In this document: one piece after another, positions 1 through 64,000 of the stretch | Numbering within the stretch: the first letter of the stretch is position 1 | Layout: each line of letters starts with the position of its first letter | Origin: Paenibacillus sp. BIC5C1 | GTDB lineage: Bacteria > Bacillota > Bacilli > Paenibacillales > Paenibacillaceae | Assembly (NCBI RefSeq): GCF_032399705.1 | Contig: NZ_CP135922.1 | Location: 4,402,001 to 4,466,000, forward strand | Direction of reading: 5' to 3' | DNA length: 64,000 nt | Position numbers and translations under genes: made by a program | The notes under the pieces: model-generated | Databases searched by the model: none | What the model was told of the DNA's origin: nothing | Seen by the model: only the letters and a program-made list of their open reading frames with translations

Positions 1-725
1 TAAGCTGATGGCCCTTTCGGCATCGCTGCCAGTGTCGCAATTTCCCATAATTCAAGCTTGTTTAAATCTTTTTTTCCAAAATAAAATTCAGAGGCAGCCT
101 TAATTCCATAACGCTGATGACCAAAGAAAATCCGGTTCAGATACATCGTCAGAATTTCGTCTTTTGTGTACTTGCGCTCCAATGCCATTGCAATGGAAAC
201 CTCCGTCGCTTTACGGAAGAAGGTTTTGTCACGGGACAAGAACATATTTTTCGCAAGCTGCTGAGTCAGTGTACTACCACCCTCCACCATGGAGCGGGCC
301 ATGACGTCTTTAACCGCCGCCCGTCCGATGGACCAGATATCCACGCCCTGATGCTCGTAGAATCGTCTGTCCTCCGTAGCAACAAAAGCTTCCTTTACCA
401 AATCCGGGATATCTTCTTCATTGACCGGCTCCAGCTTTTGAATGGACAACTCGCCCATTAACTGACCGTTACGATCATATACTTTCGAAGTTTCATTGAT
501 TGTTGTTTTGTCCTTGTTGGCTTTGAGCAGATTTTCACCACTCACCATAATAAATAAATATCCACCCAGTGCACAGAATATGGCGATTGCCATGGTGAAA
601 AACAGTGTCCATCCAACGCGTTTACCCGTAATTTTTTTCTTTTTAGAGGTCTTTGGCTTCGCTTTTTTGGTTGACTTGTTATTGTTGTTGCGATTGTTAG
701 ACCTCGACAACGGATCGTTTGGCAT
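1..725 (-). CDS. Bifunctional class A penicillin-binding protein (PBP1A type), N-terminal part
   Basis: Partial gene whose 3' part lies beyond the left edge. It encodes the N-terminus of a class A penicillin-binding protein that polymerises and cross-links peptidoglycan at the outer membrane face. The first 35 residues are Asn- and Lys-rich and cytoplasmic, followed by one membrane anchor at about 40-61. The glycosyltransferase-51 domain then shows EDRRFYEHQG (118-127, catalytic Glu) and GGSTLTQQ (149-156). The transpeptidase domain would be outside the window. The ATG at 725 has a strong AGGAGG seven bases upstream. Which PBP1 paralogue this is cannot be decided from the N-terminus. Confidence 0.93.
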   Translation of the reverse strand, partial: MPNDPLSRSNNRNNNNKSTKKAKPKTSKKKKITGKRVGWTLFFTMAIAIFCALGGYLFIMVSGENLLKANKDKTTINETSKVYDRNGQLMGELSIQKLEPVNEEDIPDLVKEAFVATEDRRFYEHQGVDIWSIGRAAVKDVMARSMVEGGSTLTQQLAKNMFLSRDKTFFRKATEVSIAMALERKYTKDEILTMYLNRIFFGHQRYGIKAASEFYFGKKDLNKLELWEIATLAAMPKGPSA

Positions 726-808
726 GTTACCTCCTGACTCCCTTTCAGTTGCATGATTTCTATTCGTCTGCTGGCTCAAACTCCTATAGAGCTTATTTTG
801 CCCGGAAT

Positions 809-838
809 GAAAAGAACAACCCTTATTCAGGTTGCTCT
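809..838 (-). terminator. Probable hfq terminator
   Basis: On the minus strand a stem of AGAGCAACC pairing with GGGTTGTTCT (one mismatch) closes a 7-base loop and runs into TTTTC. It lies 56 bases after the hfq stop and before the penicillin-binding protein gene. The U-tract is short, so termination may be partial. Confidence 0.55.
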
Positions 839-893
839 GTTTCAATTCCTATACATGTAGACGAAATGGTTGATAAAAAGGTTTCGTAATTTT

Positions 894-1136
894 TTAAGCT
901 TCGCCGCTATTATCTTGCTGCATCAGCGATACGCTGCGTTGCGGCGTGAACGTGGAGATGGCGTGCTTGTAGACCATTTGCTGGCGTCCGTCGCTGTCAA
1001 TGACGATCGTAAAATTGTCAAATGCCTTGATCGTTCCGCGGATTTGAAAGCCATTAGTCAAATAGACTGTAGCTGGAATGTTTTCTTTCCGCAGTTGGTT
1101 CAAGAACGTATCTTGGATGTTGATGGACTTGTTCAT
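894..1136 (-). CDS. hfq: RNA chaperone Hfq
   Basis: An 80-residue Sm-like protein that forms a hexameric ring and binds small RNAs and A-rich mRNA stretches. The Sm1 motif ([20 protein letters not shown]) and the Sm2 motif with YKHAIS are intact, and the length matches Firmicute Hfq. The open frame extends 17 codons further upstream, but the chosen ATG begins the standard [18 protein letters not shown] start and has GGGGG at a proper distance. It lies downstream of miaA as in Bacillus, but here a small membrane protein gene sits between them. Confidence 0.95.
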
Positions 1137-1370
1137 TAGCCGTACCCCCATTGGTTCATTTGAATTCGTGTTATAAGTAATATTCAATATCGCTGAGTAG
1201 CTTTCGTGCTATTATATCATGAACGGATTCATATAATCCACAAAAACCCCTTGTCTGCTATTTTGCACCTATGCCTGAGCTTCGCTTGCAACTAGAAGAC
1301 TTATCCATTATACACCGCTTGTCAGAATTGCAAAAGAGGGACAAATTCTACCTTTTTCCACGCTTCCCTT

Positions 1371-1592
1371 CTACCTTTCTTGATTTGTATACGGTTTCTC
1401 TTCTTCTCTGACTAGCGTAATATTTTTCCGATTCTTTCTATCATTGATCAAGAGTTTCAGGTATGTATTGGTATTGATTAGAACAATAATTAACCAAATT
1501 AAGGCTACAAGACCTCCAATGGCGAAACCAATTCCAATCAATCCTGAGAAAAAGAGATATAAACTCGCCACTCCGCTCGGTTCTGTACTCAT
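1371..1592 (-). CDS. Small membrane protein of unknown function
   Basis: A 73-residue protein I do not recognise. It has a hydrophobic stretch (about residues 9-40, enough for one long or two short membrane helices, with GLIGIGFAIGGL) followed by a basic, hydrophilic tail ending KPYTNQER. A strong GGGGGA ribosome binding site precedes the ATG, which supports expression. It lies between miaA and hfq, both on the same strand, but the miaA terminator just upstream suggests it has its own promoter in the AT-rich 1593-1740 spacer. No function is proposed. Confidence 0.7.
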   Translation of the reverse strand: MSTEPSGVASLYLFFSGLIGIGFAIGGLVALIWLIIVLINTNTYLKLLINDRKNRKNITLVREEEKPYTNQER

Positions 1593-1741
1593 AAAATCTC
1601 CCCCTCACCTTAGAAATAAAACCAAATAAACTGTCATGTGAATTCATTTTAATATTTATGTTATTTTTTTACAATGAATTTCTCTGCTTAAATCTGTAGT
1701 CACCACCGATTATCCCCTCTTTTAATAATGTCATTTCATAT

Positions 1742-1786
1742 AAAAAAAGTAAAACCTCTACCTTTTATTTCTAAAAGATAGAGGTT
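1742..1786 (-). terminator. Rho-independent terminator after miaA
   Basis: On the minus strand AACCTCTA and TAGAGGTT form the base of a longer imperfect stem (with CTTTTA/TAAAAG) followed by a T-rich run. It begins about 40 bases after the miaA stop and would end the mutS-mutL-miaA transcript. Confidence 0.85.
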
Positions 1787-1824
1787 CAAAAGTCCTAATA
1801 GGTGGCAAATTCCACCTTCGATAT

Positions 1825-2775
1825 TCAGTCAAACTTGCGTTTTATCATCTCACATACATGGGCATAATTCCCTGCAAAATCTTCCGTATCCGTCATATCC
1901 ACCCATTCAATGTCTTTCATATGCCGGAACCAGGACAATTGCCGCTTGGCAAAACGACGCGTATCCCTTTTCAGCCACTCCACCGCAGCATCCCAGCTTA
2001 CTTCACCCTGTAGATAAGCCGCAATTTCCTTATAGCCGAGTCCCTGCATGGAGATATGTCCTCTCGCTACGCCACGCTCCAGTAAAGACTTAACCTCATC
2101 TACCAGTCCCTGCTCGATCATAAGATCAATTCGCTCTTCCACTCGGGCATACAACTTCTGACGATCCATTGTCAACCCCACAATAAGCAGGTCATATGGG
2201 GACTCTTTTTTCTGGGAAGCCAGCTGCTCGGACAGCTTCTCACCTGTGAGGTGATAGATCTCCAGTGCACGGACAATTCGGCGCTGGTCATTCGGATGCA
2301 GTCGCTCTGCGCTAACCGGATCGATGACCCTCAGCTTATCATGTAACGCCTGCGGGCCATGTTGCTCTGCATAACGGAACTGTTCATCCCGGAACGCTTC
2401 ATCTGAACCGCTGTCCGAGAATTGAAAGCCGTAACATACCGATTCCACATACAGACCAGTACCACCAACAATAAAAGGCAACTTGCCACGCTCATGGATT
2501 TCCCCAATCAGACGTGTGCAGCTCTCCTGAAATTCCGCCACGGAATAGGGGTATTCCGGTTCGTGGATGTCGATAAGGTGATGGGGAACACCCTTCATTT
2601 CATCGCGAGTAATTTTGGCCGTTCCGATATCCATTTCGCGATATACCTGCATCGAATCCCCCGAAATAATCTCGCAATTGAACGCCTGTGCAAGCTCAAT
2701 ACTCATTCTTGTTTTGCCTACAGCTGTTGGTCCAACCAGCACAAGCAGCTTCGGTTTAGCTTCCGCTTTCAACAT
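1825..2775 (-). CDS. miaA: tRNA dimethylallyltransferase MiaA
   Basis: A 316-residue enzyme that transfers a dimethylallyl group to N6 of A37 in tRNAs reading codons that start with U; this is the first step of ms2i6A formation. The P-loop GPTAVGKT is at residues 15-22, followed by the substrate motif SGDSMQVYREMDIGTAK and the family motifs VGGTGLYVES and RRIVRALE. Length is normal. The start overlaps the end of the upstream methyltransferase gene by 20 bases, which indicates translational coupling in the mutS-mutL-methyltransferase-miaA operon. A terminator follows. Confidence 0.97.
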   Translation of the reverse strand: MLKAEAKPKLLVLVGPTAVGKTRMSIELAQAFNCEIISGDSMQVYREMDIGTAKITRDEMKGVPHHLIDIHEPEYPYSVAEFQESCTRLIGEIHERGKLPFIVGGTGLYVESVCYGFQFSDSGSDEAFRDEQFRYAEQHGPQALHDKLRVIDPVSAERLHPNDQRRIVRALEIYHLTGEKLSEQLASQKKESPYDLLIVGLTMDRQKLYARVEERIDLMIEQGLVDEVKSLLERGVARGHISMQGLGYKEIAAYLQGEVSWDAAVEWLKRDTRRFAKRQLSWFRHMKDIEWVDMTDTEDFAGNYAHVCEMIKRKFD

Positions 2776-3541
2776 TAATCACTCCGTACAGTGTTTTTGC
2801 ATTGCCCCGGTCATGTACTTCAAAACCGAGTCTTGTAAACTCCGCGCTGCCGCGCTTCTCTTTCATAACTACCCGCTTGCGGGCAACTCTTTTCGCTTCA
2901 ATAATACTCTGTTCATCCAAAGCGCTTGGATTCGCATAATCTCGCAAAGGCTGAATGGCGCTTGAATCAAGCATCGGTTCACGGAACATCGGATCGAAAT
3001 ATACCGTGTCACAGCTTCGGTCTGGCAAGGAACGCAGCAAATCGAGATGATTCGCATGCCGTAGCTCAATGCGCCGAAAAGCTTCGTTTACCGCAGGCTT
3101 AATGCTCTCATACTGAGACATGCCTTCTACTAATAACGTGTACAGTGGCAGGGAGCTTTCACAGGCGATGACCTTACCAGTTTTGCCTACAGCAACCGAG
3201 AATACCAGTGCATCGGTGCCCAATCCTGCTGTACAATCGATAACGGTATCCCCTTCAAGGATCGCCCCCGCGTCCAGCATCGGATCAGCTTCTCCGTTTA
3301 ACACACGTTTGGCCCGAACAAATCCCATACTGGGGTGAAACTCAAGCAGCGGTGAATCGGGACGAAACAAACGAACTTTCCCCTGAAGCACAACTACAAT
3401 TTCATCTATCCCATAATGTGCAATCAGTGCAGGCAAAGACATTTTTTTGCGCGGTACATAGGTCCCTCCTGTTGTTTCCGCCAGGTTTCGTGCACGTTCC
3501 ACAAGGTGGCCTGCTTCCTTTTCACCGGTTGTAATATACAT
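2756..3541 (-). CDS. Class I SAM-dependent methyltransferase, RsmJ-like
   Basis: A 261-residue Rossmann-fold methyltransferase. The SAM-binding motif I is visible in DCTAGLGTDALVFS (about 101-114), an acidic motif II residue follows in IACES, and motif IV is DPMFREP. The DPM-type motif and overall layout resemble RsmJ (16S rRNA m2G methyltransferase, DUF548), so an rRNA or DNA substrate is plausible but not shown. The N-terminal 90 residues form an extra substrate-recognition region. The gene lies 17 bases after mutL and overlaps miaA, so it is part of a translation/repair operon. Confidence 0.8.
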   Translation of the reverse strand: MYITTGEKEAGHLVERARNLAETTGGTYVPRKKMSLPALIAHYGIDEIVVVLQGKVRLFRPDSPLLEFHPSMGFVRAKRVLNGEADPMLDAGAILEGDTVIDCTAGLGTDALVFSVAVGKTGKVIACESSLPLYTLLVEGMSQYESIKPAVNEAFRRIELRHANHLDLLRSLPDRSCDTVYFDPMFREPMLDSSAIQPLRDYANPSALDEQSIIEAKRVARKRVVMKEKRGSAEFTRLGFEVHDRGNAKTLYGVINVESGS

Positions 3542-3558
3542 AACTTCCTCCTAAATAG

Positions 3559-5781
3559 CTACATGACCCGTTTGAACAATTTCTCCAGATCATAGGTTGA
3601 AAATGACACCACAATCGGTCTCCCGTGTGGACAAGTATATGGTTGACGGCAAGAACCTAGTCGCTGAATCAACACTTCCGCCTCCTGATCCGTCAATTTC
3701 TGATTGGCTTTGATAGAAGCCTTGCAGGAGCACATAATGGACGCCGCTTCTCGCATCTTGGCAACATCAATACTACGTTCACTCAGCACCCATTCTGACA
3801 TCTCTTCAATAATGTCTTTCTCATCCCCCTTAGGGAACCAAAACGGATGGGATCTCACCCGGAAAGTCTGCCCACCGAAATGTTCCAAATAGACACCTGC
3901 CTGCTCGAACCAAGCCAGTCTTGTTTTGAGCTTTTCGGTCTCGGATGGTGTGAACTCCAGTGTAATGGGCAGCAGCAACTCCTGCGAAGCCTGAGCCGGA
4001 TTGCCAAACTGCTCGTAGTAATATTCATAATTCACCCGTTCATGGGCTGCATGCTGATCAATCAGATATAGACCATCTTGATTTTGTGCAATCAAGTACG
4101 TCCCGTGGTGCTGCCCAATCAGACTTAGCTCGGGAAACGCAGGCATGGAAACATCCGACTTAATGGCGGATGCCAGCCTTGCCGGGTCCGGTAAACTTGG
4201 AGCCTTCCAGCTCCGCTCTCCTTTTGCAGCCACTACAGATGAATTATATGATGAACGCCCTTCTCTAACCGGAGAATTCACCGAATTAGAACGATACGCA
4301 GAAGCCTGAGCCTGTGAAGTAGATAACCCCTTATCTTCAGTTGGAGGTAATGCATCTTTCGCAGCACGATCTGCGTTAGCACCCGTACTTCCACTCACAG
4401 TAGAAGCAGCTGGATCGCTATGGGAGTTTTCGTCAGGACCATAATTTTGCTCCAGGACATTAGATCCTAGATCTCCGATCAACATCCCGAACGGATCATA
4501 GGATGGTGGTATCTCGGGTGGGGCTTCAGGCAACGGCAGCGTCTGACCCTCACCGGCTCCATCAGGAACTGATTGCACATTAGACGGAGCCACATCAGCC
4601 GGAGCATCCAGATCATCGTCCTCTGAAGTCGTTTTATCGAGGCCAGCAGTTTTCCCTAATGGACCCTGTTGCCCATACCCTGCAGATTCCGATTCGTCCT
4701 TTAAAGGACCTCTTGGGAACAGAAACTGTTCCTGAATAAAGGAACTGTTATCTCCACGTCTGATTTGCTGCTTGGTTACCTGGGGAATGAGCACTTCCTT
4801 ACGTAAGATTCCACGCAGTGTCGTTTCCACAAACTCGTACAGCTCCGCTTCCTTGCTAAAACGAACCTCCAGCTTCGCCGGATGCACGTTCACATCGACC
4901 AGGGATGGATGCATTTCCAATTGCACCACGACAAGTGGGAAGCGATTAATGGGCAGCAGCGTATGATACGCTTTTAGAATAGCCTGGTTGAGTCCGTAAT
5001 TCCGAATAAATCGTCCATTCACAATGGTTGACATGCCTCCACGATTGGCACGAGTCCATTCCGGCAAACTGATCAGCCCACTCACACGATAGTCTAGACT
5101 TTCCCCCTCAATGGGAAGCATCGCTTTCGCGGCACTGGTTCCATAGATCGCTGCAACCACTTGCAGTAAATCCCCATTGCCCAACGTTTGAAGTAGCGTG
5201 TTTTCATTATGTCGCAGCGTGAACGAGATATTAGGATGAGACATCGCCATGCGATAAAGAACATCCGAGATATGTCCCAGCTCAGTCTGGATCGTTTTCA
5301 TATATTTAAGTCTAGCCGGCGTATTGAAAAATAGTTCTTTTACCTCAAAGTCAGTGCCTTGAGGTGATGCCTCATCCTCATGTGAAAGAAGTTTGCCACC
5401 CTCAATCACGATTCGGCGTCCTCGCCCGTCATTCCCACTGGCCGATAATACTTCCACTTTGGAGACAGCCGCAATACTCGCCAAGGCCTCCCCCCGGAAT
5501 CCAAGACTTGTGATCTGGAACAGATCGCGGCCATGAGCTATTTTACTGGTTGCATGACGATAGAAGGCCTTCTCCATATCCTCCGGCTCGATACCGGAAC
5601 CATTGTCTTTGACCCGAATGCGGAGCAGTCCGCCTTCTTCCACCGTAACATCAATTTTGGAGGCGCCTGCATCCACCGAGTTTTCGAGCAGCTCCTTAAC
5701 GACTGAAGCTGGCCGTTCAACCACCTCACCTGCCGCAATCTGGTTGGCAATATGTTCATCAAGCACGTGAATTTTCGCCAC
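3559..5781 (-). CDS. mutL: DNA mismatch repair protein MutL
   Basis: A 740-residue mismatch repair protein. The N-terminal GHKL ATPase shows ELLENSVDAGA (30-40) with the catalytic Glu and GFRGEAL (94-100). A poorly ordered linker of about 200 residues, rich in Ser, Pro, Asp and Glu, spans roughly 345-545. The C-terminal domain has the endonuclease metal motif DQHAAHERVNYE (575-586), SCKASIKA and CPHGRP, so this is a nicking MutL as expected for a bacterium without MutH. The linker is longer than in Bacillus subtilis MutL (about 627 residues in total). It lies 21 bases downstream of mutS. Confidence 0.98.
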   Translation of the reverse strand: MAKIHVLDEHIANQIAAGEVVERPASVVKELLENSVDAGASKIDVTVEEGGLLRIRVKDNGSGIEPEDMEKAFYRHATSKIAHGRDLFQITSLGFRGEALASIAAVSKVEVLSASGNDGRGRRIVIEGGKLLSHEDEASPQGTDFEVKELFFNTPARLKYMKTIQTELGHISDVLYRMAMSHPNISFTLRHNENTLLQTLGNGDLLQVVAAIYGTSAAKAMLPIEGESLDYRVSGLISLPEWTRANRGGMSTIVNGRFIRNYGLNQAILKAYHTLLPINRFPLVVVQLEMHPSLVDVNVHPAKLEVRFSKEAELYEFVETTLRGILRKEVLIPQVTKQQIRRGDNSSFIQEQFLFPRGPLKDESESAGYGQQGPLGKTAGLDKTTSEDDDLDAPADVAPSNVQSVPDGAGEGQTLPLPEAPPEIPPSYDPFGMLIGDLGSNVLEQNYGPDENSHSDPAASTVSGSTGANADRAAKDALPPTEDKGLSTSQAQASAYRSNSVNSPVREGRSSYNSSVVAAKGERSWKAPSLPDPARLASAIKSDVSMPAFPELSLIGQHHGTYLIAQNQDGLYLIDQHAAHERVNYEYYYEQFGNPAQASQELLLPITLEFTPSETEKLKTRLAWFEQAGVYLEHFGGQTFRVRSHPFWFPKGDEKDIIEEMSEWVLSERSIDVAKMREAASIMCSCKASIKANQKLTDQEAEVLIQRLGSCRQPYTCPHGRPIVVSFSTYDLEKLFKRVM

Positions 5782-5802
5782 AGGTTTTCCCCTCCCCTAT
5801 AC

Positions 5803-8604
5803 TCAGGATAATTGCTGTGCCTTTAATTTGAGATCATTTAGTATTTGCATCGCCTGAAGTGGCGTCATATTCATTACATCAATATCTTTCATATTACGAA
5901 TAAACTCCCTTGCAGGCTTGTCAAGAGCAACTACCTCCGTTTTCGGAGTTACACTTGGTTCTTCATCCCCAAAGATGGACAGTTGAACCACATCGGCATG
6001 TTTGGAGACTGAATGCTGCTTGCTGGTTGGTTTATTAACGTGTTGTTTCCGTGCTGGATCTTCAGTCGCCACAGCCGATTCAATAGTTTCAACAGACTCC
6101 CCCTCACGGATTAATGAAGAATGATCTGTCGACTGGAACTGCACGCGCTGAACATGGTCATCACGTTGCTGCTTATCATTCCCGACAAATTCGCTGCCAA
6201 CCGCCACCTGAGCCGCCGCATGCTCAAAACCGTGCAGCAAGCCATTCGCACGTTCAATAATGCTGTCCGGCAGACCTGCAAGCCGCGCGCAATAGATTCC
6301 GTAGCTGCTGCTGGCAGCCCCGGCGATCAATTTACGCAGGAAATTAACCTTGTCCCCGCTCTCCTGAACGGCCATCGAGTAATTCGCCAACTTGTCCAAA
6401 CTCTCTTCCAAATGAGCAAGCTCATGGAAATGAGTTGATACCAGCGCTTTGCACCCAATGATATCGTGCACATATTCAATGACAGACTGGGCAATCGCCA
6501 TTCCCTCACTGGTAGACGTTCCCCGGCCCAATTCATCAATAATAATCAGGCTGCGTGGTGTTGCTTTATCCGTCATGACCTGAATGTCGGCCATCTCCAC
6601 CATAAACGTACTTTGTCCGCCGATGAGATCGTCTGCCGCACCAATCCGTGTGAAAATACGATCCATTATCGGTACTTCAGCTTGCCCAGCTGGCACGAAA
6701 CAGCCAATCTGCGCCAGAATCGAAATCAGTGCCACCTGCCGCATATACGTACTTTTCCCTGCCATATTTGGGCCGGTAATCAGCAGAATACGCGCCTCAT
6801 CCTTCTGCATCGCAGTATTGTTGGCAATGAAAGCTCCATCTCGCATCACTGCTTCAACTACCGGATGGCGCCCTTGTTCTAGGACCAGATCGTAACCATC
6901 GGTCAATGTAGGTCGTACGAAATTGCGCTCTGCACTGATGACGGCAAAGGATTGATACACATCAATCTCCGCGACCAGCTCAGCCAGTTTTTGCAGTCTG
7001 GCGATCTCCTGATTAAGCCGTTCCCGCAATTCCGCGAACAGGCCGTACTCAATATCAACCATCTTGTCCTGTGCTTCCAGAATCAGCGTCTCTTTTTCTT
7101 TCAGCTCCGGTGTAATATAACGTTCAGCATTGGCAAGGGTTTGTTTCCGCTCGTAACGGCCTTCTGGCAGAGAAGCCAGATTCGACTTTGTAATTTCAAT
7201 ATAGTATCCAAACACCTTGTTGTAGCCAATTTTCAGCGAGCGAATGCCTGTAGCTTCACGCTCTCTGGCTTCCAGTTCAGCAATCCACTGCTTGCCATTC
7301 ACCGAGGCTTCCCGGAGCTCATCCAGCCGCTCGTGGTACCCTTCACGAATTAAGCCGCCATCACGCACGGAAACCGGCGGCTCATCCACGATAGCCTGAC
7401 CAATTGCATCTCGCAAATCACTGCAATCATCCATAATACCAGCAATGTGCTGTAGCGTCGTGGAAGGCGAAGCTGCACAATACTGACGTAGCCCCGGAAT
7501 TTTGTCCAGTGACACCTTCAGTGCATTCAGATCCCGGCCGTTGGCGTTACCGAAGGCAATCCGACCCACCAGGCGTTCCAGATCGTAGATGTCTTTGAGT
7601 TCTGCACGCAGGTCTTCACGCAATATAAACTGGTTATACAGCGTATCTACTGCTTCCAAACGTTCATTGATTTTGCCTTTTTGCAGCAATGGTTTATCGA
7701 CCCAACGACGCAGCATCCGGGCACCCATGGACGTCTCTGTGCGGTCCAGGAGCCAGAGCAGTGAACCTTTTTTCGAACGCTCACGTACCGTTTCCACCAG
7801 TTCCAGATTGCGCCGAGTAAAGGGGTCCAGAATCATAAAGTGATCGGGCTCATACGTTGAAACCTGTGTCAATTGGCCAAGTGAACGCTTCTGAGTCTCA
7901 CTTAAATAGGAGAAAAGACGCGCTATACAGGCTTGACGTTCAGGCTCCAGACGTGCCCATACCGCTTCGCCGAATTGCTGACGCACCAAATCTTCTTTGC
8001 TCTTCGTCCATGGTGTATACACCACAGGTCGGCCAATTGGAGATGCCTGGGTAGCCACCGTATCCAGCAAGGCAGCATCCCCCACCAGTTCCGAAGGTTC
8101 ATAGATCCCAATCTCATCCTTGAGCCACTCTTGCGAGTACGGAACTGACGTCACATAGAGCTCTCCTGTGGACAAGTCACAGGCAGCCAGTGCAAGTGTG
8201 TTCTGGTTCCCTGTCAGGCAAACCATATAGTTGTTGGACTTGTCCCCCAATGTCTTACCTTCCATTACCGTACCGGGTGTTATAACTCGTACAATTTCAC
8301 GCCGTACCATGCCTTTGGTTACTGTTGGATCTTCCATCTGTTCGCAGATGGCTACTTTGTATCCTTTTTCAATCAAGCGCTGTATGTAATTGTCAGCCGA
8401 ATGATAAGGCACACCGCACATCGGGATTTTATCTTCTCCCCCACCTGCGCGTGCTGTTAAAGTAATTTCTAGTTCACGGGAAGCATTAACTGCATCCTCA
8501 AAGAACATTTCATAGAAATCACCTAATCTAAAAAAAAGAAAAGCGTCCTGCGCTTCGGCCTTCACTTGCAAATATTGTTGAATCATTGGCGTATACTGAG
8601 CCAT
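5803..8604 (-). CDS. mutS: DNA mismatch repair protein MutS
   Basis: A 933-residue mismatch sensor. The mismatch-contacting Phe-x-Glu is in GDFYEMF (Phe30, Glu32). The lever and clamp regions follow, then the ATPase with Walker A GPNMAGKS (611-618), the ST-x-FxxEM motif (GQSTFMVEM) and Walker B DELGRGTS. After the ATPase domain there is an extended, hydrophilic C-terminal region, before a terminal segment ending DLKLKAQQLS, which in Bacillus contains the beta-clamp and tetramerisation elements. It is the first gene of the mismatch repair operon; the 199-base spacer upstream holds an imperfect GC-rich hairpin at about 8666-8697. Confidence 0.98.
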   Translation of the reverse strand: MAQYTPMIQQYLQVKAEAQDAFLFFRLGDFYEMFFEDAVNASRELEITLTARAGGGEDKIPMCGVPYHSADNYIQRLIEKGYKVAICEQMEDPTVTKGMVRREIVRVITPGTVMEGKTLGDKSNNYMVCLTGNQNTLALAACDLSTGELYVTSVPYSQEWLKDEIGIYEPSELVGDAALLDTVATQASPIGRPVVYTPWTKSKEDLVRQQFGEAVWARLEPERQACIARLFSYLSETQKRSLGQLTQVSTYEPDHFMILDPFTRRNLELVETVRERSKKGSLLWLLDRTETSMGARMLRRWVDKPLLQKGKINERLEAVDTLYNQFILREDLRAELKDIYDLERLVGRIAFGNANGRDLNALKVSLDKIPGLRQYCAASPSTTLQHIAGIMDDCSDLRDAIGQAIVDEPPVSVRDGGLIREGYHERLDELREASVNGKQWIAELEAREREATGIRSLKIGYNKVFGYYIEITKSNLASLPEGRYERKQTLANAERYITPELKEKETLILEAQDKMVDIEYGLFAELRERLNQEIARLQKLAELVAEIDVYQSFAVISAERNFVRPTLTDGYDLVLEQGRHPVVEAVMRDGAFIANNTAMQKDEARILLITGPNMAGKSTYMRQVALISILAQIGCFVPAGQAEVPIMDRIFTRIGAADDLIGGQSTFMVEMADIQVMTDKATPRSLIIIDELGRGTSTSEGMAIAQSVIEYVHDIIGCKALVSTHFHELAHLEESLDKLANYSMAVQESGDKVNFLRKLIAGAASSSYGIYCARLAGLPDSIIERANGLLHGFEHAAAQVAVGSEFVGNDKQQRDDHVQRVQFQSTDHSSLIREGESVETIESAVATEDPARKQHVNKPTSKQHSVSKHADVVQLSIFGDEEPSVTPKTEVVALDKPAREFIRNMKDIDVMNMTPLQAMQILNDLKLKAQQLS

Positions 8605-8803
8605 GAGTATCCTCCATCCGTTCCATTGTTGTCAGGAAGAGAAGCTGTCCCGGAAGGAGCAATAAGGCGGTTAGGCACCTTAATCGTGCCGCCGCCTCAT
8701 GTTTCGGCATCCGCCGCTTCCCTCACAGGTTGCTGTTCCATTTCTTCCGTAACGATGATCAAAATCGACTTACTTCTCATTATAACAAAAAAGTGCCCAC
8801 TCT

Positions 8804-10054
8804 TCATGAACCTGCTCGAATATTCCAGAGTTTACGTATATCCCGACTCTCGTCCCATGTCCTACCCTGTCTTAACTGGCTAATTAATGGAGCAGCGTAA
8901 AGTTCATAACGTTCATAACCATCCATTTGTGTCAGGTCATCCAGCAGTGCCGGAATATGCGCTTGCATCACATCACGGTTGCCTTCATAAAAAGCAGTAT
9001 GAATAACAGCCTTCGCCAATGGACGTTGACGCAATTGATGGTACCCTCTCGCGATAAGACCAGCCAAAGCAACAACTCCTTTTGCAACGAGAGGAGATAC
9101 CAGAAAACTGGGTAACGTACGGTATTCGAATCCACCGTAAGATTTCAGTCGAAAATCACCTAGTGCCCCATAACGTGGACGCCGGCCTGATCCTCGCGGA
9201 TCCTGAAGAACGGCAAGCGGCAGCGCCAGATAATTGTCAAGTGCGCGCAGCAAGTCCCCGTTTAGTGTAACACCACTGAAATGAACATGTCCGCCCAGTG
9301 GCAAGCCACGCTGGGGCATTCCCCCTGCCTGCCAGATCAGCGAGTGATCACTAATGCTGCGGGATGCGGCCGCAAAGGCTCTCATCAGATGAGCCAATAA
9401 CTCGCGCGGCTCAGAGCTGGGGGCAGGTCGCAGTTCGGCTACAGGATATATTCTTCGTCCATTAATCGTCACGGAATCACAGCCAGCTACACCTGTTCGT
9501 TCGAGAAATCTGGAGGCGGGCACGATTTTGGATTCCGGCATTTGCACAAGCAGGAATTCAGGGTCCATTCCAAGTATGGGGGGTGCATTACGATGCCGCT
9601 CTTCATTCAGTTCGGACTGAAGCTGTTTCCAGCCTGCACGGTACATGGCAGAGAGATCCGTCATGCCCTTCCATGGCCTTGGGTCAATCGAGATGACAGC
9701 ACATCCACTCTTACCTGACGCTTCCAGTTTTACAGCGCCGTGATCCAATCCAACCGTATACAATGTTTTGGTGGCAAGCCGTTCAATGCGTTTGAATAAC
9801 GATGATGCCGCTTCACGATCCAAAACACTTTCTTGTGCTCCACCCATGCCACTGGTGTCCCTACGTTTGATGCGAATCGCTTGCAGACAGCATATTTCTA
9901 CTTCGTAACGTACACGCAGACCCAACTCCCGGTCACGCCTGCCCTGCGATGCCAGCACTTCAATCCCGGATCGTTTTAGGCGATCTGCCCGTTCACGAGG
10001 GAGCATGCGTTCATATCGGCGCACCGCCTCCTCGGCCTCATCGATCACATTCAT
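8804..10054 (-). CDS. Amidoligase-type (COOH.NH2 ligase, phiEco32-like type 2) protein
   Basis: A 416-residue protein. From about residue 155 it resembles the ATP-grasp-like COOH.NH2 ligases first described in phage phiEco32 (Pfam Put_amidoligase/COOH-NH2_lig), with MGMDPEF-like GMDPEFLL, an acidic AELRPAPSSEP, GGHVHFSG and the late GGFEYRTLPSFL. These are glutamine-synthetase-fold enzymes predicted to join a carboxyl and an amine. The N-terminal 150 residues are family-specific. The gene lies between the cotE terminator and mutS, replacing nothing known in Bacillus. The ATG at 10054 has GGAGGTG upstream. The natural substrate is unknown; a spore-envelope or peptide-tagging role is inference only. 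Confidence 0.75.
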   Translation of the reverse strand: MNVIDEAEEAVRRYERMLPRERADRLKRSGIEVLASQGRRDRELGLRVRYEVEICCLQAIRIKRRDTSGMGGAQESVLDREAASSLFKRIERLATKTLYTVGLDHGAVKLEASGKSGCAVISIDPRPWKGMTDLSAMYRAGWKQLQSELNEERHRNAPPILGMDPEFLLVQMPESKIVPASRFLERTGVAGCDSVTINGRRIYPVAELRPAPSSEPRELLAHLMRAFAAASRSISDHSLIWQAGGMPQRGLPLGGHVHFSGVTLNGDLLRALDNYLALPLAVLQDPRGSGRRPRYGALGDFRLKSYGGFEYRTLPSFLVSPLVAKGVVALAGLIARGYHQLRQRPLAKAVIHTAFYEGNRDVMQAHIPALLDDLTQMDGYERYELYAAPLISQLRQGRTWDESRDIRKLWNIRAGS

Positions 10055-10086
10055 CCTGTCCCACCTCCCGATACTCGCCCAAAAAT

Positions 10087-10112
10087 GAAAAAAGAGGGCT
10101 TACGCCCTCTTC
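10087..10112 (-). terminator. Rho-independent terminator after cotE
   Basis: A compact hairpin, GAGGGC-GTAA-GCCCTC on the minus strand, followed by six T residues. It lies between the cotE stop and the start of the amidoligase gene, so the amidoligase probably needs its own promoter or depends on readthrough. Confidence 0.92.
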
Positions 10113-10167
10113 ACTGCCGCTTGCGGCGCATATGATACCTTAAGTTTATGAATCCGGATCGCTGAGC

Positions 10168-10728
10168 TTACAGCTCATCGTCAAGCAGGTCGGGATCGAG
10201 ATCGTCATAATCTCCATCGCCACTGCCGTAGTCATAATCCTTGTCTTCGTAATCCCCACAGCCATCCGTGCACACTTTCACACATACTTTGGTCTCGGCG
10301 ACCAGTTCAACAGCGAATTCCCGTTCTACCCGGATAATTACGCTGCCTCCACCTGCCGACACCGTGGCTTCCACACAGCTAGGTTCCTGCGTTGCATCCG
10401 CAGATACCTCTACGGTGGCGGCCCGGTGTTTCGGGTCCAGATAGGACAAAGGCACATGTTCTACATACGACACCGTTTCTTTGGCTACATCCGTCTGTGA
10501 ATTTTTGTCATAGGAATACCAAATGTTGATATCGTAAGTACCAATAACTTCAATTCCGTCCCCCGCTGATACGGCTTCATATTGGTGGTTGATAATCCAA
10601 GCCCCCAAAATACTGGTCGGACCATGTGGCGGAGTCACGGTATGTGTTACGGTAGAGAACTTACGACCTTTGCCGCAGATCGCCTTCGTGATGATCTCTC
10701 TACATTGATGTTTATGACTCAATGACAT
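10168..10728 (-). CDS. cotE: Outer spore coat morphogenetic protein CotE
   Basis: A 186-residue protein that directs assembly of the outer spore coat. The CotE hallmarks are present in order: REIITKAICGKGRKFS near the N-terminus, SILGAWIINHQYEA, DINIWYSYDKNSQTDVA and the acidic C-terminal tail with DPDLL. The Cys in VCTDGCGDY just before the tail is unusual compared with B. subtilis. The open frame starts seven codons earlier, but those codons contain the GGAGGAGG ribosome binding site for the internal ATG at 10728. A terminator follows. Expression would be sporulation-specific. Confidence 0.95.
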   Translation of the reverse strand: MSLSHKHQCREIITKAICGKGRKFSTVTHTVTPPHGPTSILGAWIINHQYEAVSAGDGIEVIGTYDINIWYSYDKNSQTDVAKETVSYVEHVPLSYLDPKHRAATVEVSADATQEPSCVEATVSAGGGSVIIRVEREFAVELVAETKVCVKVCTDGCGDYEDKDYDYGSGDGDYDDLDPDLLDDEL

Positions 10729-10803
10729 CTTTAAACCTCCTCCATACAATCATTCTTTACAAGTGTATGCAGGGCATCCGTCTAGGGTGACAACTATTTT
10801 CTA

Positions 10804-11781
10804 TTATTCATTTGTAGATTGGGACCGGTCCGATACCGGAGATGGTGCTTTGTCCTTCTTGGCTATTTTCAGATACAGCGCGAGTTCCCGGCACAGCTGG
10901 AGAATCGCGGAACGAATCTCGAATTCTTCCCTTGTATCCGGCAACTCCATTCGCTTGAATTCTTCTTGCACATCTGCGAGAAGTTTTTCTGTACGTCCGG
11001 TGTAAGATTCAGTGAGAACATCCTGACTGAGCTGGTCGAACAGCTCCGATACCATTTCCGCATGCGGCATCTTCTGATAGATCTGGGATACCAGATGCAT
11101 CATATGCTGGATGGAATCCAATTGCGTTTTGCGCATATAAAAGTAAACACTCCATCCCTCGTTCGGGTGGATGACCTGATTCTCCAATGAACGTTTGGCT
11201 GCTTCAATGCCGCCCAGCACAGCCTTGTCGGCTTCAATCAGTTCTTTCCCTGCCCATACTTCATTCGGATTGCGCAGCGTGGCTGCAAACTCCTGGAAGA
11301 TAACCGAGAATAATTCATCAATTCTTTTGCGAATACGCAGCATCTGCGGGTCCGCTGCCGGCATATAGGCCAGATTGACAACCATCGCGGAACCGAGACC
11401 AATCAGCAACAGCCCAATTTGGATCAAAACCACATGTACGTCCATTTCGCCGCCGCCAAATACCCGGAAAACCACGACAGAACCCGTCACAATGCCTTCC
11501 TTGAATCCGGCCCGAACTATCACCGGAAATGCAATCAGTATGTAGACCGCCAGCACCCAATAATGGAAGCCAAGAAAGTGAAAAAGTACACTTGCAAATA
11601 AAAGCCCCACTACGGAAGCGAAAAATCTCGCAGATATGGTGCGAATACTTCTTTTTCGTGTCACATCAACGCCGAGTATGGCTAACAAGCCCGCCGATGT
11701 TGGTCCGGGCAAGCCGCACCAGTCTGCAATCAGCACGGCCATCAGCGCGGCTATTGCGGTTTTAATTACCCTAAAACCCAT
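10804..11781 (-). CDS. Aromatic acid exporter family membrane protein (DUF939, YqjA-like)
   Basis: A 325-residue protein with an N-terminal membrane half (four to five helices within residues 1-140, including AGLLAILGVDVTRKRS) and a C-terminal cytoplasmic helical half (about 150-325). This is the layout of the Firmicute YqjA/DUF939 branch of the aromatic acid exporter superfamily. The N-terminal GLPGPTSAGLLAILGVD is typical. The substrate is unknown in most members. It lies upstream of cotE on the same strand with a short gap and shows no terminator between them that I can see. Confidence 0.85.
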   Translation of the reverse strand: MGFRVIKTAIAALMAVLIADWCGLPGPTSAGLLAILGVDVTRKRSIRTISARFFASVVGLLFASVLFHFLGFHYWVLAVYILIAFPVIVRAGFKEGIVTGSVVVFRVFGGGEMDVHVVLIQIGLLLIGLGSAMVVNLAYMPAADPQMLRIRKRIDELFSVIFQEFAATLRNPNEVWAGKELIEADKAVLGGIEAAKRSLENQVIHPNEGWSVYFYMRKTQLDSIQHMMHLVSQIYQKMPHAEMVSELFDQLSQDVLTESYTGRTEKLLADVQEEFKRMELPDTREEFEIRSAILQLCRELALYLKIAKKDKAPSPVSDRSQSTNE

Positions 11782-12233
11782 CTAACTTCCTCTCCCCTAA
11801 GCTGCAAAAATGTCAAAGCCAGCGAGCCATACCTATCCGGGTAAGCACTTGTCCAAGGCCTGATAGCGTGTATTGCCATATGTCATATCCCTAGTATTAC
11901 ACATCCTGCCAAAAACCATTTCTTATATATTCAAAAGAATCATTCTGGAAGAACCATATATCAATTTCGCTGCTGCACTCATAAACGGCATCAACCGACA
12001 TGCCTATGCATGTCGGTCACAATAACGCGCCCCGGATGAGGGACGCTGGCAATTTGATTGATGCGACGGAAGCCTCTAGGCCCTCTTCTCCAATCGTCGC
12101 ATTCATTCCGGACTCGCGGAATATTCGTATTAGTATGGTACTTGATTTTACGGGTTCCGGCAACGTGACACCTCTTGTGAAATTGTATACATATCATGAA
12201 GCATTCTATTTTGCACAAGCATATTTTGCAGAA
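11782..12233. other. Intergenic region with one perfect hairpin, no gene seen
   Basis: This 452-base stretch separates the DUF939 gene from the ABC permease gene. Open frames on either strand here lack ribosome binding sites and family resemblance. At 11994-12017 a perfect 10-base inverted repeat (ACCGACATGC, loop CTAT, GCATGTCGGT) stands alone without a U-tract; it could be an operator, RNA hairpin or weak terminator. Confidence 0.5.
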
Positions 12234-13067
12234 TTACCTGCGTCCTGCCAGCAGCTTGCGTTCCACATATACAACGAGCTGGTACATCGCTGTAGCTACA
12301 GCCGCAATGATCAACAGGCTCGATAAAACAAGGGTAAAGTTGAATACTTGAAATCCATAGATGATCAGATAGCCCAATCCCTGCTTGGCGACCAGAAATT
12401 CACCCACAATCACACCGACCCAAGCCATGCCAACGTTTACTTTCAAGGTAGAGACAATGGCAGGAAAGGAAGCGGGTAATACCACTTTGCTGAAAATCTC
12501 GGAACGATCCCCACCAAACGTACGGATAACCTTAATGTAGTTCTGATCTACTTCATTAAAACTGTTATACACGACCAGTGTGGTAATAATGACTGTAATG
12601 GATAACGTCGTCATGACAATAGCCGTAAACCCTGCACCAAACATGACAATAAAGATTGGACCCAGCGCTACTTTGGGCATGCTGTTGAACACAACCATAT
12701 AGGGATCAAGCACTTTGGATAAAAAAGGAGACCACCAGATCAGAACCGCAAGCAGTGTTCCGACGAGTGTCCCCAGCAAAAAGCCGACTGCCGTTTCCCC
12801 AACGGTTACCCCAACATGCGCCCATAGTTCTCCACTGACGATGTCCTTCCAGATCTGATTGAAAATTTTGCTGGGATAACTGAACAAAAGCACATCAATC
12901 CAGCGCAATCTTCCCGCCAGTTCCCACAGCAAAAACATAAACACCAGCATGGACAGCTGCACCGCCAGCACTTTATGTCGCCATCTGGCAACCTGCTGAA
13001 TATGACTTTGGTGCAGCTGTCTCATCCAATCATCACGCATTTCCTGCTTCTGATTCGTCTGATTCAC
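12234..13067 (-). CDS. ABC transporter permease, SsuC/TauC type
   Basis: A 277-residue inner membrane permease with about six helices, the binding-protein-dependent transport domain and the EAA-like loop (GGDRSEIFSKVVLPASFPAI). It belongs to the nitrate/sulfonate/taurine/HMP family. The first four bases overlap the end of the ATPase gene, so both are translationally coupled. It is the last gene of a three-gene operon; no clear terminator follows, only the isolated hairpin 220 bases away. The substrate is not evident from the sequence. Confidence 0.93.
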   Translation of the reverse strand: MNQTNQKQEMRDDWMRQLHQSHIQQVARWRHKVLAVQLSMLVFMFLLWELAGRLRWIDVLLFSYPSKIFNQIWKDIVSGELWAHVGVTVGETAVGFLLGTLVGTLLAVLIWWSPFLSKVLDPYMVVFNSMPKVALGPIFIVMFGAGFTAIVMTTLSITVIITTLVVYNSFNEVDQNYIKVIRTFGGDRSEIFSKVVLPASFPAIVSTLKVNVGMAWVGVIVGEFLVAKQGLGYLIIYGFQVFNFTLVLSSLLIIAAVATAMYQLVVYVERKLLAGRR

Positions 13068-13858
13068 CCGTTCTTCTCACCTCCTCCGGACTGATCCAGT
13101 TCACTCCATAACGCCTGGAACAACTCATTGAACCCTGGCTGCTCCCTCGCGTGAAAAGGCTGTGCGTTTCGCAAATCTTCGGGAATGATAAACTCCTTTC
13201 GAATGCGGCCCGGATTACGATCAAGCACAATGACGCGGTCACTGACGGCGATGGCTTCGGACAGATCATGGGTGACAAGCACCGAGGTTTTGCCGGATTT
13301 CTTCAATGTGTCCGAGACCAGATCCTCCAGTTGCAGCTTGGTTTGATAATCGAGTGCGGAAAAGGGTTCATCCAGCAACAGTATCCCAGGGTCCGTAGCC
13401 AGTGTACGCACCAAAGCTACCCGTTGCCTCATTCCTCCGGACAACTCAGAAGGATACTGGGCTTCGGTTCCAGCTAGACCCATACCTGCCAGCAGCTCAC
13501 GTGTGCGCTCGCGACTCTCTTCATTGAGCGCACCTGTCAGTTCAAGTCCGATCAGGACATTATCCAAAATGGTACGCCATGGAAACAGATAATCCTGTTG
13601 CAGCATATAGCCAATCTGGGCAGACGGACCTTCAATGCGTTTTCCTTTAACCTTGACCTCGCCTGCGGTCGGTGTGAGCAGCCCGGCGATGATCGACAGC
13701 AATGTCGTTTTACCACATCCGCTTGGGCCAACAAGACTAACGAACTCTCCTTGGTCGACCTGAAGATTCAAATTTTCGATAACCAGTGATGCTTCACGCT
13801 CGCTGACATAGACTTGCGAAATCCCTTCCAGTCTGATCACCGTTTCGGATTCAGGCAT
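13064..13858 (-). CDS. ABC transporter ATP-binding protein, SsuB/TauB type
   Basis: A 264-residue ATPase subunit. Walker A is GPSGCGKTT, the Q-loop is in MLQQDYLFPWRTI, the signature is LSGGMRQRVA and Walker B with the catalytic Glu is ILLLDEPFSALD, followed by the switch His in VTHD. The pattern is that of the nitrate/sulfonate/taurine subfamily. It overlaps the permease gene and lies 30 bases after the binding protein gene. It drives uptake of the substrate held by the lipoprotein. Confidence 0.95.
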   Translation of the reverse strand: MPESETVIRLEGISQVYVSEREASLVIENLNLQVDQGEFVSLVGPSGCGKTTLLSIIAGLLTPTAGEVKVKGKRIEGPSAQIGYMLQQDYLFPWRTILDNVLIGLELTGALNEESRERTRELLAGMGLAGTEAQYPSELSGGMRQRVALVRTLATDPGILLLDEPFSALDYQTKLQLEDLVSDTLKKSGKTSVLVTHDLSEAIAVSDRVIVLDRNPGRIRKEFIIPEDLRNAQPFHAREQPGFNELFQALWSELDQSGGGEKNG

Positions 13859-13888
13859 ACATGCTCACGTCCTTTCCCGAATACCTGG

Positions 13889-14890
13889 TTACTTCGTTGC
13901 TGCTTGTTCTGCATAGGAATTATCGACAATCGTATGAGAATCCACACGCTGTTTCAGTTCTCCCGCAGCACTCATGACGTCCAACAAATTATTCCATTCG
14001 TCCTCATCAATAATTGGATCGGTTGCATATGTGCCCTGTTCCTTGTAACGGTTCACACTGCTTACCAGAATGGCCGGATCGATATCTTTAAAATAAGGTT
14101 TGATGACTTCAGCGATCTCTTCAGCGGTGTGGGAATCCACCCAAACTTGTGCTTTGTGCAAGCCGTCAGTGAACTTCTGAACGATGTCTTTGTTATCGTT
14201 GATATAGCTTTGTTTAGTCATGAAGACCGTATAAGGCAGATGACCACTTTCCGATCCAAACGAGGCTACCACCTTGCCGCGACCCTCTTTCTCAAAGATG
14301 GAGGCCTGAGGTTCAAATAGCTGCACATAATCCCCCGTACCTGAAGCAAATGCAGAGGCGATGTTGGCAAAATCCACATTTTGAATCAATTCCAGATCAT
14401 TCTGCGGATCAATGCCATGCTTTTTCAGCGTGAATTCGCCTGCCATTTGAGGCATGCCGCCTTTTCTTTGTCCGAGGAATGTACTCTGTTTCAGTTGATC
14501 CCAATTGAATTCACCTTCGGGATTGCGGGCAAACAGAAACGTTCCGTCCGTCTGTGTAAGCTGGGCAAAGTTAATGACGGGATCTTCTGCGCCTTGTTGA
14601 TAGACATAAATGGACGTCTCTGCTCCGACCAACGCGATGTCTACTGAACCTGCAAGCAATGCAGCCATCGTTTTGTCTCCGCCAGCCGTCGTCTGAATGT
14701 CCACTTCAAGCCCCTGTTCCTCAAAAAAACCTTGGGCCACGGCCACATACTCAGGTGCGTAAAACACTGAACGTGTGACCTCACCAATCGTAATTTTGGT
14801 CTCATCCTTATCTTTATTGCAGCTGGTGAGAGCCACGATGATAATGAGCAAAATGACGATGGCCCGGATGAACCAGGGCGTGTATTTCAT
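13889..14890 (-). CDS. ABC transporter substrate-binding lipoprotein (NMT1/SsuA-like)
   Basis: A 333-residue extracellular binding lipoprotein. The signal peptide ends in the lipobox LTSC with the modified Cys at residue 24. The mature part has the NMT1/SsuA fold pattern: ITIGEVTRSVFYAPEYVA, a GG-containing GDKTMAALLAGSVDIAL and VDFANIASAFASGTGDY. The ATG at 14890 is chosen over a GTG six codons upstream because AAGGAGGG lies between them. Sulfonates, taurine, nitrate or a thiamine pyrimidine precursor are possible ligands. I see no S-box or TPP riboswitch and no metabolic partner gene, so the substrate stays open. Confidence 0.92.
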   Translation of the reverse strand: MKYTPWFIRAIVILLIIIVALTSCNKDKDETKITIGEVTRSVFYAPEYVAVAQGFFEEQGLEVDIQTTAGGDKTMAALLAGSVDIALVGAETSIYVYQQGAEDPVINFAQLTQTDGTFLFARNPEGEFNWDQLKQSTFLGQRKGGMPQMAGEFTLKKHGIDPQNDLELIQNVDFANIASAFASGTGDYVQLFEPQASIFEKEGRGKVVASFGSESGHLPYTVFMTKQSYINDNKDIVQKFTDGLHKAQVWVDSHTAEEIAEVIKPYFKDIDPAILVSSVNRYKEQGTYATDPIIDEDEWNNLLDVMSAAGELKQRVDSHTIVDNSYAEQAATK

Positions 14891-15037
14891 GATATTTCCC
14901 TCCTTCACTGGTTTCAGCTGTTCTCTCTACTATGGATATGCTGATGCCCAGCAAAAGGTTAAGAACTTGCATGCAAAAGAAGAGCCAGGCAATGATGCCC
15001 CGCTCTTCAAGAGTTTGATGATGATGTTATAGCTGTT

Positions 15038-16552
15038 CTACAGCTTGTAAATCTCGGTATATTTCGCTTCCAGATAATCGGCCAAATAGTCCGGGTTCAA
15101 CTCTTCACCCGTTACGGCCACAATCAGTTCGGAAGGTGTACGGCTTTTGCCATAACGATAAATTTTGTCAGTCAACCATTCCTTGATGGGAATCAGGTTA
15201 CCTTCGGCGATATAGGCATCGAACTCCGGCATTTCTTTGCGCAGTGTATGTAGAATCTGTGCAGCATACATATTGCCGAGCGAGTATGATGCGAAGTAAC
15301 CAAAGTCTCCACCCGACCAGTGAACATCCTGAAGCACACCCAGACCATCATTCGGCGGCACAACACCAAGATATTCCTTGTATTTAGCATTCCAGGTTTC
15401 CGGCAGTTCCTTAACTTCCAGACCTTCGTTAAAGAGCATTTTCTCAATTTCATAACGAATGATGATGTGCAGATTGTACGTCAGCTCATCAGCTTCAATC
15501 CGGATCAGAGAGCTTTCAACTCGGTTAATTGCCCGATAAAATTCTTCCAGCTCAACCTCGTTTAATTGTGGGAAGTGCTGCTGCAGATCTTTATAATATC
15601 GTGTCCAGAACGGAAGACTGCGGCCAATCATATTTTCCCAAAGACGCGACTGGGATTCGTGGATACCCATCGACGTTCCTTCGGCAAGAAGGGTACCAGC
15701 CAGGCTGTCGTCAATATTTTGCTCATACAGGGCGTGTCCGCCTTCGTGTAGAGAACTGAAGACCGCACTCGTCACATCATCCTGCAAATAATTTGTCGTG
15801 ATCCGCACATCTCCTGGATTCAGGCCCGTTGCAAATGGGTGAACACTCTCATCGAGTCTGCCGGCTTCAAAGTCGTAACCCATTTGTCCCAGAATAAACA
15901 GACTGAATTTTTCCTGTTGATCCTTGTCAAACAACTGGTTCAGGAACTCTGTCTCTGGCTTGTTGGCCGACGCGTTGATCTTCTCTTGCAGGGGTACCAA
16001 ACGGGCTTTGAGCCGGGCAAATACCGCATCCACCTTCTCTACCGTCAGTTCAGGCTCATACATGTCCAGAAGGGTATCATAACGCGTATCTTTCACACCC
16101 CAGTAGTCAATAAACTCTTGTTTTAGCTTTACAATATCGGTGAGGTAGGGCGAGAAACCTGCAAAATCGCTATTATGTTTGGCATCTTCCCAAGCTGTTT
16201 CCGATTTGGCGGTAAGTACAGTATAGGCTTGTACTTTTTCCGGTGGTACGGACTGACTGCGATTATATTCTTTCTGGCAATCTTCCACCTGACGACGATC
16301 GATATCTTCCAGCTGTTCCAACACCGCTGGTGTTGTTAATGTATCCAGGTAGGATTTCATGTCAGCCGAGGTTTGCAGTTTGAATGCTTCGGTCGACAGC
16401 ATGCCAAGTGTTTCCGAACGTGTCGGGACACCTTTTTTGGGAGCACCTGTGCGCAAATCCCAGTGAAGCAAACCAATGGCTTCATGATAACTCTTAATTT
16501 TGCGAGCCAGATTACGGAAGGATTCCAGCTGTTCCTGTGTTTGTTGTTCCAT
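15038..16552 (-). CDS. Carboxypeptidase M32 (Taq-type metallocarboxypeptidase)
   Basis: A 504-residue zinc carboxypeptidase that removes C-terminal residues from peptides in the cytoplasm. The metal-binding HEGGH is at 269-273, preceded by the M32 motifs HPFATG (238-243) and DVRITTNY (248-255) and followed by GIHESQSRLWENMIG with the third ligand Glu. Length fits the family. The ATG at 16552 has GAGGTGAA upstream. It is divergent from the carbonic anhydrase gene across a 225-base region that contains a long inverted repeat. Confidence 0.96.
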   Translation of the reverse strand: MEQQTQEQLESFRNLARKIKSYHEAIGLLHWDLRTGAPKKGVPTRSETLGMLSTEAFKLQTSADMKSYLDTLTTPAVLEQLEDIDRRQVEDCQKEYNRSQSVPPEKVQAYTVLTAKSETAWEDAKHNSDFAGFSPYLTDIVKLKQEFIDYWGVKDTRYDTLLDMYEPELTVEKVDAVFARLKARLVPLQEKINASANKPETEFLNQLFDKDQQEKFSLFILGQMGYDFEAGRLDESVHPFATGLNPGDVRITTNYLQDDVTSAVFSSLHEGGHALYEQNIDDSLAGTLLAEGTSMGIHESQSRLWENMIGRSLPFWTRYYKDLQQHFPQLNEVELEEFYRAINRVESSLIRIEADELTYNLHIIIRYEIEKMLFNEGLEVKELPETWNAKYKEYLGVVPPNDGLGVLQDVHWSGGDFGYFASYSLGNMYAAQILHTLRKEMPEFDAYIAEGNLIPIKEWLTDKIYRYGKSRTPSELIVAVTGEELNPDYLADYLEAKYTEIYKL

Positions 16553-16637
16553 GGTTAATGTTCACCTCTTCAAAAAAAATATTGGACTCCCTATTGATGA
16601 TACTTTTTGCAATGCGTATAATCAACTTTTAACAGAT

Positions 16638-16681
16638 GCAAATTGCATTATTCCTCCAAACCGAGGAATAATGCAATTTGC
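16638..16681. repeat. Perfect 19-base inverted repeat between carboxypeptidase and carbonic anhydrase genes
   Basis: The arms GCAAATTGCATTATTCCTC and GAGGAATAATGCAATTTGC are perfectly complementary around a 6-base loop (CAAACC). Neither side has a U-tract, so a simple terminator is unlikely. The repeat ends ten bases before TATAAT (16691-16696), a likely -10 box for the carbonic anhydrase gene. This placement suits an operator or a 5' UTR/attenuator hairpin. Its core AATTGCATTATT is close to the palindrome in front of the nearby PadR gene. Confidence 0.75.
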
Positions 16682-16777
16682 TGACCGTAGTATAATAAAA
16701 AACCAAAGGGCGTAGGACAAGCTGCATTTGATGCAAGTGGCCGTGCTCATCGTATTGGATAACAGGAGGCAATAGAC

Positions 16778-17341
16778 ATGAACAACATTCAAGAGATTCT
16801 GGCTTACAACAAATCATTTGTCGAGACTAAAGAATACGAAAAGTATACGGCAGGCAAGTTTCCAACCAAAAAGATGGTCATCATCACTTGTATGGACACT
16901 CGTCTGGTGGAAATGCTGCCCAAGGCCATGAACCTGAAAAATGGCGATGTGAAAATCATCAAAAACGCTGGCGCAATCATTTCTCAACCTTTCGGGTCTG
17001 TTATGCGTAGTGTTCTCGTAGCCATCTATGAGCTTGGTGCCGATGAAGTACTGGTTGTTGGACATACGGAATGCGGTATGGCCTCCCTGCACGCGGAGAC
17101 CATGATTGGACATATGGTTGAACGGGGTGTTTCCGAGGAAGTCATGAGCACATTGGAGAACTCGGGCATACGTTTACAAAAGTGGCTGCGTGGGTTTGAC
17201 AGTGTTGAAGAAGGGGTAAAAGGTACTGTGGACGTAATCAAGAAACATCCATTGCTTCCACCCAATGTACCCGTTCACGGTATGGTCATCGACTCCTACA
17301 CGGGCGAACTTGATCTTGTCGCAGATGGGTATGCGCAATAG
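16778..17341 (+). CDS. Beta-carbonic anhydrase
   Basis: A 187-residue enzyme that interconverts CO2 and bicarbonate. The zinc site of beta-class enzymes is complete: Cys38, the Asp40/Arg42 dyad in CMDTR, His96 and Cys99 in GHTECGM. It resembles the short YtiB-type beta-carbonic anhydrases of Bacillales. The ATG follows ACAGGAGG. A TATAAT box lies about 80 bases upstream, next to the 19-base inverted repeat. A terminator follows the stop codon, so it is probably transcribed alone. Confidence 0.95.
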   Translation: MNNIQEILAYNKSFVETKEYEKYTAGKFPTKKMVIITCMDTRLVEMLPKAMNLKNGDVKIIKNAGAIISQPFGSVMRSVLVAIYELGADEVLVVGHTECGMASLHAETMIGHMVERGVSEEVMSTLENSGIRLQKWLRGFDSVEEGVKGTVDVIKKHPLLPPNVPVHGMVIDSYTGELDLVADGYAQ

Positions 17342-17363
17342 ACATCTCTCTAAATGGTTTTGG

Positions 17364-17394
17364 GTGCGGACCTCAGGGTCCGCACTCTTTTTTT
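17364..17394 (+). terminator. Terminator after the carbonic anhydrase gene
   Basis: A 9-base GC-rich stem, GTGCGGACC with GGTCCGCAC, closes a TCAG loop and is followed by TCTTTTTTT. Confidence 0.95.
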
Positions 17395-17475
17395 GTCTAA
17401 ATTGAGGCAGTTGTTCTGTCAGGTTGTCAAACCATACAGTTTCAGTGTACACTTTTATGAAAGCGGTCAATGAGA

Positions 17476-17491
17476 ACAATTTGCATTGTTT
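17476..17491. promoter_or_regulatory. Candidate PadR autoregulatory operator
   Basis: AACAAT-TTGC-ATTGTT is a 16-base palindrome with 6-base arms, 36 bases upstream of the PadR gene ribosome binding region. PadR-type regulators commonly repress their own promoter through short palindromes of this kind. Assignment rests on position and symmetry only. Confidence 0.45.
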
Positions 17492-17527
17492 TCGCTGACC
17501 CAGCCCTAATATTAAGGAGACATGTGC

Positions 17528-18094
17528 ATGAACATACTTTCCTACGGATTGCTCGGGCTTCTTACCCGCGAGGAGTCATCAGGTTATGATCTAATGCTGA
17601 GAATTCAGCCACATTGGCAGGCCAAACACAGTCAGATCTATCCCCTCCTCTCCAAAATGGAAAACGATGAGCTTTTAGCCTCCCGCTGGGTACAACAGTC
17701 TGACAAACCAGACAAGAAAATGTATGCAGTCACGGAGAAAGGTATTGAAAAACTGCTGGGATGGATGATCACTCCCGTTACCGCTCCGGTTACGCGCGAC
17801 GAGTTCAATCTACGCATTTTATGTGTCGGCATTGCGGAAGACGGAAGCATGAGACGCATTCTGAATGAGCGCAAAAACTGGTTTATGGAACGCATCCGTT
17901 ATTTCGAGGATTTGAAGTCCCGTATCCCTCAGGATAATTTGCGAGTAGGCAGCCGGGAATTCGGAAGTTACATTCTGGTACAAAAAGGGTTAATGAACGC
18001 ACAAACAGGCATCGAATGGTGTAACTGGGTAACCCAACTACTCGATGGCCAAGCCGCAATTCAGGACCCTTGTCCAAGTATTTCAGAAAAATAA
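17528..18094 (+). CDS. PadR family transcriptional regulator
   Basis: A 188-residue regulator with an N-terminal winged helix (ILSYGLLGLL, SGYDLM, HSQIYPLLSKMENDEL, Y-x-VTEKG) and a C-terminal helical dimerisation domain of the Vir-like type. Starting at 17528 places AAGGAG seven bases upstream; the ATG two codons earlier is too close to it. The gene stands alone between the carbonic anhydrase gene and a secreted protein gene. A palindrome in its promoter and a related motif in the carbonic anhydrase promoter suggest those as targets. The effector is unknown. Confidence 0.9.
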   Translation: MNILSYGLLGLLTREESSGYDLMLRIQPHWQAKHSQIYPLLSKMENDELLASRWVQQSDKPDKKMYAVTEKGIEKLLGWMITPVTAPVTRDEFNLRILCVGIAEDGSMRRILNERKNWFMERIRYFEDLKSRIPQDNLRVGSREFGSYILVQKGLMNAQTGIEWCNWVTQLLDGQAAIQDPCPSISEK

Positions 18095-18193
18095 ACAAAA
18101 TTTGAAACGTTCCTGCAAGTTGACCGTATTACTTGAGTAAGGCCCATTTTTGGGCGAATCAAACAAATTAATCGGGGGGTTACGATCTTTACA

Positions 18194-18700
18194 ATGAAGA
18201 AAAAATTCGGAATTAAACATCTCATGATGGTTTTCATGGCCTTTACATTGCTGTTCGCAACAGTCGGAGTCGCAAATCCGGATTCTGCTGACGCTAGACG
18301 TGGTGGCGGTTTCAAATCGGGAACAAAAAGCTATACCAACACTCCTAAGAAATCCGATTCCAACAGTAATGTGAGCAAATCAAATACAAATAATAACTCC
18401 AGCAATGGAGCAGCTACTACCAACCGTGGCGGATTCTTCGGCGGTGGCGGTGGATTTATGAAAGGTATGATGCTGGGCGGTCTTGCTGGTATGATGTTCG
18501 GCGGATTGTTCGGTGGCATGGGCGCTCTGGGTAACATTCTTGGATTGCTCGTAAACGTAGCTGCAATTATGCTGATCGTGATGCTAGCAATGGCCCTGTT
18601 CAGAGCCATTACGAATCGTCGTAAACCAGCTGCAGATGGTCGTTATGACCGCCGTAATGATCGTGAAGATGATGACCGTAACAGAAACGGACGGTACTAA
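18194..18700 (+). CDS. Secreted/membrane glycine-rich protein, Tim44-like N-terminal type
   Basis: A 168-residue protein with a signal peptide (1 to about 34, cut near SADA), a Ser/Asn/Thr-rich linker, a Gly/Met-rich hydrophobic block (GGLAGMMFGGLFGGMG) and a membrane helix at about 118-138, then a highly charged Arg/Asp tail. This layout is seen in Paenibacillus proteins annotated as Tim44-domain or membrane proteins, but the Tim44 domain itself is absent. GGGGGG lies rather far (about 14 bases) upstream of the ATG. It precedes the DUF2653 gene by five bases, so the two form an operon. Function unknown. Confidence 0.75.
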   Translation: MKKKFGIKHLMMVFMAFTLLFATVGVANPDSADARRGGGFKSGTKSYTNTPKKSDSNSNVSKSNTNNNSSNGAATTNRGGFFGGGGGFMKGMMLGGLAGMMFGGLFGGMGALGNILGLLVNVAAIMLIVMLAMALFRAITNRRKPAADGRYDRRNDREDDDRNRNGRY

Positions 18701-18705
18701 TCTCT

Positions 18706-18984
18706 ATGGTTCTGAGCATGGATGAAATTGTAAACGCGATCTGTATTCACATGGCTGAACGCAAGGGTGTTCGCCCAACCGATGTCAACGTGGAACTGAG
18801 CTGGGAAGAAGATACGGGTTATTCGGCTGAAGTCTGGATTCAAGGCCGCAGTCAGTACCTGGTTGAATCTAACATGATCGAAGCGATCCTGCGCTACCTG
18901 CACAGTGAATACGACATTCGGGCTTACCGTGAGAATGTAAGACTGGATCTGGATGAAGAGATCACAGCGATTGTGAATCAATAA
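18706..18984 (+). CDS. YxcD/DUF2653 family protein
   Basis: A 92-residue soluble acidic protein that resembles the DUF2653 (YxcD) family of Bacillales: DEIVNAICIHMAERKGVRPTDV, a YSAEVW strand and a terminal IRAYRENVRLDLDEE segment. The start could also be the ATG four codons later (18718); neither has a strong ribosome binding site, and translation is probably coupled to the secreted protein gene ending five bases upstream. Function is unknown. A bidirectional terminator follows. Confidence 0.8.
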   Translation: MVLSMDEIVNAICIHMAERKGVRPTDVNVELSWEEDTGYSAEVWIQGRSQYLVESNMIEAILRYLHSEYDIRAYRENVRLDLDEEITAIVNQ

Positions 18985-19021
18985 ATGAATAACTAATAAG
19001 CCATTTGCGGATGGCATGTAG

Positions 19022-19075
19022 AAAAGGACCATCTCCATGATGTCAATGACATGATTGGGGACGGTCCTTTTTTTG
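19022..19075. terminator. Bidirectional terminator between the DUF2653 gene and tyrS
   Basis: AAAAGGACC and GGTCCTTTT form the base of a long imperfect stem with T-runs at both ends. It serves the plus-strand DUF2653 gene and the minus-strand tyrS, which converge here. Confidence 0.9.
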
Positions 19076-19138
19076 TGTTGCTTGGGAAGATACAACTTTC
19101 TCTACGATCTTCCCAAGCTTCATACTGCACTCCTATGA

Positions 19139-20398
19139 CTACTTCAATTTAACCAGACTGTAGTTTTTCTTGCCTTTGCGGATAATGATGAATTTACCAC
19201 CGATGGCGTGCTCTGCAGAGACCGTGAATTCCAGCTCTATCACTTTCTCACCATTCATGGAGATGGCTCCTTTGGTGACATCCTCACGCGCCTGACGTTT
19301 GGATGGCTCCAGACCAAGATCCACAAGCCAGTCTACAATATTTTTCGCTTCACCATCGGTTTCGAAGGTCGGCATTTCTTTAAACCCCTGCTCGATTTCG
19401 TCCGCTGTAAGCGACCGAATGTCTCCGCTGAACAGTGCTGCAGTAATGCGCTTTGCCTGCTCCAGCATTTCGTCGCCATGAACAAATTTCGTCATTTCTT
19501 CAGCAAGTGCCTTTTGTGCTTCACGCTTGTGCGGCTCCGTTTCTACCTTCTCAGCCAAAGCTTCAATCTCATCTTTGCTAAGGAACGTGAAGTATTTCAG
19601 GTATTTGATTACATCACGGTCATCCGTATTCGCCCAGAATTGGTAGAATTCGAATGGAGTCGTTTTATTCGGATCAAGCCAGATAGCCCCGCCCGCAGAT
19701 TTACCGAATTTCGTTCCATCTGCTTTGAGCATAAGCGGGATCGTCAGACCATAAGCTTTGGCTTCTGGTCCTTCTTTTTTACGGATCAGGTCTAGACCGC
19801 TTGTAATGTTGCCCCATTGATCGGAACCCCCGATTTGCAGCTGTACATCCTCATGTTGGAACAGGTGCAGGTAATCGAGCGATTGGAGAATCTGGTAGGA
19901 AAATTCGGTAAACGATATTCCGTCTTCCAGTCTGCTTGCAACCACATCTTTAGCCAGCATCGTGTTGAGGTTAAAGTTTTTGCCGTAGTCACGCAAAAAT
20001 TCAATCACATTGATTTTGTGTGTCCAGTCGTAGTTGTTGACCATACGTACCTGATTGTCGCCATCCGTTACAAACAGCTTTTTCATTTGTGCAGTCAGAG
20101 CGTCCACATTGGCCTGTACTTCTTCCAACGTTTGCAGGGAACGTTCCGATTGACGACCACTTGGATCACCAATAGTACCTGTTGCCCCACCAATCAGAAT
20201 CACTGGACGGTGGCCAGCCAGTTGGAAACGTTTCAGCATCATGAACGGAATCAAATGTCCGATGTGCATGCTGTCTCCGGTAGGGTCAACCCCGCAGTAC
20301 AAGGAAACCGACGTTGTCTCGGTCAGCTCACGCAGACCCTCCGCATCCGTCTGTTGGTTAATGGCATCGCGCCACTTCAGTTCATCAATAATATTCAT
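19139..20398 (-). CDS. tyrS: Tyrosyl-tRNA synthetase
   Basis: A 419-residue class I synthetase that charges tRNA-Tyr. The Rossmann fold carries HIGH in GDSMHIGHLIPF and the KMSKS-like loop KFGKSAGGAIW; the C-terminal S4-like RNA-binding domain ends the protein. The ATG at 20398 has AAGGGG nine bases upstream, better than the TTG three codons earlier. Expression is controlled by the T-box leader just upstream. The use of KFGKS rather than KMSKS is normal for this TyrS subtype. Confidence 0.97.
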   Translation of the reverse strand: MNIIDELKWRDAINQQTDAEGLRELTETTSVSLYCGVDPTGDSMHIGHLIPFMMLKRFQLAGHRPVILIGGATGTIGDPSGRQSERSLQTLEEVQANVDALTAQMKKLFVTDGDNQVRMVNNYDWTHKINVIEFLRDYGKNFNLNTMLAKDVVASRLEDGISFTEFSYQILQSLDYLHLFQHEDVQLQIGGSDQWGNITSGLDLIRKKEGPEAKAYGLTIPLMLKADGTKFGKSAGGAIWLDPNKTTPFEFYQFWANTDDRDVIKYLKYFTFLSKDEIEALAEKVETEPHKREAQKALAEEMTKFVHGDEMLEQAKRITAALFSGDIRSLTADEIEQGFKEMPTFETDGEAKNIVDWLVDLGLEPSKRQAREDVTKGAISMNGEKVIELEFTVSAEHAIGGKFIIIRKGKKNYSLVKLK

Positions 20399-20479
20399 CA
20401 CAAACAACCCCTTCTCTATGCATTGGTATTAGGCCATGATCTACGTTAATTCACAAGCAGCTACACCGGGTGAGGCTTT

Positions 20480-20735
20480 TTTTGGACACAAAAAAATCGC
20501 CGCCTTGTCTTCAATAGACATAGGGACGATTATCATAACCGTGGTACCACCCAACTTGCACAGACAACAGCTCACACGCTGTCCATACCGCTTTAAGCAA
20601 AATATCGTTTGCCATTCCGCTTGGCATTACCCAAGTACTCCAGAGTGTAATTCGCAGCCCTTGTATGTATCAGGTTCCATCAACCCCTGACTTTCTGTAA
20701 CAGGGACAAAGCCGCTACTGCGCTCTATCAACGTA
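20480..20735 (-). promoter_or_regulatory. T-box leader of tyrS
   Basis: The minus-strand leader contains the conserved T-box core GGTGGTACCACGG (around 20540-20552), a stem I region starting near 20733, and a terminator (ATCGTC/GGCGAT stem with seven T residues, about 20490-20533). Two UAC triplets near 20663-20669, in a GATACATACAAGG context, are candidates for the Tyr specifier codon. Uncharged tRNA-Tyr would stabilise the antiterminator and allow tyrS transcription. Confidence 0.93.
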
Positions 20736-20758
20736 ATTCATGTATTCAATTTATAGCC

Positions 20759-20787
20759 AGTATAGCCGAACGTTAATATCATTGCAA
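20759..20787 (-). promoter_or_regulatory. SigA-type promoter of tyrS
   Basis: TTGCAA and TATACT are separated by exactly 17 bases on the minus strand, 25 bases before the T-box stem I begins. The position is right for the leader transcript start. Confidence 0.75.
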
Positions 20788-20800
20788 GGGCAAGTATGCA

Positions 20801-21259
20801 TTACCTCTTCTTCCTTGGTTCCAACCTCTCCAGATCCTGCCGTTTACCCGTCTGATGCCAATACAAGTAAGGATCACCAAGCTGTTGGAAAGCCTTCTCA
20901 ACACTTTGGGTCAATTCTTGTGTCACTGCGTTTGTGTAATTCAAGTGTGTCTGTTTATTATCCACACCATATCGTTTCAGCAATTCCACATGCGCCGCCG
21001 TAAAAATGATATCCTCCAGCAGCCAGTAAATTACTTCTTCCGTCTCTTTCATTCTTTTTTCCAGCATGACCATGCCACGCTCGTATATACGAACTATATA
21101 TGCATCATCTTCACTCTCTACATATGGAACGCCTTCCCATTTAAAGCTCTCAAACAAACGGTTAATATAGTTCTCTGTCTGCTGCCTGCCGAAGGATGTC
21201 TGTTCAAGCAACTGAAAAAGAGTTTTTGCAATATCTGGTTTACTTAGTATGTTGGGCAT
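20801..21259 (-). CDS. Imm63-like immunity family protein
   Basis: A 152-residue soluble protein. The segment YIVRIYERG followed by EEVIYWLLEDIIFTAA resembles the core of the Imm63 family of polymorphic-toxin immunity proteins. The open frame continues 50 codons upstream, but the ATG at 21259 has AAAAGGAG at the right distance and the upstream part overlaps selO. No toxin gene lies nearby, so it would be an orphan immunity protein. It follows the selO terminator. The family call is from memory of the motif. Confidence 0.55.
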   Translation of the reverse strand: MPNILSKPDIAKTLFQLLEQTSFGRQQTENYINRLFESFKWEGVPYVESEDDAYIVRIYERGMVMLEKRMKETEEVIYWLLEDIIFTAAHVELLKRYGVDNKQTHLNYTNAVTQELTQSVEKAFQQLGDPYLYWHQTGKRQDLERLEPRKKR

Positions 21260-21284
21260 AAAATCTCCTTTTGACATGTTAATG

Positions 21285-21304
21285 AAAAAGCTGCCAATGG
21301 CAGC
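21285..21304 (-). terminator. Terminator after selO
   Basis: GCTGCC-ATT-GGCAGC on the minus strand is followed directly by TTTTTC. It lies 22 bases after the selO stop and upstream of the Imm63-like gene's ribosome binding site. Confidence 0.85.
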
Positions 21305-21326
21305 CTCTTCATAACAAATGTTCAAT

Positions 21327-22796
21327 TCAGGTTCCACAAAAAGTCCGGTAGGAGGTATCGCATTGCGTAGGCAGTTCCGCGTACTCAGCCTGTTCGGGAG
21401 AATGTGCAAATGGGTTTGATAGGACAGCGAGAAGCTTTTCCATCACACTAAGATTTCCGTGATTCTCCGCTTGGTCCAGTGCTTCTTCCACCCGATGATT
21501 ACGAGGAATCACCGCCGGATTGTTCGATTTCATCAATCGTTGCGATTCTTCTTTCCCTTCCTGCTGTCTGCCTAATCTTGCCTGGCGACGCTCATTCCAT
21601 TCCGCAAACTCAGAAGTGTCGAACAAGGGAGCTCCCTTAACCGTATCAAAGGTAAGTGCGAGAAACGTATTCGTATAATCTGCACTATGCTTCTCCATCA
21701 GTTCAAGAAGATCCCTGATTAGCGCTTCATCCTCAGCCTCTTCATTAAACAAGCCCAGCTTGCTCCGCATTCCCGAGAGCCAGTGGTGATGATACAATTC
21801 TGAGAATTGTGCAATAGCATCCTGGGCGATTTGTACAGCCTGTTCTTCATCCTCATGCAGCAGTGGCAGAAGTGTCTCGGCAAACCGAGCCAGATTCCAG
21901 CCGCCAATATACGGTTGATTTCCATAAGCATACCGACCTTGCGTGTCGATCGAGCTAAATACCGTCGCTGGATTGTAGGCATCCATAAATGCACACGGCC
22001 CATAATCGATGGTTTCACCGCAGATGGACATATTATCCGTATTCATTACGCCATGAATGAAACCAACCTGCTGCCACTTAGCAATAAGTGAAGCCTGCCG
22101 CCGGATGACTTCCTGAAGCAACTGAAGATAACGGTTATCCGGTGAGGAGATTTCAGGAAAATGCCGTTCTATCGTATAATCAGCCAGTGCCCGGAGATCA
22201 TTCGTTGATGCACCACTGGCTGCGTATTGGAAGGTTGCCACACGTAGATGACTTGAAGCCACTCGCGTCAGGATTGCACCAGGTCGCTCTGTTTCTCGTG
22301 TAATGTTTTCTCCAGTAGATACGACCGCCAGACTTCGCGTTGTAGGAATGCCGAGTGCATGCATCGCTTCACTAATAATATACTCACGCAGCATGGGCCC
22401 CACGGCAGCACGTCCATCCCCTCCGCGAGAGTATGGTGTTCTTCCCGATCCTTTCAGCTGAATATCCACTCGCTCGCCTTGTGGCGTGATCTGTTCTCCC
22501 AGCAGTAAAGCACGTCCATCACCAAGCATGTTAAAATTACCGAATTGATGACCCGCATAGGCCTGAGCCAGAGGCTCGGCACCTTTCGGTATCAGGTTGC
22601 CTGCAAACACCTCCGCTCCTTCATCACTGTTGAGAACCTCCACATTCAGTCCCAGGCTGGCTGCAAGCGATGAATTGAAGATGATCATCTTCGGTGATTG
22701 AACGGGTACCGCTCCCTGAACCGTGAAAAAGGTCTGCGGCAAACGTGCATAACTGTTATCGAAATGCCATCCTTCTATTCGTGTATCTTGTTGCAT
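21327..22796 (-). CDS. selO: Protein adenylyltransferase SelO (YdiU/UPF0061)
   Basis: A 489-residue pseudokinase-fold enzyme that transfers AMP from ATP to Ser, Thr or Tyr of target proteins, linked in other bacteria to redox stress. Family motifs are clear: [56 protein letters not shown] and the metal-binding [16 protein letters not shown]. The C-terminal Cys in YRTFCGT fits the position of the Cys or selenocysteine in SelO proteins. Length is normal. It is monocistronic, with its own terminator. Confidence 0.95.
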
Positions 22797-23276
22797 GTGA
22801 TCACAACTCCTTTTCTGTAACCAAGCGATATCAGGATATCCCTTCGTTTATTCTAGCCTTGTGAACCAATGCTCATTTATGTAGTCGCATGGAAATTCAA
22901 CGGAAAGAACATGTGGCATGTTCATGATGAAACTTTAGCATATTTATCTCCCTTTTGCATTCATCCTGTTGTAACTTTCATACCCTGGGCGCCGTTTAAG
23001 TTTCAAGGGGTTATGAGCACTGAAAGCAAACCTGCTTATGTTCAATTAACTAAGGAGAAATCTGCCAAACTTTTCGAACTTATCACTGGTAAAAAAGCTT
23101 CCAGGGTATGTTGAATAAAAATATCCGATTTTACTCTAAAGACTCTGCAGTTTACCCAGCATAAAGACCCAAGAGATTCATTGGCGAGGGGAGTCATTCC
23201 GATCATTCCACCTCATTCAATATCATCTTGGGTCTGTTCCTTTTATCCAGATCGTATGCCAGTTAATCAGACAATC
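22797..23276. other. Intergenic region with a terminator-like inverted repeat
   Basis: No convincing gene is seen in these 480 bases; a plus-strand frame to 23114 lacks a usable ribosome binding site. At 23165-23174 and 23226-23235 AGACCCAAGA and TCTTGGGTCT form a perfect 10-base stem with a 51-base loop. On the minus strand it lies 41 bases after the permease stop and is followed by TTTATG, so it may be a weak terminator for the permease gene. Confidence 0.5.
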
Positions 23277-24593
23277 TTACGTATGTGCTTCTTGAGCCTG
23301 TGCGGGCTGTACGGGCAGACTCTCTTTTTTGAATCCGAGATTAAAGAAGATATTGAGCAGAATGGCGCACAGACTGCCTGTGATAATACCATCACCAACA
23401 ATAATGCGGATACTTTGAGGCAGCTGGGCAAACAGATCAGGCACAGCCGTGACGCCAAGACCGAGTGAAACCGAACAAGCAACGATTAACAGATTGGATT
23501 GCTTGCTGAAATCCACATGTTGCAGCATTTTAACCCCAGATGAGACCACCATGCCGAACAGAACCACCGTTGCCCCTCCGAGTACCGCGCTGGGGATAAT
23601 CGTTGCGAATGCCGCAACTTTGGGGATGAGTCCGAGAAAAATCAGAATACCTCCGGCTGCAACAACCACATTGGTTGTTTTCACTTTGGAGAGCTGAACC
23701 AAACCGACATTCTGGGCAAATGTGTTATAAGGAAAAGCATTGAAGATGCCACCAAGCACAAATGCCAGACCTTCTGCGCGGTATCCTCGTGCCAGATCCT
23801 TTTCATTAATTGGTTGATCACAGATTTTGCTCAAGGCCATAAACACACCTGTAGACTCAATAATGACAACCGTGCCGACAATAATCATGGTAATGATCGG
23901 ACCGATTTCGAAGGTAGGCCATCCAAAGTAAAAGGGCTGGGGCAAATGGAACCAGGAGGCTTCCTGTACAGAACTGAAATTCACTTTTCCCATGAGGGCA
24001 GCCACGAGGGTACCCACAATAATACCGAGGAGAACCGCAAGGGATTTGACAAAGCCGCGAGCATATCGATTCAGCACCAGAATAAAAAGCAATACCCCGA
24101 ATGAGAGAGCCAGATTATCTAAGCTTCCGAAATTTTCGCTGTTTGCCCCGCCTGCCATGTTTTTGATGCCCGTTGGAATCAATGCCAAACCAATAATGGT
24201 TACAACTGTTCCAATCACGACGGGAGGGAACAGCTTGACAATTTTACTAAAGAAGACAGCACATATAACGATGAATATGCCTGCTGCTATGATGGAACCG
24301 TAAATGGCTGGAATTCCATATTGTGATCCAATCGCAATCATCGGAGTCACAGCAACAAATGAGCTTCCAAGAACCGCTGGCAAGCCAATTCCCAAATACT
24401 TCCCTTTGCGTGCCTGAAGCCATGTCGCGATACCACAGGTTAACAGGTCAATTGATACCAGGTACGCCAATTGTTCTGCAGTCAGGTTTAAAGCCCTTCC
24501 CACAAGCAGCGGAACCAAAATGGCCCCGGCATACATCGCCAATACGTGCTGAATTCCCAGTGAAAAAATCCTCATTCTCTTGGTTTCTCTCAT
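23277..24593 (-). CDS. Xanthine/uracil permease (NCS2 family, PbuX/PucK-like)
   Basis: A 438-residue membrane protein with about 12-14 helices. NCS2 signatures are GIQHVLAMYAGAILVPLLVG near the N-terminus, the QNVG motif (TFAQNVGLVQLSKV) and the glutamate in IIESTGVFMALSKI. These suggest a proton symporter for xanthine or urate rather than uracil. The ATG at 24593 is preferred over a GTG ten codons earlier because GGGGG lies between them. I found no purine riboswitch in the 349 bases upstream. Confidence 0.9.
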   Translation of the reverse strand: MRETKRMRIFSLGIQHVLAMYAGAILVPLLVGRALNLTAEQLAYLVSIDLLTCGIATWLQARKGKYLGIGLPAVLGSSFVAVTPMIAIGSQYGIPAIYGSIIAAGIFIVICAVFFSKIVKLFPPVVIGTVVTIIGLALIPTGIKNMAGGANSENFGSLDNLALSFGVLLFILVLNRYARGFVKSLAVLLGIIVGTLVAALMGKVNFSSVQEASWFHLPQPFYFGWPTFEIGPIITMIIVGTVVIIESTGVFMALSKICDQPINEKDLARGYRAEGLAFVLGGIFNAFPYNTFAQNVGLVQLSKVKTTNVVVAAGGILIFLGLIPKVAAFATIIPSAVLGGATVVLFGMVVSSGVKMLQHVDFSKQSNLLIVACSVSLGLGVTAVPDLFAQLPQSIRIIVGDGIITGSLCAILLNIFFNLGFKKESLPVQPAQAQEAHT

Positions 24594-24844
24594 CCCTATC
24601 TGCCCCCTGTAATTTAGAATCACTTTACCGCTGCAAAATCGTGTTATGTTGATTCACATTATATAAACTATTCAGGGAAGTTCCATGATTCATAACATAG
24701 AATTGTTGAAGGTTATAAAGAGAACTCATTATTTTGGGCACTTTGTACAAAAGGGAATGAGCACAACCTCTTTCCTTGTCATATTATCTCACACGAAAAA
24801 CAAATCAGCTTCGCTTCTCACGATTCCATCCCAATCGAAAACAT

Positions 24845-24874
24845 AAAAAAGGCCAGCCAGAAATTTCTGGCTAA
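24845..24874 (-). terminator. Terminator after the Dabb gene
   Basis: AGCCAGAAATTTCTGGCT is a perfect 18-base palindrome; on the minus strand it is followed by GGCC and then six T residues. It closes the yhgE-padR-dabb transcript. The rest of 24594-24942 holds no gene that I can see. Confidence 0.85.
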
Positions 24875-24942
24875 CCTAATCATTTGAGAACCACCGGAAT
24901 GGCGACCTCATATGCATACTATATTATGGACAATGCTCATGC

Positions 24943-25242
24943 TCAGATCGGATAATCGACAACAATCACATTCTCCACCCACTCATTCAAGGAAGTTACA
25001 AAAGACTGATGAGCAGGATGCGGGCCATAAGCTCGCAGCGCTTCCTGATCTTCAAACGTCACTCTCAGGCCAAGTGTGAAGCCCTGAATATGATCTGTCT
25101 CCTCTGTTACATTAATGCCTGCGGTAAGATCCACAATTCCAGGGATCTGTTCCTGTAACGCGAGCAGTTGAGCCACCAATTCCTGCTGTTTGACCGGAGT
25201 GATTGTATCGATTAATTTGAATACGACCAAATGTTCATACAT
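24943..25242 (-). CDS. Dabb family (stress-responsive alpha/beta barrel) protein
   Basis: A 99-residue protein of the Dabb domain family. The typical MYEHLVVFKLI start, the central LTAGINVTEE strand, FTLGLRVTFEDQEAL and the PAHQSFV segment are all present, so the single dimeric alpha/beta barrel domain is complete. Members act as small cyclases, decarboxylases or stress proteins of unclear substrate. It is the last gene of the minus-strand group with the PadR regulator (33 bases away) and the exporter-like gene, divergent from a P450, so a role in small-molecule metabolism is possible. Confidence 0.88.
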   Translation of the reverse strand: MYEHLVVFKLIDTITPVKQQELVAQLLALQEQIPGIVDLTAGINVTEETDHIQGFTLGLRVTFEDQEALRAYGPHPAHQSFVTSLNEWVENVIVVDYPI

Positions 25243-25275
25243 TATCTTCTCATCCTCATTCCATTAAAGAGTTAT

Positions 25276-25821
25276 TTAGCTTTTTAATACTCTGCTCTGA
25301 ACATGATGCAGCAGCTTCTGAAGCCAGATCATATCACTTTGAATGGAGTGGTAAGCGTGATCTCGCATCAACAACAGTGCATCTTTCAGATCCTCCTGCA
25401 CATCAATCTCCTGAGGTGTATGAGAATCAATATATTCCAGTTTCTTATTCATCTTCTCAATAATATCCTCAATCAAATAAGCGATCTTCTGATTATCCAC
25501 CTTATCCAAATGGACCAAAGCAGCATATAAGGACTGTATGTTCGTAAACTTCTGGAACACCTTATATATGCTCTCTTCAAGGGACTGACGTCCTTTTTCG
25601 GTGATGCCATATGTCGTTTTGTCCGGTCGATTTTCTGTTTGAATCGTTTCTACCTTCTCGATCAGGCCCTTCTTCAGCAACACTTCAAAATTATAATAAA
25701 TGGTGCCTTCCGTAATCTTGGCATCCGTTTGATCCAGATGTTTCCCTATTCGTTTCTTAATATCATAGGGGTAATAGTTCCCCTCACTTAGTGCACCGAG
25801 TATAAATATTTGAATCGACAT
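25276..25821 (-). CDS. PadR family transcriptional regulator
   Basis: A 181-residue regulator with a winged helix (QIFILGALSEGNYYPYDIKK, KITEGTIYYNFEVLLKKGLI, YGITEKGR) and a long helical C-terminal dimerisation domain. The ATG at 25821 fits the family start and has GGGGGC upstream; the frame extends 16 codons further. It lies between the exporter-like gene and the Dabb gene, all on one strand. PadR regulators next to ABC-2/YhgE exporters usually repress them in response to a drug or phenolic compound, so self-regulation of this operon is likely. Confidence 0.88.
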   Translation of the reverse strand: MSIQIFILGALSEGNYYPYDIKKRIGKHLDQTDAKITEGTIYYNFEVLLKKGLIEKVETIQTENRPDKTTYGITEKGRQSLEESIYKVFQKFTNIQSLYAALVHLDKVDNQKIAYLIEDIIEKMNKKLEYIDSHTPQEIDVQEDLKDALLLMRDHAYHSIQSDMIWLQKLLHHVQSRVLKS

Positions 25822-25892
25822 TGTGACTGCCCCCATTCTGCTCTTCCAAGGGTACAGCTTCTTCCTCATCGCCTACCCTCATAACTTCTATT

Positions 25893-27049
25893 TTATATCA
25901 TAACGGGCTGTTGTACAGACTCCTGTGTCGTATCGGTCTGTTTGGCTTTTTTGAAATGATGAATGGCCGTATTGATCACGAAGGCTCCCAAGCCCACCAA
26001 TGCCAGTCCGACCGCATATTCTACCGTTTTCCCTCCGCCGAAGAGAATATTATAATCCAGATGCGTTGAATAGAACATCGGTGTGATCTGACTCACGAAT
26101 TTGAAGTATCCTGGCATCATCTCTGGGGACATGGACGTCCCGTTTGCAATGGACTGACTGAGTACGAATATCATATTGATCAGCATTCCGCCTTGACCGA
26201 GAAGCATGATAAAGATGCTGGTGAACTCAATGGACACAAACAGTTGCAGGCTGTGTACCATCCACATTTTCAAAACACTTCCACTCCATACCCCTGCACC
26301 ATAAAATAAATGCCAATCCCTACAAGTGGAGCAAGGATGGAAACAAGCAGGTTCGTACCTCGCATTGCAAAGAATGCTCTCCATTTCCCCATCTCTCCTT
26401 GCAGTTGCTTCATTCCGCCAATACTTTGCATCGCGTAGATCATGGCTCCAACATAGAGCGCCATCGTGATAAACATCGGTGCCATCTGATTCTGCATGCC
26501 TGCTGGCTGAGGGTTGCTCAGAACAATGTCCGATGACACTTTGCCCATAGTAGACTCCACAATCTGTTTCGATTGCTCTGCAGGAACCTGCATGCTGCTC
26601 AGCACACCCTCGAAGCTCTGTGCCTGAACCTGTGCGCCCATCTGCGCAGTAATTTCAGCTGCAACATTTTTCATGGAGCTCGTGATTGTTGTTGGGTTCG
26701 ATTCATTAATCAGATACTGGAGCTGAGCTTTACCGCCCTGTTCAGACAGTTTCTCCGTAAAATCACCCGGTATACGTATGATCATATGGATTTCCCGGTC
26801 TTCAAGCCCCGTCTTTGCCTGTTCCAATGATTCGTTGGTTACTACCGTAAATGGCAATTGTTCCTGCAATTGTTGTACAAATTCAGTACCGGATTGCTGG
26901 TCCTCGTTGACAATGGCAACGGTAAGATTGGTTACATTTTTGGGGATTGCGCTATACCCTGACATAAAAACGGTCAACATTACAATTTGGTAAAAAACGA
27001 TCATAAATATGCCTGCCTTGACTCCGCCATGCTTCAGTATGTTCTTCAC
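25893..27049 (-). pseudogene. YhgE/Pip (DUF3533)-type membrane exporter, frameshifted
   Basis: Two overlapping frames together encode one protein of about 385 residues. The first (27049 to 26270) has an N-terminal helix, a YhgE/Pip extracellular domain (NLTVAIVNEDQQSGTEFV, IIRIPGDFTEKL) and two further helices. It ends at a TGA just after GYGVEVF. The reading continues one frame over from LKMWMVHSLQLFVS to 25893, giving the remaining helices. One base is missing in a TTTT run near 26273-26276. This is either an inactivating mutation or a sequencing error; all other parts look intact. It is the first gene of the operon with padR and dabb. Confidence 0.8.
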
Positions 27050-27081
27050 TCTCTACTCCACCTTGTTATCTCAATTTAAAC

Positions 27082-27097
27082 TACTTGAATTAAAGTA
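27082..27097. promoter_or_regulatory. Candidate PadR operator between exporter and P450 genes
   Basis: TACTTGAATTAAAGTA is a 16-base palindrome with one mismatched pair. It lies in the 97-base divergent region between the exporter-like gene and the P450 gene, where a PadR regulator from the same locus could control both directions. Inference from symmetry and position. Confidence 0.45.
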
Positions 27098-27146
27098 CTC
27101 TCATTTGTTATATTTGTCAATGAGACCAACCAAGGAGGCGAAACGA

Positions 27147-28400
27147 ATGACGAAGAGCTCTATTATTTCTCTGTCAGAAATCACGAATTTCCAATCGAAA
27201 GAAGAAGAATTCAGTCCCTACCGTTGGTATAGCAGCATGTTGAATCAGGAACCTGTCATCTACAATGAAGAGACCGATTCCTGGCATGTATTCAGGTATG
27301 ATCTTGTCAAAACCGTGCTTAATGATCACGAGCACTTCTCCAGTGTGAGAAAGAGATCAATTGTTAATGTGGGATATTCAAGCGAAGAAGAAGGTTCGGA
27401 CAGCGAGCATCACATGCCGGACAAGCTGGATATTCACAACGTAGATCCGCCGGAACATCGCAAGCGGAGATCATTGCTGGCAAGTGCATTTACACCCCGA
27501 AGTCTCAAGCTCTGGGAACCAAGAATAGAGGCAGTGGCCGAAGAGCTGATCAGAGAATTTGAAGATCAATCGGAAGTGGACATTGTTGAAGCTTATACGA
27601 GCATGTTTCCTGTCATTATCATGTCCGACCTTCTCGGCATTCCTTCCAAAGATCGTCATTTGTTCAAGGATTGGGTGGACACCATGTTTATGCCTACTAC
27701 CGATGCCACTTTTGATCAAATTAACGAAATGAAAAAAATTGCCGGGGAAGAATATTTCAAATACTTGTATCCCTTCGTTGTGTCCAAAAGATCCAATCTG
27801 GGAGAAGATATCATATCAGACCTGATCCAGGTTGAGCTCGATGGCGAGCACTTTACGGATGAAGAGATTGTGCGAACCACCATGTTTATTCTGGGCGCCG
27901 GCATAGAAACCACAAGCAACCTGCTGGCCAACTCGTTCTACGCCCTTCTATATGACCAACCGGAATTGTATGCCGAACTCAGGGATAATCTGGAGCTTGT
28001 TCCGGCCGCAGTAGAGGAAATGCTGAGATATCGCTTTCACATCAGTAAAATGGACCGCATGGTCAAAGAGGATAACAGTGTCCTTGGTGTTGAGCTGAAA
28101 AAGGGAGACGCTATCGTGGCGTGGATGAGTGCAGCCAATATGGATGAGAACATGTTTGAAGATCCGTTCACCTTAAATATTCATCGATCAAACAATAATA
28201 AACAGCTTGCGTTTGGTTTTGGTACTCACTTCTGTCTGGGGGCTCCTCTGGCCCGTTTGGAGGGTAAAATTGTGCTGAGCACCTTCCTGAAAACGTTCAC
28301 CAAAATTGAACCCGTGGCAGGATTCAATCTGGAGGATAACCTGACTCCTTCTGCGGCAGGACAGTCTTTAACAAGTCTGCCTTTGAAGCTGTATAAGTAA
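27147..28400 (+). CDS. Cytochrome P450
   Basis: A 417-residue soluble class I P450 that would hydroxylate or otherwise oxidise a small molecule using ferredoxin or flavodoxin. The I-helix oxygen-binding motif is GAGIETTSN, the K-helix ExxR is in EEMLRYR and the heme loop is FGFGTHFCLGAPLARLEG. The pattern fits the CYP107/CYP109 branch common in Bacillales. The ATG at 27147 has AAGGAGG nine bases upstream; the frame is open 46 codons further but overlaps the divergent promoter. No redox partner is encoded nearby. A terminator follows. Confidence 0.95.
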   Translation: MTKSSIISLSEITNFQSKEEEFSPYRWYSSMLNQEPVIYNEETDSWHVFRYDLVKTVLNDHEHFSSVRKRSIVNVGYSSEEEGSDSEHHMPDKLDIHNVDPPEHRKRRSLLASAFTPRSLKLWEPRIEAVAEELIREFEDQSEVDIVEAYTSMFPVIIMSDLLGIPSKDRHLFKDWVDTMFMPTTDATFDQINEMKKIAGEEYFKYLYPFVVSKRSNLGEDIISDLIQVELDGEHFTDEEIVRTTMFILGAGIETTSNLLANSFYALLYDQPELYAELRDNLELVPAAVEEMLRYRFHISKMDRMVKEDNSVLGVELKKGDAIVAWMSAANMDENMFEDPFTLNIHRSNNNKQLAFGFGTHFCLGAPLARLEGKIVLSTFLKTFTKIEPVAGFNLEDNLTPSAAGQSLTSLPLKLYK

Positions 28401-28479
28401 ATACATCTGACGTAAAGTCAATATAAGGTTAATTTAGGTCCGAATTCATATTGTTATCCGTTGAATGAGCTATAATTGA

Positions 28480-28532
28480 ACCAAAATACTCGTCATCCAT
28501 TTAGTTAGGGATAGCGGGTATTTTGGTTTTTT
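28480..28532 (+). terminator. Terminator after the P450 gene
   Basis: CCAAAATAC and GTATTTTGG form the base of an imperfect stem (further TCG/CGG pairing above) and are followed by TTTTTT. Confidence 0.85.
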
Positions 28533-28630
28533 ATATGTTTAAACAAAACGAAACGAGCAATATCGTCCAAGAAAGTCCCTTCTTTTCATATTATAATGAC
28601 ATTTAACTTACCAGAAAGAAGGTGCAGCAG

Positions 28631-29482
28631 GTGACTCGCGAAGTGCGAACCGTCGTGTTCGATACCGATCTACAGCTTGAAGCTTATCAATTCGAAGGCA
28701 TTATGCAGAAATTCCCCAATCATTTTCATGACTATTACGTCATTGGATTTATTGAGCAAGGCAAGCGACATCTTGTATGTAATAACGAAGAATATATCCT
28801 GAACACTGGGGACATGATTATTTTTAATCCGCATGATCCCCATGCCTGCGAACAGGTGGACGGCAGAACCCTGGATTATCGTTGCATCAACATTCAACCT
28901 GAGGTCATGCGCCAATATGTACAGGAAATTACCGGACAAGATTACTTGCCACGGTTTGCTTCCCCTGTCCTCTATCAGAGCGAACATGTTACTTCTTTGC
29001 ATGAGCTGCATCAGATGATTTTGGAAGAGCAAGCTGACTTTCACAAAGAAGAACTGCTGCTCTTTCTGCTGGAACAGCTGATGAGAGAATATGCAGATGC
29101 CGAACCGCCTATTTCCGCCCAGGACGTCACCATCGAGATTAGACGCATATGCGAGTACATAGAGACTCATTATATGGAGAGCATTACGCTGAACCAGTTA
29201 GTCGAGTTAACAGGGCTGAGCAAGTACCATCTGTTGCGTTTATTTACTCGTCAAAAAGGGATATCTCCCTACCGCTACCTGGAAACGATTCGCATCAATC
29301 AGGCCAAAAGGCTATTGGAACAAGGCCAACTCCCAATAGAGGTCGCCGCGCAAACAGGTTTCAGTGACCAGAGTCACTTTACGAATTTTTTCAAAAAACT
29401 AATTGGCTTGACGCCCAAGCAATACAGACGCATCTTCAACCATGAAGTGGATTCAAAGCGCACAGCGGATGATCAGTCATGA
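28631..29482 (+). CDS. AraC family regulator with N-terminal cupin domain
   Basis: A 283-residue regulator. The N-terminal cupin ([31 protein letters not shown]) would sense a ligand; two AraC-type helix-turn-helix motifs occupy the last 100 residues ([19 protein letters not shown] and [20 protein letters not shown]). A GTG at 28631 with AGAAGG at proper distance is the likely start; a GTG three codons earlier overlaps that site. The stop overlaps the EamA transporter gene start by four bases, so the regulator probably controls that transporter. The HHF-type cupin resembles regulators of amino-acid exporters. Confidence 0.9.
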
Positions 29483-30405
29483 CAAGTCAGAACAAAATCT
29501 CTACTGGACATCCGCTGGCCTTACTTACGATCCTGATCTGGGGAACAACGTTTATCTCCACCAAGGTGCTGTTGATCGATTTCACCCCGGTGGAGATTCT
29601 CTTTTTCCGTTTCGTGATTGGCTATGTAGTGCTCTTCCTGATCTATCCGCGGTTGATGCGAATTACCTCACTCCGAGAAGAAATGCTGTTTATCGGTGCT
29701 GGATTATGCGGGGTTACGTTATATTTTCTCATTGAAAATATTGCACTGGTGTACACCCTCGCTTCCAATGTAGGTGTTATTGTTTCGATTGCTCCTTTCT
29801 TTACCGCAGTCCTTGCTCATTTCTTCCTGGATGGAGAGAGATTGCACAAGCGGTTTATCGTGGGCTTCACCATTGCCTTGTCTGGCATTATCCTTATTGG
29901 ATTCAACGGCAGTTTCATTCTGCAACTGAATCCGCTGGGGGATCTGCTTGCTTTCGTGGCACCTGCTGTGTGGGCGGTCTACTCCATACTCATGCGCAAA
30001 ATAGGTGAACTCCCCTATCACACCATCGGTGCTACACGCAAAGTATTCTTTTATGGACTATTATTCATGCTTCCGGCTTTGTTCCTATTCGAATTCCACT
30101 TCGATCTTGGGCGCTTCGCCAATATGGCCAACCTCTCGAACTTTCTCTTTCTCGGGCTGGGTGCCTCGGCCTTATGTTTTGTAACCTGGAACCGGGCAGT
30201 GAATCTTCTGGGAGCCGTCAAAACAAGTGTGTACATTTATTTGGTGCCTGTCATTACTGTCGTCGCTTCTGCACTGATTCTACATGAACGGATTACCAGG
30301 ATAACGCTGCTCGGAGCTCTATTAACGTTGCTCGGATCATTTATTTCAGAGAAGAAAGTACAAAGAAAAGACGACTACCGTAGTAAGTTGTCAGAAATTC
30401 AATAA
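29479..30405 (+). CDS. EamA/DMT family transporter
   Basis: A 308-residue membrane protein with ten predicted helices in two EamA repeats (first [13 protein letters not shown], second [16 protein letters not shown], with a late helix pair ending [10 protein letters not shown]). DMT carriers export amino acids or other metabolites. The ATG overlaps the stop of the AraC regulator by four bases, which signals translational coupling. A pattern of an AraC-cupin regulator plus EamA exporter is common in Firmicutes. The substrate cannot be read from the sequence. Confidence 0.92.
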
Positions 30406-30512
30406 TATATTTATGGCTTCATCCATCGTCCAGAACTCAAAAAAGAAGCATTAATCCCTATGGGAATAGTGCCTCTCTTCATTTTGCCGGGACATCGCAA
30501 CGATGCCTTTCT

Positions 30513-31205
30513 CTAATTCAACATGGATAGAAGTTTCTCCAACTCTTGCCTCTCCAGATGTCTCCATTGCCCACGCTCCAGTCCTTCCAGCGTAACATTC
30601 ATAATTCGGATGCGCTCCAGCTTGAGCACTCTGTAACCCAAGGCTTTACACATTCTGCGGATTTGCAGATTAAGTCCCTGCGTCAAAATGATACGAAATA
30701 CGTTCTCACTATGCTTATATACCTCACATGGCTTCGTCACCACATTCAAAATCTCAACCCCTTGCGACATCGCCCGTACGAATTCGTCTGTCACTGGTTT
30801 GTCTACGGTTACTACGTATTCTTTGTCGTGGTTATGCTCCGAACGCATCATCTTGTTCACAATATCTCCGTCATTCGTCAGAAAGATCAAACCCTCGGAC
30901 GCCTTATCCAACCTGCCAATCGCAAAGATACGCGAGGGATAATTCACATACTGAATGATGTTTCCCTCTACCTGTTCTGCTGCGGTGCAGACAATGCCGA
31001 TGGGTTTATTCAAAGCAAGGTAAACAGGCTCGCGATCATTGAAAGGAATCTCCTCACCATCAATGAGTACGATATCCTCGGGCTCTACGTCTGCACCTTT
31101 TTCACACACGTTACCATTAATCGTGATGCGCCCGGCTGCAATTAATCGGTTCGTTTCCCTGCGGGAGCAGTATCCCGTTTCACTTATGTATTTGTTAATT
31201 CGCAT
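30513..31205 (-). CDS. rluF: 23S rRNA pseudouridine synthase, RluF type
   Basis: A 230-residue RsuA-family pseudouridine synthase. An N-terminal S4 RNA-binding domain (RINKYISETGYCSRRETNRLI) is followed by the catalytic domain with the Asp in GRLDKASEGLIFLTNDGDI and a final QGLNLQIRRMCKALGY motif. The latter and the KEYVVTVDKPVTDEFVRAM segment match RluF, which modifies U2604 (E. coli numbering) of 23S rRNA. Length is slightly shorter than E. coli RluF, as is usual in Firmicutes. It is a single gene converging with the EamA gene. Confidence 0.9.
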   Translation of the reverse strand: MRINKYISETGYCSRRETNRLIAAGRITINGNVCEKGADVEPEDIVLIDGEEIPFNDREPVYLALNKPIGIVCTAAEQVEGNIIQYVNYPSRIFAIGRLDKASEGLIFLTNDGDIVNKMMRSEHNHDKEYVVTVDKPVTDEFVRAMSQGVEILNVVTKPCEVYKHSENVFRIILTQGLNLQIRRMCKALGYRVLKLERIRIMNVTLEGLERGQWRHLERQELEKLLSMLN

Positions 31206-31405
31206 GTTCCACCACTTCTCATCTGTAATATTGCCACTTGTTCATTAGCGAGCTTATGTTGCCAGTTCATCGGCTTCGTTCAATAGGTTAGTACCTTGTA
31301 CTGATTTTCATCCCACATCATCTCACTTATAATGAAACGAAGCAAATGAATTGTTATACGTTAGTACATAGGAAATTCAACATAAACTTCGGAAAGGAGT
31401 TAGGC

Positions 31406-32290
31406 ATGGACAAAAAGTGTATGAGAGTGCTTAAAAAATTATATCTACACGGTAATGGTGAGTATGACAGAGCACGAGGAGTAATGATCTATCAAACGGA
31501 TACATTAACTGCTGCCCAACAGGAGCTACTGACTACACAAGGCTGGGTGGCTAATGATCTGGAGTTAATCCACCATGATAATATCCTTCAACAACTAATC
31601 GCATTCCAGCAGAATGAACGTCTTTCCTGGTCGACGATTACCCAAGCATTTATTGCAGGTGTAGGGGGCAGTTATCCACGAGGCATATCTACGCTTACAA
31701 GCTATCATATGATGATTCACTCGCAGATGCATGCTTATGAGGAGACTGAACAGTTCCTTGCTTGCAAAGTTTGCGGATTCAGTCATAGAGATGAGGGCTG
31801 GGAGAATCTATCCAATATCCGTTACGCCCTGCACCAGGGTTATGATTACAGTGGGTCAAGCGTAGGTGCATACGCCGATCTGACAGAATTCATCAATTTA
31901 CTTGAGAAGGAACCTATTAAACCAACTCCCGAGGATATCACTATATTTAATCAACTGCTTTATATGCTGGATCAAGCTGAAGACGAAGAATCTCCGGGAA
32001 AATTTGAGAAACGACTCACTGCAGAGAAATTGGTCAAAGGACATGCCGGAATTCGCAGAAGTATTCTTCAAGCGCTGTCCAGGGTAGGTGTGCTGCCCAA
32101 TCAGGTTCTCTCCCTAAGTACAGACCATTGGACCAACAACGAACATCTCCTGAACGGTGAGTTGCAGCTTAATAATACCAAAGGCCGATCTGATATGGAG
32201 ATGCCTTGGGCCGGCTGGCAAGGTAAACTTGGCGTCGATTGGGACAAAGCGCGCAAGCTGTTCGGACATGTGATTCAAGTCAAAGATTAA
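31406..32290 (+). CDS. Hypothetical protein, 294 residues
   Basis: I do not recognise this protein. It is soluble, with no signal peptide or membrane helix. Visible features are a possible zinc-like CKVCGF at about 138, a Trp-rich region and a C-terminal GWQGKLGVDWDKARKLFGH segment. The ATG at 31406 has AAAGGAG at the right distance; the frame extends 20 codons further upstream without a ribosome binding site. It lies 74 bases before another unknown gene on the same strand, and a bidirectional terminator follows the pair, so they may be co-transcribed. Confidence 0.7.
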   Translation: MDKKCMRVLKKLYLHGNGEYDRARGVMIYQTDTLTAAQQELLTTQGWVANDLELIHHDNILQQLIAFQQNERLSWSTITQAFIAGVGGSYPRGISTLTSYHMMIHSQMHAYEETEQFLACKVCGFSHRDEGWENLSNIRYALHQGYDYSGSSVGAYADLTEFINLLEKEPIKPTPEDITIFNQLLYMLDQAEDEESPGKFEKRLTAEKLVKGHAGIRRSILQALSRVGVLPNQVLSLSTDHWTNNEHLLNGELQLNNTKGRSDMEMPWAGWQGKLGVDWDKARKLFGHVIQVKD

Positions 32291-32364
32291 ACCCACCAGC
32301 CTGTCATATTTATTGGTTATTGTTTGTCTAAACAGCTTAATCCAGATACAAAGAGGAGTTTACC

Positions 32365-32997
32365 ATGCACAAAGTTAACCAACTTTCAATTGACCCTGAC
32401 GTTCCGAACCACAATACTGGCATTTGGATTGGCGGAGAAATTGCATATGTTACAGAATGGCCGCTTAATCAGGAGAGTCAGCCCTTGTTGCATTTGTTCT
32501 CCATTGATTGCAATACACTTTTACAACAGCTGCATATCCCTTCGTTGCCCCCTGGGAAGTATATTTCGGTCTTCTCCACCTATTCCGCTTCGGAATACTT
32601 TTTGGATCAGGTGTCCTATACGGGGGATGAGCTGGAATGGAAGGAAAATATTCTAGCTGGATGTACATATGTATCCGTATCTTCAGAGCCACTAACTTCC
32701 GTATGTCCCATTCAATCCATTCCTTTATGCGGAGTAGGATTGACCGAAATACAAATAGAGGAACAGGATTTCCCTGCCTTTTCATTTTTCTCTTCCATAC
32801 TACCAAACGGTGCGAAAGGAATTAGCCATCTACTAGAGGACTATCAATTCGTTTGTCAGATTTATTCCGGGGATTTCCCCCATCCCTATCAGGATATACT
32901 GGGACTTTCTGATGCTAATGGATATTTGTTATTACGAAATGGCCTTGCGTCTGCTCATGCACCCTTGGATGGAATTTTCTTTGTGCAGACCGCCTAG
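32365..32997 (+). CDS. Hypothetical protein, weakly DUF1963/YwqG-like
   Basis: A 210-residue soluble protein with a GAGGAG ribosome binding site. The order IGGE, WPLNQESQPLLHLFSIDC, LPPGKYISVFSTY and, near the end, HPYQDILGLSDANGYLLLRN and DGIFFV recalls the DUF1963 (YwqG-like) fold, in which a product name with clear function is lacking; the resemblance is weak and from memory. It follows the 294-residue unknown gene and is closed by a terminator. Confidence 0.6.
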   Translation: MHKVNQLSIDPDVPNHNTGIWIGGEIAYVTEWPLNQESQPLLHLFSIDCNTLLQQLHIPSLPPGKYISVFSTYSASEYFLDQVSYTGDELEWKENILAGCTYVSVSSEPLTSVCPIQSIPLCGVGLTEIQIEEQDFPAFSFFSSILPNGAKGISHLLEDYQFVCQIYSGDFPHPYQDILGLSDANGYLLLRNGLASAHAPLDGIFFVQTA

Positions 32998-33040
32998 TGG
33001 GGACGATAGCCTAGGTTTATTCATAAGGATCTGATCATCA

Positions 33041-33078
33041 AAAAGTTTCCTGTCTATTACAGACAAGGAAACTTTTTT
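33041..33078. terminator. Bidirectional terminator
   Basis: AAGTTTCC and GGAAACTT form the base of a stem with inner TGTCT/AGACA pairing, flanked by AAAAA and TTTTTT. It separates the two unknown genes from the MFS-aminotransferase block. Confidence 0.88.
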
Positions 33079-33259
33079 CGCTTCGACACGAAACCGTTTT
33101 AGGTTGAACATTGTGTGAGAAAGATCATTCATTCGTCAAAAGTTAACATTATTTTACAATAAAAAGCATGTACAATTGCATAATTATGGTATAAGTTATA
33201 TACGAAAGAAACATTATTTACATAATATAAAATTTATATCCATCTTAGGAGGACAACTT

Positions 33260-34468
33260 ATGAGAAGAATTTTCGCTTTAAGCTGCGGTTTTTATCTGTT
33301 AATCGGCATAACCAGCGTTGTACTCGGTGCACTTCTCCCCGTTTTATTGACACATTATGAGCGTGGTTATAGTGATGGCGGATTTTTGTTGTTTCTGCAG
33401 TTCCTCGGTTTTCTTGTCGGGGTGCTCGTTGCTCCTTCCATGACTGCCCGCATCGGCAGAAAATCCATGTTAACCATCGCACTGATCTGTATTGTGGCCG
33501 CCTATGCCGTTCTCGGATTCTTGCCATCCTGGACAGTTGTTCTTCTTCTAACCATTATTGTCGGGTTTGGGTCTGGTATCATTGAGCCCTCCGTTGGTGC
33601 GTTTACGATAGAATTTACGGAAAATCAGAAAGCAGTCGCAATGTCCAAGCTTGATGTGTACTTTGCCCTTGGAGCACTTCTCATCCCGGCAGTCGCTGCC
33701 TTATACATTTGGCTGGATCTTTGGCATCTTACGTTTTATACCGTTTCCGCGTTATCCCTTATTCTCATGCTGTTATGGGTGACCATGCCCACCTCCGCCG
33801 CTTCTTATCTGAAAAAAGCTGGTGAGAATACCGTTGGACATGCAACGGGCAGGGCCCAGTATTCCAGAAAACATATAGGGGTGCTCACAATCTTCGTCAT
33901 TTTTTTCTTCGTTTACATGGGTCTGGAGTTAGGCCTGATGAACTTCCTGCCCTCCATCCTGGTCGAACGATTGCAGCTACAGGAGTCTGTCGCTTCATTA
34001 AGTGTATCCATCCTATGGATTGCCATGATTATCGGTCGTCTTTTTTCCGGAAAAATTGCTGAAGCTGTCAACTACATGCCTTTCCTGATCTGGAGTACGG
34101 TAGGTACACTTCTGTTCGCCGTTGCCATGGTGTTCGTAACAGGCCAATGGGCAACATACCTGCTAATCTTCGGAACCGGATTGTTCATGTCAGGGCTGTT
34201 CTGTATCGCACTGGTCTATGCCAACATTTTAATTCCGGGCATGACTGAGCGCACAACCAGCATCCTGATTGCATCAGGCGGGATCGGTGGCGCCATTCTG
34301 CAGTATGTAACCGGATGGAGCATGAGTGCTTGGCCTGTAGTGAACACGATCTGGATTTTGGCCGGATTTTGCTTGATTCTGCTCCTCACTCTCGTACTCT
34401 CTCATCTCTGGAATGTAAGGAACAGCACCGTAAGTGGAACTCTCGCACATCAGAGTAAAGAGATTTAA
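33260..34468 (+). CDS. MFS transporter
   Basis: A 402-residue membrane protein with 12 predicted helices. The MFS loop 2-3 motif appears as GVLVAPSMTARIGRKSM, and the first helix carries GFYLLIGITSVVLGALLPV. The ATG at 33260 has AGGAGG nine bases upstream; the longer frame begins in AT-rich promoter sequence. It is the first gene of a same-strand block with an aminotransferase (90 bases on), a zinc dehydrogenase and a HAD phosphatase. Export of the pathway's product, or self-protection, is the likely job; uptake of a sugar precursor is the alternative. Confidence 0.92.
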   Translation: MRRIFALSCGFYLLIGITSVVLGALLPVLLTHYERGYSDGGFLLFLQFLGFLVGVLVAPSMTARIGRKSMLTIALICIVAAYAVLGFLPSWTVVLLLTIIVGFGSGIIEPSVGAFTIEFTENQKAVAMSKLDVYFALGALLIPAVAALYIWLDLWHLTFYTVSALSLILMLLWVTMPTSAASYLKKAGENTVGHATGRAQYSRKHIGVLTIFVIFFFVYMGLELGLMNFLPSILVERLQLQESVASLSVSILWIAMIIGRLFSGKIAEAVNYMPFLIWSTVGTLLFAVAMVFVTGQWATYLLIFGTGLFMSGLFCIALVYANILIPGMTERTTSILIASGGIGGAILQYVTGWSMSAWPVVNTIWILAGFCLILLLTLVLSHLWNVRNSTVSGTLAHQSKEI

Positions 34469-34558
34469 ACGTTGCTTCTTGAGAGGGGTGATGCCTGCGT
34501 AATCCGGAATTTTTGATCTTCGTTCAGGCTAGTACATTACATTTATGGAGGGAATCGT

Positions 34559-35797
34559 ATGCAAACCTTAACCAAAAACCGTTTTAGAACCGGACAAGGG
34601 ATTAAGTTGATTGACGATGCAGGCGTTGAATATCTGGATGGTGTATCCGGTACGTTCAACCTGTCACTGGGCTACAATCACCCGCATGTCGTGAGCAAAA
34701 TTCAGGAACAAGTCGGCAATCTGACGCATATGTCTTCCTCCTTCACAGAACCGTATGTGGATGAAGTGCTCGATCATCTGATTGAATATGCTCCAAACGA
34801 TATTAATGCCGGTTGGATGCGGGATATTACGGGCTCAACCGCCAATGAATGTGCCACCAAAATTGCACAGAAATACACGCAATCCACAGACATTATCAGC
34901 CTGTACCTGTCCCATCATGGTCAGACCCAGTTTGCAACAGGGATTTCGGGAAATGCCTTCCGGCGGAAACGGTTTCCAAATTCGGCTGTTGCCAACTCCG
35001 TTCATGTACCTGCACCATACTGCTATCGTTGCCCATTCAAATCCTCAAGCGGAGACTGCGGATATCAATGCGTTGAAGCTATCTCTGATGCTATAGAATA
35101 TGCGAGCTCCGGCTCAGTCGCCTGCATGATCATCGAACCGATCCTCGGCAATGGCGGCAATATCATTCCTCCTGCTGGTTACTTCAAGCGCCTGCGTAAA
35201 CTGTGTGATGAGTACAACATCATTCTCATTGCCGACGAAGTACAGACGGGAATCGGACGTACCGGGTATATGTTCGCCAGCGAACTGTTCGATATCCAGC
35301 CTGACATGATTACTCTTGCCAAAGGTCTCGGTGGTATCGGTGTGCCTGTTGCTGCGGTATTGATGCAGTCCCGATTGAATGTCCTGGAAAAGCATGAACA
35401 TTCCTTCACCTCAGGAAGCAATCTGATCTCTGTAACCGCAGCCAAATCTACCCTGGAGGTTGTATCCGAACCCGGTTTCCTGGATGACGTGAAACGCAAA
35501 GGTGAAATTTTAGGTGGATTACTGCAAGATTTGGCCATGAAATATCCAAGCATTGGTGAAGCTCGCGGAGTCGGCCTGATGTGGGGATTGGAAATGGTGG
35601 GTGACAATAATGAACCAGATACGGATAAAACTAACGCCATTATCGACCGTGCCTTCACGGATGAGCATCTGATTTTAAGAGGATCACGTTACGGCTTCGG
35701 GAACGTAGTTAAGGTCAGACCATCGCTTACCACAACAGAAGATGAGTTGGTTGAAATTGTAGAGCGACTCGATTCGGTGCTTGCCAGCGTGCATTAA
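34559..35797 (+). CDS. Class III PLP-dependent aminotransferase, GabT1-like
   Basis: A 412-residue aminotransferase of fold type I. The phosphate-binding GSTAN (92-96), the PLP-pyridine Asp226 in DEVQTG, and Lys255 in TLAKGLGG are present. An uncommon four-Cys region, PYCYRC (155, 158) followed by DCGYQC (167, 171), suggests a structural metal or disulfide. In Bacillus azasugar clusters GabT1, a class III enzyme, aminates C2 of fructose 6-phosphate; the neighbouring dehydrogenase and phosphatase here would supply the other two steps. Activity on omega-amino acids cannot be excluded. The ATG has GGAGGG upstream. Confidence 0.88.
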   Translation: MQTLTKNRFRTGQGIKLIDDAGVEYLDGVSGTFNLSLGYNHPHVVSKIQEQVGNLTHMSSSFTEPYVDEVLDHLIEYAPNDINAGWMRDITGSTANECATKIAQKYTQSTDIISLYLSHHGQTQFATGISGNAFRRKRFPNSAVANSVHVPAPYCYRCPFKSSSGDCGYQCVEAISDAIEYASSGSVACMIIEPILGNGGNIIPPAGYFKRLRKLCDEYNIILIADEVQTGIGRTGYMFASELFDIQPDMITLAKGLGGIGVPVAAVLMQSRLNVLEKHEHSFTSGSNLISVTAAKSTLEVVSEPGFLDDVKRKGEILGGLLQDLAMKYPSIGEARGVGLMWGLEMVGDNNEPDTDKTNAIIDRAFTDEHLILRGSRYGFGNVVKVRPSLTTTEDELVEIVERLDSVLASVH

Positions 35798-36075
35798 AAC
35801 ATTTCAATGCCATTGCTCGAAGTGGTTGTTTCGGTTACGAATCGTTCTTCTGACCGCTGTTATCCCCGGAATTTATTTGATTTCCCTTTTCCGAGGGGAA
35901 AATCCGTTGATAGCATATGCTTCCGAAGTAGCTTTCTTCCAGAAAGCTTTTAGGCGAACGCTCCGTTTCTCCAGAATCGATTTCGTCCCCTCCACTACTT
36001 TCGTATCTTGTCAGAAACTGTTTTTAAAATGAATCGCTATAGTTACATTTCATATTATTATAAGGAGGTTTTAAC
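35798..36075 (+). other. Non-coding insert inside the aminotransferase-dehydrogenase block
   Basis: A 278-base gap without a convincing gene in an otherwise tightly arranged block. A plus-strand frame covering most of it overlaps the aminotransferase stop and lacks a ribosome binding site. It has hairpins CTTTTCC-GAG-GGGAAAA (about 35888-35902) and AGCTTTC-TTCCA-GAAAGCT followed by TTT (35930-35949), and a purine-poor, T-rich 3' half. It ends just before AAGGAGG of the dehydrogenase gene. I have a weak recollection of similar intergenic sequence elsewhere in Paenibacillus. Confidence 0.45.
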
Positions 36076-37125
36076 ATGTTAGCATTGGTATACAAATCGG
36101 CTTGGGATGTAGCGCTTGAGGAACGGCCTGTTCCGGAAATCGTAAGAGACAATCAGGTGTTGGTTCGAATCCGGGCAACGGGTGTGTGCGGTACCGACCT
36201 CGGTATTGTCAGTGGTAAATATCATGCGGTTCCTTCCGTCATTCTTGGTCATGAGTCTGCCGGGGAAGTCATTGCCGTGGGCTCAGCTGTAACGACACTG
36301 CAGCCGGGCGACCGGGTTGTCATCGATCCTACCTATTATTGCGGGCAATGCGACATGTGCAGAACAGGCAGACAAAATCACTGCACACATAAATCGGTTA
36401 CAGAGACAGGTGTGAGTGCTGACGGTACATTTACGGATTATTATGTAACCGAGGATCGCTTTTTGTATAAATTGAAGGACCATGTGAGCTATGAGGAAGC
36501 GACCCTGACTGAACCACTGAGTTGCATGCTTACAGGTATTAATCAAATCCATCTGCTGCCGAATTTTAGAACAATTATCCTCGGTGCGGGCCCGATTGGC
36601 ATTCTATACAGCTATGCCCTCGCTTCCAAAGGCGTTACTGGCTGTCTCGTCGATATCTCCGAAGAACGCCTGGCTATTGCTGGTTCGATTGCACCGGACC
36701 GCTGGGAGGTTCACTCATCCTTTGAAAATGCGATAGAATCGCTCGCACCCACAACGAATCAGGTTGATATGATTGTGGATACGACAGGCGTCGTGGGCAC
36801 TCAAGTGCTTTCGCAACTCGCCAGCGGCGGTTATCTCATGCTGGTTGGTCTGAGAGATGGAAACACTTCGTTTAATCCCAAGGAAGTTGTGGACCGCAGT
36901 CTGAAAATCATTGGCTCCATCGACTCCCTGGGCACATTCGCAACAGCACATTACATGATTGAGCAACAGATTATCCCGGCGAAAAAAATTATCACCCACT
37001 CGTTCCCTCTGGAGGATTACGAAGAGGCATTCCGCACGCTTGGCTGCGATATTCAGGGACGTACACTTCAAGCTTCTTCCCATGCCATCAAAGTGGTGCT
37101 GCAATCCAGCGGCTCCAGCATCTAA
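36076..37125 (+). CDS. Zinc-dependent alcohol/polyol dehydrogenase, GutB1-like
   Basis: A 349-residue medium-chain dehydrogenase. Catalytic zinc ligands are Cys38, His59 and Glu60 (GHES); structural zinc Cys are at 89, 92, 95 and 103 (CGQCDMC, then C103). The Rossmann nucleotide motif is GAGPIG (170-175). The family includes sorbitol, threonine and inositol-type dehydrogenases. In azasugar clusters a homologue (GutB1) oxidises the primary alcohol of an aminopolyol, which then cyclises. AAGGAGG precedes the ATG. It is followed after 71 bases by the HAD phosphatase gene. Confidence 0.92.
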   Translation: MLALVYKSAWDVALEERPVPEIVRDNQVLVRIRATGVCGTDLGIVSGKYHAVPSVILGHESAGEVIAVGSAVTTLQPGDRVVIDPTYYCGQCDMCRTGRQNHCTHKSVTETGVSADGTFTDYYVTEDRFLYKLKDHVSYEEATLTEPLSCMLTGINQIHLLPNFRTIILGAGPIGILYSYALASKGVTGCLVDISEERLAIAGSIAPDRWEVHSSFENAIESLAPTTNQVDMIVDTTGVVGTQVLSQLASGGYLMLVGLRDGNTSFNPKEVVDRSLKIIGSIDSLGTFATAHYMIEQQIIPAKKIITHSFPLEDYEEAFRTLGCDIQGRTLQASSHAIKVVLQSSGSSI

Positions 37126-37196
37126 TGTAGCAAGTTAATCATGATTGAGATAAATTAGAGATAATTGCTTACAGAATTCTGGAGGAGGAATACAAC

Positions 37197-37934
37197 ATGG
37201 TAGCAAACAAGGAGTTTGACGGGCTGGGAGAGTCGAAGGATGACAGCATTCAGGCGGTCATTTTTGACATGGATGGCGTACTGATTGACAGCGAACCGAT
37301 TTATTTCGAGATTGAGCGCAGTTCTTTTGCCCATTTTGGAGCAAAGATGACGGAGGCGGAACATCACACCTATGTTGGAGTTACGCTGGAATCGATGTGG
37401 CGGCAAGTGTTGGATAAGCACCAGTTGACGGCTACCGTGGAAGAAGCCCTCGCCTACCATCAACATAATGTGATGCAGACGATGCTGGCTCACCCGAAGC
37501 TGACAGCCATGCCTTCTGTGGAACGCTGGTTAAGCTGGCTGCATGAGCAGCGCATTCCGATAGCCGTTGCTTCTTCATCTCCACGTGCACTGATCGATCT
37601 GATCATGGACAAGACCGGACTTGGAAAATACTTTGAGGTCCGAATGACAGGTGAGGAAGTCACGAACGGCAAACCGGCTCCGGATATTTTCCTGACTACA
37701 GCTGAAATGATTGGAGCATCCCCTTCGAACTGTCTTGTCATTGAGGATTCGCGCAATGGTGTTCAGGCCGCCAAAAGTGCAGGCATGCGCTGCATCGGAT
37801 ACCGTAATCCGGGATCAGGTGACCAGGACTTATCCAAAGCCGATCTTCAGATTTCCAGTTACGATGAGTTATGGACGTTGAAAGATACACTTCCGTTGGA
37901 AGGCAGATCGCCAAGCTTGTCAGAAATAAAATAA
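37197..37934 (+). CDS. HAD hydrolase, beta-phosphoglucomutase-like subfamily
   Basis: A 245-residue HAD phosphatase. The nucleophile Asp24 and acid/base Asp26 are in FDMDGVLIDSE, motif II Ser in ASSSPRAL, the Lys in NGKPAPD and motif IV acids in VIEDSRNG. An alpha-helical cap of subfamily IA lies at about 35-105. Beta-phosphoglucomutase and sugar-phosphate phosphatases share this layout. Beside an aminotransferase and a polyol dehydrogenase it could remove the phosphate from an amino-polyol phosphate. The ATG has GGAGGAGG upstream. The operon terminator follows. Confidence 0.92.
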   Translation: MVANKEFDGLGESKDDSIQAVIFDMDGVLIDSEPIYFEIERSSFAHFGAKMTEAEHHTYVGVTLESMWRQVLDKHQLTATVEEALAYHQHNVMQTMLAHPKLTAMPSVERWLSWLHEQRIPIAVASSSPRALIDLIMDKTGLGKYFEVRMTGEEVTNGKPAPDIFLTTAEMIGASPSNCLVIEDSRNGVQAAKSAGMRCIGYRNPGSGDQDLSKADLQISSYDELWTLKDTLPLEGRSPSLSEIK

Positions 37935-37947
37935 GACGAAAATAAAC

Positions 37948-37993
37948 AACCCAAACGGCTTCAATTCAATGGAATTGGAGCCGTTTGGGTTTT
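37948..37993 (+). terminator. Terminator of the MFS-aminotransferase-dehydrogenase-phosphatase block
   Basis: AACCCAAACGGCT pairs with AGCCGTTTGGGTT with inner CAATTC/GAATTG pairing, then TTTTG. The long perfect base makes this a strong terminator. Confidence 0.93.
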
Positions 37994-38036
37994 GCTTGCT
38001 GCAAATTTAACACAATAACGCAAACTTGAATATCGT

Positions 38037-38219
38037 CTAGACCGAAATATCCAGACTTCCACCCAAATTAGGATGAGCAGCCGGAACCGACTTTAACATT
38101 TCTGTTAGTTGTTGACCTTGCTGCTCTGCCATGTCTTTCGACATTGACATGACTTGCAAGCTCGCCGACTGCGCCACTGAGACTTGACTCATAGCCATTG
38201 ATAATGCTGCAATATCCAT
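38037..38219 (-). CDS. YjfB family putative motility protein
   Basis: A 60-residue protein matching the YjfB family (putative motility protein): MDIAALSMAMSQ start, central helical Ala/Ser/Met region and acidic ending LGGSLDISV. The ATG at 38219 has AAAGGAG at the proper distance; a GTG three codons earlier overlaps it. In B. subtilis yjfB is under the flagellar sigma factor SigD. A matching -10-like ACCGATAT lies upstream here. Precise function is unknown. Confidence 0.85.
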   Translation of the reverse strand: MDIAALSMAMSQVSVAQSASLQVMSMSKDMAEQQGQQLTEMLKSVPAAHPNLGGSLDISV

Positions 38220-38264
38220 GTTCTGCACTCCTTTCGTTTTCTAGTCAATAAGCATACCTACTTT

Positions 38265-38272
38265 ATATCGGT
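38265..38272 (-). promoter_or_regulatory. SigD-like -10 element upstream of the yjfB-like gene
   Basis: On the minus strand ACCGATAT resembles the SigD -10 consensus GCCGATAT, 46 bases before the start codon. The matching -35 TAAA is not clear (ATAT-rich sequence instead), so this is tentative. Confidence 0.4.
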
Positions 38273-38412
38273 CAGATGGGAGAAAATATGTAATTCTCTC
38301 CTTCATGTTCAAAAGCTTAACATTCGCCCTCCCGCAATCCTTTTGAAGATGCTATAACAAAACAAAACATCAACAAATACGTATATATTAAAATCAAGAG
38401 GGAGGGTAGCTT

Positions 38413-38511
38413 ATGAACGGGAAAAAATTTGTTATCCTTTTTTCAGTCATTGCCGGAATTTGCATCGGGTTATTTGGTGGATTTATCTATTGGATCCTGT
38501 CAGGAGTCTAG
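38413..38511 (+). CDS. Small single-helix membrane protein, 32 residues
   Basis: ATG at 38413 with GGAGGG eight bases upstream opens a 32-residue frame: a basic N-terminus (MNGKKF) followed by one hydrophobic helix (VILFSVIAGICIGLFGGF) and a short IYWILSGV tail. It was found by eye and is shorter than a normal ORF cut-off. An AT-rich promoter-like stretch (TATATATTAAAAT) lies just upstream. Such one-helix peptides often regulate membrane complexes or act as fluid-membrane stress peptides; nothing more can be said. Confidence 0.65.
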   Translation: MNGKKFVILFSVIAGICIGLFGGFIYWILSGV

Positions 38512-38534
38512 AACATTACTATGACAAATAGTCT

Positions 38535-38795
38535 CTAACCTAAGTATTTCAATACCCCATCTGTTTCCTTGGCTCTCAGGGTGACTTTGGCTAATAACTG
38601 TTCCGGTTGATGAAAATCCTCTTTGATCTCTGCCATCAATTCCTTTACCATCTCTTCCAGTTGCGCTAATGTTGTTTCTTTAGGTAAAATACGAGTTCTT
38701 GCGATCTCATGTTTACGAAAAGAATCATCGTACAATGGTACTGTTTCCTGACCGAATGCACTAATTTCCAGCTCAACTTTTATTCCTTCCGACAT
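38535..38795 (-). CDS. Hypothetical protein, 86 residues
   Basis: A small soluble protein, charged, that I do not recognise. It carries a beta-rich N-terminal half (IKVELEISAFGQETVPLYDD) and a helical C-terminal half (LAQLEEMVKELMAEIKEDF). GAGGTG lies before the ATG at 38795, which is three codons inside the longest frame. It follows the Cof-type gene's strand orientation but its start is adjacent to that gene's stop (31 bases), so they could be co-transcribed. Confidence 0.7.
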   Translation of the reverse strand: MSEGIKVELEISAFGQETVPLYDDSFRKHEIARTRILPKETTLAQLEEMVKELMAEIKEDFHQPEQLLAKVTLRAKETDGVLKYLG

Positions 38796-38826
38796 TGGTT
38801 TCACCTCTTCACTCGTTTAAGGCTGA

Positions 38827-39687
38827 TTAGGCCTCAATCAATCCATATTTCACAAAACTGTGGTACAACCCATCTTCTTCAATAGTTCCAGTTATATCAT
38901 CTGCAATGACTTTGAGACCTGGCTTGGCATTACCCATCGCAATCCCTACACCACAATACTCCAGCATCTCCGCATCATTCATGCCGTCCCCAATGGCAAG
39001 TGTATCTTCACGTGACATACCCAGATGCTCCAATAAATCTGCAATAGCAATGGCTTTATGAATGCCCGGGATCATCAGTTCACCGCTTCCTTCACCAAAG
39101 ATAGGTACCGTACACTGAATGACTTCGAATTTGCCTTCAAACTCCTGCTTGATTCGATCGAACGGAATCGTGGAGCTTTCCAGAAAACAAACTTTGTTTA
39201 CGTCGTCCTTGTATAAATCGGCTTCACCATATGTCAAACCAGCAATAAACGGATGTGGCTTTTGTTCTTTTTTTGCTCTGGCATCGGGATCATTCTCTAT
39301 ATCACCATAGATGCGGCGTTCCAGATGAGATTGAAGATGGCTACTCGCGTACAAGGCCGAATTGGATTCCAAATAGAAGTCAATCTGGTGTTCATTGAAA
39401 AAATCGACCATATGCCGTACATCTTCTGCCGTTACCCTTTTGTGATACAGCACATCCTGACCGAACTCAACATAGCCACCACCGGCACCGATCAGACCGT
39501 CAAATCCTACGTCCCATATAGAATCGTAGATTTCCGCCTTCGATCGTCCTGTACATAAATAAAGCAGATGTCCATTTTCACGTGCCTGTTTGCACGCCTG
39601 TTGTGCGGACACCGGAATGTTGCCGTCATCATCTACCAATGTGCCATCAATATCTATAAAAACAATCTTTCGATTCGTTGTGTTCAT
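38827..39687 (-). CDS. Cof-type HAD hydrolase
   Basis: A 286-residue HAD subfamily IIB phosphatase. Motif I is DIDGTLVDDDG (12-22, nucleophile Asp), motif II is CTGRSKAE, the Lys is in MIPGIHKAIAI and motif IV is GDGMNDAEML. The C2-type cap domain lies between motifs II and III. Members act on sugar phosphates, pyridoxal phosphate or nucleotides; the substrate is not predictable. GGGGGC precedes the ATG. It lies upstream of the 86-residue hypothetical gene on the same strand. Confidence 0.93.
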   Translation of the reverse strand: MNTTNRKIVFIDIDGTLVDDDGNIPVSAQQACKQARENGHLLYLCTGRSKAEIYDSIWDVGFDGLIGAGGGYVEFGQDVLYHKRVTAEDVRHMVDFFNEHQIDFYLESNSALYASSHLQSHLERRIYGDIENDPDARAKKEQKPHPFIAGLTYGEADLYKDDVNKVCFLESSTIPFDRIKQEFEGKFEVIQCTVPIFGEGSGELMIPGIHKAIAIADLLEHLGMSREDTLAIGDGMNDAEMLEYCGVGIAMGNAKPGLKVIADDITGTIEEDGLYHSFVKYGLIEA

Positions 39688-39734
39688 CTTCGTTTGCCCC
39701 CATCATGTATATTGCCTGCGTTAAATGGACATTC

Positions 39735-39878
39735 TCACCATGCCGACGGGCATTGTTCCAGAGTCATGTCCACAGGCTGAATAAGCTCTGCTTTGGCACC
39801 CACGTGAATCTCTTCCGTTATTATATTCACCGTAGGCTGCTCCCCTTGCTTGCTCCCAAATTCGGCCTGTGGTATCAC
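39735..39878 (-). CDS. Candidate small protein, 47 residues
   Basis: A GTG at 39878 opens a 47-residue frame (starts VIPQAEFGSKQGEQPTVNII, ends LEQCPSAW) with a protein-like composition: acidic, few rare residues, clear beta-strand pattern IHVGAKAELIQPVDM. No good ribosome binding site is present, so it may be translationally linked to the SMI1-like gene ending 20 bases upstream, or be a remnant of a longer gene. Found by eye. Not related to anything I know. Confidence 0.4.
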   Translation of the reverse strand: MIPQAEFGSKQGEQPTVNIITEEIHVGAKAELIQPVDMTLEQCPSAW

Positions 39879-39897
39879 AAATCAGCAATCAATATTA

Positions 39898-40353
39898 TTA
39901 ATTTCGAGGTGTTCGCTGATCGATCAATTTTTCCAAAAAGCCAGCAAAGGAGTCCGCATACACTTCAGGTTCCCCATTAAAGTAATCCAAACGCATCACC
40001 TTGTATTCCCCAAGGTTATCAGCCGTCCGCGTATCAAAATAGTAATATTCATCTTCGTCTGGTACAAACAGTTCCAATTTCCCTTCCTTCTTCGTGTCTT
40101 CATCGGCAAGTCGGTATCTATATAGAATGTCCGTGTCCGTATACTCTCGGTGTTCCGGAGGCGCAATGGTCAGAATTTCTGTTCCACTCAACATCGCTTC
40201 ACCATAATTCAGAAGCCACCAGCGATAGGACGGAGGTAATGAAAAACCCAACTCCTGTTCCACTTCGGTAATCCAGCTCTCCTGAACTTGATGATTCGGG
40301 AACCAGCGTACAGCCTCGGTATGCTCCAGTTTCTCGATTAGACTTGTATACAT
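39898..40353 (-). CDS. SMI1/KNR4 (SUKH) family protein
   Basis: A 151-residue protein with the SUKH fold: ITEVEQELGFSLPPSYRWWLLNYGEA is the conserved family core, followed by the acidic strand region ELFVPDEDEYYYFDTR and the final DSFAGFLEKLI helix. SUKH proteins mainly serve as immunity proteins against contact-dependent or polymorphic toxins. No toxin is encoded nearby, so this is an orphan or part of a set of acquired immunities. A possible small coding frame follows. Confidence 0.88.
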   Translation of the reverse strand: MYTSLIEKLEHTEAVRWFPNHQVQESWITEVEQELGFSLPPSYRWWLLNYGEAMLSGTEILTIAPPEHREYTDTDILYRYRLADEDTKKEGKLELFVPDEDEYYYFDTRTADNLGEYKVMRLDYFNGEPEVYADSFAGFLEKLIDQRTPRN

Positions 40354-40452
40354 AGATACACCTCTCCTATCTCAACGTTTTAGGTTGGTCCGTTTCCAGT
40401 TGCAGTCTCTTGCTTAGGCTAGGCGCTTCCCATTCTCCAATAAATACAATGG

Positions 40453-40983
40453 TCACTTACATACCAACTTATCCATATGCACCGTCAGCCAATCATCGTC
40501 CTGCTCCACAACAACCACATATCCCTGACGTTTCCAAAAATCCACGGCACCAGGCAAAAAGCGATGTGTATGCAAATACAACGTTGTGTAGTGCAGTTCT
40601 GCCACCACTTTCTCCAGTTCTCTTACGAGAAGTGAACCAATGCCGTATCTGCGATATTTAGAATCCACATAACATTTCACAATTTCGGCGGCAGACTGCT
40701 CAGGATATCGTCCATTCACAACTTCGATGCGTCCATCATAAGGCAGTATGCCAATGGAACCCACAACTTCTTCATCTTCGGTAAGAGCAACTAGAAATAC
40801 AGCATCAGCTGAATCCAGATAATGTTCTTTGAATTGCTCCAGATCTACAGGTAACTCCTCGTGATCCAGCATTGGAAATACTTCTTGGCGGACACCCATG
40901 GCAAAATCAATTGCATCATTGATTTGGTGCTCTTGAATAGCTATCACTTTCGGTACGGCATGAAGCTGTGTCACAAATTCCAC
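40453..40983 (-). CDS. GNAT family N-acetyltransferase
   Basis: A 176-residue acetyltransferase. The acetyl-CoA loop is in KYRRYGIGSLLVRELEK (R/Q-x-x-G-x-G/A pattern) preceded by the beta-4 strand IVKCYVDSKYR; the last beta-bulge region is FWKRQGYVVVVEQ. The start is a GTG at 40983 with a weak AAGGAA site. The acceptor is unknown. It is transcribed alone, between the SMI1-like gene and the protease gene (divergent). Confidence 0.9.
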   Translation of the reverse strand: MEFVTQLHAVPKVIAIQEHQINDAIDFAMGVRQEVFPMLDHEELPVDLEQFKEHYLDSADAVFLVALTEDEEVVGSIGILPYDGRIEVVNGRYPEQSAAEIVKCYVDSKYRRYGIGSLLVRELEKVVAELHYTTLYLHTHRFLPGAVDFWKRQGYVVVVEQDDDWLTVHMDKLVCK

Positions 40984-41193
40984 ATTCCTTACCCTTAGAT
41001 TCGAGCCCTTTTTCAGCTCCGTATACGAACCAAACTAAGCGCAAGTTCGCTCTCTGCTTACAATTCTACCGAAATAAACTCTTTCTATCAATCTATCTAA
41101 ACGATTAACCAAAATAGAAGAAAGCCCTCGCAATTTGATAGGGATCGCATACGATAAGGCGTGTCATCAATCAACTTTGAGGGGGAAGAACAT

Positions 41194-42354
41194 ATGTGGT
41201 TATCGCTTGGAATCTCTGCTGCAGCTCTGCTGGCAATTGGATTCGTCTATCGTTATGTGGAAGATAAACTTGCAGCCAAAAAGTTTCATCCCCACGCACC
41301 CAAACAGCTGTTAATCAAGTTCAAGGAAGGTACGACAGCCGACGAGATGCACACTCTGCATAAAAAAGCAAAATGCAACGTAGCCGAAACGTATGAAGAT
41401 CTGGGATGGTATCGCATTGAATCAAGAAAGAAAATGCAACGTATGTTAAAGCACTACAAGGACCATGTGCTCATCGAGCACGCTGAACCGAACTACTACC
41501 TTCAGTCATCGTTTACGCCAAATGACCCGTTTTTTCCTTACCAGTACAACCTGCCAAAAATCAATGCTCCTGCTGCCTGGGATATTTCCCAGAGTAACAG
41601 CTCGGTGAAAATCGCTATCATTGACACTGGCGTGCAGTTAAACCACCCTGAGCTTGCTGGCAAGCTCCTTCCCGGATACGATTACGTTGATTATGATAAT
41701 ATTCCCGAAGACGGTAACGGGCACGGCACCCATGTAGCTGGAATTGCAGCTTCTATAACCAATAATGGAGTTGGCATTGCAGGTGTGGCACCGCTCGCTT
41801 CGATTGTCCCGCTACGTGTATTGGATAACAATGGACAAGGTACAACGGGTAACGTCGGAAACGGACTTGTTTACGCAGCCAACAACGGTATTCAAGTCGT
41901 TAACCTGAGTCTTGGTGGGCCAACGGGAGAAGCTTTTCTTCAGGCTGCCGTACAATATGCATGGGATCGGGGCGCTGTCATCATCGCGGCAGCAGGTAAT
42001 GATAATACTTCGTATCCGATTGTACCTGCATCTTATCCGAACGTCATTGCGGTAGCTTCAACCAATCCTTCCGACCTCAAATCAAATTTCTCAAACTATG
42101 GATCGTGGGTTGATATGGCTGCACCAGGTGATACTATTCTATCCACCTACCTGGGTGGCTCCTATGCCTATCTAAGCGGAACGTCCATGGCGGCTCCCCA
42201 TGTAGCGGGAGTAGCTGCATTACTCGCTGCACGTGGGAAAACTAATGCGCAGATTCGTGATGCCCTCTGCTTCGCATCCGATCCCGTATCCGGATCTGGT
42301 GTCTACTGGACGTATGGGCGACTGAATGCCTATCAGAGTCTGCAAGTGCCATAA
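41194..42354 (+). CDS. Subtilisin-like serine protease (S8, thermitase type)
   Basis: A 386-residue protease with an N-terminal membrane anchor/signal (MWLSLGISAAALLAIGFVY) and a short propeptide region that resembles an I9-type inhibitor fold (KQLLIKFKEGTTADEMHTLH). The catalytic triad is complete: Asp in IAIIDTGVQLNHPEL, His in GHGTHVAGIAA and Ser in LSGTSMAAPHVAG, with Asn in AAAGND. It resembles thermitase/fervidolysin types that need no calcium-rich extra domain. The ATG at 41194 has GAGGGGGAAG upstream; the frame is 11 codons longer from a GTG. A signal cleavage site is not obvious, so anchoring is possible. Confidence 0.93.
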   Translation: MWLSLGISAAALLAIGFVYRYVEDKLAAKKFHPHAPKQLLIKFKEGTTADEMHTLHKKAKCNVAETYEDLGWYRIESRKKMQRMLKHYKDHVLIEHAEPNYYLQSSFTPNDPFFPYQYNLPKINAPAAWDISQSNSSVKIAIIDTGVQLNHPELAGKLLPGYDYVDYDNIPEDGNGHGTHVAGIAASITNNGVGIAGVAPLASIVPLRVLDNNGQGTTGNVGNGLVYAANNGIQVVNLSLGGPTGEAFLQAAVQYAWDRGAVIIAAAGNDNTSYPIVPASYPNVIAVASTNPSDLKSNFSNYGSWVDMAAPGDTILSTYLGGSYAYLSGTSMAAPHVAGVAALLAARGKTNAQIRDALCFASDPVSGSGVYWTYGRLNAYQSLQVP

Positions 42355-42424
42355 CACATTTACATTTAATCATAATGGCATGGACTATCTCCATTTCCAT
42401 TTCTCACGAATAAAGAAACCAAAA

Positions 42425-42456
42425 AACCATGGTGCTTCTTTCGAAGCTCCATGGTT
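42425..42456. terminator. Bidirectional terminator between protease and RidA genes
   Basis: ACCATGG and CCATGGT form the base, with GCTT/AAGC above, flanked by A6 on one side and TTTAAAT on the other. The minus-strand U-tract is the stronger one. Confidence 0.85.
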
Positions 42457-42475
42457 TAAATACGTTTATTTGGTT

Positions 42476-42874
42476 CTACACTTTTGCTGCCCATATTTCG
42501 ATCTCAATTTTAATTTCGGGTAAACCTAACTCCGTAATATACCCAATTGTCATCGCAGGATAATCATGACTGAATAATTGTCCCCACTCAGCGTATAAGA
42601 AATCCCAATCGATTTTCTCCGTCGCCCATACGTTAACTTTAATAATATGTTCAGCATCTAAATGCTCGGATTTGAGCACTGTTTTAATATTACTGAATGT
42701 ATTCGTAACTTGCTCATTCAGACTGTCCGGAAAATGTCCGCTACCATCTGCTCCAATTTGACCCGATGTCACGAACAACTCTGCATTCCTCGGAATTCTT
42801 GTAATATGCGTGTACTGTCCTACAGGAGCTGGCATATTAGCTGGATTTTTTCTAGTAATTTTATCAGTTTCCAT
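42476..42874 (-). CDS. RidA family protein (YjgF/UK114)
   Basis: A 132-residue member of the RidA/YjgF superfamily, which hydrolyses reactive enamines and imines from PLP enzymes. The typical GQYTHITRIPRNAELFVTSGQIGADG start, an EQVTNTFSNIKTVLKSEH helix and the final WDFLYAEWGQLFSHDYPAMTIGYI segment are present. The active Arg of true RidA (position 105 in E. coli) is not at the usual place: the region reads YPAMTIGYITELGLP, so this is one of the Rid subgroups with a different activity. It is monocistronic. Confidence 0.88.
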   Translation of the reverse strand: METDKITRKNPANMPAPVGQYTHITRIPRNAELFVTSGQIGADGSGHFPDSLNEQVTNTFSNIKTVLKSEHLDAEHIIKVNVWATEKIDWDFLYAEWGQLFSHDYPAMTIGYITELGLPEIKIEIEIWAAKV

Positions 42875-42962
42875 GTTGATTACCTCGTCATTCTTAAGAT
42901 TTTTCTGCGATATTTCCTAGTTTTCTTCCTAATTTGGGCACACTTCTCCCTTGGAATAGATT

Positions 42963-43028
42963 CTAGAAAAAGACAGCAGTGGAGTATCCATATCCCGGAG
43001 ATATAAATGCAAGTGATTTTTTCTTCAT
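42963..43028 (-). CDS. Candidate 21-residue peptide
   Basis: An ATG at 43028 with a good GGGAGGAG site opens a 21-codon frame that reads MKKKSLAFISPGYG, then YSTAVFF and a stop. The strong ribosome binding site is the only support; the rest of 42875-43186 shows no gene. It could be a leader peptide, a small secreted peptide or a decayed gene start. Reported as a candidate. Confidence 0.25.
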   Translation of the reverse strand: MKKKSLAFISPGYGYSTAVFF

Positions 43029-43122
43029 GATTGGATGCTCCTCCCTTCTTAAGTGACAAGATTCTCTTGATCTCTTTATTATATATATGAAACAAATCAT
43101 GAGTCAAATTCACTCTTCATAA

Positions 43123-43160
43123 GCAAAGAGCAATCCCGTGTCAACGAGACTGCTCTTTGT
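43123..43160 (-). terminator. Terminator after the first GH1 gene
   Basis: GCAAAGAGCA and TGCTCTTTGT form a near-perfect stem around TCCCGTGTCAACGAGAC. On the minus strand it is followed by TTTGCTTATG, so the U-tract is weak. It lies 27 bases after the GH1 stop. Confidence 0.6.
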
Positions 43161-43186
43161 ATATACACAAGGGGCTACACCTGGAG

Positions 43187-44629
<1,443 letters not shown>

Positions 44630-44663
44630 TCACGTCTGCCTCCCATCCATAATGAACGTTCAA

Positions 44664-46589
<1,926 letters not shown>

Positions 46590-46615
46590 CTAAGTAGACT
46601 CCCGATGCTTGTGAA

Positions 46616-46847
46616 ACAAAGAAAACCTGAACTACTGAACATACACAACGTACCGGAAAATCCGGAAACAAGTCGTGATATTCAGCAATTCAGGTTTTGC
46701 CCTTAACGGTTGCAACCCTGTAAGGCTGTACACAGCGATATTCAGTTGTAGCATTAACAACTTCATCTTAAAGTAAGTTGCAACCCATCTTTACGGACCC
46801 AGAGTGGTCGGAAGTATCGGAATTGCCTGATTGAACAGTTACAATCC
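46616..46847 (-). promoter_or_regulatory. Antitermination leader of the first PTS locus with two RAT-like sites
   Basis: On the minus strand a first RAT-like sequence GGATTGTAACTGTTCAATCA (46847 downward, followed by GGCAATTCC) resembles LicT/SacT sites. A second, shorter one lies at 46693-46718 (GGGTTGCAACCGTTAAGGGC, then AAAACC) and overlaps the 5' arm of a long terminator: AAAACCTGAA and TTCAGGTTTT with inner CTGAA/TTCAG pairing (46616-46698). A third partial copy, GGGTTGCAAC, is at 46777-46786. Binding of the antiterminator would block the terminator hairpin. Confidence 0.8.
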
Positions 46848-46877
46848 GATTGATGTATGCGCTTACTTTATGGATTC

Positions 46878-46915
46878 ATAATATAATAACTTCTAACCTT
46901 TTGCAAGCGTTTTTT
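46878..46915 (-). promoter_or_regulatory. Promoter of the first PTS locus with a cre-like site
   Basis: TTGCAA (46901-46906) and TATTAT (46878-46883) are spaced by 17 bases on the minus strand. AACGCTTGCA over the -35 box matches one half of the catabolite-response consensus well, the other half (A/T run) poorly. CcpA repression is likely but not certain. Confidence 0.6.
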
Positions 46916-46941
46916 TTAAGAATCTTTATTTTGTAATATCG

Positions 46942-47781
46942 TTACTCTGAAGTGGCATGCACTACGCGCTCAATATGAATGGTTAAATACATCATTTCTT
47001 CGTTAGTCAGTTGATAGGTGTAGTTATTTTCAATGAATTTTCTAATCTTCTCCGAGCACTTGTGCGCTTCAGGATACTTTTTCTGTATCATCTCAAATAA
47101 CTCATCGTCGTTGTTGCTCTTATAATGCTTGCCTTTAACCAGCCTTTGGGCGAAAAATTTCAGATGAGTCACAAATCGATAATAATTCAATGAGTTCTCG
47201 TCAAAGTCCATTTTGAAATGATATTTGATGATCGTCAAAATCTCCTGCATGACCTGAGTCATGCTTCGGATGTTTGGCATCTCTTCGTTAAGTGCTGCAT
47301 TTACAAAATGAAGTGCCATGAACCCCGCCTCATCTTCAGGCAAAAGCACACCAAACTGATCACAAATCATATTTAACGCTTCCATCCCTACCTCATATTC
47401 GTCTTTGTAGAGCTGCTTGGTCTCCCACAGCAGTCCATTACGGATAGGCAGATTGTTACGATAACGTTCAATGGCAAAATGAATATGATCCGTCAGATGC
47501 AGATAGATGCTCTCGTTTAGCTTTTTCCCAAGTTTCAGCTTGGCATAGGCAATAATCTCTTCAGACACTTTCATGTATTCCAGTGGTATGCTTGCGATTA
47601 ATGCCTTGAAATTTTCCTGAATATTTTCATTCTGTAAAGTAAATATCTTATCAATATGCTGCTCCGACACCTCATCGCCTGCTCGCTTCTGAAAAGCAAT
47701 TCCCCGGCCAATAACGATGACTTCACGTTCATCTTTAATCGCAACTACAGCATTATTGTTTAACACCTTCTCGATCTTCAC
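46942..47781 (-). CDS. BglG/LicT family transcriptional antiterminator (locus 1)
   Basis: A 279-residue antiterminator with an N-terminal CAT RNA-binding domain (KIEKVLNNNAVVAIKDEREVIVIGRGIAFQK) and two PTS regulation domains with conserved His residues (HLTDHIHFAIER, FMALHFVNA and LTIHIERV). It binds the RAT in the downstream leader and is controlled by PTS phosphorylation. The start is the GTG at 47781, 22 codons inside the longest frame, because GGAGTGG lies upstream and the protein then begins as in LicT. It is transcribed before the PTS and GH1 genes. Confidence 0.93.
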   Translation of the reverse strand: MKIEKVLNNNAVVAIKDEREVIVIGRGIAFQKRAGDEVSEQHIDKIFTLQNENIQENFKALIASIPLEYMKVSEEIIAYAKLKLGKKLNESIYLHLTDHIHFAIERYRNNLPIRNGLLWETKQLYKDEYEVGMEALNMICDQFGVLLPEDEAGFMALHFVNAALNEEMPNIRSMTQVMQEILTIIKYHFKMDFDENSLNYYRFVTHLKFFAQRLVKGKHYKSNNDDELFEMIQKKYPEAHKCSEKIRKFIENNYTYQLTNEEMMYLTIHIERVVHATSE

Positions 47782-48479
47782 TTTATCCACTCCAATATAC
47801 AGAAAAAGGCAAACCGTGCCTTCCATGAGGTCACTGGCCTTGCCCATTTCACTTCAATGTTAACTATATGTGCGTTCATGGTATTACATTTTTCTACAAT
47901 GTGCAACAAAAAAATCGTTGATGCTTTTCAGCTAACAAATCACTCCATGAACGCATAAATGAATCTGTTTATCTGCTTTGTATTTTTTTCTGTTTGGAAG
48001 TAATCATTCTGAATCTATCCACCTTCTCAATAAGCACTCCCTTAGCATGACGCCTTATCCATGGAATTATACTTGCACCCAGAGCTCCAAATCCAGAATT
48101 TCAATCCCTGTCTGTATCAGATCTGTATTAGAAAGCTTCTTACTCGCCTTACGTTTCATCCATTTATAACCAAAATTAATAATTACGTTCATGAGCGCAT
48201 CCGTGTCATTGCAGGCGAAAAGTGTTTGCACTTATTTACTATATTTTTGCTTATATTCTTCTTAAAATCCTGTGGAATTCAGATCATGAACAAACAAAAA
48301 AAGCCCTCCATAGAGAAGAACTTAATGTGTCCGAATGATGAAAAATTTCATACAAAAAAATTAATTATTTTTATTTTGTCACGCTTTTCTCACTTTTTTG
48401 CAGACATATATCATCTCAACACTTTCATCAGTCAACGGCAAACCATGGTCAATTTCTTCATTTTCATGTAGTCGGTTCA
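47782..48479. other. AT-rich intergenic region with gene-remnant candidates
   Basis: No intact gene is visible in about 700 bases. TGCGTTCATGG (47871-47881) and CCATGAACGCA (47945-47955) form an 11-base perfect inverted repeat with a 63-base loop. At 48067-48192 a minus-strand frame of 41 residues (KLSNTDLIQTGIEILDLE near its end) looks protein-like and resembles the N-terminus of a TetR-type regulator. A one-base shift would join it to a further open stretch ending near 47950 (GALGASIIPWIRRHAKGV). This may be a decayed gene. Confidence 0.3.
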
Positions 48480-48785
48480 TCATGATTTATTCTTTTTGCT
48501 TTCCTTCTCCAGCTCTGCTTCGATTCTTCGATTAATGATCTTCAACTGGTCCGAATCCAAGTGTTCGATATCCGTTAACTGTTTATCGATCTGGTACTCT
48601 TCCGCTTCACCCTTGTGCATCAGTCCCAGATGATGCTTAATGGAACGAATATCCTCGCGCATACTCATGGTCTGACGATAATTGTCTGCAACAAGTGCAA
48701 ATATAATCGCGCCTGCGAGAATCGTACCATATGGGATCAGAAGACAAAGTACAAATCCTACTATTAAAGCCAAAATGATATACAT
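48480..48785 (-). CDS. Small membrane protein, 101 residues
   Basis: An N-terminal hydrophobic half (MYIILALIVGFVLCLLIPYG, then AGAIIFALVADN, probably two helices) and a hydrophilic C-terminal half with a predicted coiled coil (DIEHLDSDQLKIINRRIEAELEKE). The ATG at 48785 has GGAGGGG at the right distance. It starts 21 bases after the stop of the kinase-like gene and is probably co-transcribed with it. Function unknown. Confidence 0.75.
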   Translation of the reverse strand: MYIILALIVGFVLCLLIPYGTILAGAIIFALVADNYRQTMSMREDIRSIKHHLGLMHKGEAEEYQIDKQLTDIEHLDSDQLKIINRRIEAELEKESKKNKS

Positions 48786-48806
48786 GCTTTTCCCCTCCAC
48801 TTTCAA

Positions 48807-49367
48807 TTACAGTTTGAATCGTTCTTGGATCAGGTGCGCCACGTCATTGGCACTCTTGTTGGTGTTATTAATCCGAATATAAAGCTTATGCGTAATTTCT
48901 CCGGGCTCTGAGTTCAATCGATATTTCTCCATGCTCGAAAGCAGATCCTGCTCGGACCATTCGACATTACGCTTCGTTGCTTTGTGCAGCAGCCGATGCG
49001 GGCTCTTGTTACGCTCCAGTCGTTCCACCGGGTCAGCCTCCAGTTCAACATAACATACCTCTGCGCCTCTGGACTCAAACAACGCACTGACTTTGTTAAT
49101 GTACTCCCAATCCTCTTTCATATCGAATGCCCACACAAATGTAAAAATCAAACCGGGCAGCTCGCTCCTCGCCACTTCTTCAAAAATCTCCTGACGGAAC
49201 AGATTAACCAGTCTTCTTCCTTGAGGTGTACCATAACTGAAATAAGGTGACACCAGTTCAATTGTCATATGATTGTGAAACAATTTCAGATCGGTGATCT
49301 TCTCCAATTCCTGACCCACCGTCATTTTCCCCACAGCCTGTGGACCAAAAATAATGATGAATTTCAT
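48807..49367 (-). CDS. P-loop kinase-like ATPase (shikimate/AAA-type small kinase fold)
   Basis: A 186-residue P-loop protein with Walker A GPQAVGKMT near the N-terminus, an early FHNHMTIELV motif, a Walker B-like GLIFTFVWAFD and a LID-like basic region RLERNKSPHRLLHKATKRN. This resembles small nucleotide or antibiotic-type kinases annotated as AAA-family ATPases. Length fits such kinases. The substrate is unknown. It is co-directional with the small membrane protein gene 21 bases downstream. Confidence 0.82.
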   Translation of the reverse strand: MKFIIIFGPQAVGKMTVGQELEKITDLKLFHNHMTIELVSPYFSYGTPQGRRLVNLFRQEIFEEVARSELPGLIFTFVWAFDMKEDWEYINKVSALFESRGAEVCYVELEADPVERLERNKSPHRLLHKATKRNVEWSEQDLLSSMEKYRLNSEPGEITHKLYIRINNTNKSANDVAHLIQERFKL

Positions 49368-49450
49368 CCAACCACTCCTGACATCTACGATATGTATCCA
49401 TTACTTGAATTTTATGGACATTAGTCCATAATAACGCCTGTTGGACAAAT

Positions 49451-49502
49451 AAAAAAGAGATTTCAAGCCATCCGCTGAATGTTCAGGGCTTGAAATCTCT
49501 TC
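49451..49502 (-). terminator. Terminator after the acyltransferase gene
   Basis: AAGAGATTTCAAGCC pairs with GGCTTGAAATCTCTT to form a 15-base stem; on the minus strand it is followed by TTTTTTATTTG. Strong terminator. Confidence 0.93.
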
Positions 49503-49545
49503 TTCGGTTTTATTTTATATTCATCGTTTCATAGTCTGCTCAACG

Positions 49546-50634
49546 TTAACGCCCGATCAGTACCCATCCCCACTTCATTCGCCGAAGACCCATGGCAATC
49601 ATCCATGAGAGCAAAATCGCCACCACATAAGACAGCATAATGCCAAGGCTGAAGTGTGGAGCGAGTTCCACGGAAAGTTCTCTTCTCCAGAACAGTAGTA
49701 CTAATGGATGTATTAAAAATACGCCAAAGGCCACCGTACCCAAAGAGTTCAGAATACGAGTTGTCCGATTAAATCCATTTTGTTTCCATGCACCTATTCG
49801 TTCACAAGCAATCAGCAAGAGCAAGCAGGCCGAGAGGGTAAACAGATTACGGAATAGAAATAGCAGCGTATAGGTTAGTGCAGGAGTTGCGGCAAAAGCC
49901 GTTTTAACATAAGTATTACCATAAATAAAGATAGCTCCACCGCTTAACAATGCAGCGAACAGCACATAACGGTACGAGAACAATTTCTTCAATGCAGTAT
50001 CAAAGTTCAACCCAATCCATGCGCCGAATCCAATTACAATCAGATAACTTGGCAGCAAACTCCCCATCCGAGAGAAATGAAACTGCAAATGCAACGCGTA
50101 GAAAACAGCCTGCGCCGCAATAAAGAACAACGGTAAATATCGATTAAACAAACGATAACGAGTTAACGAAAGAAGTAGTGGAAAAACCACATAAAATTGC
50201 AAAATAATCAGAAAAAAATATAAATGCGTGTGTGCCGTACCGGTTAACAATTGCTCCGAGAATTGCTTCACATGTGCCAGGGGCTCTTTGCCTCCTAGCC
50301 ATTGTTTGATAATAAAATAAATGAGTGACCATGCCAGATAAGGCACGAAAACATAAAATAATCGCTTTTTATAAAACGCGGGCATCCAGCCCTTTTCCTT
50401 CAACTTAGAGCTGTAATTGTAAAACAACACCAATGAGGATAGGAAAAGAAATGCAGGTACCGCGAATTGCAGAAAGCTGTTCCAAAAATAATAAAAGTTA
50501 TGATCCAACGTGTGCTTGGGATAATGTGCAACTGCTGTTGACGTCGCATGTATGGCGACCACTGCCATAATTGCAAAAGCACGATAGAAATCCAGATACT
50601 CAATACGCCGGGGCCGATTAACCGGTTGATTCAT
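49546..50634 (-). CDS. Membrane acyltransferase (acyltransferase 3 family)
   Basis: A 362-residue integral membrane protein with about ten helices. The N-terminal RRIEYLDFYRAFAIMAVVAIH is the family signature with the catalytic-type His. Members O-acetylate surface polysaccharides, peptidoglycan or other carbohydrates. The ATG at 50634 begins MNQPVNRPRRIEYLDF; a TGAATCAACC context and AGGTTTTA upstream give a modest ribosome binding site. It is transcribed alone and closed by a strong terminator. Confidence 0.9.
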   Translation of the reverse strand: MNQPVNRPRRIEYLDFYRAFAIMAVVAIHATSTAVAHYPKHTLDHNFYYFWNSFLQFAVPAFLFLSSLVLFYNYSSKLKEKGWMPAFYKKRLFYVFVPYLAWSLIYFIIKQWLGGKEPLAHVKQFSEQLLTGTAHTHLYFFLIILQFYVVFPLLLSLTRYRLFNRYLPLFFIAAQAVFYALHLQFHFSRMGSLLPSYLIVIGFGAWIGLNFDTALKKLFSYRYVLFAALLSGGAIFIYGNTYVKTAFAATPALTYTLLFLFRNLFTLSACLLLLIACERIGAWKQNGFNRTTRILNSLGTVAFGVFLIHPLVLLFWRRELSVELAPHFSLGIMLSYVVAILLSWMIAMGLRRMKWGWVLIGR

Positions 50635-50772
50635 AATAAAACCTCACTTATGCCTGATAGAATGATAGTTTCCGGCCGCAATCCAGATTCTAAGCTTTAT
50701 TTTAATCAGCAGACGTTAGTAATACAATCATGATCTATATTATTTTCTTGAAAATCACTCCAACTTTCAACA

Positions 50773-51306
50773 TTATTCGACATTACTTATCCAAAACCGC
50801 TCAACGATATTCCCATCAGGCTCCACATAGTCTTGATCCTGGACGCCCCCGTTACGAAGAATAACTCTTCTGGAAGCCTCATTATGTGCGTCACATACGA
50901 CAAGTACTTTGGTAATCCCGAGATCTTTGGTAATACCCAAGGAAAGCTTGAGGATCTCAGCACCGTATCCATTTTGTCGTTCGCCTGGACGAATTCCATA
51001 ACCAATATGCCCACCGCTATGGAACAGCTTCTCGGTCAACTCATGTCGTATATTTACGGCTCCAACAACTCGATCACTCTCCGTCACAAGCCAGTATGTA
51101 CTGTCCCTAACCCAGCCTTCAGGGATATCGATGCCTTGTTCGCTGCGTTCCAAAAAAGCTAACATCTCTTCAAAAGGATAGGGCTCTTTCGAAACGACCC
51201 ACGGCACCATGGATTCTCCGCTTGCAACCCAATCTTCATAAAATGCTACATACGTTTCTTTATATTGCGCTGAAGGTTTAACCAGTCTAACTTTTTCTTT
51301 GCTCAT
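50773..51306 (-). CDS. GNAT family N-acetyltransferase
   Basis: A 177-residue acetyltransferase. The acetyl-CoA binding motif is in RPGERQNGYGAEILKLSLG, preceded by the beta strand GAVNIRHEL; the C-terminal RNGGVQDQDY segment is typical of the RimJ/RimL-like or YjcK-type branch. The ATG at 51306 follows AAGGAGG by 11 bases; two further ATGs upstream lie in the same frame. It lies 49 bases after the VOC gene on the same strand and probably shares its transcript. The acceptor is unknown. Confidence 0.9.
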   Translation of the reverse strand: MSKEKVRLVKPSAQYKETYVAFYEDWVASGESMVPWVVSKEPYPFEEMLAFLERSEQGIDIPEGWVRDSTYWLVTESDRVVGAVNIRHELTEKLFHSGGHIGYGIRPGERQNGYGAEILKLSLGITKDLGITKVLVVCDAHNEASRRVILRNGGVQDQDYVEPDGNIVERFWISNVE

Positions 51307-51355
51307 TCTAAATACGTCCTCCTTACTCATATTGATATTGCCATGCTCCTTCACC

Positions 51356-51751
51356 CTAATATACTAATTCACAGTCGTGATGCTCCCAGACGTCGAACAG
51401 ATTACCGTCCAGATCCTCGAAAGTAAAAAATTTTCCGTATATGCCCTCATCATTGACTTTACCAACACGGACATGACCAGCAGTGAGCTCAGTATGGAGC
51501 ACATAGATATCGTCCGTGAAAAAGGTGATCACCCATCTCTTTTTCTGCTTCACTTGAAATACGGCTCTGGAATCATGATCACTTTCAATCAGATCGAGAA
51601 TTGGCCTATTGTCTCTAAAAAGACTAATATAACCTTCTCTTGGCTGTCTAATATTAAATCCAAAATGACTCACAAACCATGCTGCTGACTGCTCTACATT
51701 TGTTACAGGAATGACATTGTATGCAATACCCAGTATTTTTCCAGTCGTCAA
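51356..51751 (-). CDS. VOC (glyoxalase/bleomycin-resistance) family protein
   Basis: A 131-residue member of the vicinal oxygen chelate fold, with two beta-alpha-beta-beta-beta repeats (IAYNVIPVTNVEQSAAWFV, EGYISLFRDNRP and IYGKFFTFEDLDGNLFDVWE). The probable start is a TTG at 51751 because AGAAGG lies six bases upstream and the fold begins right there; the frame is open for 27 more codons. Such proteins are metal-dependent enzymes or drug-sequestering proteins. Conserved His/Glu metal ligands are only partly visible. It shares a transcript with the GNAT gene. Confidence 0.85.
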   Translation of the reverse strand: MTTGKILGIAYNVIPVTNVEQSAAWFVSHFGFNIRQPREGYISLFRDNRPILDLIESDHDSRAVFQVKQKKRWVITFFTDDIYVLHTELTAGHVRVGKVNDEGIYGKFFTFEDLDGNLFDVWEHHDCELVY

Positions 51752-51829
51752 ATCTATCCTTCTCCCTTCATTGCATTTATACGTTGTGATTTTGGTATTG
51801 AAATGAAAAATAATAGATATGTCCAAGTA

Positions 51830-51860
51830 CAAAAAGAGAATCTGCGTGTGCAGATCCTCT
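51830..51860 (-). terminator. Terminator after the rhamnosidase gene
   Basis: AGAGGATCTGC-ACAC-GCAGATTCTCT on the minus strand (one mismatched pair) is followed by TTTTTG. It lies 70 bases after the rhamnosidase stop. Confidence 0.88.
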
Positions 51861-51929
51861 ACTCAGGTCCAGCTTTCGCTATTATATTAGTTCATGATCC
51901 TGCTCGCGAATTCCTCTAATGCACACCAG

Positions 51930-54641
51930 TTATACTGACTCCACCTGTTGTGCATGCAATTCCTGCTCTGTTTTAACTACTTTGTATGTGAATTGGTAGC
52001 TTCCTGATCCCAGAACAATTCGTACATCTGTTCCCTGCGTTTGAATTTCGTGAATGTCCGCTACTTGGTCCACAGCTTTTCCATTCTCCAGAACTGTCTG
52101 TACATCTGCTCCAGGAAGAAGGACCGTGCCCGTCGTATTGGCAGGAATGGTCACACGAACCTCCATCTCGTTATTATCGTGACGATACCAATTGGATGTG
52201 ACCGTGCCATACATACTTTCAAAACTCGCTTCCACCCACTCCAGTCCTGGTCCTGGTTTGGGCTCGATGTGTACGATGCGGAACCCGGGCTGTTGCTCAT
52301 CTGTGTTAATTCCGGCAACATAACGATATAACCACTCCCCTATGGCGCCATAAGCATAATGGTTGAATGAATTCATATCTGCACTCCACAGACTGCCATC
52401 CTCCCTAATTCCGTCCCAATGTTCCCATACCGTAGTTGCACCTTGTGTCACTTGATATAACCAGGATGGATAGTCTTCCTGAAAGAGCAGCGTATAGGCC
52501 AGATCATGATGTCCCGTATCACTCAATACCGGATTCAGATAGGGTGTTCCAACAAATCCGGTGGTCAAGTGGTTTCCAGCGTCCGCAACCAGTTTTCCCA
52601 ACTGATCAATGGTACGTTTCCGAGCTGCAGAATCCAAAAGGTCAAAATGCAAAGCAAGAACATGCGCGGTCTGAGTGGGGACTGCAAGTTTGCCCGCAGG
52701 TGTCACAAATTCATTCTGAAATGCAGCAACAATGTTCTCATGCAGATTATCATAATAAGTTACATCTTCCGCCTGCCCTAACACCTCAGCAGCCTTCCGT
52801 GTTAGAGAAACAGAATAGGCATAGAATGCAGTTGCTACAAAATCCTTGTCTGTGGCCCCAATATAGCTGTCCGGTTTGGAATCCAGCCCGAGCCAATCCC
52901 CGAAGTGGAAGCCCGTATTCCACAAGTAAGGATTCTCTCCTTGAGTATGAATGTAATGAATCCAGCGCTTCATGCTGTCATATTGCTCGGCCAACAGCCT
53001 GACATCACCGTACATCTCATAGATCGTCCATGGACAGATCACTGCCGCATCTCCCCAGGCAGCGGAAGAATGATTCGTATCCGCCCATCCGTCTGACGTC
53101 GAACTTCTCAAATCAGGAACGTAAAAAGGAATGCCTCCATCCTCTCCCTGATCCGCCTGCAGATCCCTCAGCCATTTGGTGAAAAAAGGCGCCGTGTTCA
53201 TTAGGTACGAGGATGTTCGTATAAACATCTGCGCGTCTCCCGTCCAGCCCAGCCGCTCATCACGCTGCGGACAATCTGTCGGTACGTCAACGAAATTCCC
53301 TTTTTGACCCCACAATATATTGTGATGAAGCTGATTCACGAGTGGACTGGAGCTTATAAAATCACCGGTTCGCTCCATATTGGAATGCAGAACTACACCT
53401 GTGAAATCCTCGAGCCGAATCTCGTCCGGGAATCCAATCAACTTCACATAACGGAATCCCTGAAATGTGAAACGTGGCTCATACGTCTCTACTCCATCGC
53501 CTTTTAGGGTATAACGAATGCACTGCGTTGCACCACGCAAGTTTTCAGTGTAGAAATTGCCCTGATGATCCAATATTTCGGCATGCCGCAACTCAACCGT
53601 ATGCCCCGTCTCACCCTGAATGCTGAATCTCATCCAACCGACCATGTTCTGTCCCATGTCCAGCACACGCTCACCCAGTGGAGTTGTAAGCAAGGCAATA
53701 GGTTTAATGTGCTCTATTGGCGTAACGGGAACGTTCTCTTGTGCAATGATGATCTCCTTCGAGTAATCCAGCACACGTACCGGCGACCATTGGACTGAGG
53801 ATGAATCCTGCCATTCAGATTCCATACGTGCATCATACGTTTCGCCCATATAAATGTCCGAGCTGCGAATGGCGCTGGGGGAACTCTTCCAGTTTCGATC
53901 CGAAATAATACATTCTTCTGAACCATCGGTATAATGAATATGAAGTTCCAGCAGCAAGCCTGCGTCCGTACCATATATCTTCTGCTTTTTCTCCCATCCC
54001 AAATGTCCTTTGTACCAGCCATCTCCCAGATAAGCACCCAGTATATTCTGTCCATTCTGAAGTTGATCGGTAACATCATAAACCTGATATTGCAACCGCT
54101 TACCATAACTGGTCCAGCCCGGGGTGAAGTATGCTTCGCCCACTCGCTGATTATTCAGATGAAGTTCGTACAATCCAAGTGCAGTCACATATATTCTTGC
54201 TGAAGCTACAGGCTTTTTCAGTTCAAACAATGTACGCAGTCGTGGGCAAGACTCATCCTGCTGAGAGGAAGAATCCACTGTGATCCATTCCGCCTGCCAG
54301 GCTTCTTCACTACCCATGAACCCCGTCTCGAAATACGCTGTTTCCGACCAGTCCGATTCATCTCCTGTACGATCCCATGCACGAATGCGATAATAGTAGC
54401 GGGTTCGTGCTTCGGGCACCCAGTTCTCCAGTTCAACATGAATGGACTGATCAGAGCTTTTTTTCCCCGAATCCCATTCAATCTGAGCAAACTCTTCCGT
54501 CCGTGACAACTGAATTTGATAAGCTGACTGTACACAATTTCTGTGATCGGATTGCAAATGCCAGCTTAATCTGGGCGAAGTGATATCTAGTCCAATCGGA
54601 TTGATTCTATACTCACAACGCAGATGACTTACGGTTAACAT
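51930..54641 (-). CDS. Alpha-L-rhamnosidase (GH78)
   Basis: A 903-residue glycoside hydrolase that releases terminal rhamnose from plant glycosides or polysaccharides. The N-terminal beta-domains (fibronectin-like, then the Bac_rhamnosid_N) lead to the catalytic (alpha/alpha)6 barrel with the acidic DCPQRDERLGWTGDAQ motif and a C-terminal beta-sandwich. No signal peptide is seen, so it is probably cytoplasmic. The ATG at 54641 has GGAAAGGG upstream; ATG at 54662 and TTG at 54674 are alternatives. It is divergent from an AraC regulator that likely controls it. Confidence 0.95.
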   Translation of the reverse strand: MLTVSHLRCEYRINPIGLDITSPRLSWHLQSDHRNCVQSAYQIQLSRTEEFAQIEWDSGKKSSDQSIHVELENWVPEARTRYYYRIRAWDRTGDESDWSETAYFETGFMGSEEAWQAEWITVDSSSQQDESCPRLRTLFELKKPVASARIYVTALGLYELHLNNQRVGEAYFTPGWTSYGKRLQYQVYDVTDQLQNGQNILGAYLGDGWYKGHLGWEKKQKIYGTDAGLLLELHIHYTDGSEECIISDRNWKSSPSAIRSSDIYMGETYDARMESEWQDSSSVQWSPVRVLDYSKEIIIAQENVPVTPIEHIKPIALLTTPLGERVLDMGQNMVGWMRFSIQGETGHTVELRHAEILDHQGNFYTENLRGATQCIRYTLKGDGVETYEPRFTFQGFRYVKLIGFPDEIRLEDFTGVVLHSNMERTGDFISSSPLVNQLHHNILWGQKGNFVDVPTDCPQRDERLGWTGDAQMFIRTSSYLMNTAPFFTKWLRDLQADQGEDGGIPFYVPDLRSSTSDGWADTNHSSAAWGDAAVICPWTIYEMYGDVRLLAEQYDSMKRWIHYIHTQGENPYLWNTGFHFGDWLGLDSKPDSYIGATDKDFVATAFYAYSVSLTRKAAEVLGQAEDVTYYDNLHENIVAAFQNEFVTPAGKLAVPTQTAHVLALHFDLLDSAARKRTIDQLGKLVADAGNHLTTGFVGTPYLNPVLSDTGHHDLAYTLLFQEDYPSWLYQVTQGATTVWEHWDGIREDGSLWSADMNSFNHYAYGAIGEWLYRYVAGINTDEQQPGFRIVHIEPKPGPGLEWVEASFESMYGTVTSNWYRHDNNEMEVRVTIPANTTGTVLLPGADVQTVLENGKAVDQVADIHEIQTQGTDVRIVLGSGSYQFTYKVVKTEQELHAQQVESV

Positions 54642-54778
54642 CAGAGAAACATCCCTTTCCATCGTGGTTTCCAATTCAAGGTTACGATATAATTATATGG
54701 ATTCTGTAATCGGAAATACCCGGCAACGAGGACAGTTTAACCCGGTAATCTGGTCATTCCAACCAAGGAGGCTATTCC

Positions 54779-55660
54779 GTGAATCCAACCGTACAACTGT
54801 TCAAGAGTGAATCCTTTTTCCAGAATAATCTGAAGCTGTTCGTGAACCGATGTTCCGAGGATTTTGTAGTTCCCTTTCACGCACATGAATTTGTTGAGTA
54901 TAGTTACGTGGCAGAAGGAAAGGGCTTTCATCACATTGGCGAAGATATTATACCGGTACACAAAGGCATGTTATTTGTCATTCCGGTCGGCGTTCCTCAT
55001 GTATTCCGCCCAGCAACTGCGAAGATATCAGAGCATCCACTCATTATCTATAACTGTCTTTTCAATTCCGAACTGATCCATACCCTGTCCATTATTATTC
55101 AGGAGGAGGAGATTCGAAACCATCTGACAGACCTGGAAAAGAACCGGGTTCCATATGTGTCCATCACAGATTACAGCCAGCGGATGGAAGAATTAATGGT
55201 AAAGCTGTACCGCGAAACTGCCGTTCCGGGAATCGGTTCTTCCACGATCCTGTATACGCTTGTTAGCCAACTCGTCGTGACAACGTACAGACAGATTCAT
55301 CAAGTTGCCTGCAATGAGAAGGAAAATGCGACTGATATGGAACATATCATTCATTACCTGGAGCAACATGTTAACGAACGAATCCGTCTAAGCGAACTGG
55401 TGAAACTTTCTGGTTGGAGCGAAAGACATCTTGGACGCATGTTCGTAACCCATACTGGGCGGACGTTTGGTGCTTATCTACAACATTTGCGCATACAAAA
55501 AAGCTGTGAATTGCTGAAGAATTCACAACATAAAGTCAGTTTAATTGCTGAACTTGTAGGTTACCGGGATGTAGATTCATTTTACGCCGTCTTTAAACGA
55601 ATTACGGGAGAAACCCCTCAGGGCTATCGCAGGAACTTCAGAGCTGAACAATTAAATTAA
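54779..55660 (+). CDS. AraC family regulator with N-terminal cupin domain
   Basis: A 293-residue regulator. The N-terminal cupin (VPFHAHEFVEYSYVAEGKG, IPVGVPHVFRP) binds an effector; two AraC helix-turn-helix motifs lie in the last 100 residues (LSELVKLSGWSERHLGRMF and SLIAELVGYRDVDSFYAVFKR). The start is a GTG at 54779 with AAGGAGG at the proper distance. It is divergent from the GH78 gene (137 bases between the starts), which suggests activation of the rhamnosidase by a rhamnose-related ligand. Confidence 0.92.
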   Translation: MNPTVQLFKSESFFQNNLKLFVNRCSEDFVVPFHAHEFVEYSYVAEGKGFHHIGEDIIPVHKGMLFVIPVGVPHVFRPATAKISEHPLIIYNCLFNSELIHTLSIIIQEEEIRNHLTDLEKNRVPYVSITDYSQRMEELMVKLYRETAVPGIGSSTILYTLVSQLVVTTYRQIHQVACNEKENATDMEHIIHYLEQHVNERIRLSELVKLSGWSERHLGRMFVTHTGRTFGAYLQHLRIQKSCELLKNSQHKVSLIAELVGYRDVDSFYAVFKRITGETPQGYRRNFRAEQLN

Positions 55661-55691
55661 ATGTTCCTGCCTTCCGTTCCTTTTCCAGGAA

Positions 55692-56285
55692 TCATCTCTT
55701 TATAGGATCAAACTTGCTCTCTGCAGGTTCTGTTTCAAGCAAACGATCCACATAAGCCTTTGCCCCTTTCCATGAGGTCATCAACGGAAACTGATGCTGC
55801 TCCCGTTCGTTTATATTCCATGGTTGAGGGATACAGATGACTTTTTTTCCGTCATTCATCGCGGGTATCAGATTATGTGCTCCATCATCAATTAACAGAT
55901 CGAAGTTAATCAAGTTTTTCCGTTTACAGGTTATAAACTGTTCTGGAGATATGTATGGCATATGATTCTGGAGCCAATTCCACTTCTCAACAACCGTTTT
56001 GGGCTCAGCCGCCGTTAGGATCAGCAAATCATAGGCATGATGGAGCTTTTCCACCTCTTCTACTACATATTCATCGTAAATCTCCAGTTCCTCAAACAAC
56101 CCTGGCCGACCGTAAAATACATCATGCGTACATTCCGGATGGCGCAAATGAGATGTATCCCAATGTATCATATCCTCATATCGTAACGGATGGGTTGGGA
56201 AGTTGATGTTGTTATGATAGATGGCTCGCTTGACCAGATGACATATTGTATCATCCATATCTACAGCAATAATAGGTTTCTTCAT
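55692..56285 (-). CDS. 5'(3')-deoxyribonucleotidase-like HAD phosphatase (NT5C type)
   Basis: A 197-residue HAD protein. Motif I is DMDDTICHLV with a DxDxT layout as in nucleotidases, motif II is in LLILTAAEP and the motif IV acids are in LLIDDGAHN. The size and pattern fit the NT5C/YqfW-like group that dephosphorylates nucleotides. GGAGGGG precedes the ATG at 56285, eight codons inside the longest frame. It is transcribed alone; its role in pyrimidine nucleotide recycling is inference. Confidence 0.88.
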   Translation of the reverse strand: MKKPIIAVDMDDTICHLVKRAIYHNNINFPTHPLRYEDMIHWDTSHLRHPECTHDVFYGRPGLFEELEIYDEYVVEEVEKLHHAYDLLILTAAEPKTVVEKWNWLQNHMPYISPEQFITCKRKNLINFDLLIDDGAHNLIPAMNDGKKVICIPQPWNINEREQHQFPLMTSWKGAKAYVDRLLETEPAESKFDPIKR

Positions 56286-56354
56286 CTTTATCCCCTCCAA
56301 TAGGAACACAGTATATCATCATCGTTGTAACAGCGCTATCCTTTTTGAGCTCAA

Positions 56355-56400
56355 AATAAAAAGCGGCCCCTGCGCCGCAATAATTGCTGCGCAAGGACTG
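56355..56400 (-). terminator. Terminator after the second GH1 gene
   Basis: CCTTGCGCAGCAA pairs with TTGCGGCGCAGGG (one mismatch) across a TTA loop on the minus strand, followed after GCCGC by TTTTTATTTT. It is adjacent to the GH1 stop. Confidence 0.75.
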
Positions 56401-56409
56401 CCCCCAAAA

Positions 56410-57918
<1,509 letters not shown>

Positions 57919-57925
57919 TCATCCA

Positions 57926-59845
57926 TTAAATTTCAGCCTTCAAGACTTCTTCACCTGTCGTAATTGCTCCCAATTTCACAGGCAGAACCTGCTTGTAATC
58001 TGCTGTATTCGTAACGACCATCGCCGTTGTAATGTCATATTCCTTGGCAATTTGGTCAAGTTCAAATGTGAGTAACTTGTCTCCGGCCTGTACACGTGCT
58101 CCCGTAGCGACATGGGCTTCAAAATACTGACCTCGCAGTTTCACAGTGTTAATCCCCACATGGATCAGAAGCTCCATTCCGTTATCACTGCGTACTACGA
58201 TCGCGTGTTTCGTTTTGAACACATTCATGATGGTACCTGTAACTGGTGACACCAGTTCGCCAACCGTTGGAACAACTGCTACACCTTTACCCATCAATTC
58301 ATCGCCAAACGTGGGATCATTGACTTCTTTGAGTGCGATCGCTTGACCCGTCATCGGTGCAATGGCTACCGCATCACTTGTTGGTGTTGGAGCACCCATA
58401 TCGTCCACATCCACGGTTGCCACATTACTGGAAGGTGCTGCCGCTGGTGCCGCAGAAGTTCCTGGTGAGAATTGAGCCAACGCCTCGGCATCGCCCTCTT
58501 CTTCCTTGATCCCGAACACAGTAGACATAATTGCACCCACAACAAAGGCAAGAATCATACCGCCAAAGGAGTACCAGAAGGTTTGTCCAATCAGGGATGG
58601 CAGACCCGGAAGACCACCGTTACCTGCAAGCACATAAGCTTTGGCTCCAAAAGCAAGAGCGAATCCGCCACCTACTGCACTACCAATCATCGCAGCGGCA
58701 AACGGTTTTTTATATTTCATGTTTACGCCGTACATTGCTGGCTCGGTTACACCCATCAGAGCTGTAAAGCTGGTGGACAATGCAACGGTTTTGAGCTTTT
58801 TGTCTTTTGCACGGAAGAATACACCTAACGTCGCTCCAGCCTGTCCCATATTGGAGATGAACGTCAGTGGCAAGAATTTATCGAAGCCCAGTGTAGCAAT
58901 ATTACTGAGGATGATCGGTACGAGCGCATAGTGCATACCTGTCATAATAATGAGCGCCATCGCGCCGCCAAGAACAATACCTGCAATCAATCCGCCTTCA
59001 TTCAACAGCCAGTTAATACCGCCAGACAAGCCACTACCTACAAATGTTCCCAGAGGACCAATCGCAATTAGTGTTACCGGAACCATAACAAGCAAGGTAA
59101 TCAGTGGCACAAGCAGCAGCTTCAATGCTGCCGGAATAACGCGGTCAACCCATTTCTCAACAAAGGACATCAACCATACGGCAAGCAAAATCGGAATAAC
59201 AGATGAGGCATAGCTGACAGCCGTTACCGGGATGCCAATAAACGCAACCGATTCACCGCTGGATAACAGTGCGCCCATATCGGGATACATCAGCGCAGTA
59301 CTTAGCGCAATGGCTACAAACGGATTACTGCCGAATTTACGAGCGGCACTGACAGCGATCAGCAATGGAAGGAAGTAGAATACGCCATCCCCAATAGCGG
59401 AAAGGATACGGTACGTGTCAGTACCTGCTGACATCCACTCCAGGGATACGAATAATGCAAGCAATCCTTTAAGCATACCCGCAGCTGTAATCGCTGGCAG
59501 CATGGGTGCGAAGACACCCGCAATCGTCTCAAAAATATTAAGAATTACATTTTTATTTTTTTCCGGTTTGGCCTGTTTATTTTCTGAACTTTGCTGTATT
59601 GCCGGATGTTCTTTCACCATCGCATCAAATACTTTGGACACGTCATTCCCGATAATCACCTGGAATTGATCTCCTGAGATATTCGTACCCATGACTTTAT
59701 CCAGTTTTTTGAGTGAATTATTATCTACTTTATCGTTATTTTTCAGATCAAATCTCAGTCGTGTGACGCAATGATATACCGAGTTGATATTGTTTGTTCC
59801 CCCAACGGCTTTGATGATTTCCTGTGCCGTTTCCTGATGTTTCAT
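57926..59845 (-). CDS. PTS system beta-glucoside-specific EIIBCA component, second copy
   Basis: A 639-residue BCA permease: EIIB phospho-Cys in [10 protein letters not shown], a membrane EIIC domain of about ten helices and EIIA with the phospho-His in LLIHVGINTVKLRG. Between EIIC and EIIA there is an Ala/Pro-rich linker (SPGTSAAPAAAPSSN). The ATG at 59845 has GAGGAGGAA upstream. It follows the antiterminator gene with an intervening RAT/terminator and is followed by the GH1 gene. Import of cellobiose-, salicin- or gentiobiose-like sugars is expected. Confidence 0.95.
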   Translation of the reverse strand: MKHQETAQEIIKAVGGTNNINSVYHCVTRLRFDLKNNDKVDNNSLKKLDKVMGTNISGDQFQVIIGNDVSKVFDAMVKEHPAIQQSSENKQAKPEKNKNVILNIFETIAGVFAPMLPAITAAGMLKGLLALFVSLEWMSAGTDTYRILSAIGDGVFYFLPLLIAVSAARKFGSNPFVAIALSTALMYPDMGALLSSGESVAFIGIPVTAVSYASSVIPILLAVWLMSFVEKWVDRVIPAALKLLLVPLITLLVMVPVTLIAIGPLGTFVGSGLSGGINWLLNEGGLIAGIVLGGAMALIIMTGMHYALVPIILSNIATLGFDKFLPLTFISNMGQAGATLGVFFRAKDKKLKTVALSTSFTALMGVTEPAMYGVNMKYKKPFAAAMIGSAVGGGFALAFGAKAYVLAGNGGLPGLPSLIGQTFWYSFGGMILAFVVGAIMSTVFGIKEEEGDAEALAQFSPGTSAAPAAAPSSNVATVDVDDMGAPTPTSDAVAIAPMTGQAIALKEVNDPTFGDELMGKGVAVVPTVGELVSPVTGTIMNVFKTKHAIVVRSDNGMELLIHVGINTVKLRGQYFEAHVATGARVQAGDKLLTFELDQIAKEYDITTAMVVTNTADYKQVLPVKLGAITTGEEVLKAEI

Positions 59846-59870
59846 GATCGTTTCCTCCTCATTTTTCCAA

Positions 59871-59948
59871 TAAAAAATACCCGAACAAATAGCCACGTCT
59901 TCTACGTGTCATTCATTCGGGTATTGCCTGATTGAACAGTAACAAGCC
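59871..59948 (-). promoter_or_regulatory. RAT/terminator switch before the second PTS gene
   Basis: On the minus strand GGCTTGTTACTGTTCAATCA (then GGCAATACC) is a good RAT. Its end overlaps ATACCCGAA, which pairs with TTCGGGTAT to make a terminator followed by TTTTTTATTG. The hairpin lies directly upstream of the PTS start, so antitermination by the adjacent regulator decides its transcription. Confidence 0.9.
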
Positions 59949-59989
59949 CATTTGATATTTACTTAGGTTCTGGTTCATGTGCTGATAGT

Positions 59990-60832
59990 TCATTGCTCAC
60001 GCTTCGGTTTCATTAACCGCTCCAAATGAAGGGTCAGATACAACTGTTCCGAATGCGTCATATCATATTGATAGTTCTTATGGATAAAAGTCTCAATTTT
60101 GCCGATACATTTGAAGGTTTCGGGATAGTTTTTCCGTACGACCTCGTATAAATACTCCTCCGCATCGTCATGTGACGAGTGAGTAATTACCCGTTGGCAG
60201 AAATACTTCAAATGAGTAATGAAACGGAAATAGTTGACGCTATCTTCATCCAATTCGACATTGAAGTGATATTTGATAATGTTCATGATCTCCTGAAGCA
60301 GCTGCATCAAATGAGTAACATCGTTCATGGAATCATTAACTTCCGCATTGATGAAATGCAGTGCTATGTTGCATATTTCATCCTTCGGAAACTCCACATC
60401 CAGTCTTTCCTTCAGCAAGGTGAGCGCTTCCCTGGCCACGTCATACTCGGCCTTGTAGAAATGCTGCACTTCCCAGGAGAGCGGATTGCGTGTAATCATT
60501 CCCTTTTCCAGACGCTGGACAGCAAAATGAATGTGATCCGACAGTGAGACATAAATCCCGTCACTGATCGTTTTGTTCAATTGCGTACGTGCCAATGTCA
60601 CAATATCATCTGTCGCCTGCAGAATTTCAATCGGCACTTCCGTGACGATGGACTTGAACTTCTCATAGATCGATGCATCCTGAAGCCGGAATACCTTCTC
60701 AATCCGTTCTTCATCAATCTCATCGCCCGCCTTGAACTTAAATCCGATACCCCGGCCGAGGATCAGCAGTTCCTGTTTCTTGTCATCCACGGTACTGACA
60801 ATATTGTTATTAAATATCTGTTTAATAATCAT
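59990..60832 (-). CDS. BglG/LicT family transcriptional antiterminator (locus 2)
   Basis: A 280-residue antiterminator with an N-terminal CAT domain (MIIKQIFNNNIVSTVDD, GRGIGFKFKAGD) and two PRD domains with conserved His (SDHIHFAVQRL, NIALHFINAEVN and LTLHLERLM). It is controlled by phosphorylation through its PTS. Its own gene is preceded by a RAT and terminator, so it stimulates its own expression, and a second RAT lies between it and the PTS gene. The start codon follows AACAGGTGGG. Confidence 0.93.
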   Translation of the reverse strand: MIIKQIFNNNIVSTVDDKKQELLILGRGIGFKFKAGDEIDEERIEKVFRLQDASIYEKFKSIVTEVPIEILQATDDIVTLARTQLNKTISDGIYVSLSDHIHFAVQRLEKGMITRNPLSWEVQHFYKAEYDVAREALTLLKERLDVEFPKDEICNIALHFINAEVNDSMNDVTHLMQLLQEIMNIIKYHFNVELDEDSVNYFRFITHLKYFCQRVITHSSHDDAEEYLYEVVRKNYPETFKCIGKIETFIHKNYQYDMTHSEQLYLTLHLERLMKPKREQ

Positions 60833-60861
60833 TATGGACCCACCTGTTTTTTTTGAGGATT

Positions 60862-60974
60862 AAAAAAGGGCAAAACCAAAATAGAAATAATAAAATCATT
60901 TCCATAGTGGTTTTGCCCGCATTACCGGTAACAAGCCTCGGATCTAATTTATCATAACCTGAAAACGGTGTCAA
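60862..60974 (-). promoter_or_regulatory. Promoter, cre site and RAT/terminator leader of the second antiterminator gene
   Basis: TTGACA (60969-60974) and TAAATT (60946-60951) are 17 bases apart on the minus strand. TGAAAACGGTGTCA (60960-60973) agrees at every position with the cre consensus TGWNANCGNTNWCA, so CcpA probably represses here. The leader has RAT GGCTTGTTACCGGTAATGCG (then GGCAAAACC) at 60909-60937 and a terminator GGGCAAAACCA/TGGTTTTGCCC (60868-60918) with a T6 run (60862-60867). Confidence 0.9.
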
Positions 60975-61224
60975 CCCAAAATGCTACCACTGATCTTCCA
61001 CTTCATTCCCTCAATTGAGTCATTTCCCTATGATTCCACGTTTAAGTGTGCATATGTTTTAATATTCACATTTGGGAGCAGATTCAAACGAAACATTCCC
61101 AACGACTCATCGCTTGAATCCAATGAGATTGTAACTAAAGTAAATGTTTTGAAGGATTTTCACCTTAAATAGAGAAAATAATTTAATTGTAAGAAGTAAT
61201 TTTAGAAAAAAAGGGGATTTATTC

Positions 61225-61722
61225 GTGAGGGACAAAGTAAAAGGATTACTCATTGGTATCACAATTGGATCAATGCTTACAGGAGTTACAGCTTATGCAG
61301 CATCAGGAACGCCAATAAAAGCTTTACTGCAGAAAGTAAATATTTATGTAGACGGAACAAAGAAGTCGACCACTAATGCAATAACCTATAACAACACTAC
61401 ATATGTACCAGTTAGAAGTATAAGTACTGCACTCGGTGAGAACGTAGCTTTGAAGTCAAACAATCTGTATATCGGCAAACAACCAGAAATTAAATTAACC
61501 GGGGATCAAGCGTTTGAACTGTTATATAAAAAAATTAAAAAAGAAATCGAAATGTATAGCCTAACTGTTGGAGAGGAACCAAAAGACGGAGATTATTATG
61601 TAATGCGTTCATACTCTGACAGAGAAACACATGAAGTAACTTATGGCCTTTACTATATACATATGTACACAGGGGAAGTCTACGAATGGAACTTCAAATC
61701 CAAGAAAATGGTTAAACTATAG
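61225..61722 (+). CDS. Stalk-domain (copper amine oxidase N-terminal-like) secreted protein
   Basis: A 165-residue secreted or cell-wall-associated protein. A signal peptide (1-25, cut after TAYAAS) is followed by one copper-amine-oxidase-N-terminal 'stalk' unit (IYVDGTKKSTTNAITYNNTT, YVPVRSISTALGENV) and a C-terminal region of unknown fold. Such domains are common in Paenibacillus surface proteins. The start is a GTG at 61225 with AAGGGGA upstream. It is convergent with the metallophosphoesterase gene, with a shared hairpin between. Function unknown. Confidence 0.85.
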   Translation: MRDKVKGLLIGITIGSMLTGVTAYAASGTPIKALLQKVNIYVDGTKKSTTNAITYNNTTYVPVRSISTALGENVALKSNNLYIGKQPEIKLTGDQAFELLYKKIKKEIEMYSLTVGEEPKDGDYYVMRSYSDRETHEVTYGLYYIHMYTGEVYEWNFKSKKMVKL

Positions 61723-61727
61723 TTATT

Positions 61728-61755
61728 GAAAGGCCCTTCTTTCGAAGGGCCTTTC
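61728..61755. terminator. Bidirectional terminator between stalk-protein and phosphoesterase genes
   Basis: GAAAGGCCCTTC and GAAGGGCCTTTC are perfectly complementary around a TTTC loop. Flanking U-tracts are short (ATTATTG on the plus side, AATAACTA on the minus side), but the 12-base GC-rich stem is strong. Confidence 0.85.
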
Positions 61756-61756
61756 A

Positions 61757-62860
61757 TTATTGTTGGAACGTCACATTAATCTGTACAATCTCCGAACGAC
61801 TGCTTGTGCGAATTGGAGGTCCCCAGAAGCCAAATCCTGAGGTTACGATGGAGTGCATAGACCCTTTTTGCAAATAACCCCAATCATTCTCGTAGATGGC
61901 CTTAGTAATAAACTGAGCGGGTGCGATCTGACCACGATGGGTGTGACCAGACACAACCAAATCTACATGATTTTGCTCCGCAATATCCAAATCATAAGGC
62001 TGGTGATCCATCATGAGCACTGGCTTGCTCAAATCGGTATCCTGCATCAATGTCGCTACTTCTGCACGATCCTTCTCTGTCCGGTCTTTCCGTCCAATCA
62101 GCGTAATCTTATCGTCTAATGTAATTTTATCATCATACAGAACTTGCATATTACTCTTTTCCAGAGCTGCAATCAGATCCTCGATCGGACCATTATACTT
62201 GTCGTGATTGCCCAGTGAGGCGTATACTCCGTAAGGGGCCTGAATACTGCTGATAATTTCCGCAATTCCACTCTTGAGATACATATCTAGGTTGTCATCG
62301 ATAATATCACCAGGATAGAGAACCAGATCCGGCTTCAGTGCGTTAATTTCTTCCACCATGCGTTTAGCGTGAGCAGGACCGGACAGCAGGCCAAAGTGCA
62401 TATCCGCAGCCATAACAATGTTGAGGCTGTCGACACCTTCCACTTTTTTATCAATCTGAATGCTGTATTGTCTTACGACTGGACTATAGGCGTTATAGAG
62501 ACCATAGCCCAACGTGGACAACAACAGCACGAGAGTGACCACACCTGCCCATTTATGAGCGTAATGTCTTGGAATACGGGTTAGTCTAAGTAACCATAGC
62601 GTTAGATGAACCACTGGCAGAATTAATAACAGCAAAGAAAAGATTGCAAGCCAGTAAGAACCAATAACACTCAGAAAAGAAACACTTCCAAACAACCTCG
62701 CCAGTATGAACGAAATTGCAAGAAATACAAGCGCAACGATGTAAAACCAACGAAATCTTGCAGATACAACCGGCTTCATCCAGTTCCATCCGCTCCGTCC
62801 TATGTAAAACACTAATAAACCATACACAACCAAAAACAAGATGCCAGCAAGTACGAACAT
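61757..62860 (-). CDS. Membrane metallophosphoesterase
   Basis: A 367-residue protein with four or more N-terminal membrane helices and a C-terminal calcineurin-like phosphoesterase. The metal motifs are ADMHFG (a GD-like first site), PGDIID, GNHDK and the final SGHTHRGQ. The layout fits YkuE/YaeI-type enzymes that act on lipid or UDP-sugar phosphates at the membrane; the substrate is unknown. The ATG at 62860 has GGAGG upstream; the frame is 18 codons longer. It is transcribed alone. Confidence 0.92.
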   Translation of the reverse strand: MFVLAGILFLVVYGLLVFYIGRSGWNWMKPVVSARFRWFYIVALVFLAISFILARLFGSVSFLSVIGSYWLAIFSLLLLILPVVHLTLWLLRLTRIPRHYAHKWAGVVTLVLLLSTLGYGLYNAYSPVVRQYSIQIDKKVEGVDSLNIVMAADMHFGLLSGPAHAKRMVEEINALKPDLVLYPGDIIDDNLDMYLKSGIAEIISSIQAPYGVYASLGNHDKYNGPIEDLIAALEKSNMQVLYDDKITLDDKITLIGRKDRTEKDRAEVATLMQDTDLSKPVLMMDHQPYDLDIAEQNHVDLVVSGHTHRGQIAPAQFITKAIYENDWGYLQKGSMHSIVTSGFGFWGPPIRTSSRSEIVQINVTFQQ

Positions 62861-63063
62861 GCTTCCGTTAACCTCCACGTCAATAAGTTGATTGCTGAAT
62901 TTTCTCTTAACCAAATTCTAGTCCATCTGAACAAGTATAACGTAGTTAAAGCGGTGAGGACATCTGTTTCCATTCCTCAGATGCGTACATTTTATTACAA
63001 TTTGGAACACTTAAATTTCAATCATTATTTAGACGATACGCCTACCATAGCCTGTCATCTGCA

Positions 63064-63125
63064 TAAAAAAGCATTCCTGCGTCCGCTCATGACTGACTAA
63101 CATCATGAACAAGCACAGGAATGCT
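63064..63125 (-). terminator. Terminator after the 6-phosphogluconate dehydrogenase gene
   Basis: AGCATTCCTG and CAGGAATGCT (63070-63079 and 63116-63125) form a perfect stem with a long loop; on the minus strand TTTTTTATG follows. It lies 20 bases after the gnd stop. Confidence 0.9.
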
Positions 63126-63145
63126 GAATGATCTCGAATTACATA

Positions 63146-64000
63146 TTACTCGTTGGTGTCCATCCATTGGAAGTGGAATGAACCTTCTTTGTCCACACGT
63201 TTGAATGTGTGAGCACCAAAGTAGTCACGTTGTGCTTGCAACAGGTTTGCAGGCAAACGCTCAGTGCGGTAGCTGTCATAGTAAGACAACGCGCTGGAGA
63301 ATCCAGGAACCGGAATTCCTTGCGTTACCGCAGCTGCAACAACTTCACGCCATGCACCTTGGTAGGATTCAACAATGTTTTGGAAGTATGGGTCCAGAAG
63401 CAGGTTTTTCAGTGCTGCATCTTTGTCATACGCTTCTTTGATGTTTTGCAGGAACTGCGAACGAATGATGCAGCCACCGCGGAAGATCATGGCGATGTTG
63501 CCGTATTTCAGATCCCAGCCGTATTCGTCTGAAGCTGCACGCATTTGAGCAAAACCTTGTGCGTAAGATACGATTTTACTTGCGAACAGCGCTTTGCGCA
63601 CATTCTCGATGAACGCTTTTTTGTCGCCAGAGAATGCCTCAACCGCAGGTCCATTCAAGATTTTGCTTGCTGCCACGCGTTCGTCTTTCATTGCAGACAG
63701 GAAGCGAGAGAATACGGATTCTGTGATCATGGACAATGGTACGCCGAGATCCAGCGCGCTTTGGCTTGTCCATTTACCTGTTCCTTTTTGTCCAGCTGCA
63801 TCCAGAATGACATCAACCATTGGTTTGCCGGTTTCTGGATCGTATTTGGAGAAGATGTCTGCCGTGATTTCAATCAGGTAGCTATCCAGCTCGCCTTGGT
63901 TCCATTCGGAGAAGATGGCATGCAATTCTTCAACGGAAACATTCAGCACGGATTTGAGCAAATGATACGCTTCTCCGATCAGCTGCATATCACCGTATTC
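63146..64000 (-). CDS. gnd: 6-phosphogluconate dehydrogenase (NADP+-dependent, decarboxylating), C-terminal part
   Basis: Partial: the 5' end lies beyond the right edge. The visible 284 residues form the C-terminal all-helical domain of 6-phosphogluconate dehydrogenase, which makes ribulose 5-phosphate in the pentose phosphate pathway. The sequence begins [15 protein letters not shown] and shows the family segments [33 protein letters not shown] and the final [14 protein letters not shown] [12 protein letters not shown]. The C-terminus is normal. Whether it is the GndA or GntZ-type paralogue cannot be decided here. A terminator follows. Confidence 0.97.

Follow-up and report, generated by a model that had tools for sequence, protein, structure and literature searches.

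A Paenibacillus-form azasugar gene cluster with a linked transporter, predicted to make a mannojirimycin-type product, in Paenibacillus sp. BIC5C1

The window analysed here (64,000 nucleotides of Paenibacillus sp. BIC5C1, whose genome is a single contig of 7.08 Mb) contains neighbouring genes for an MFS transporter, a class III aminotransferase, a zinc dehydrogenase and a HAD phosphatase. The question is whether these genes belong to an azasugar pathway and, if so, whether the HAD phosphatase and the linked transporter make them a new variant of it, as the initial annotation had proposed. The azasugar three-gene cluster is described by Beal and Horenstein (2021, PMC8382821) as a PF00202 gene clustered with a dehydrogenase gene (PF00107/PF08240/PF16912) and a phosphatase gene (PF13419, PF00459 or PF12710), and domains of all three kinds are found in the window genes (Table 1). 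The same source gives aminotransferase–dehydrogenase–HAD phosphatase as the Paenibacillus/Chitinophaga form, with 135 Paenibacillus hits; this order, with the HAD gene last, is also that of the window. Based on sequence comparison, it is highly probable (roughly 0.88) that the locus is the Paenibacillus form of this cluster together with a transporter, and that it makes a mannojirimycin-type product.

Table 1. Features of the predicted azasugar locus; positions are those of the window.
Feature	Position	Strand	Details
MFS transporter	33260..34468	+	402 aa; possible azasugar exporter; PF07690 (MFS_1) 9e-32
GabT1-type class III aminotransferase	34559..35797	+	412 aa; Aminotran_3 PF00202 2.5e-79; predicted fructose 6-phosphate aminotransferase
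Dispersed modular repeat, aminotransferase–dehydrogenase spacer	35819..35998	+	approximate limits, by eye from inverted ends GAAGTGG / CCACTAC
GutB1-type zinc aminopolyol dehydrogenase	36076..37125	+	349 aa; ADH_N PF08240 1.3e-30, Glu_dehyd_C PF16912, ADH_zinc_N PF00107
HAD phosphatase, beta-phosphoglucomutase family	37197..37934	+	245 aa; HAD_2 PF13419 3.5e-35; TIGR02009; predicted aminohexitol-phosphate phosphatase
Intrinsic-terminator-like hairpin, 3' of HAD gene	37949..37990	+	fold, shuffle z-score

The MFS gene is the first of the four, followed on the same strand by the aminotransferase, dehydrogenase and HAD genes with intergenic gaps of 90, 278 and 71 bp. Its start was taken to be the ATG at 33260, which lies behind an AGGAGG-like site; the listed ORF begins with TTG at 33176. 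The hairpin downstream of the HAD gene has a 19-bp stem, and the region 37930–38000 folds at -33.7 kcal/mol (z -8.8). The ORFs, their Pfam families and this strong hairpin agree with the earlier description of four genes on one strand with a terminator at the end. A simple promoter scan of 32900–38850 gave 12 sites against a shuffle mean of 10.4, which is no excess. The simple terminator scan also gave no excess (3 against a shuffle mean of 5.7), and the hairpin of Table 1 is missing from its output. We assume that the four genes form one transcript.

The aminotransferase was placed in a tree of 34 rows: the window enzyme, 18 of 80 loci, four Bacillus-type or similar enzymes, three plasmid loci and eight other class III enzymes of the strain itself. 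It is found in a Paenibacillus clade of 11 rows (100/100), which is nested in a 23-row GabT1 clade separated from the 11 outside rows with 97/96. Members of the larger clade come from Paenibacillus, Chitinophaga, Pedobacter/Mucilaginibacter, Myxococcus, Bacillus-type, Streptomyces and Erwinia loci. According to NCBIfam, the strain's own eight enzymes are RocD, ArgD, BioA, two HemL, two unnamed members of the PRK07678 group and one that is unmatched at the limit used. This first tree contained no GABA or diaminobutyrate enzyme. The second tree (39 rows) leaves out the two HemL rows and the unmatched one, and adds E. coli GabT, three loci over the GABA-model cut-off and four over the diaminobutyrate-model cut-off; here the 23-row clade stands against 16 outside rows with 100/100, and all eight added rows fall outside it. 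Long branches were flagged by the tree program for some outside rows, Erwinia and E. coli GabT, and the Erwinia row has the least sure placement within the clade.

Looking at single residues, every one of the 23 rows of the clade has His at position 119, whereas all 19 outside rows (11 of the first set and the eight added) have Phe or Tyr there; in the P. polymyxa enzyme, a His at this position presumably alters the kinetics. The alignment also shows the motifs DEVQTG and AKGLGG in the window aminotransferase; we take the latter to be the PLP lysine motif and the named motifs to have catalytic roles. The published consensus of azasugar aminotransferases is SGNXFRXXXFPNXXXXXXXLXVPXPYCXRC (PMC8382821), and residues 130–158 agree with it at 15 of 16 fixed positions (Val replaces Leu), provided that the variable run is taken one residue shorter; the P. 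polymyxa O2.11 enzyme, with the same length as the window's, has 16 of 16. The nearest named aminotransferases compared, those of P. taichungensis and P. pabuli, are 99% identical to the window enzyme. Identity is 83% to P. polymyxa, 60% to Chitinophaga pinensis and 48% over 400 residues to the B. velezensis-type enzyme of locus L084, which was assigned to this type by the neighbourhood described in PMC8382821; measured against this enzyme, identity lies above the level of about 40% to GabT1 that goes with the three-gene cluster of Beal and Horenstein (2021).

Concerning the distribution of the cluster, a search of 149 genomes (the strain itself and relatives) gave an aminotransferase match at 1e-60 in 48, of which 46, the strain's own included, have at least 74% identity; in many other members of the genus there is no match. 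Among 398 genomes of the class, 18 have a match at 1e-90, again with the strain's own included. About 16 kb was compared around each locus of 47 relatives, 45 from the first search and two from the class search. The dehydrogenase gene follows the aminotransferase gene in 47/47, an MFS gene lies upstream on the same strand in 46/47 (the exception, L082, has a partial aminotransferase match only), and the HAD gene directly follows the dehydrogenase gene, completing the four-gene order, in 43/47. In L081 the HAD gene (47% identity) lies upstream of the MFS gene, and L078, L080 and L082 have no HAD match at 1e-15 in their loci of about 16 kb. Outside this count are the strain's own locus (L083) and L084–L087, whose aminotransferases have 47–49% identity; three of these four have a dehydrogenase (33–34%) and an MFS protein (35–38%), L086 is without either, and the window-type HAD is found in none. 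The initial annotation had made its reading depend on the dehydrogenase and HAD genes staying next to the aminotransferase gene in relatives and had proposed a search for the four-gene arrangement; by these counts, the loss of neighbours that would have spoken against it did not occur.

The dehydrogenase is 88% identical to its P. polymyxa counterpart, annotated as 2-amino-2-deoxy-D-mannitol dehydrogenase GutB1, 43% to that of C. pinensis and 33% to that of the B. velezensis-type cluster. CGTD, GHE and four-Cys positions are common to it and the four others aligned. Based on the coordinates in PMC10904899, the gutB1 gene of P. polymyxa has 1050 nt, which is the length of the window gene. The HAD protein belongs to the beta-phosphoglucomutase family of NCBIfam (154.9 bits, just above the cut-off of 153.35), shows, on inspection by eye, the motifs DxD, SSS, Lys and EDS, and is 74% identical to the P. 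polymyxa HAD over 217 residues. Its second-best NCBIfam match, hexitol phosphatase HxpB, stays below its cut-off (124 bits against 191) and weakly suggests a link to hexitol phosphates, a link which draws on our own likening of the aminated product to mannitol phosphate. For the MFS protein, identity is 70% with its P. polymyxa counterpart and 35% with that of the B. velezensis-type cluster.

In the published pathway, amination at C2 is followed by dephosphorylation, C6 oxidation and spontaneous ring closure (PMC8382821). By analogy, the window aminotransferase would transfer an amino group onto C2 of fructose 6-phosphate to give 2-amino-2-deoxy-D-mannitol 6-phosphate, the HAD phosphatase would remove the phosphate from this aminohexitol phosphate, and the zinc dehydrogenase would oxidise C6. 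The resulting amino aldehyde would close spontaneously to mannojirimycin, from which glycosidase inhibitors of the deoxynojirimycin type derive. Export of the product may be the task of the MFS protein. We infer all chemical steps, the HAD substrate and the product in this strain from relatives. No gene for epimerisation or reduction to deoxynojirimycin was recognised in the cluster. Experimental data concern P. polymyxa: GabT1 of strain SC2 has an activity of 4.9 nmol/min/mg, and GutB1 combined with an engineered transaminase made mannojirimycin from free fructose in vitro, quantified by glucosidase inhibition (PMC10904899). Since this cascade used another transaminase, free fructose and an inhibition readout, it supports the dehydrogenase step only. 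Clade membership alone is also no proof of azasugar synthesis, because three members or associates of the clade come without the full set: in L086, similar dehydrogenase, phosphatase and MFS genes were not found beside the aminotransferase gene; the plasmid-borne Streptomyces locus has a dehydrogenase gene and, behind it, a glycosyltransferase gene where no phosphatase is annotated; and the validamycin enzyme ValM also clusters with the azasugar aminotransferases (PMC8382821). The inconstancy of the HAD speaks against the reading as well: four of the 47 relatives lack it or have it elsewhere, and its C. pinensis counterpart has no BLAST match to it.

Two other readings have to be weighed against an azasugar cluster of mannojirimycin type. 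In a catabolic or amino-acid-related cluster, an omega-amino acid or diaminobutyrate aminotransferase could have a polyol dehydrogenase and a phosphatase as unrelated neighbours, and close relatives of the window enzyme are indeed automatically named aspartate or 4-aminobutyrate aminotransferase. The trees, the diagnostic residues and the conserved neighbours all oppose this. Across both trees the enzyme does not group with GABA, diaminobutyrate or ornithine aminotransferases, and none of the 25 models listed of 69 matching NCBIfam models reaches its cut-off, the GABA and diaminobutyrate models being among those listed. An omega-amino acid function was rejected on the trees and diagnostic residues, and the grouping with such enzymes that would have spoken against the initial annotation did not occur, as they lie outside the GabT1 clade. 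We regard the catabolic reading as extremely improbable.

Less remote, though still unlikely, is that the three enzymes use another ketose phosphate and lead to a pyrrolidine azasugar such as DAB-1, the product of C. pinensis (PMC8382821), whose cluster has the same gene order. This reading was kept because the aminotransferase is closer to that of C. pinensis than to the Bacillus type, and the identities of the dehydrogenase fall in the same order. However, the far closer P. polymyxa dehydrogenase has been used on 2-amino-2-deoxymannitol (PMC10904899), and production of deoxynojirimycin is ascribed to P. polymyxa (PMC8382821, PMC10904899), both of which favour the mannojirimycin-type product.

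The repeat in the 278-bp spacer, which is absent from the earlier description of the locus, looks like the less familiar feature of the cluster. Its sequence has at least 43 BLAST matches genome-wide (40 of 96 first-look candidates scored), and its 23-base first module has 91 matches at up to three mismatches (control 0). The close relatives L039, L043 and L046 have a spacer of 33–34 bp without the repeat; in L042, L050, L052, L054, L056 and L060 the spacer lacks an inner hairpin some 37 bp long, which in part of the genomic copies occupies a second position (both by eye). Across the family, where scoring covered no more than five candidates per genome, a match at 1e-3 is found in at least 89 of 148 genomes and in 12 of 19 genera, many matches outside the genus being weak. 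Thirty of the 43 copies were fetched, and by a simple rule 29 of these overlap no ORF that reaches about 150 aa. Where the flanking ORFs stand in tandem (19 copies), the repeat is antisense to both in 17; the copy in the window is one of the two that deviate. Lagging-strand transposition was considered because 72 of the 91 module matches obey the replichore rule (replichores split at the genome midpoint; dnaA at 328); the genome has seven Y1_Tnp matches, one with internal stops. Gene orientation may explain this bias instead, since 17 of the 19 tandem-flanked copies are antisense, two that break the replichore rule among them. With regard to a possible RNA element, an Rfam search of 31300–38850 gave no match up to E 1, and folding of the spacer sequence against shuffles gave z -0.53 (52 of 200 shuffles as good), the whole spacer being no better. 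Recognisable local hairpins are present in the spacer. Tentatively, and with considerable doubt, the repeat could be a modular Paenibacillaceae family, intergenic and usually antisense, which acts at transcript level on the dose of dehydrogenase and phosphatase relative to aminotransferase and whose presence at the site varies among close relatives; it may merit its own study.

Comparison with known systems places the cluster among these. In the Bacillus velezensis/amyloliquefaciens gabT1–yktC1–gutB1 type (L084), the order is aminotransferase–phosphatase–dehydrogenase, the MFS gene is divergent, and the phosphatase between the other two genes is PF00459, of the inositol-monophosphatase fold, without a BLAST match to the window HAD; in the window, the HAD gene follows the dehydrogenase gene instead. 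The aminotransferase, dehydrogenase and MFS protein are homologous at the identities given above. The C. pinensis DAB-1 type (L137, strain YS-16) shares the order aminotransferase–dehydrogenase–HAD-like with the window, but its MFS-like ORF comes last, after the HAD-like gene (both recognised by eye), whereas the window MFS gene is first; at 1e-3, BLAST matches neither its HAD nor its MFS protein to those of the window. The closest system is the plasmid record of P. polymyxa O2.11 (L209), where these four genes lie on one strand and are arranged as in the window (identities 70/83/88/74% from MFS to HAD). It differs in having only 34 bp before the dehydrogenase gene, and it has uxuA, mannitol dehydrogenase and SDR genes upstream and an opposite-strand DUF1349 gene downstream. 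DUF1349 was rejected as a cluster member in the window's strain, with no match within 16 kb of L083. P. polymyxa DSM 365 is among the known producers (PMC8382821), and strain SC2 is described with an eight-gene cluster and, near gabT1, a gene for a putative fucose permease (PMC8466323). The azasugar reading of GabT1/GutB1 type therefore stands on the shared clade and the identities to the B. velezensis-type enzymes, but the claim of a new variant does not: the HAD form and its order are already in print, MFS genes are described as commonly associated with azasugar clusters (PMC8382821), and a new phosphatase swap was rejected on this ground. With the cluster known from close relatives, the finding is genuine but unremarkable. 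It gives the published pathway one more well-conserved case, and the enzymes could serve as homologues in the synthesis of mannojirimycin-type inhibitors. Together, the published order and the four-gene record of P. polymyxa settle the HAD phosphatase and linked transporter as the usual Paenibacillus form.

Within Paenibacillus, the phosphatase of the cluster changes place or kind, as seen in P. tyrfis and P. caseinilyticus (see table; L-numbers denote genomic stretches around aminotransferase matches). In P. ehimensis (L193), the aminotransferase match begins only at residue 83, and the gene may thus be truncated. The two ORFs upstream of the cluster adjoin it in just some close relatives; neither has a Pfam or NCBIfam match at 1e-3.

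Coordinates of the features discussed
Feature	Stretch	Position	Remarks
Spacer repeat	window	35819-35998 (approximate)	dispersed, modular; inverted ends, optional inner hairpin
ORF 5' of cluster	window	31346-32290	
ORF 5' of cluster	window	32365-32997	
HAD, P. tyrfis	L156	2953-3615	upstream of MFS gene; 46% identity
ORF, P. caseinilyticus	L159	7300-8055	3' of dehydrogenase; just a weak 70-residue match to window HAD
DUF1349 match	L209	9528-10139	L209-L211 are examples; others exist
DUF1349 match	L210	8488-9045	
DUF1349 match	L211	9171-9749	

The gap between the aminotransferase and the dehydrogenase holds a repeat whose 23-base first unit, searched with up to three mismatches, has 91 matches across the same genome and none in the control. 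Matches to the repeat, many of them weak, are found in 89 of 148 genomes of the family; where copies have tandem flanking ORFs, most (17 of 19) are antisense to both. The repeat is missing from this site in L039, L043 and L046, and has no Rfam match (31300-38850 searched, up to E 1).

A DUF1349 (PF07081) match is present at 31 of 135 loci examined, which are non-independent (several genomes appear twice, and the count takes in the loci from which the three query proteins come) and of which 12 (L197-L208) are other than azasugar-type. The loci bearing it belong to Paenibacillus, Chitinophaga/Pedobacter, Streptomyces and Erwinia. In a set of 60 Paenibacillus genomes, every one contains one to six DUF1349 matches, some weak; the 16 kb around the cluster studied here (L083) contain none. 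In Beal and Horenstein (2021; PMC8382821), PF07081 is listed with the phosphatase families; this entry looks like a neighbour gene mistaken for the phosphatase.
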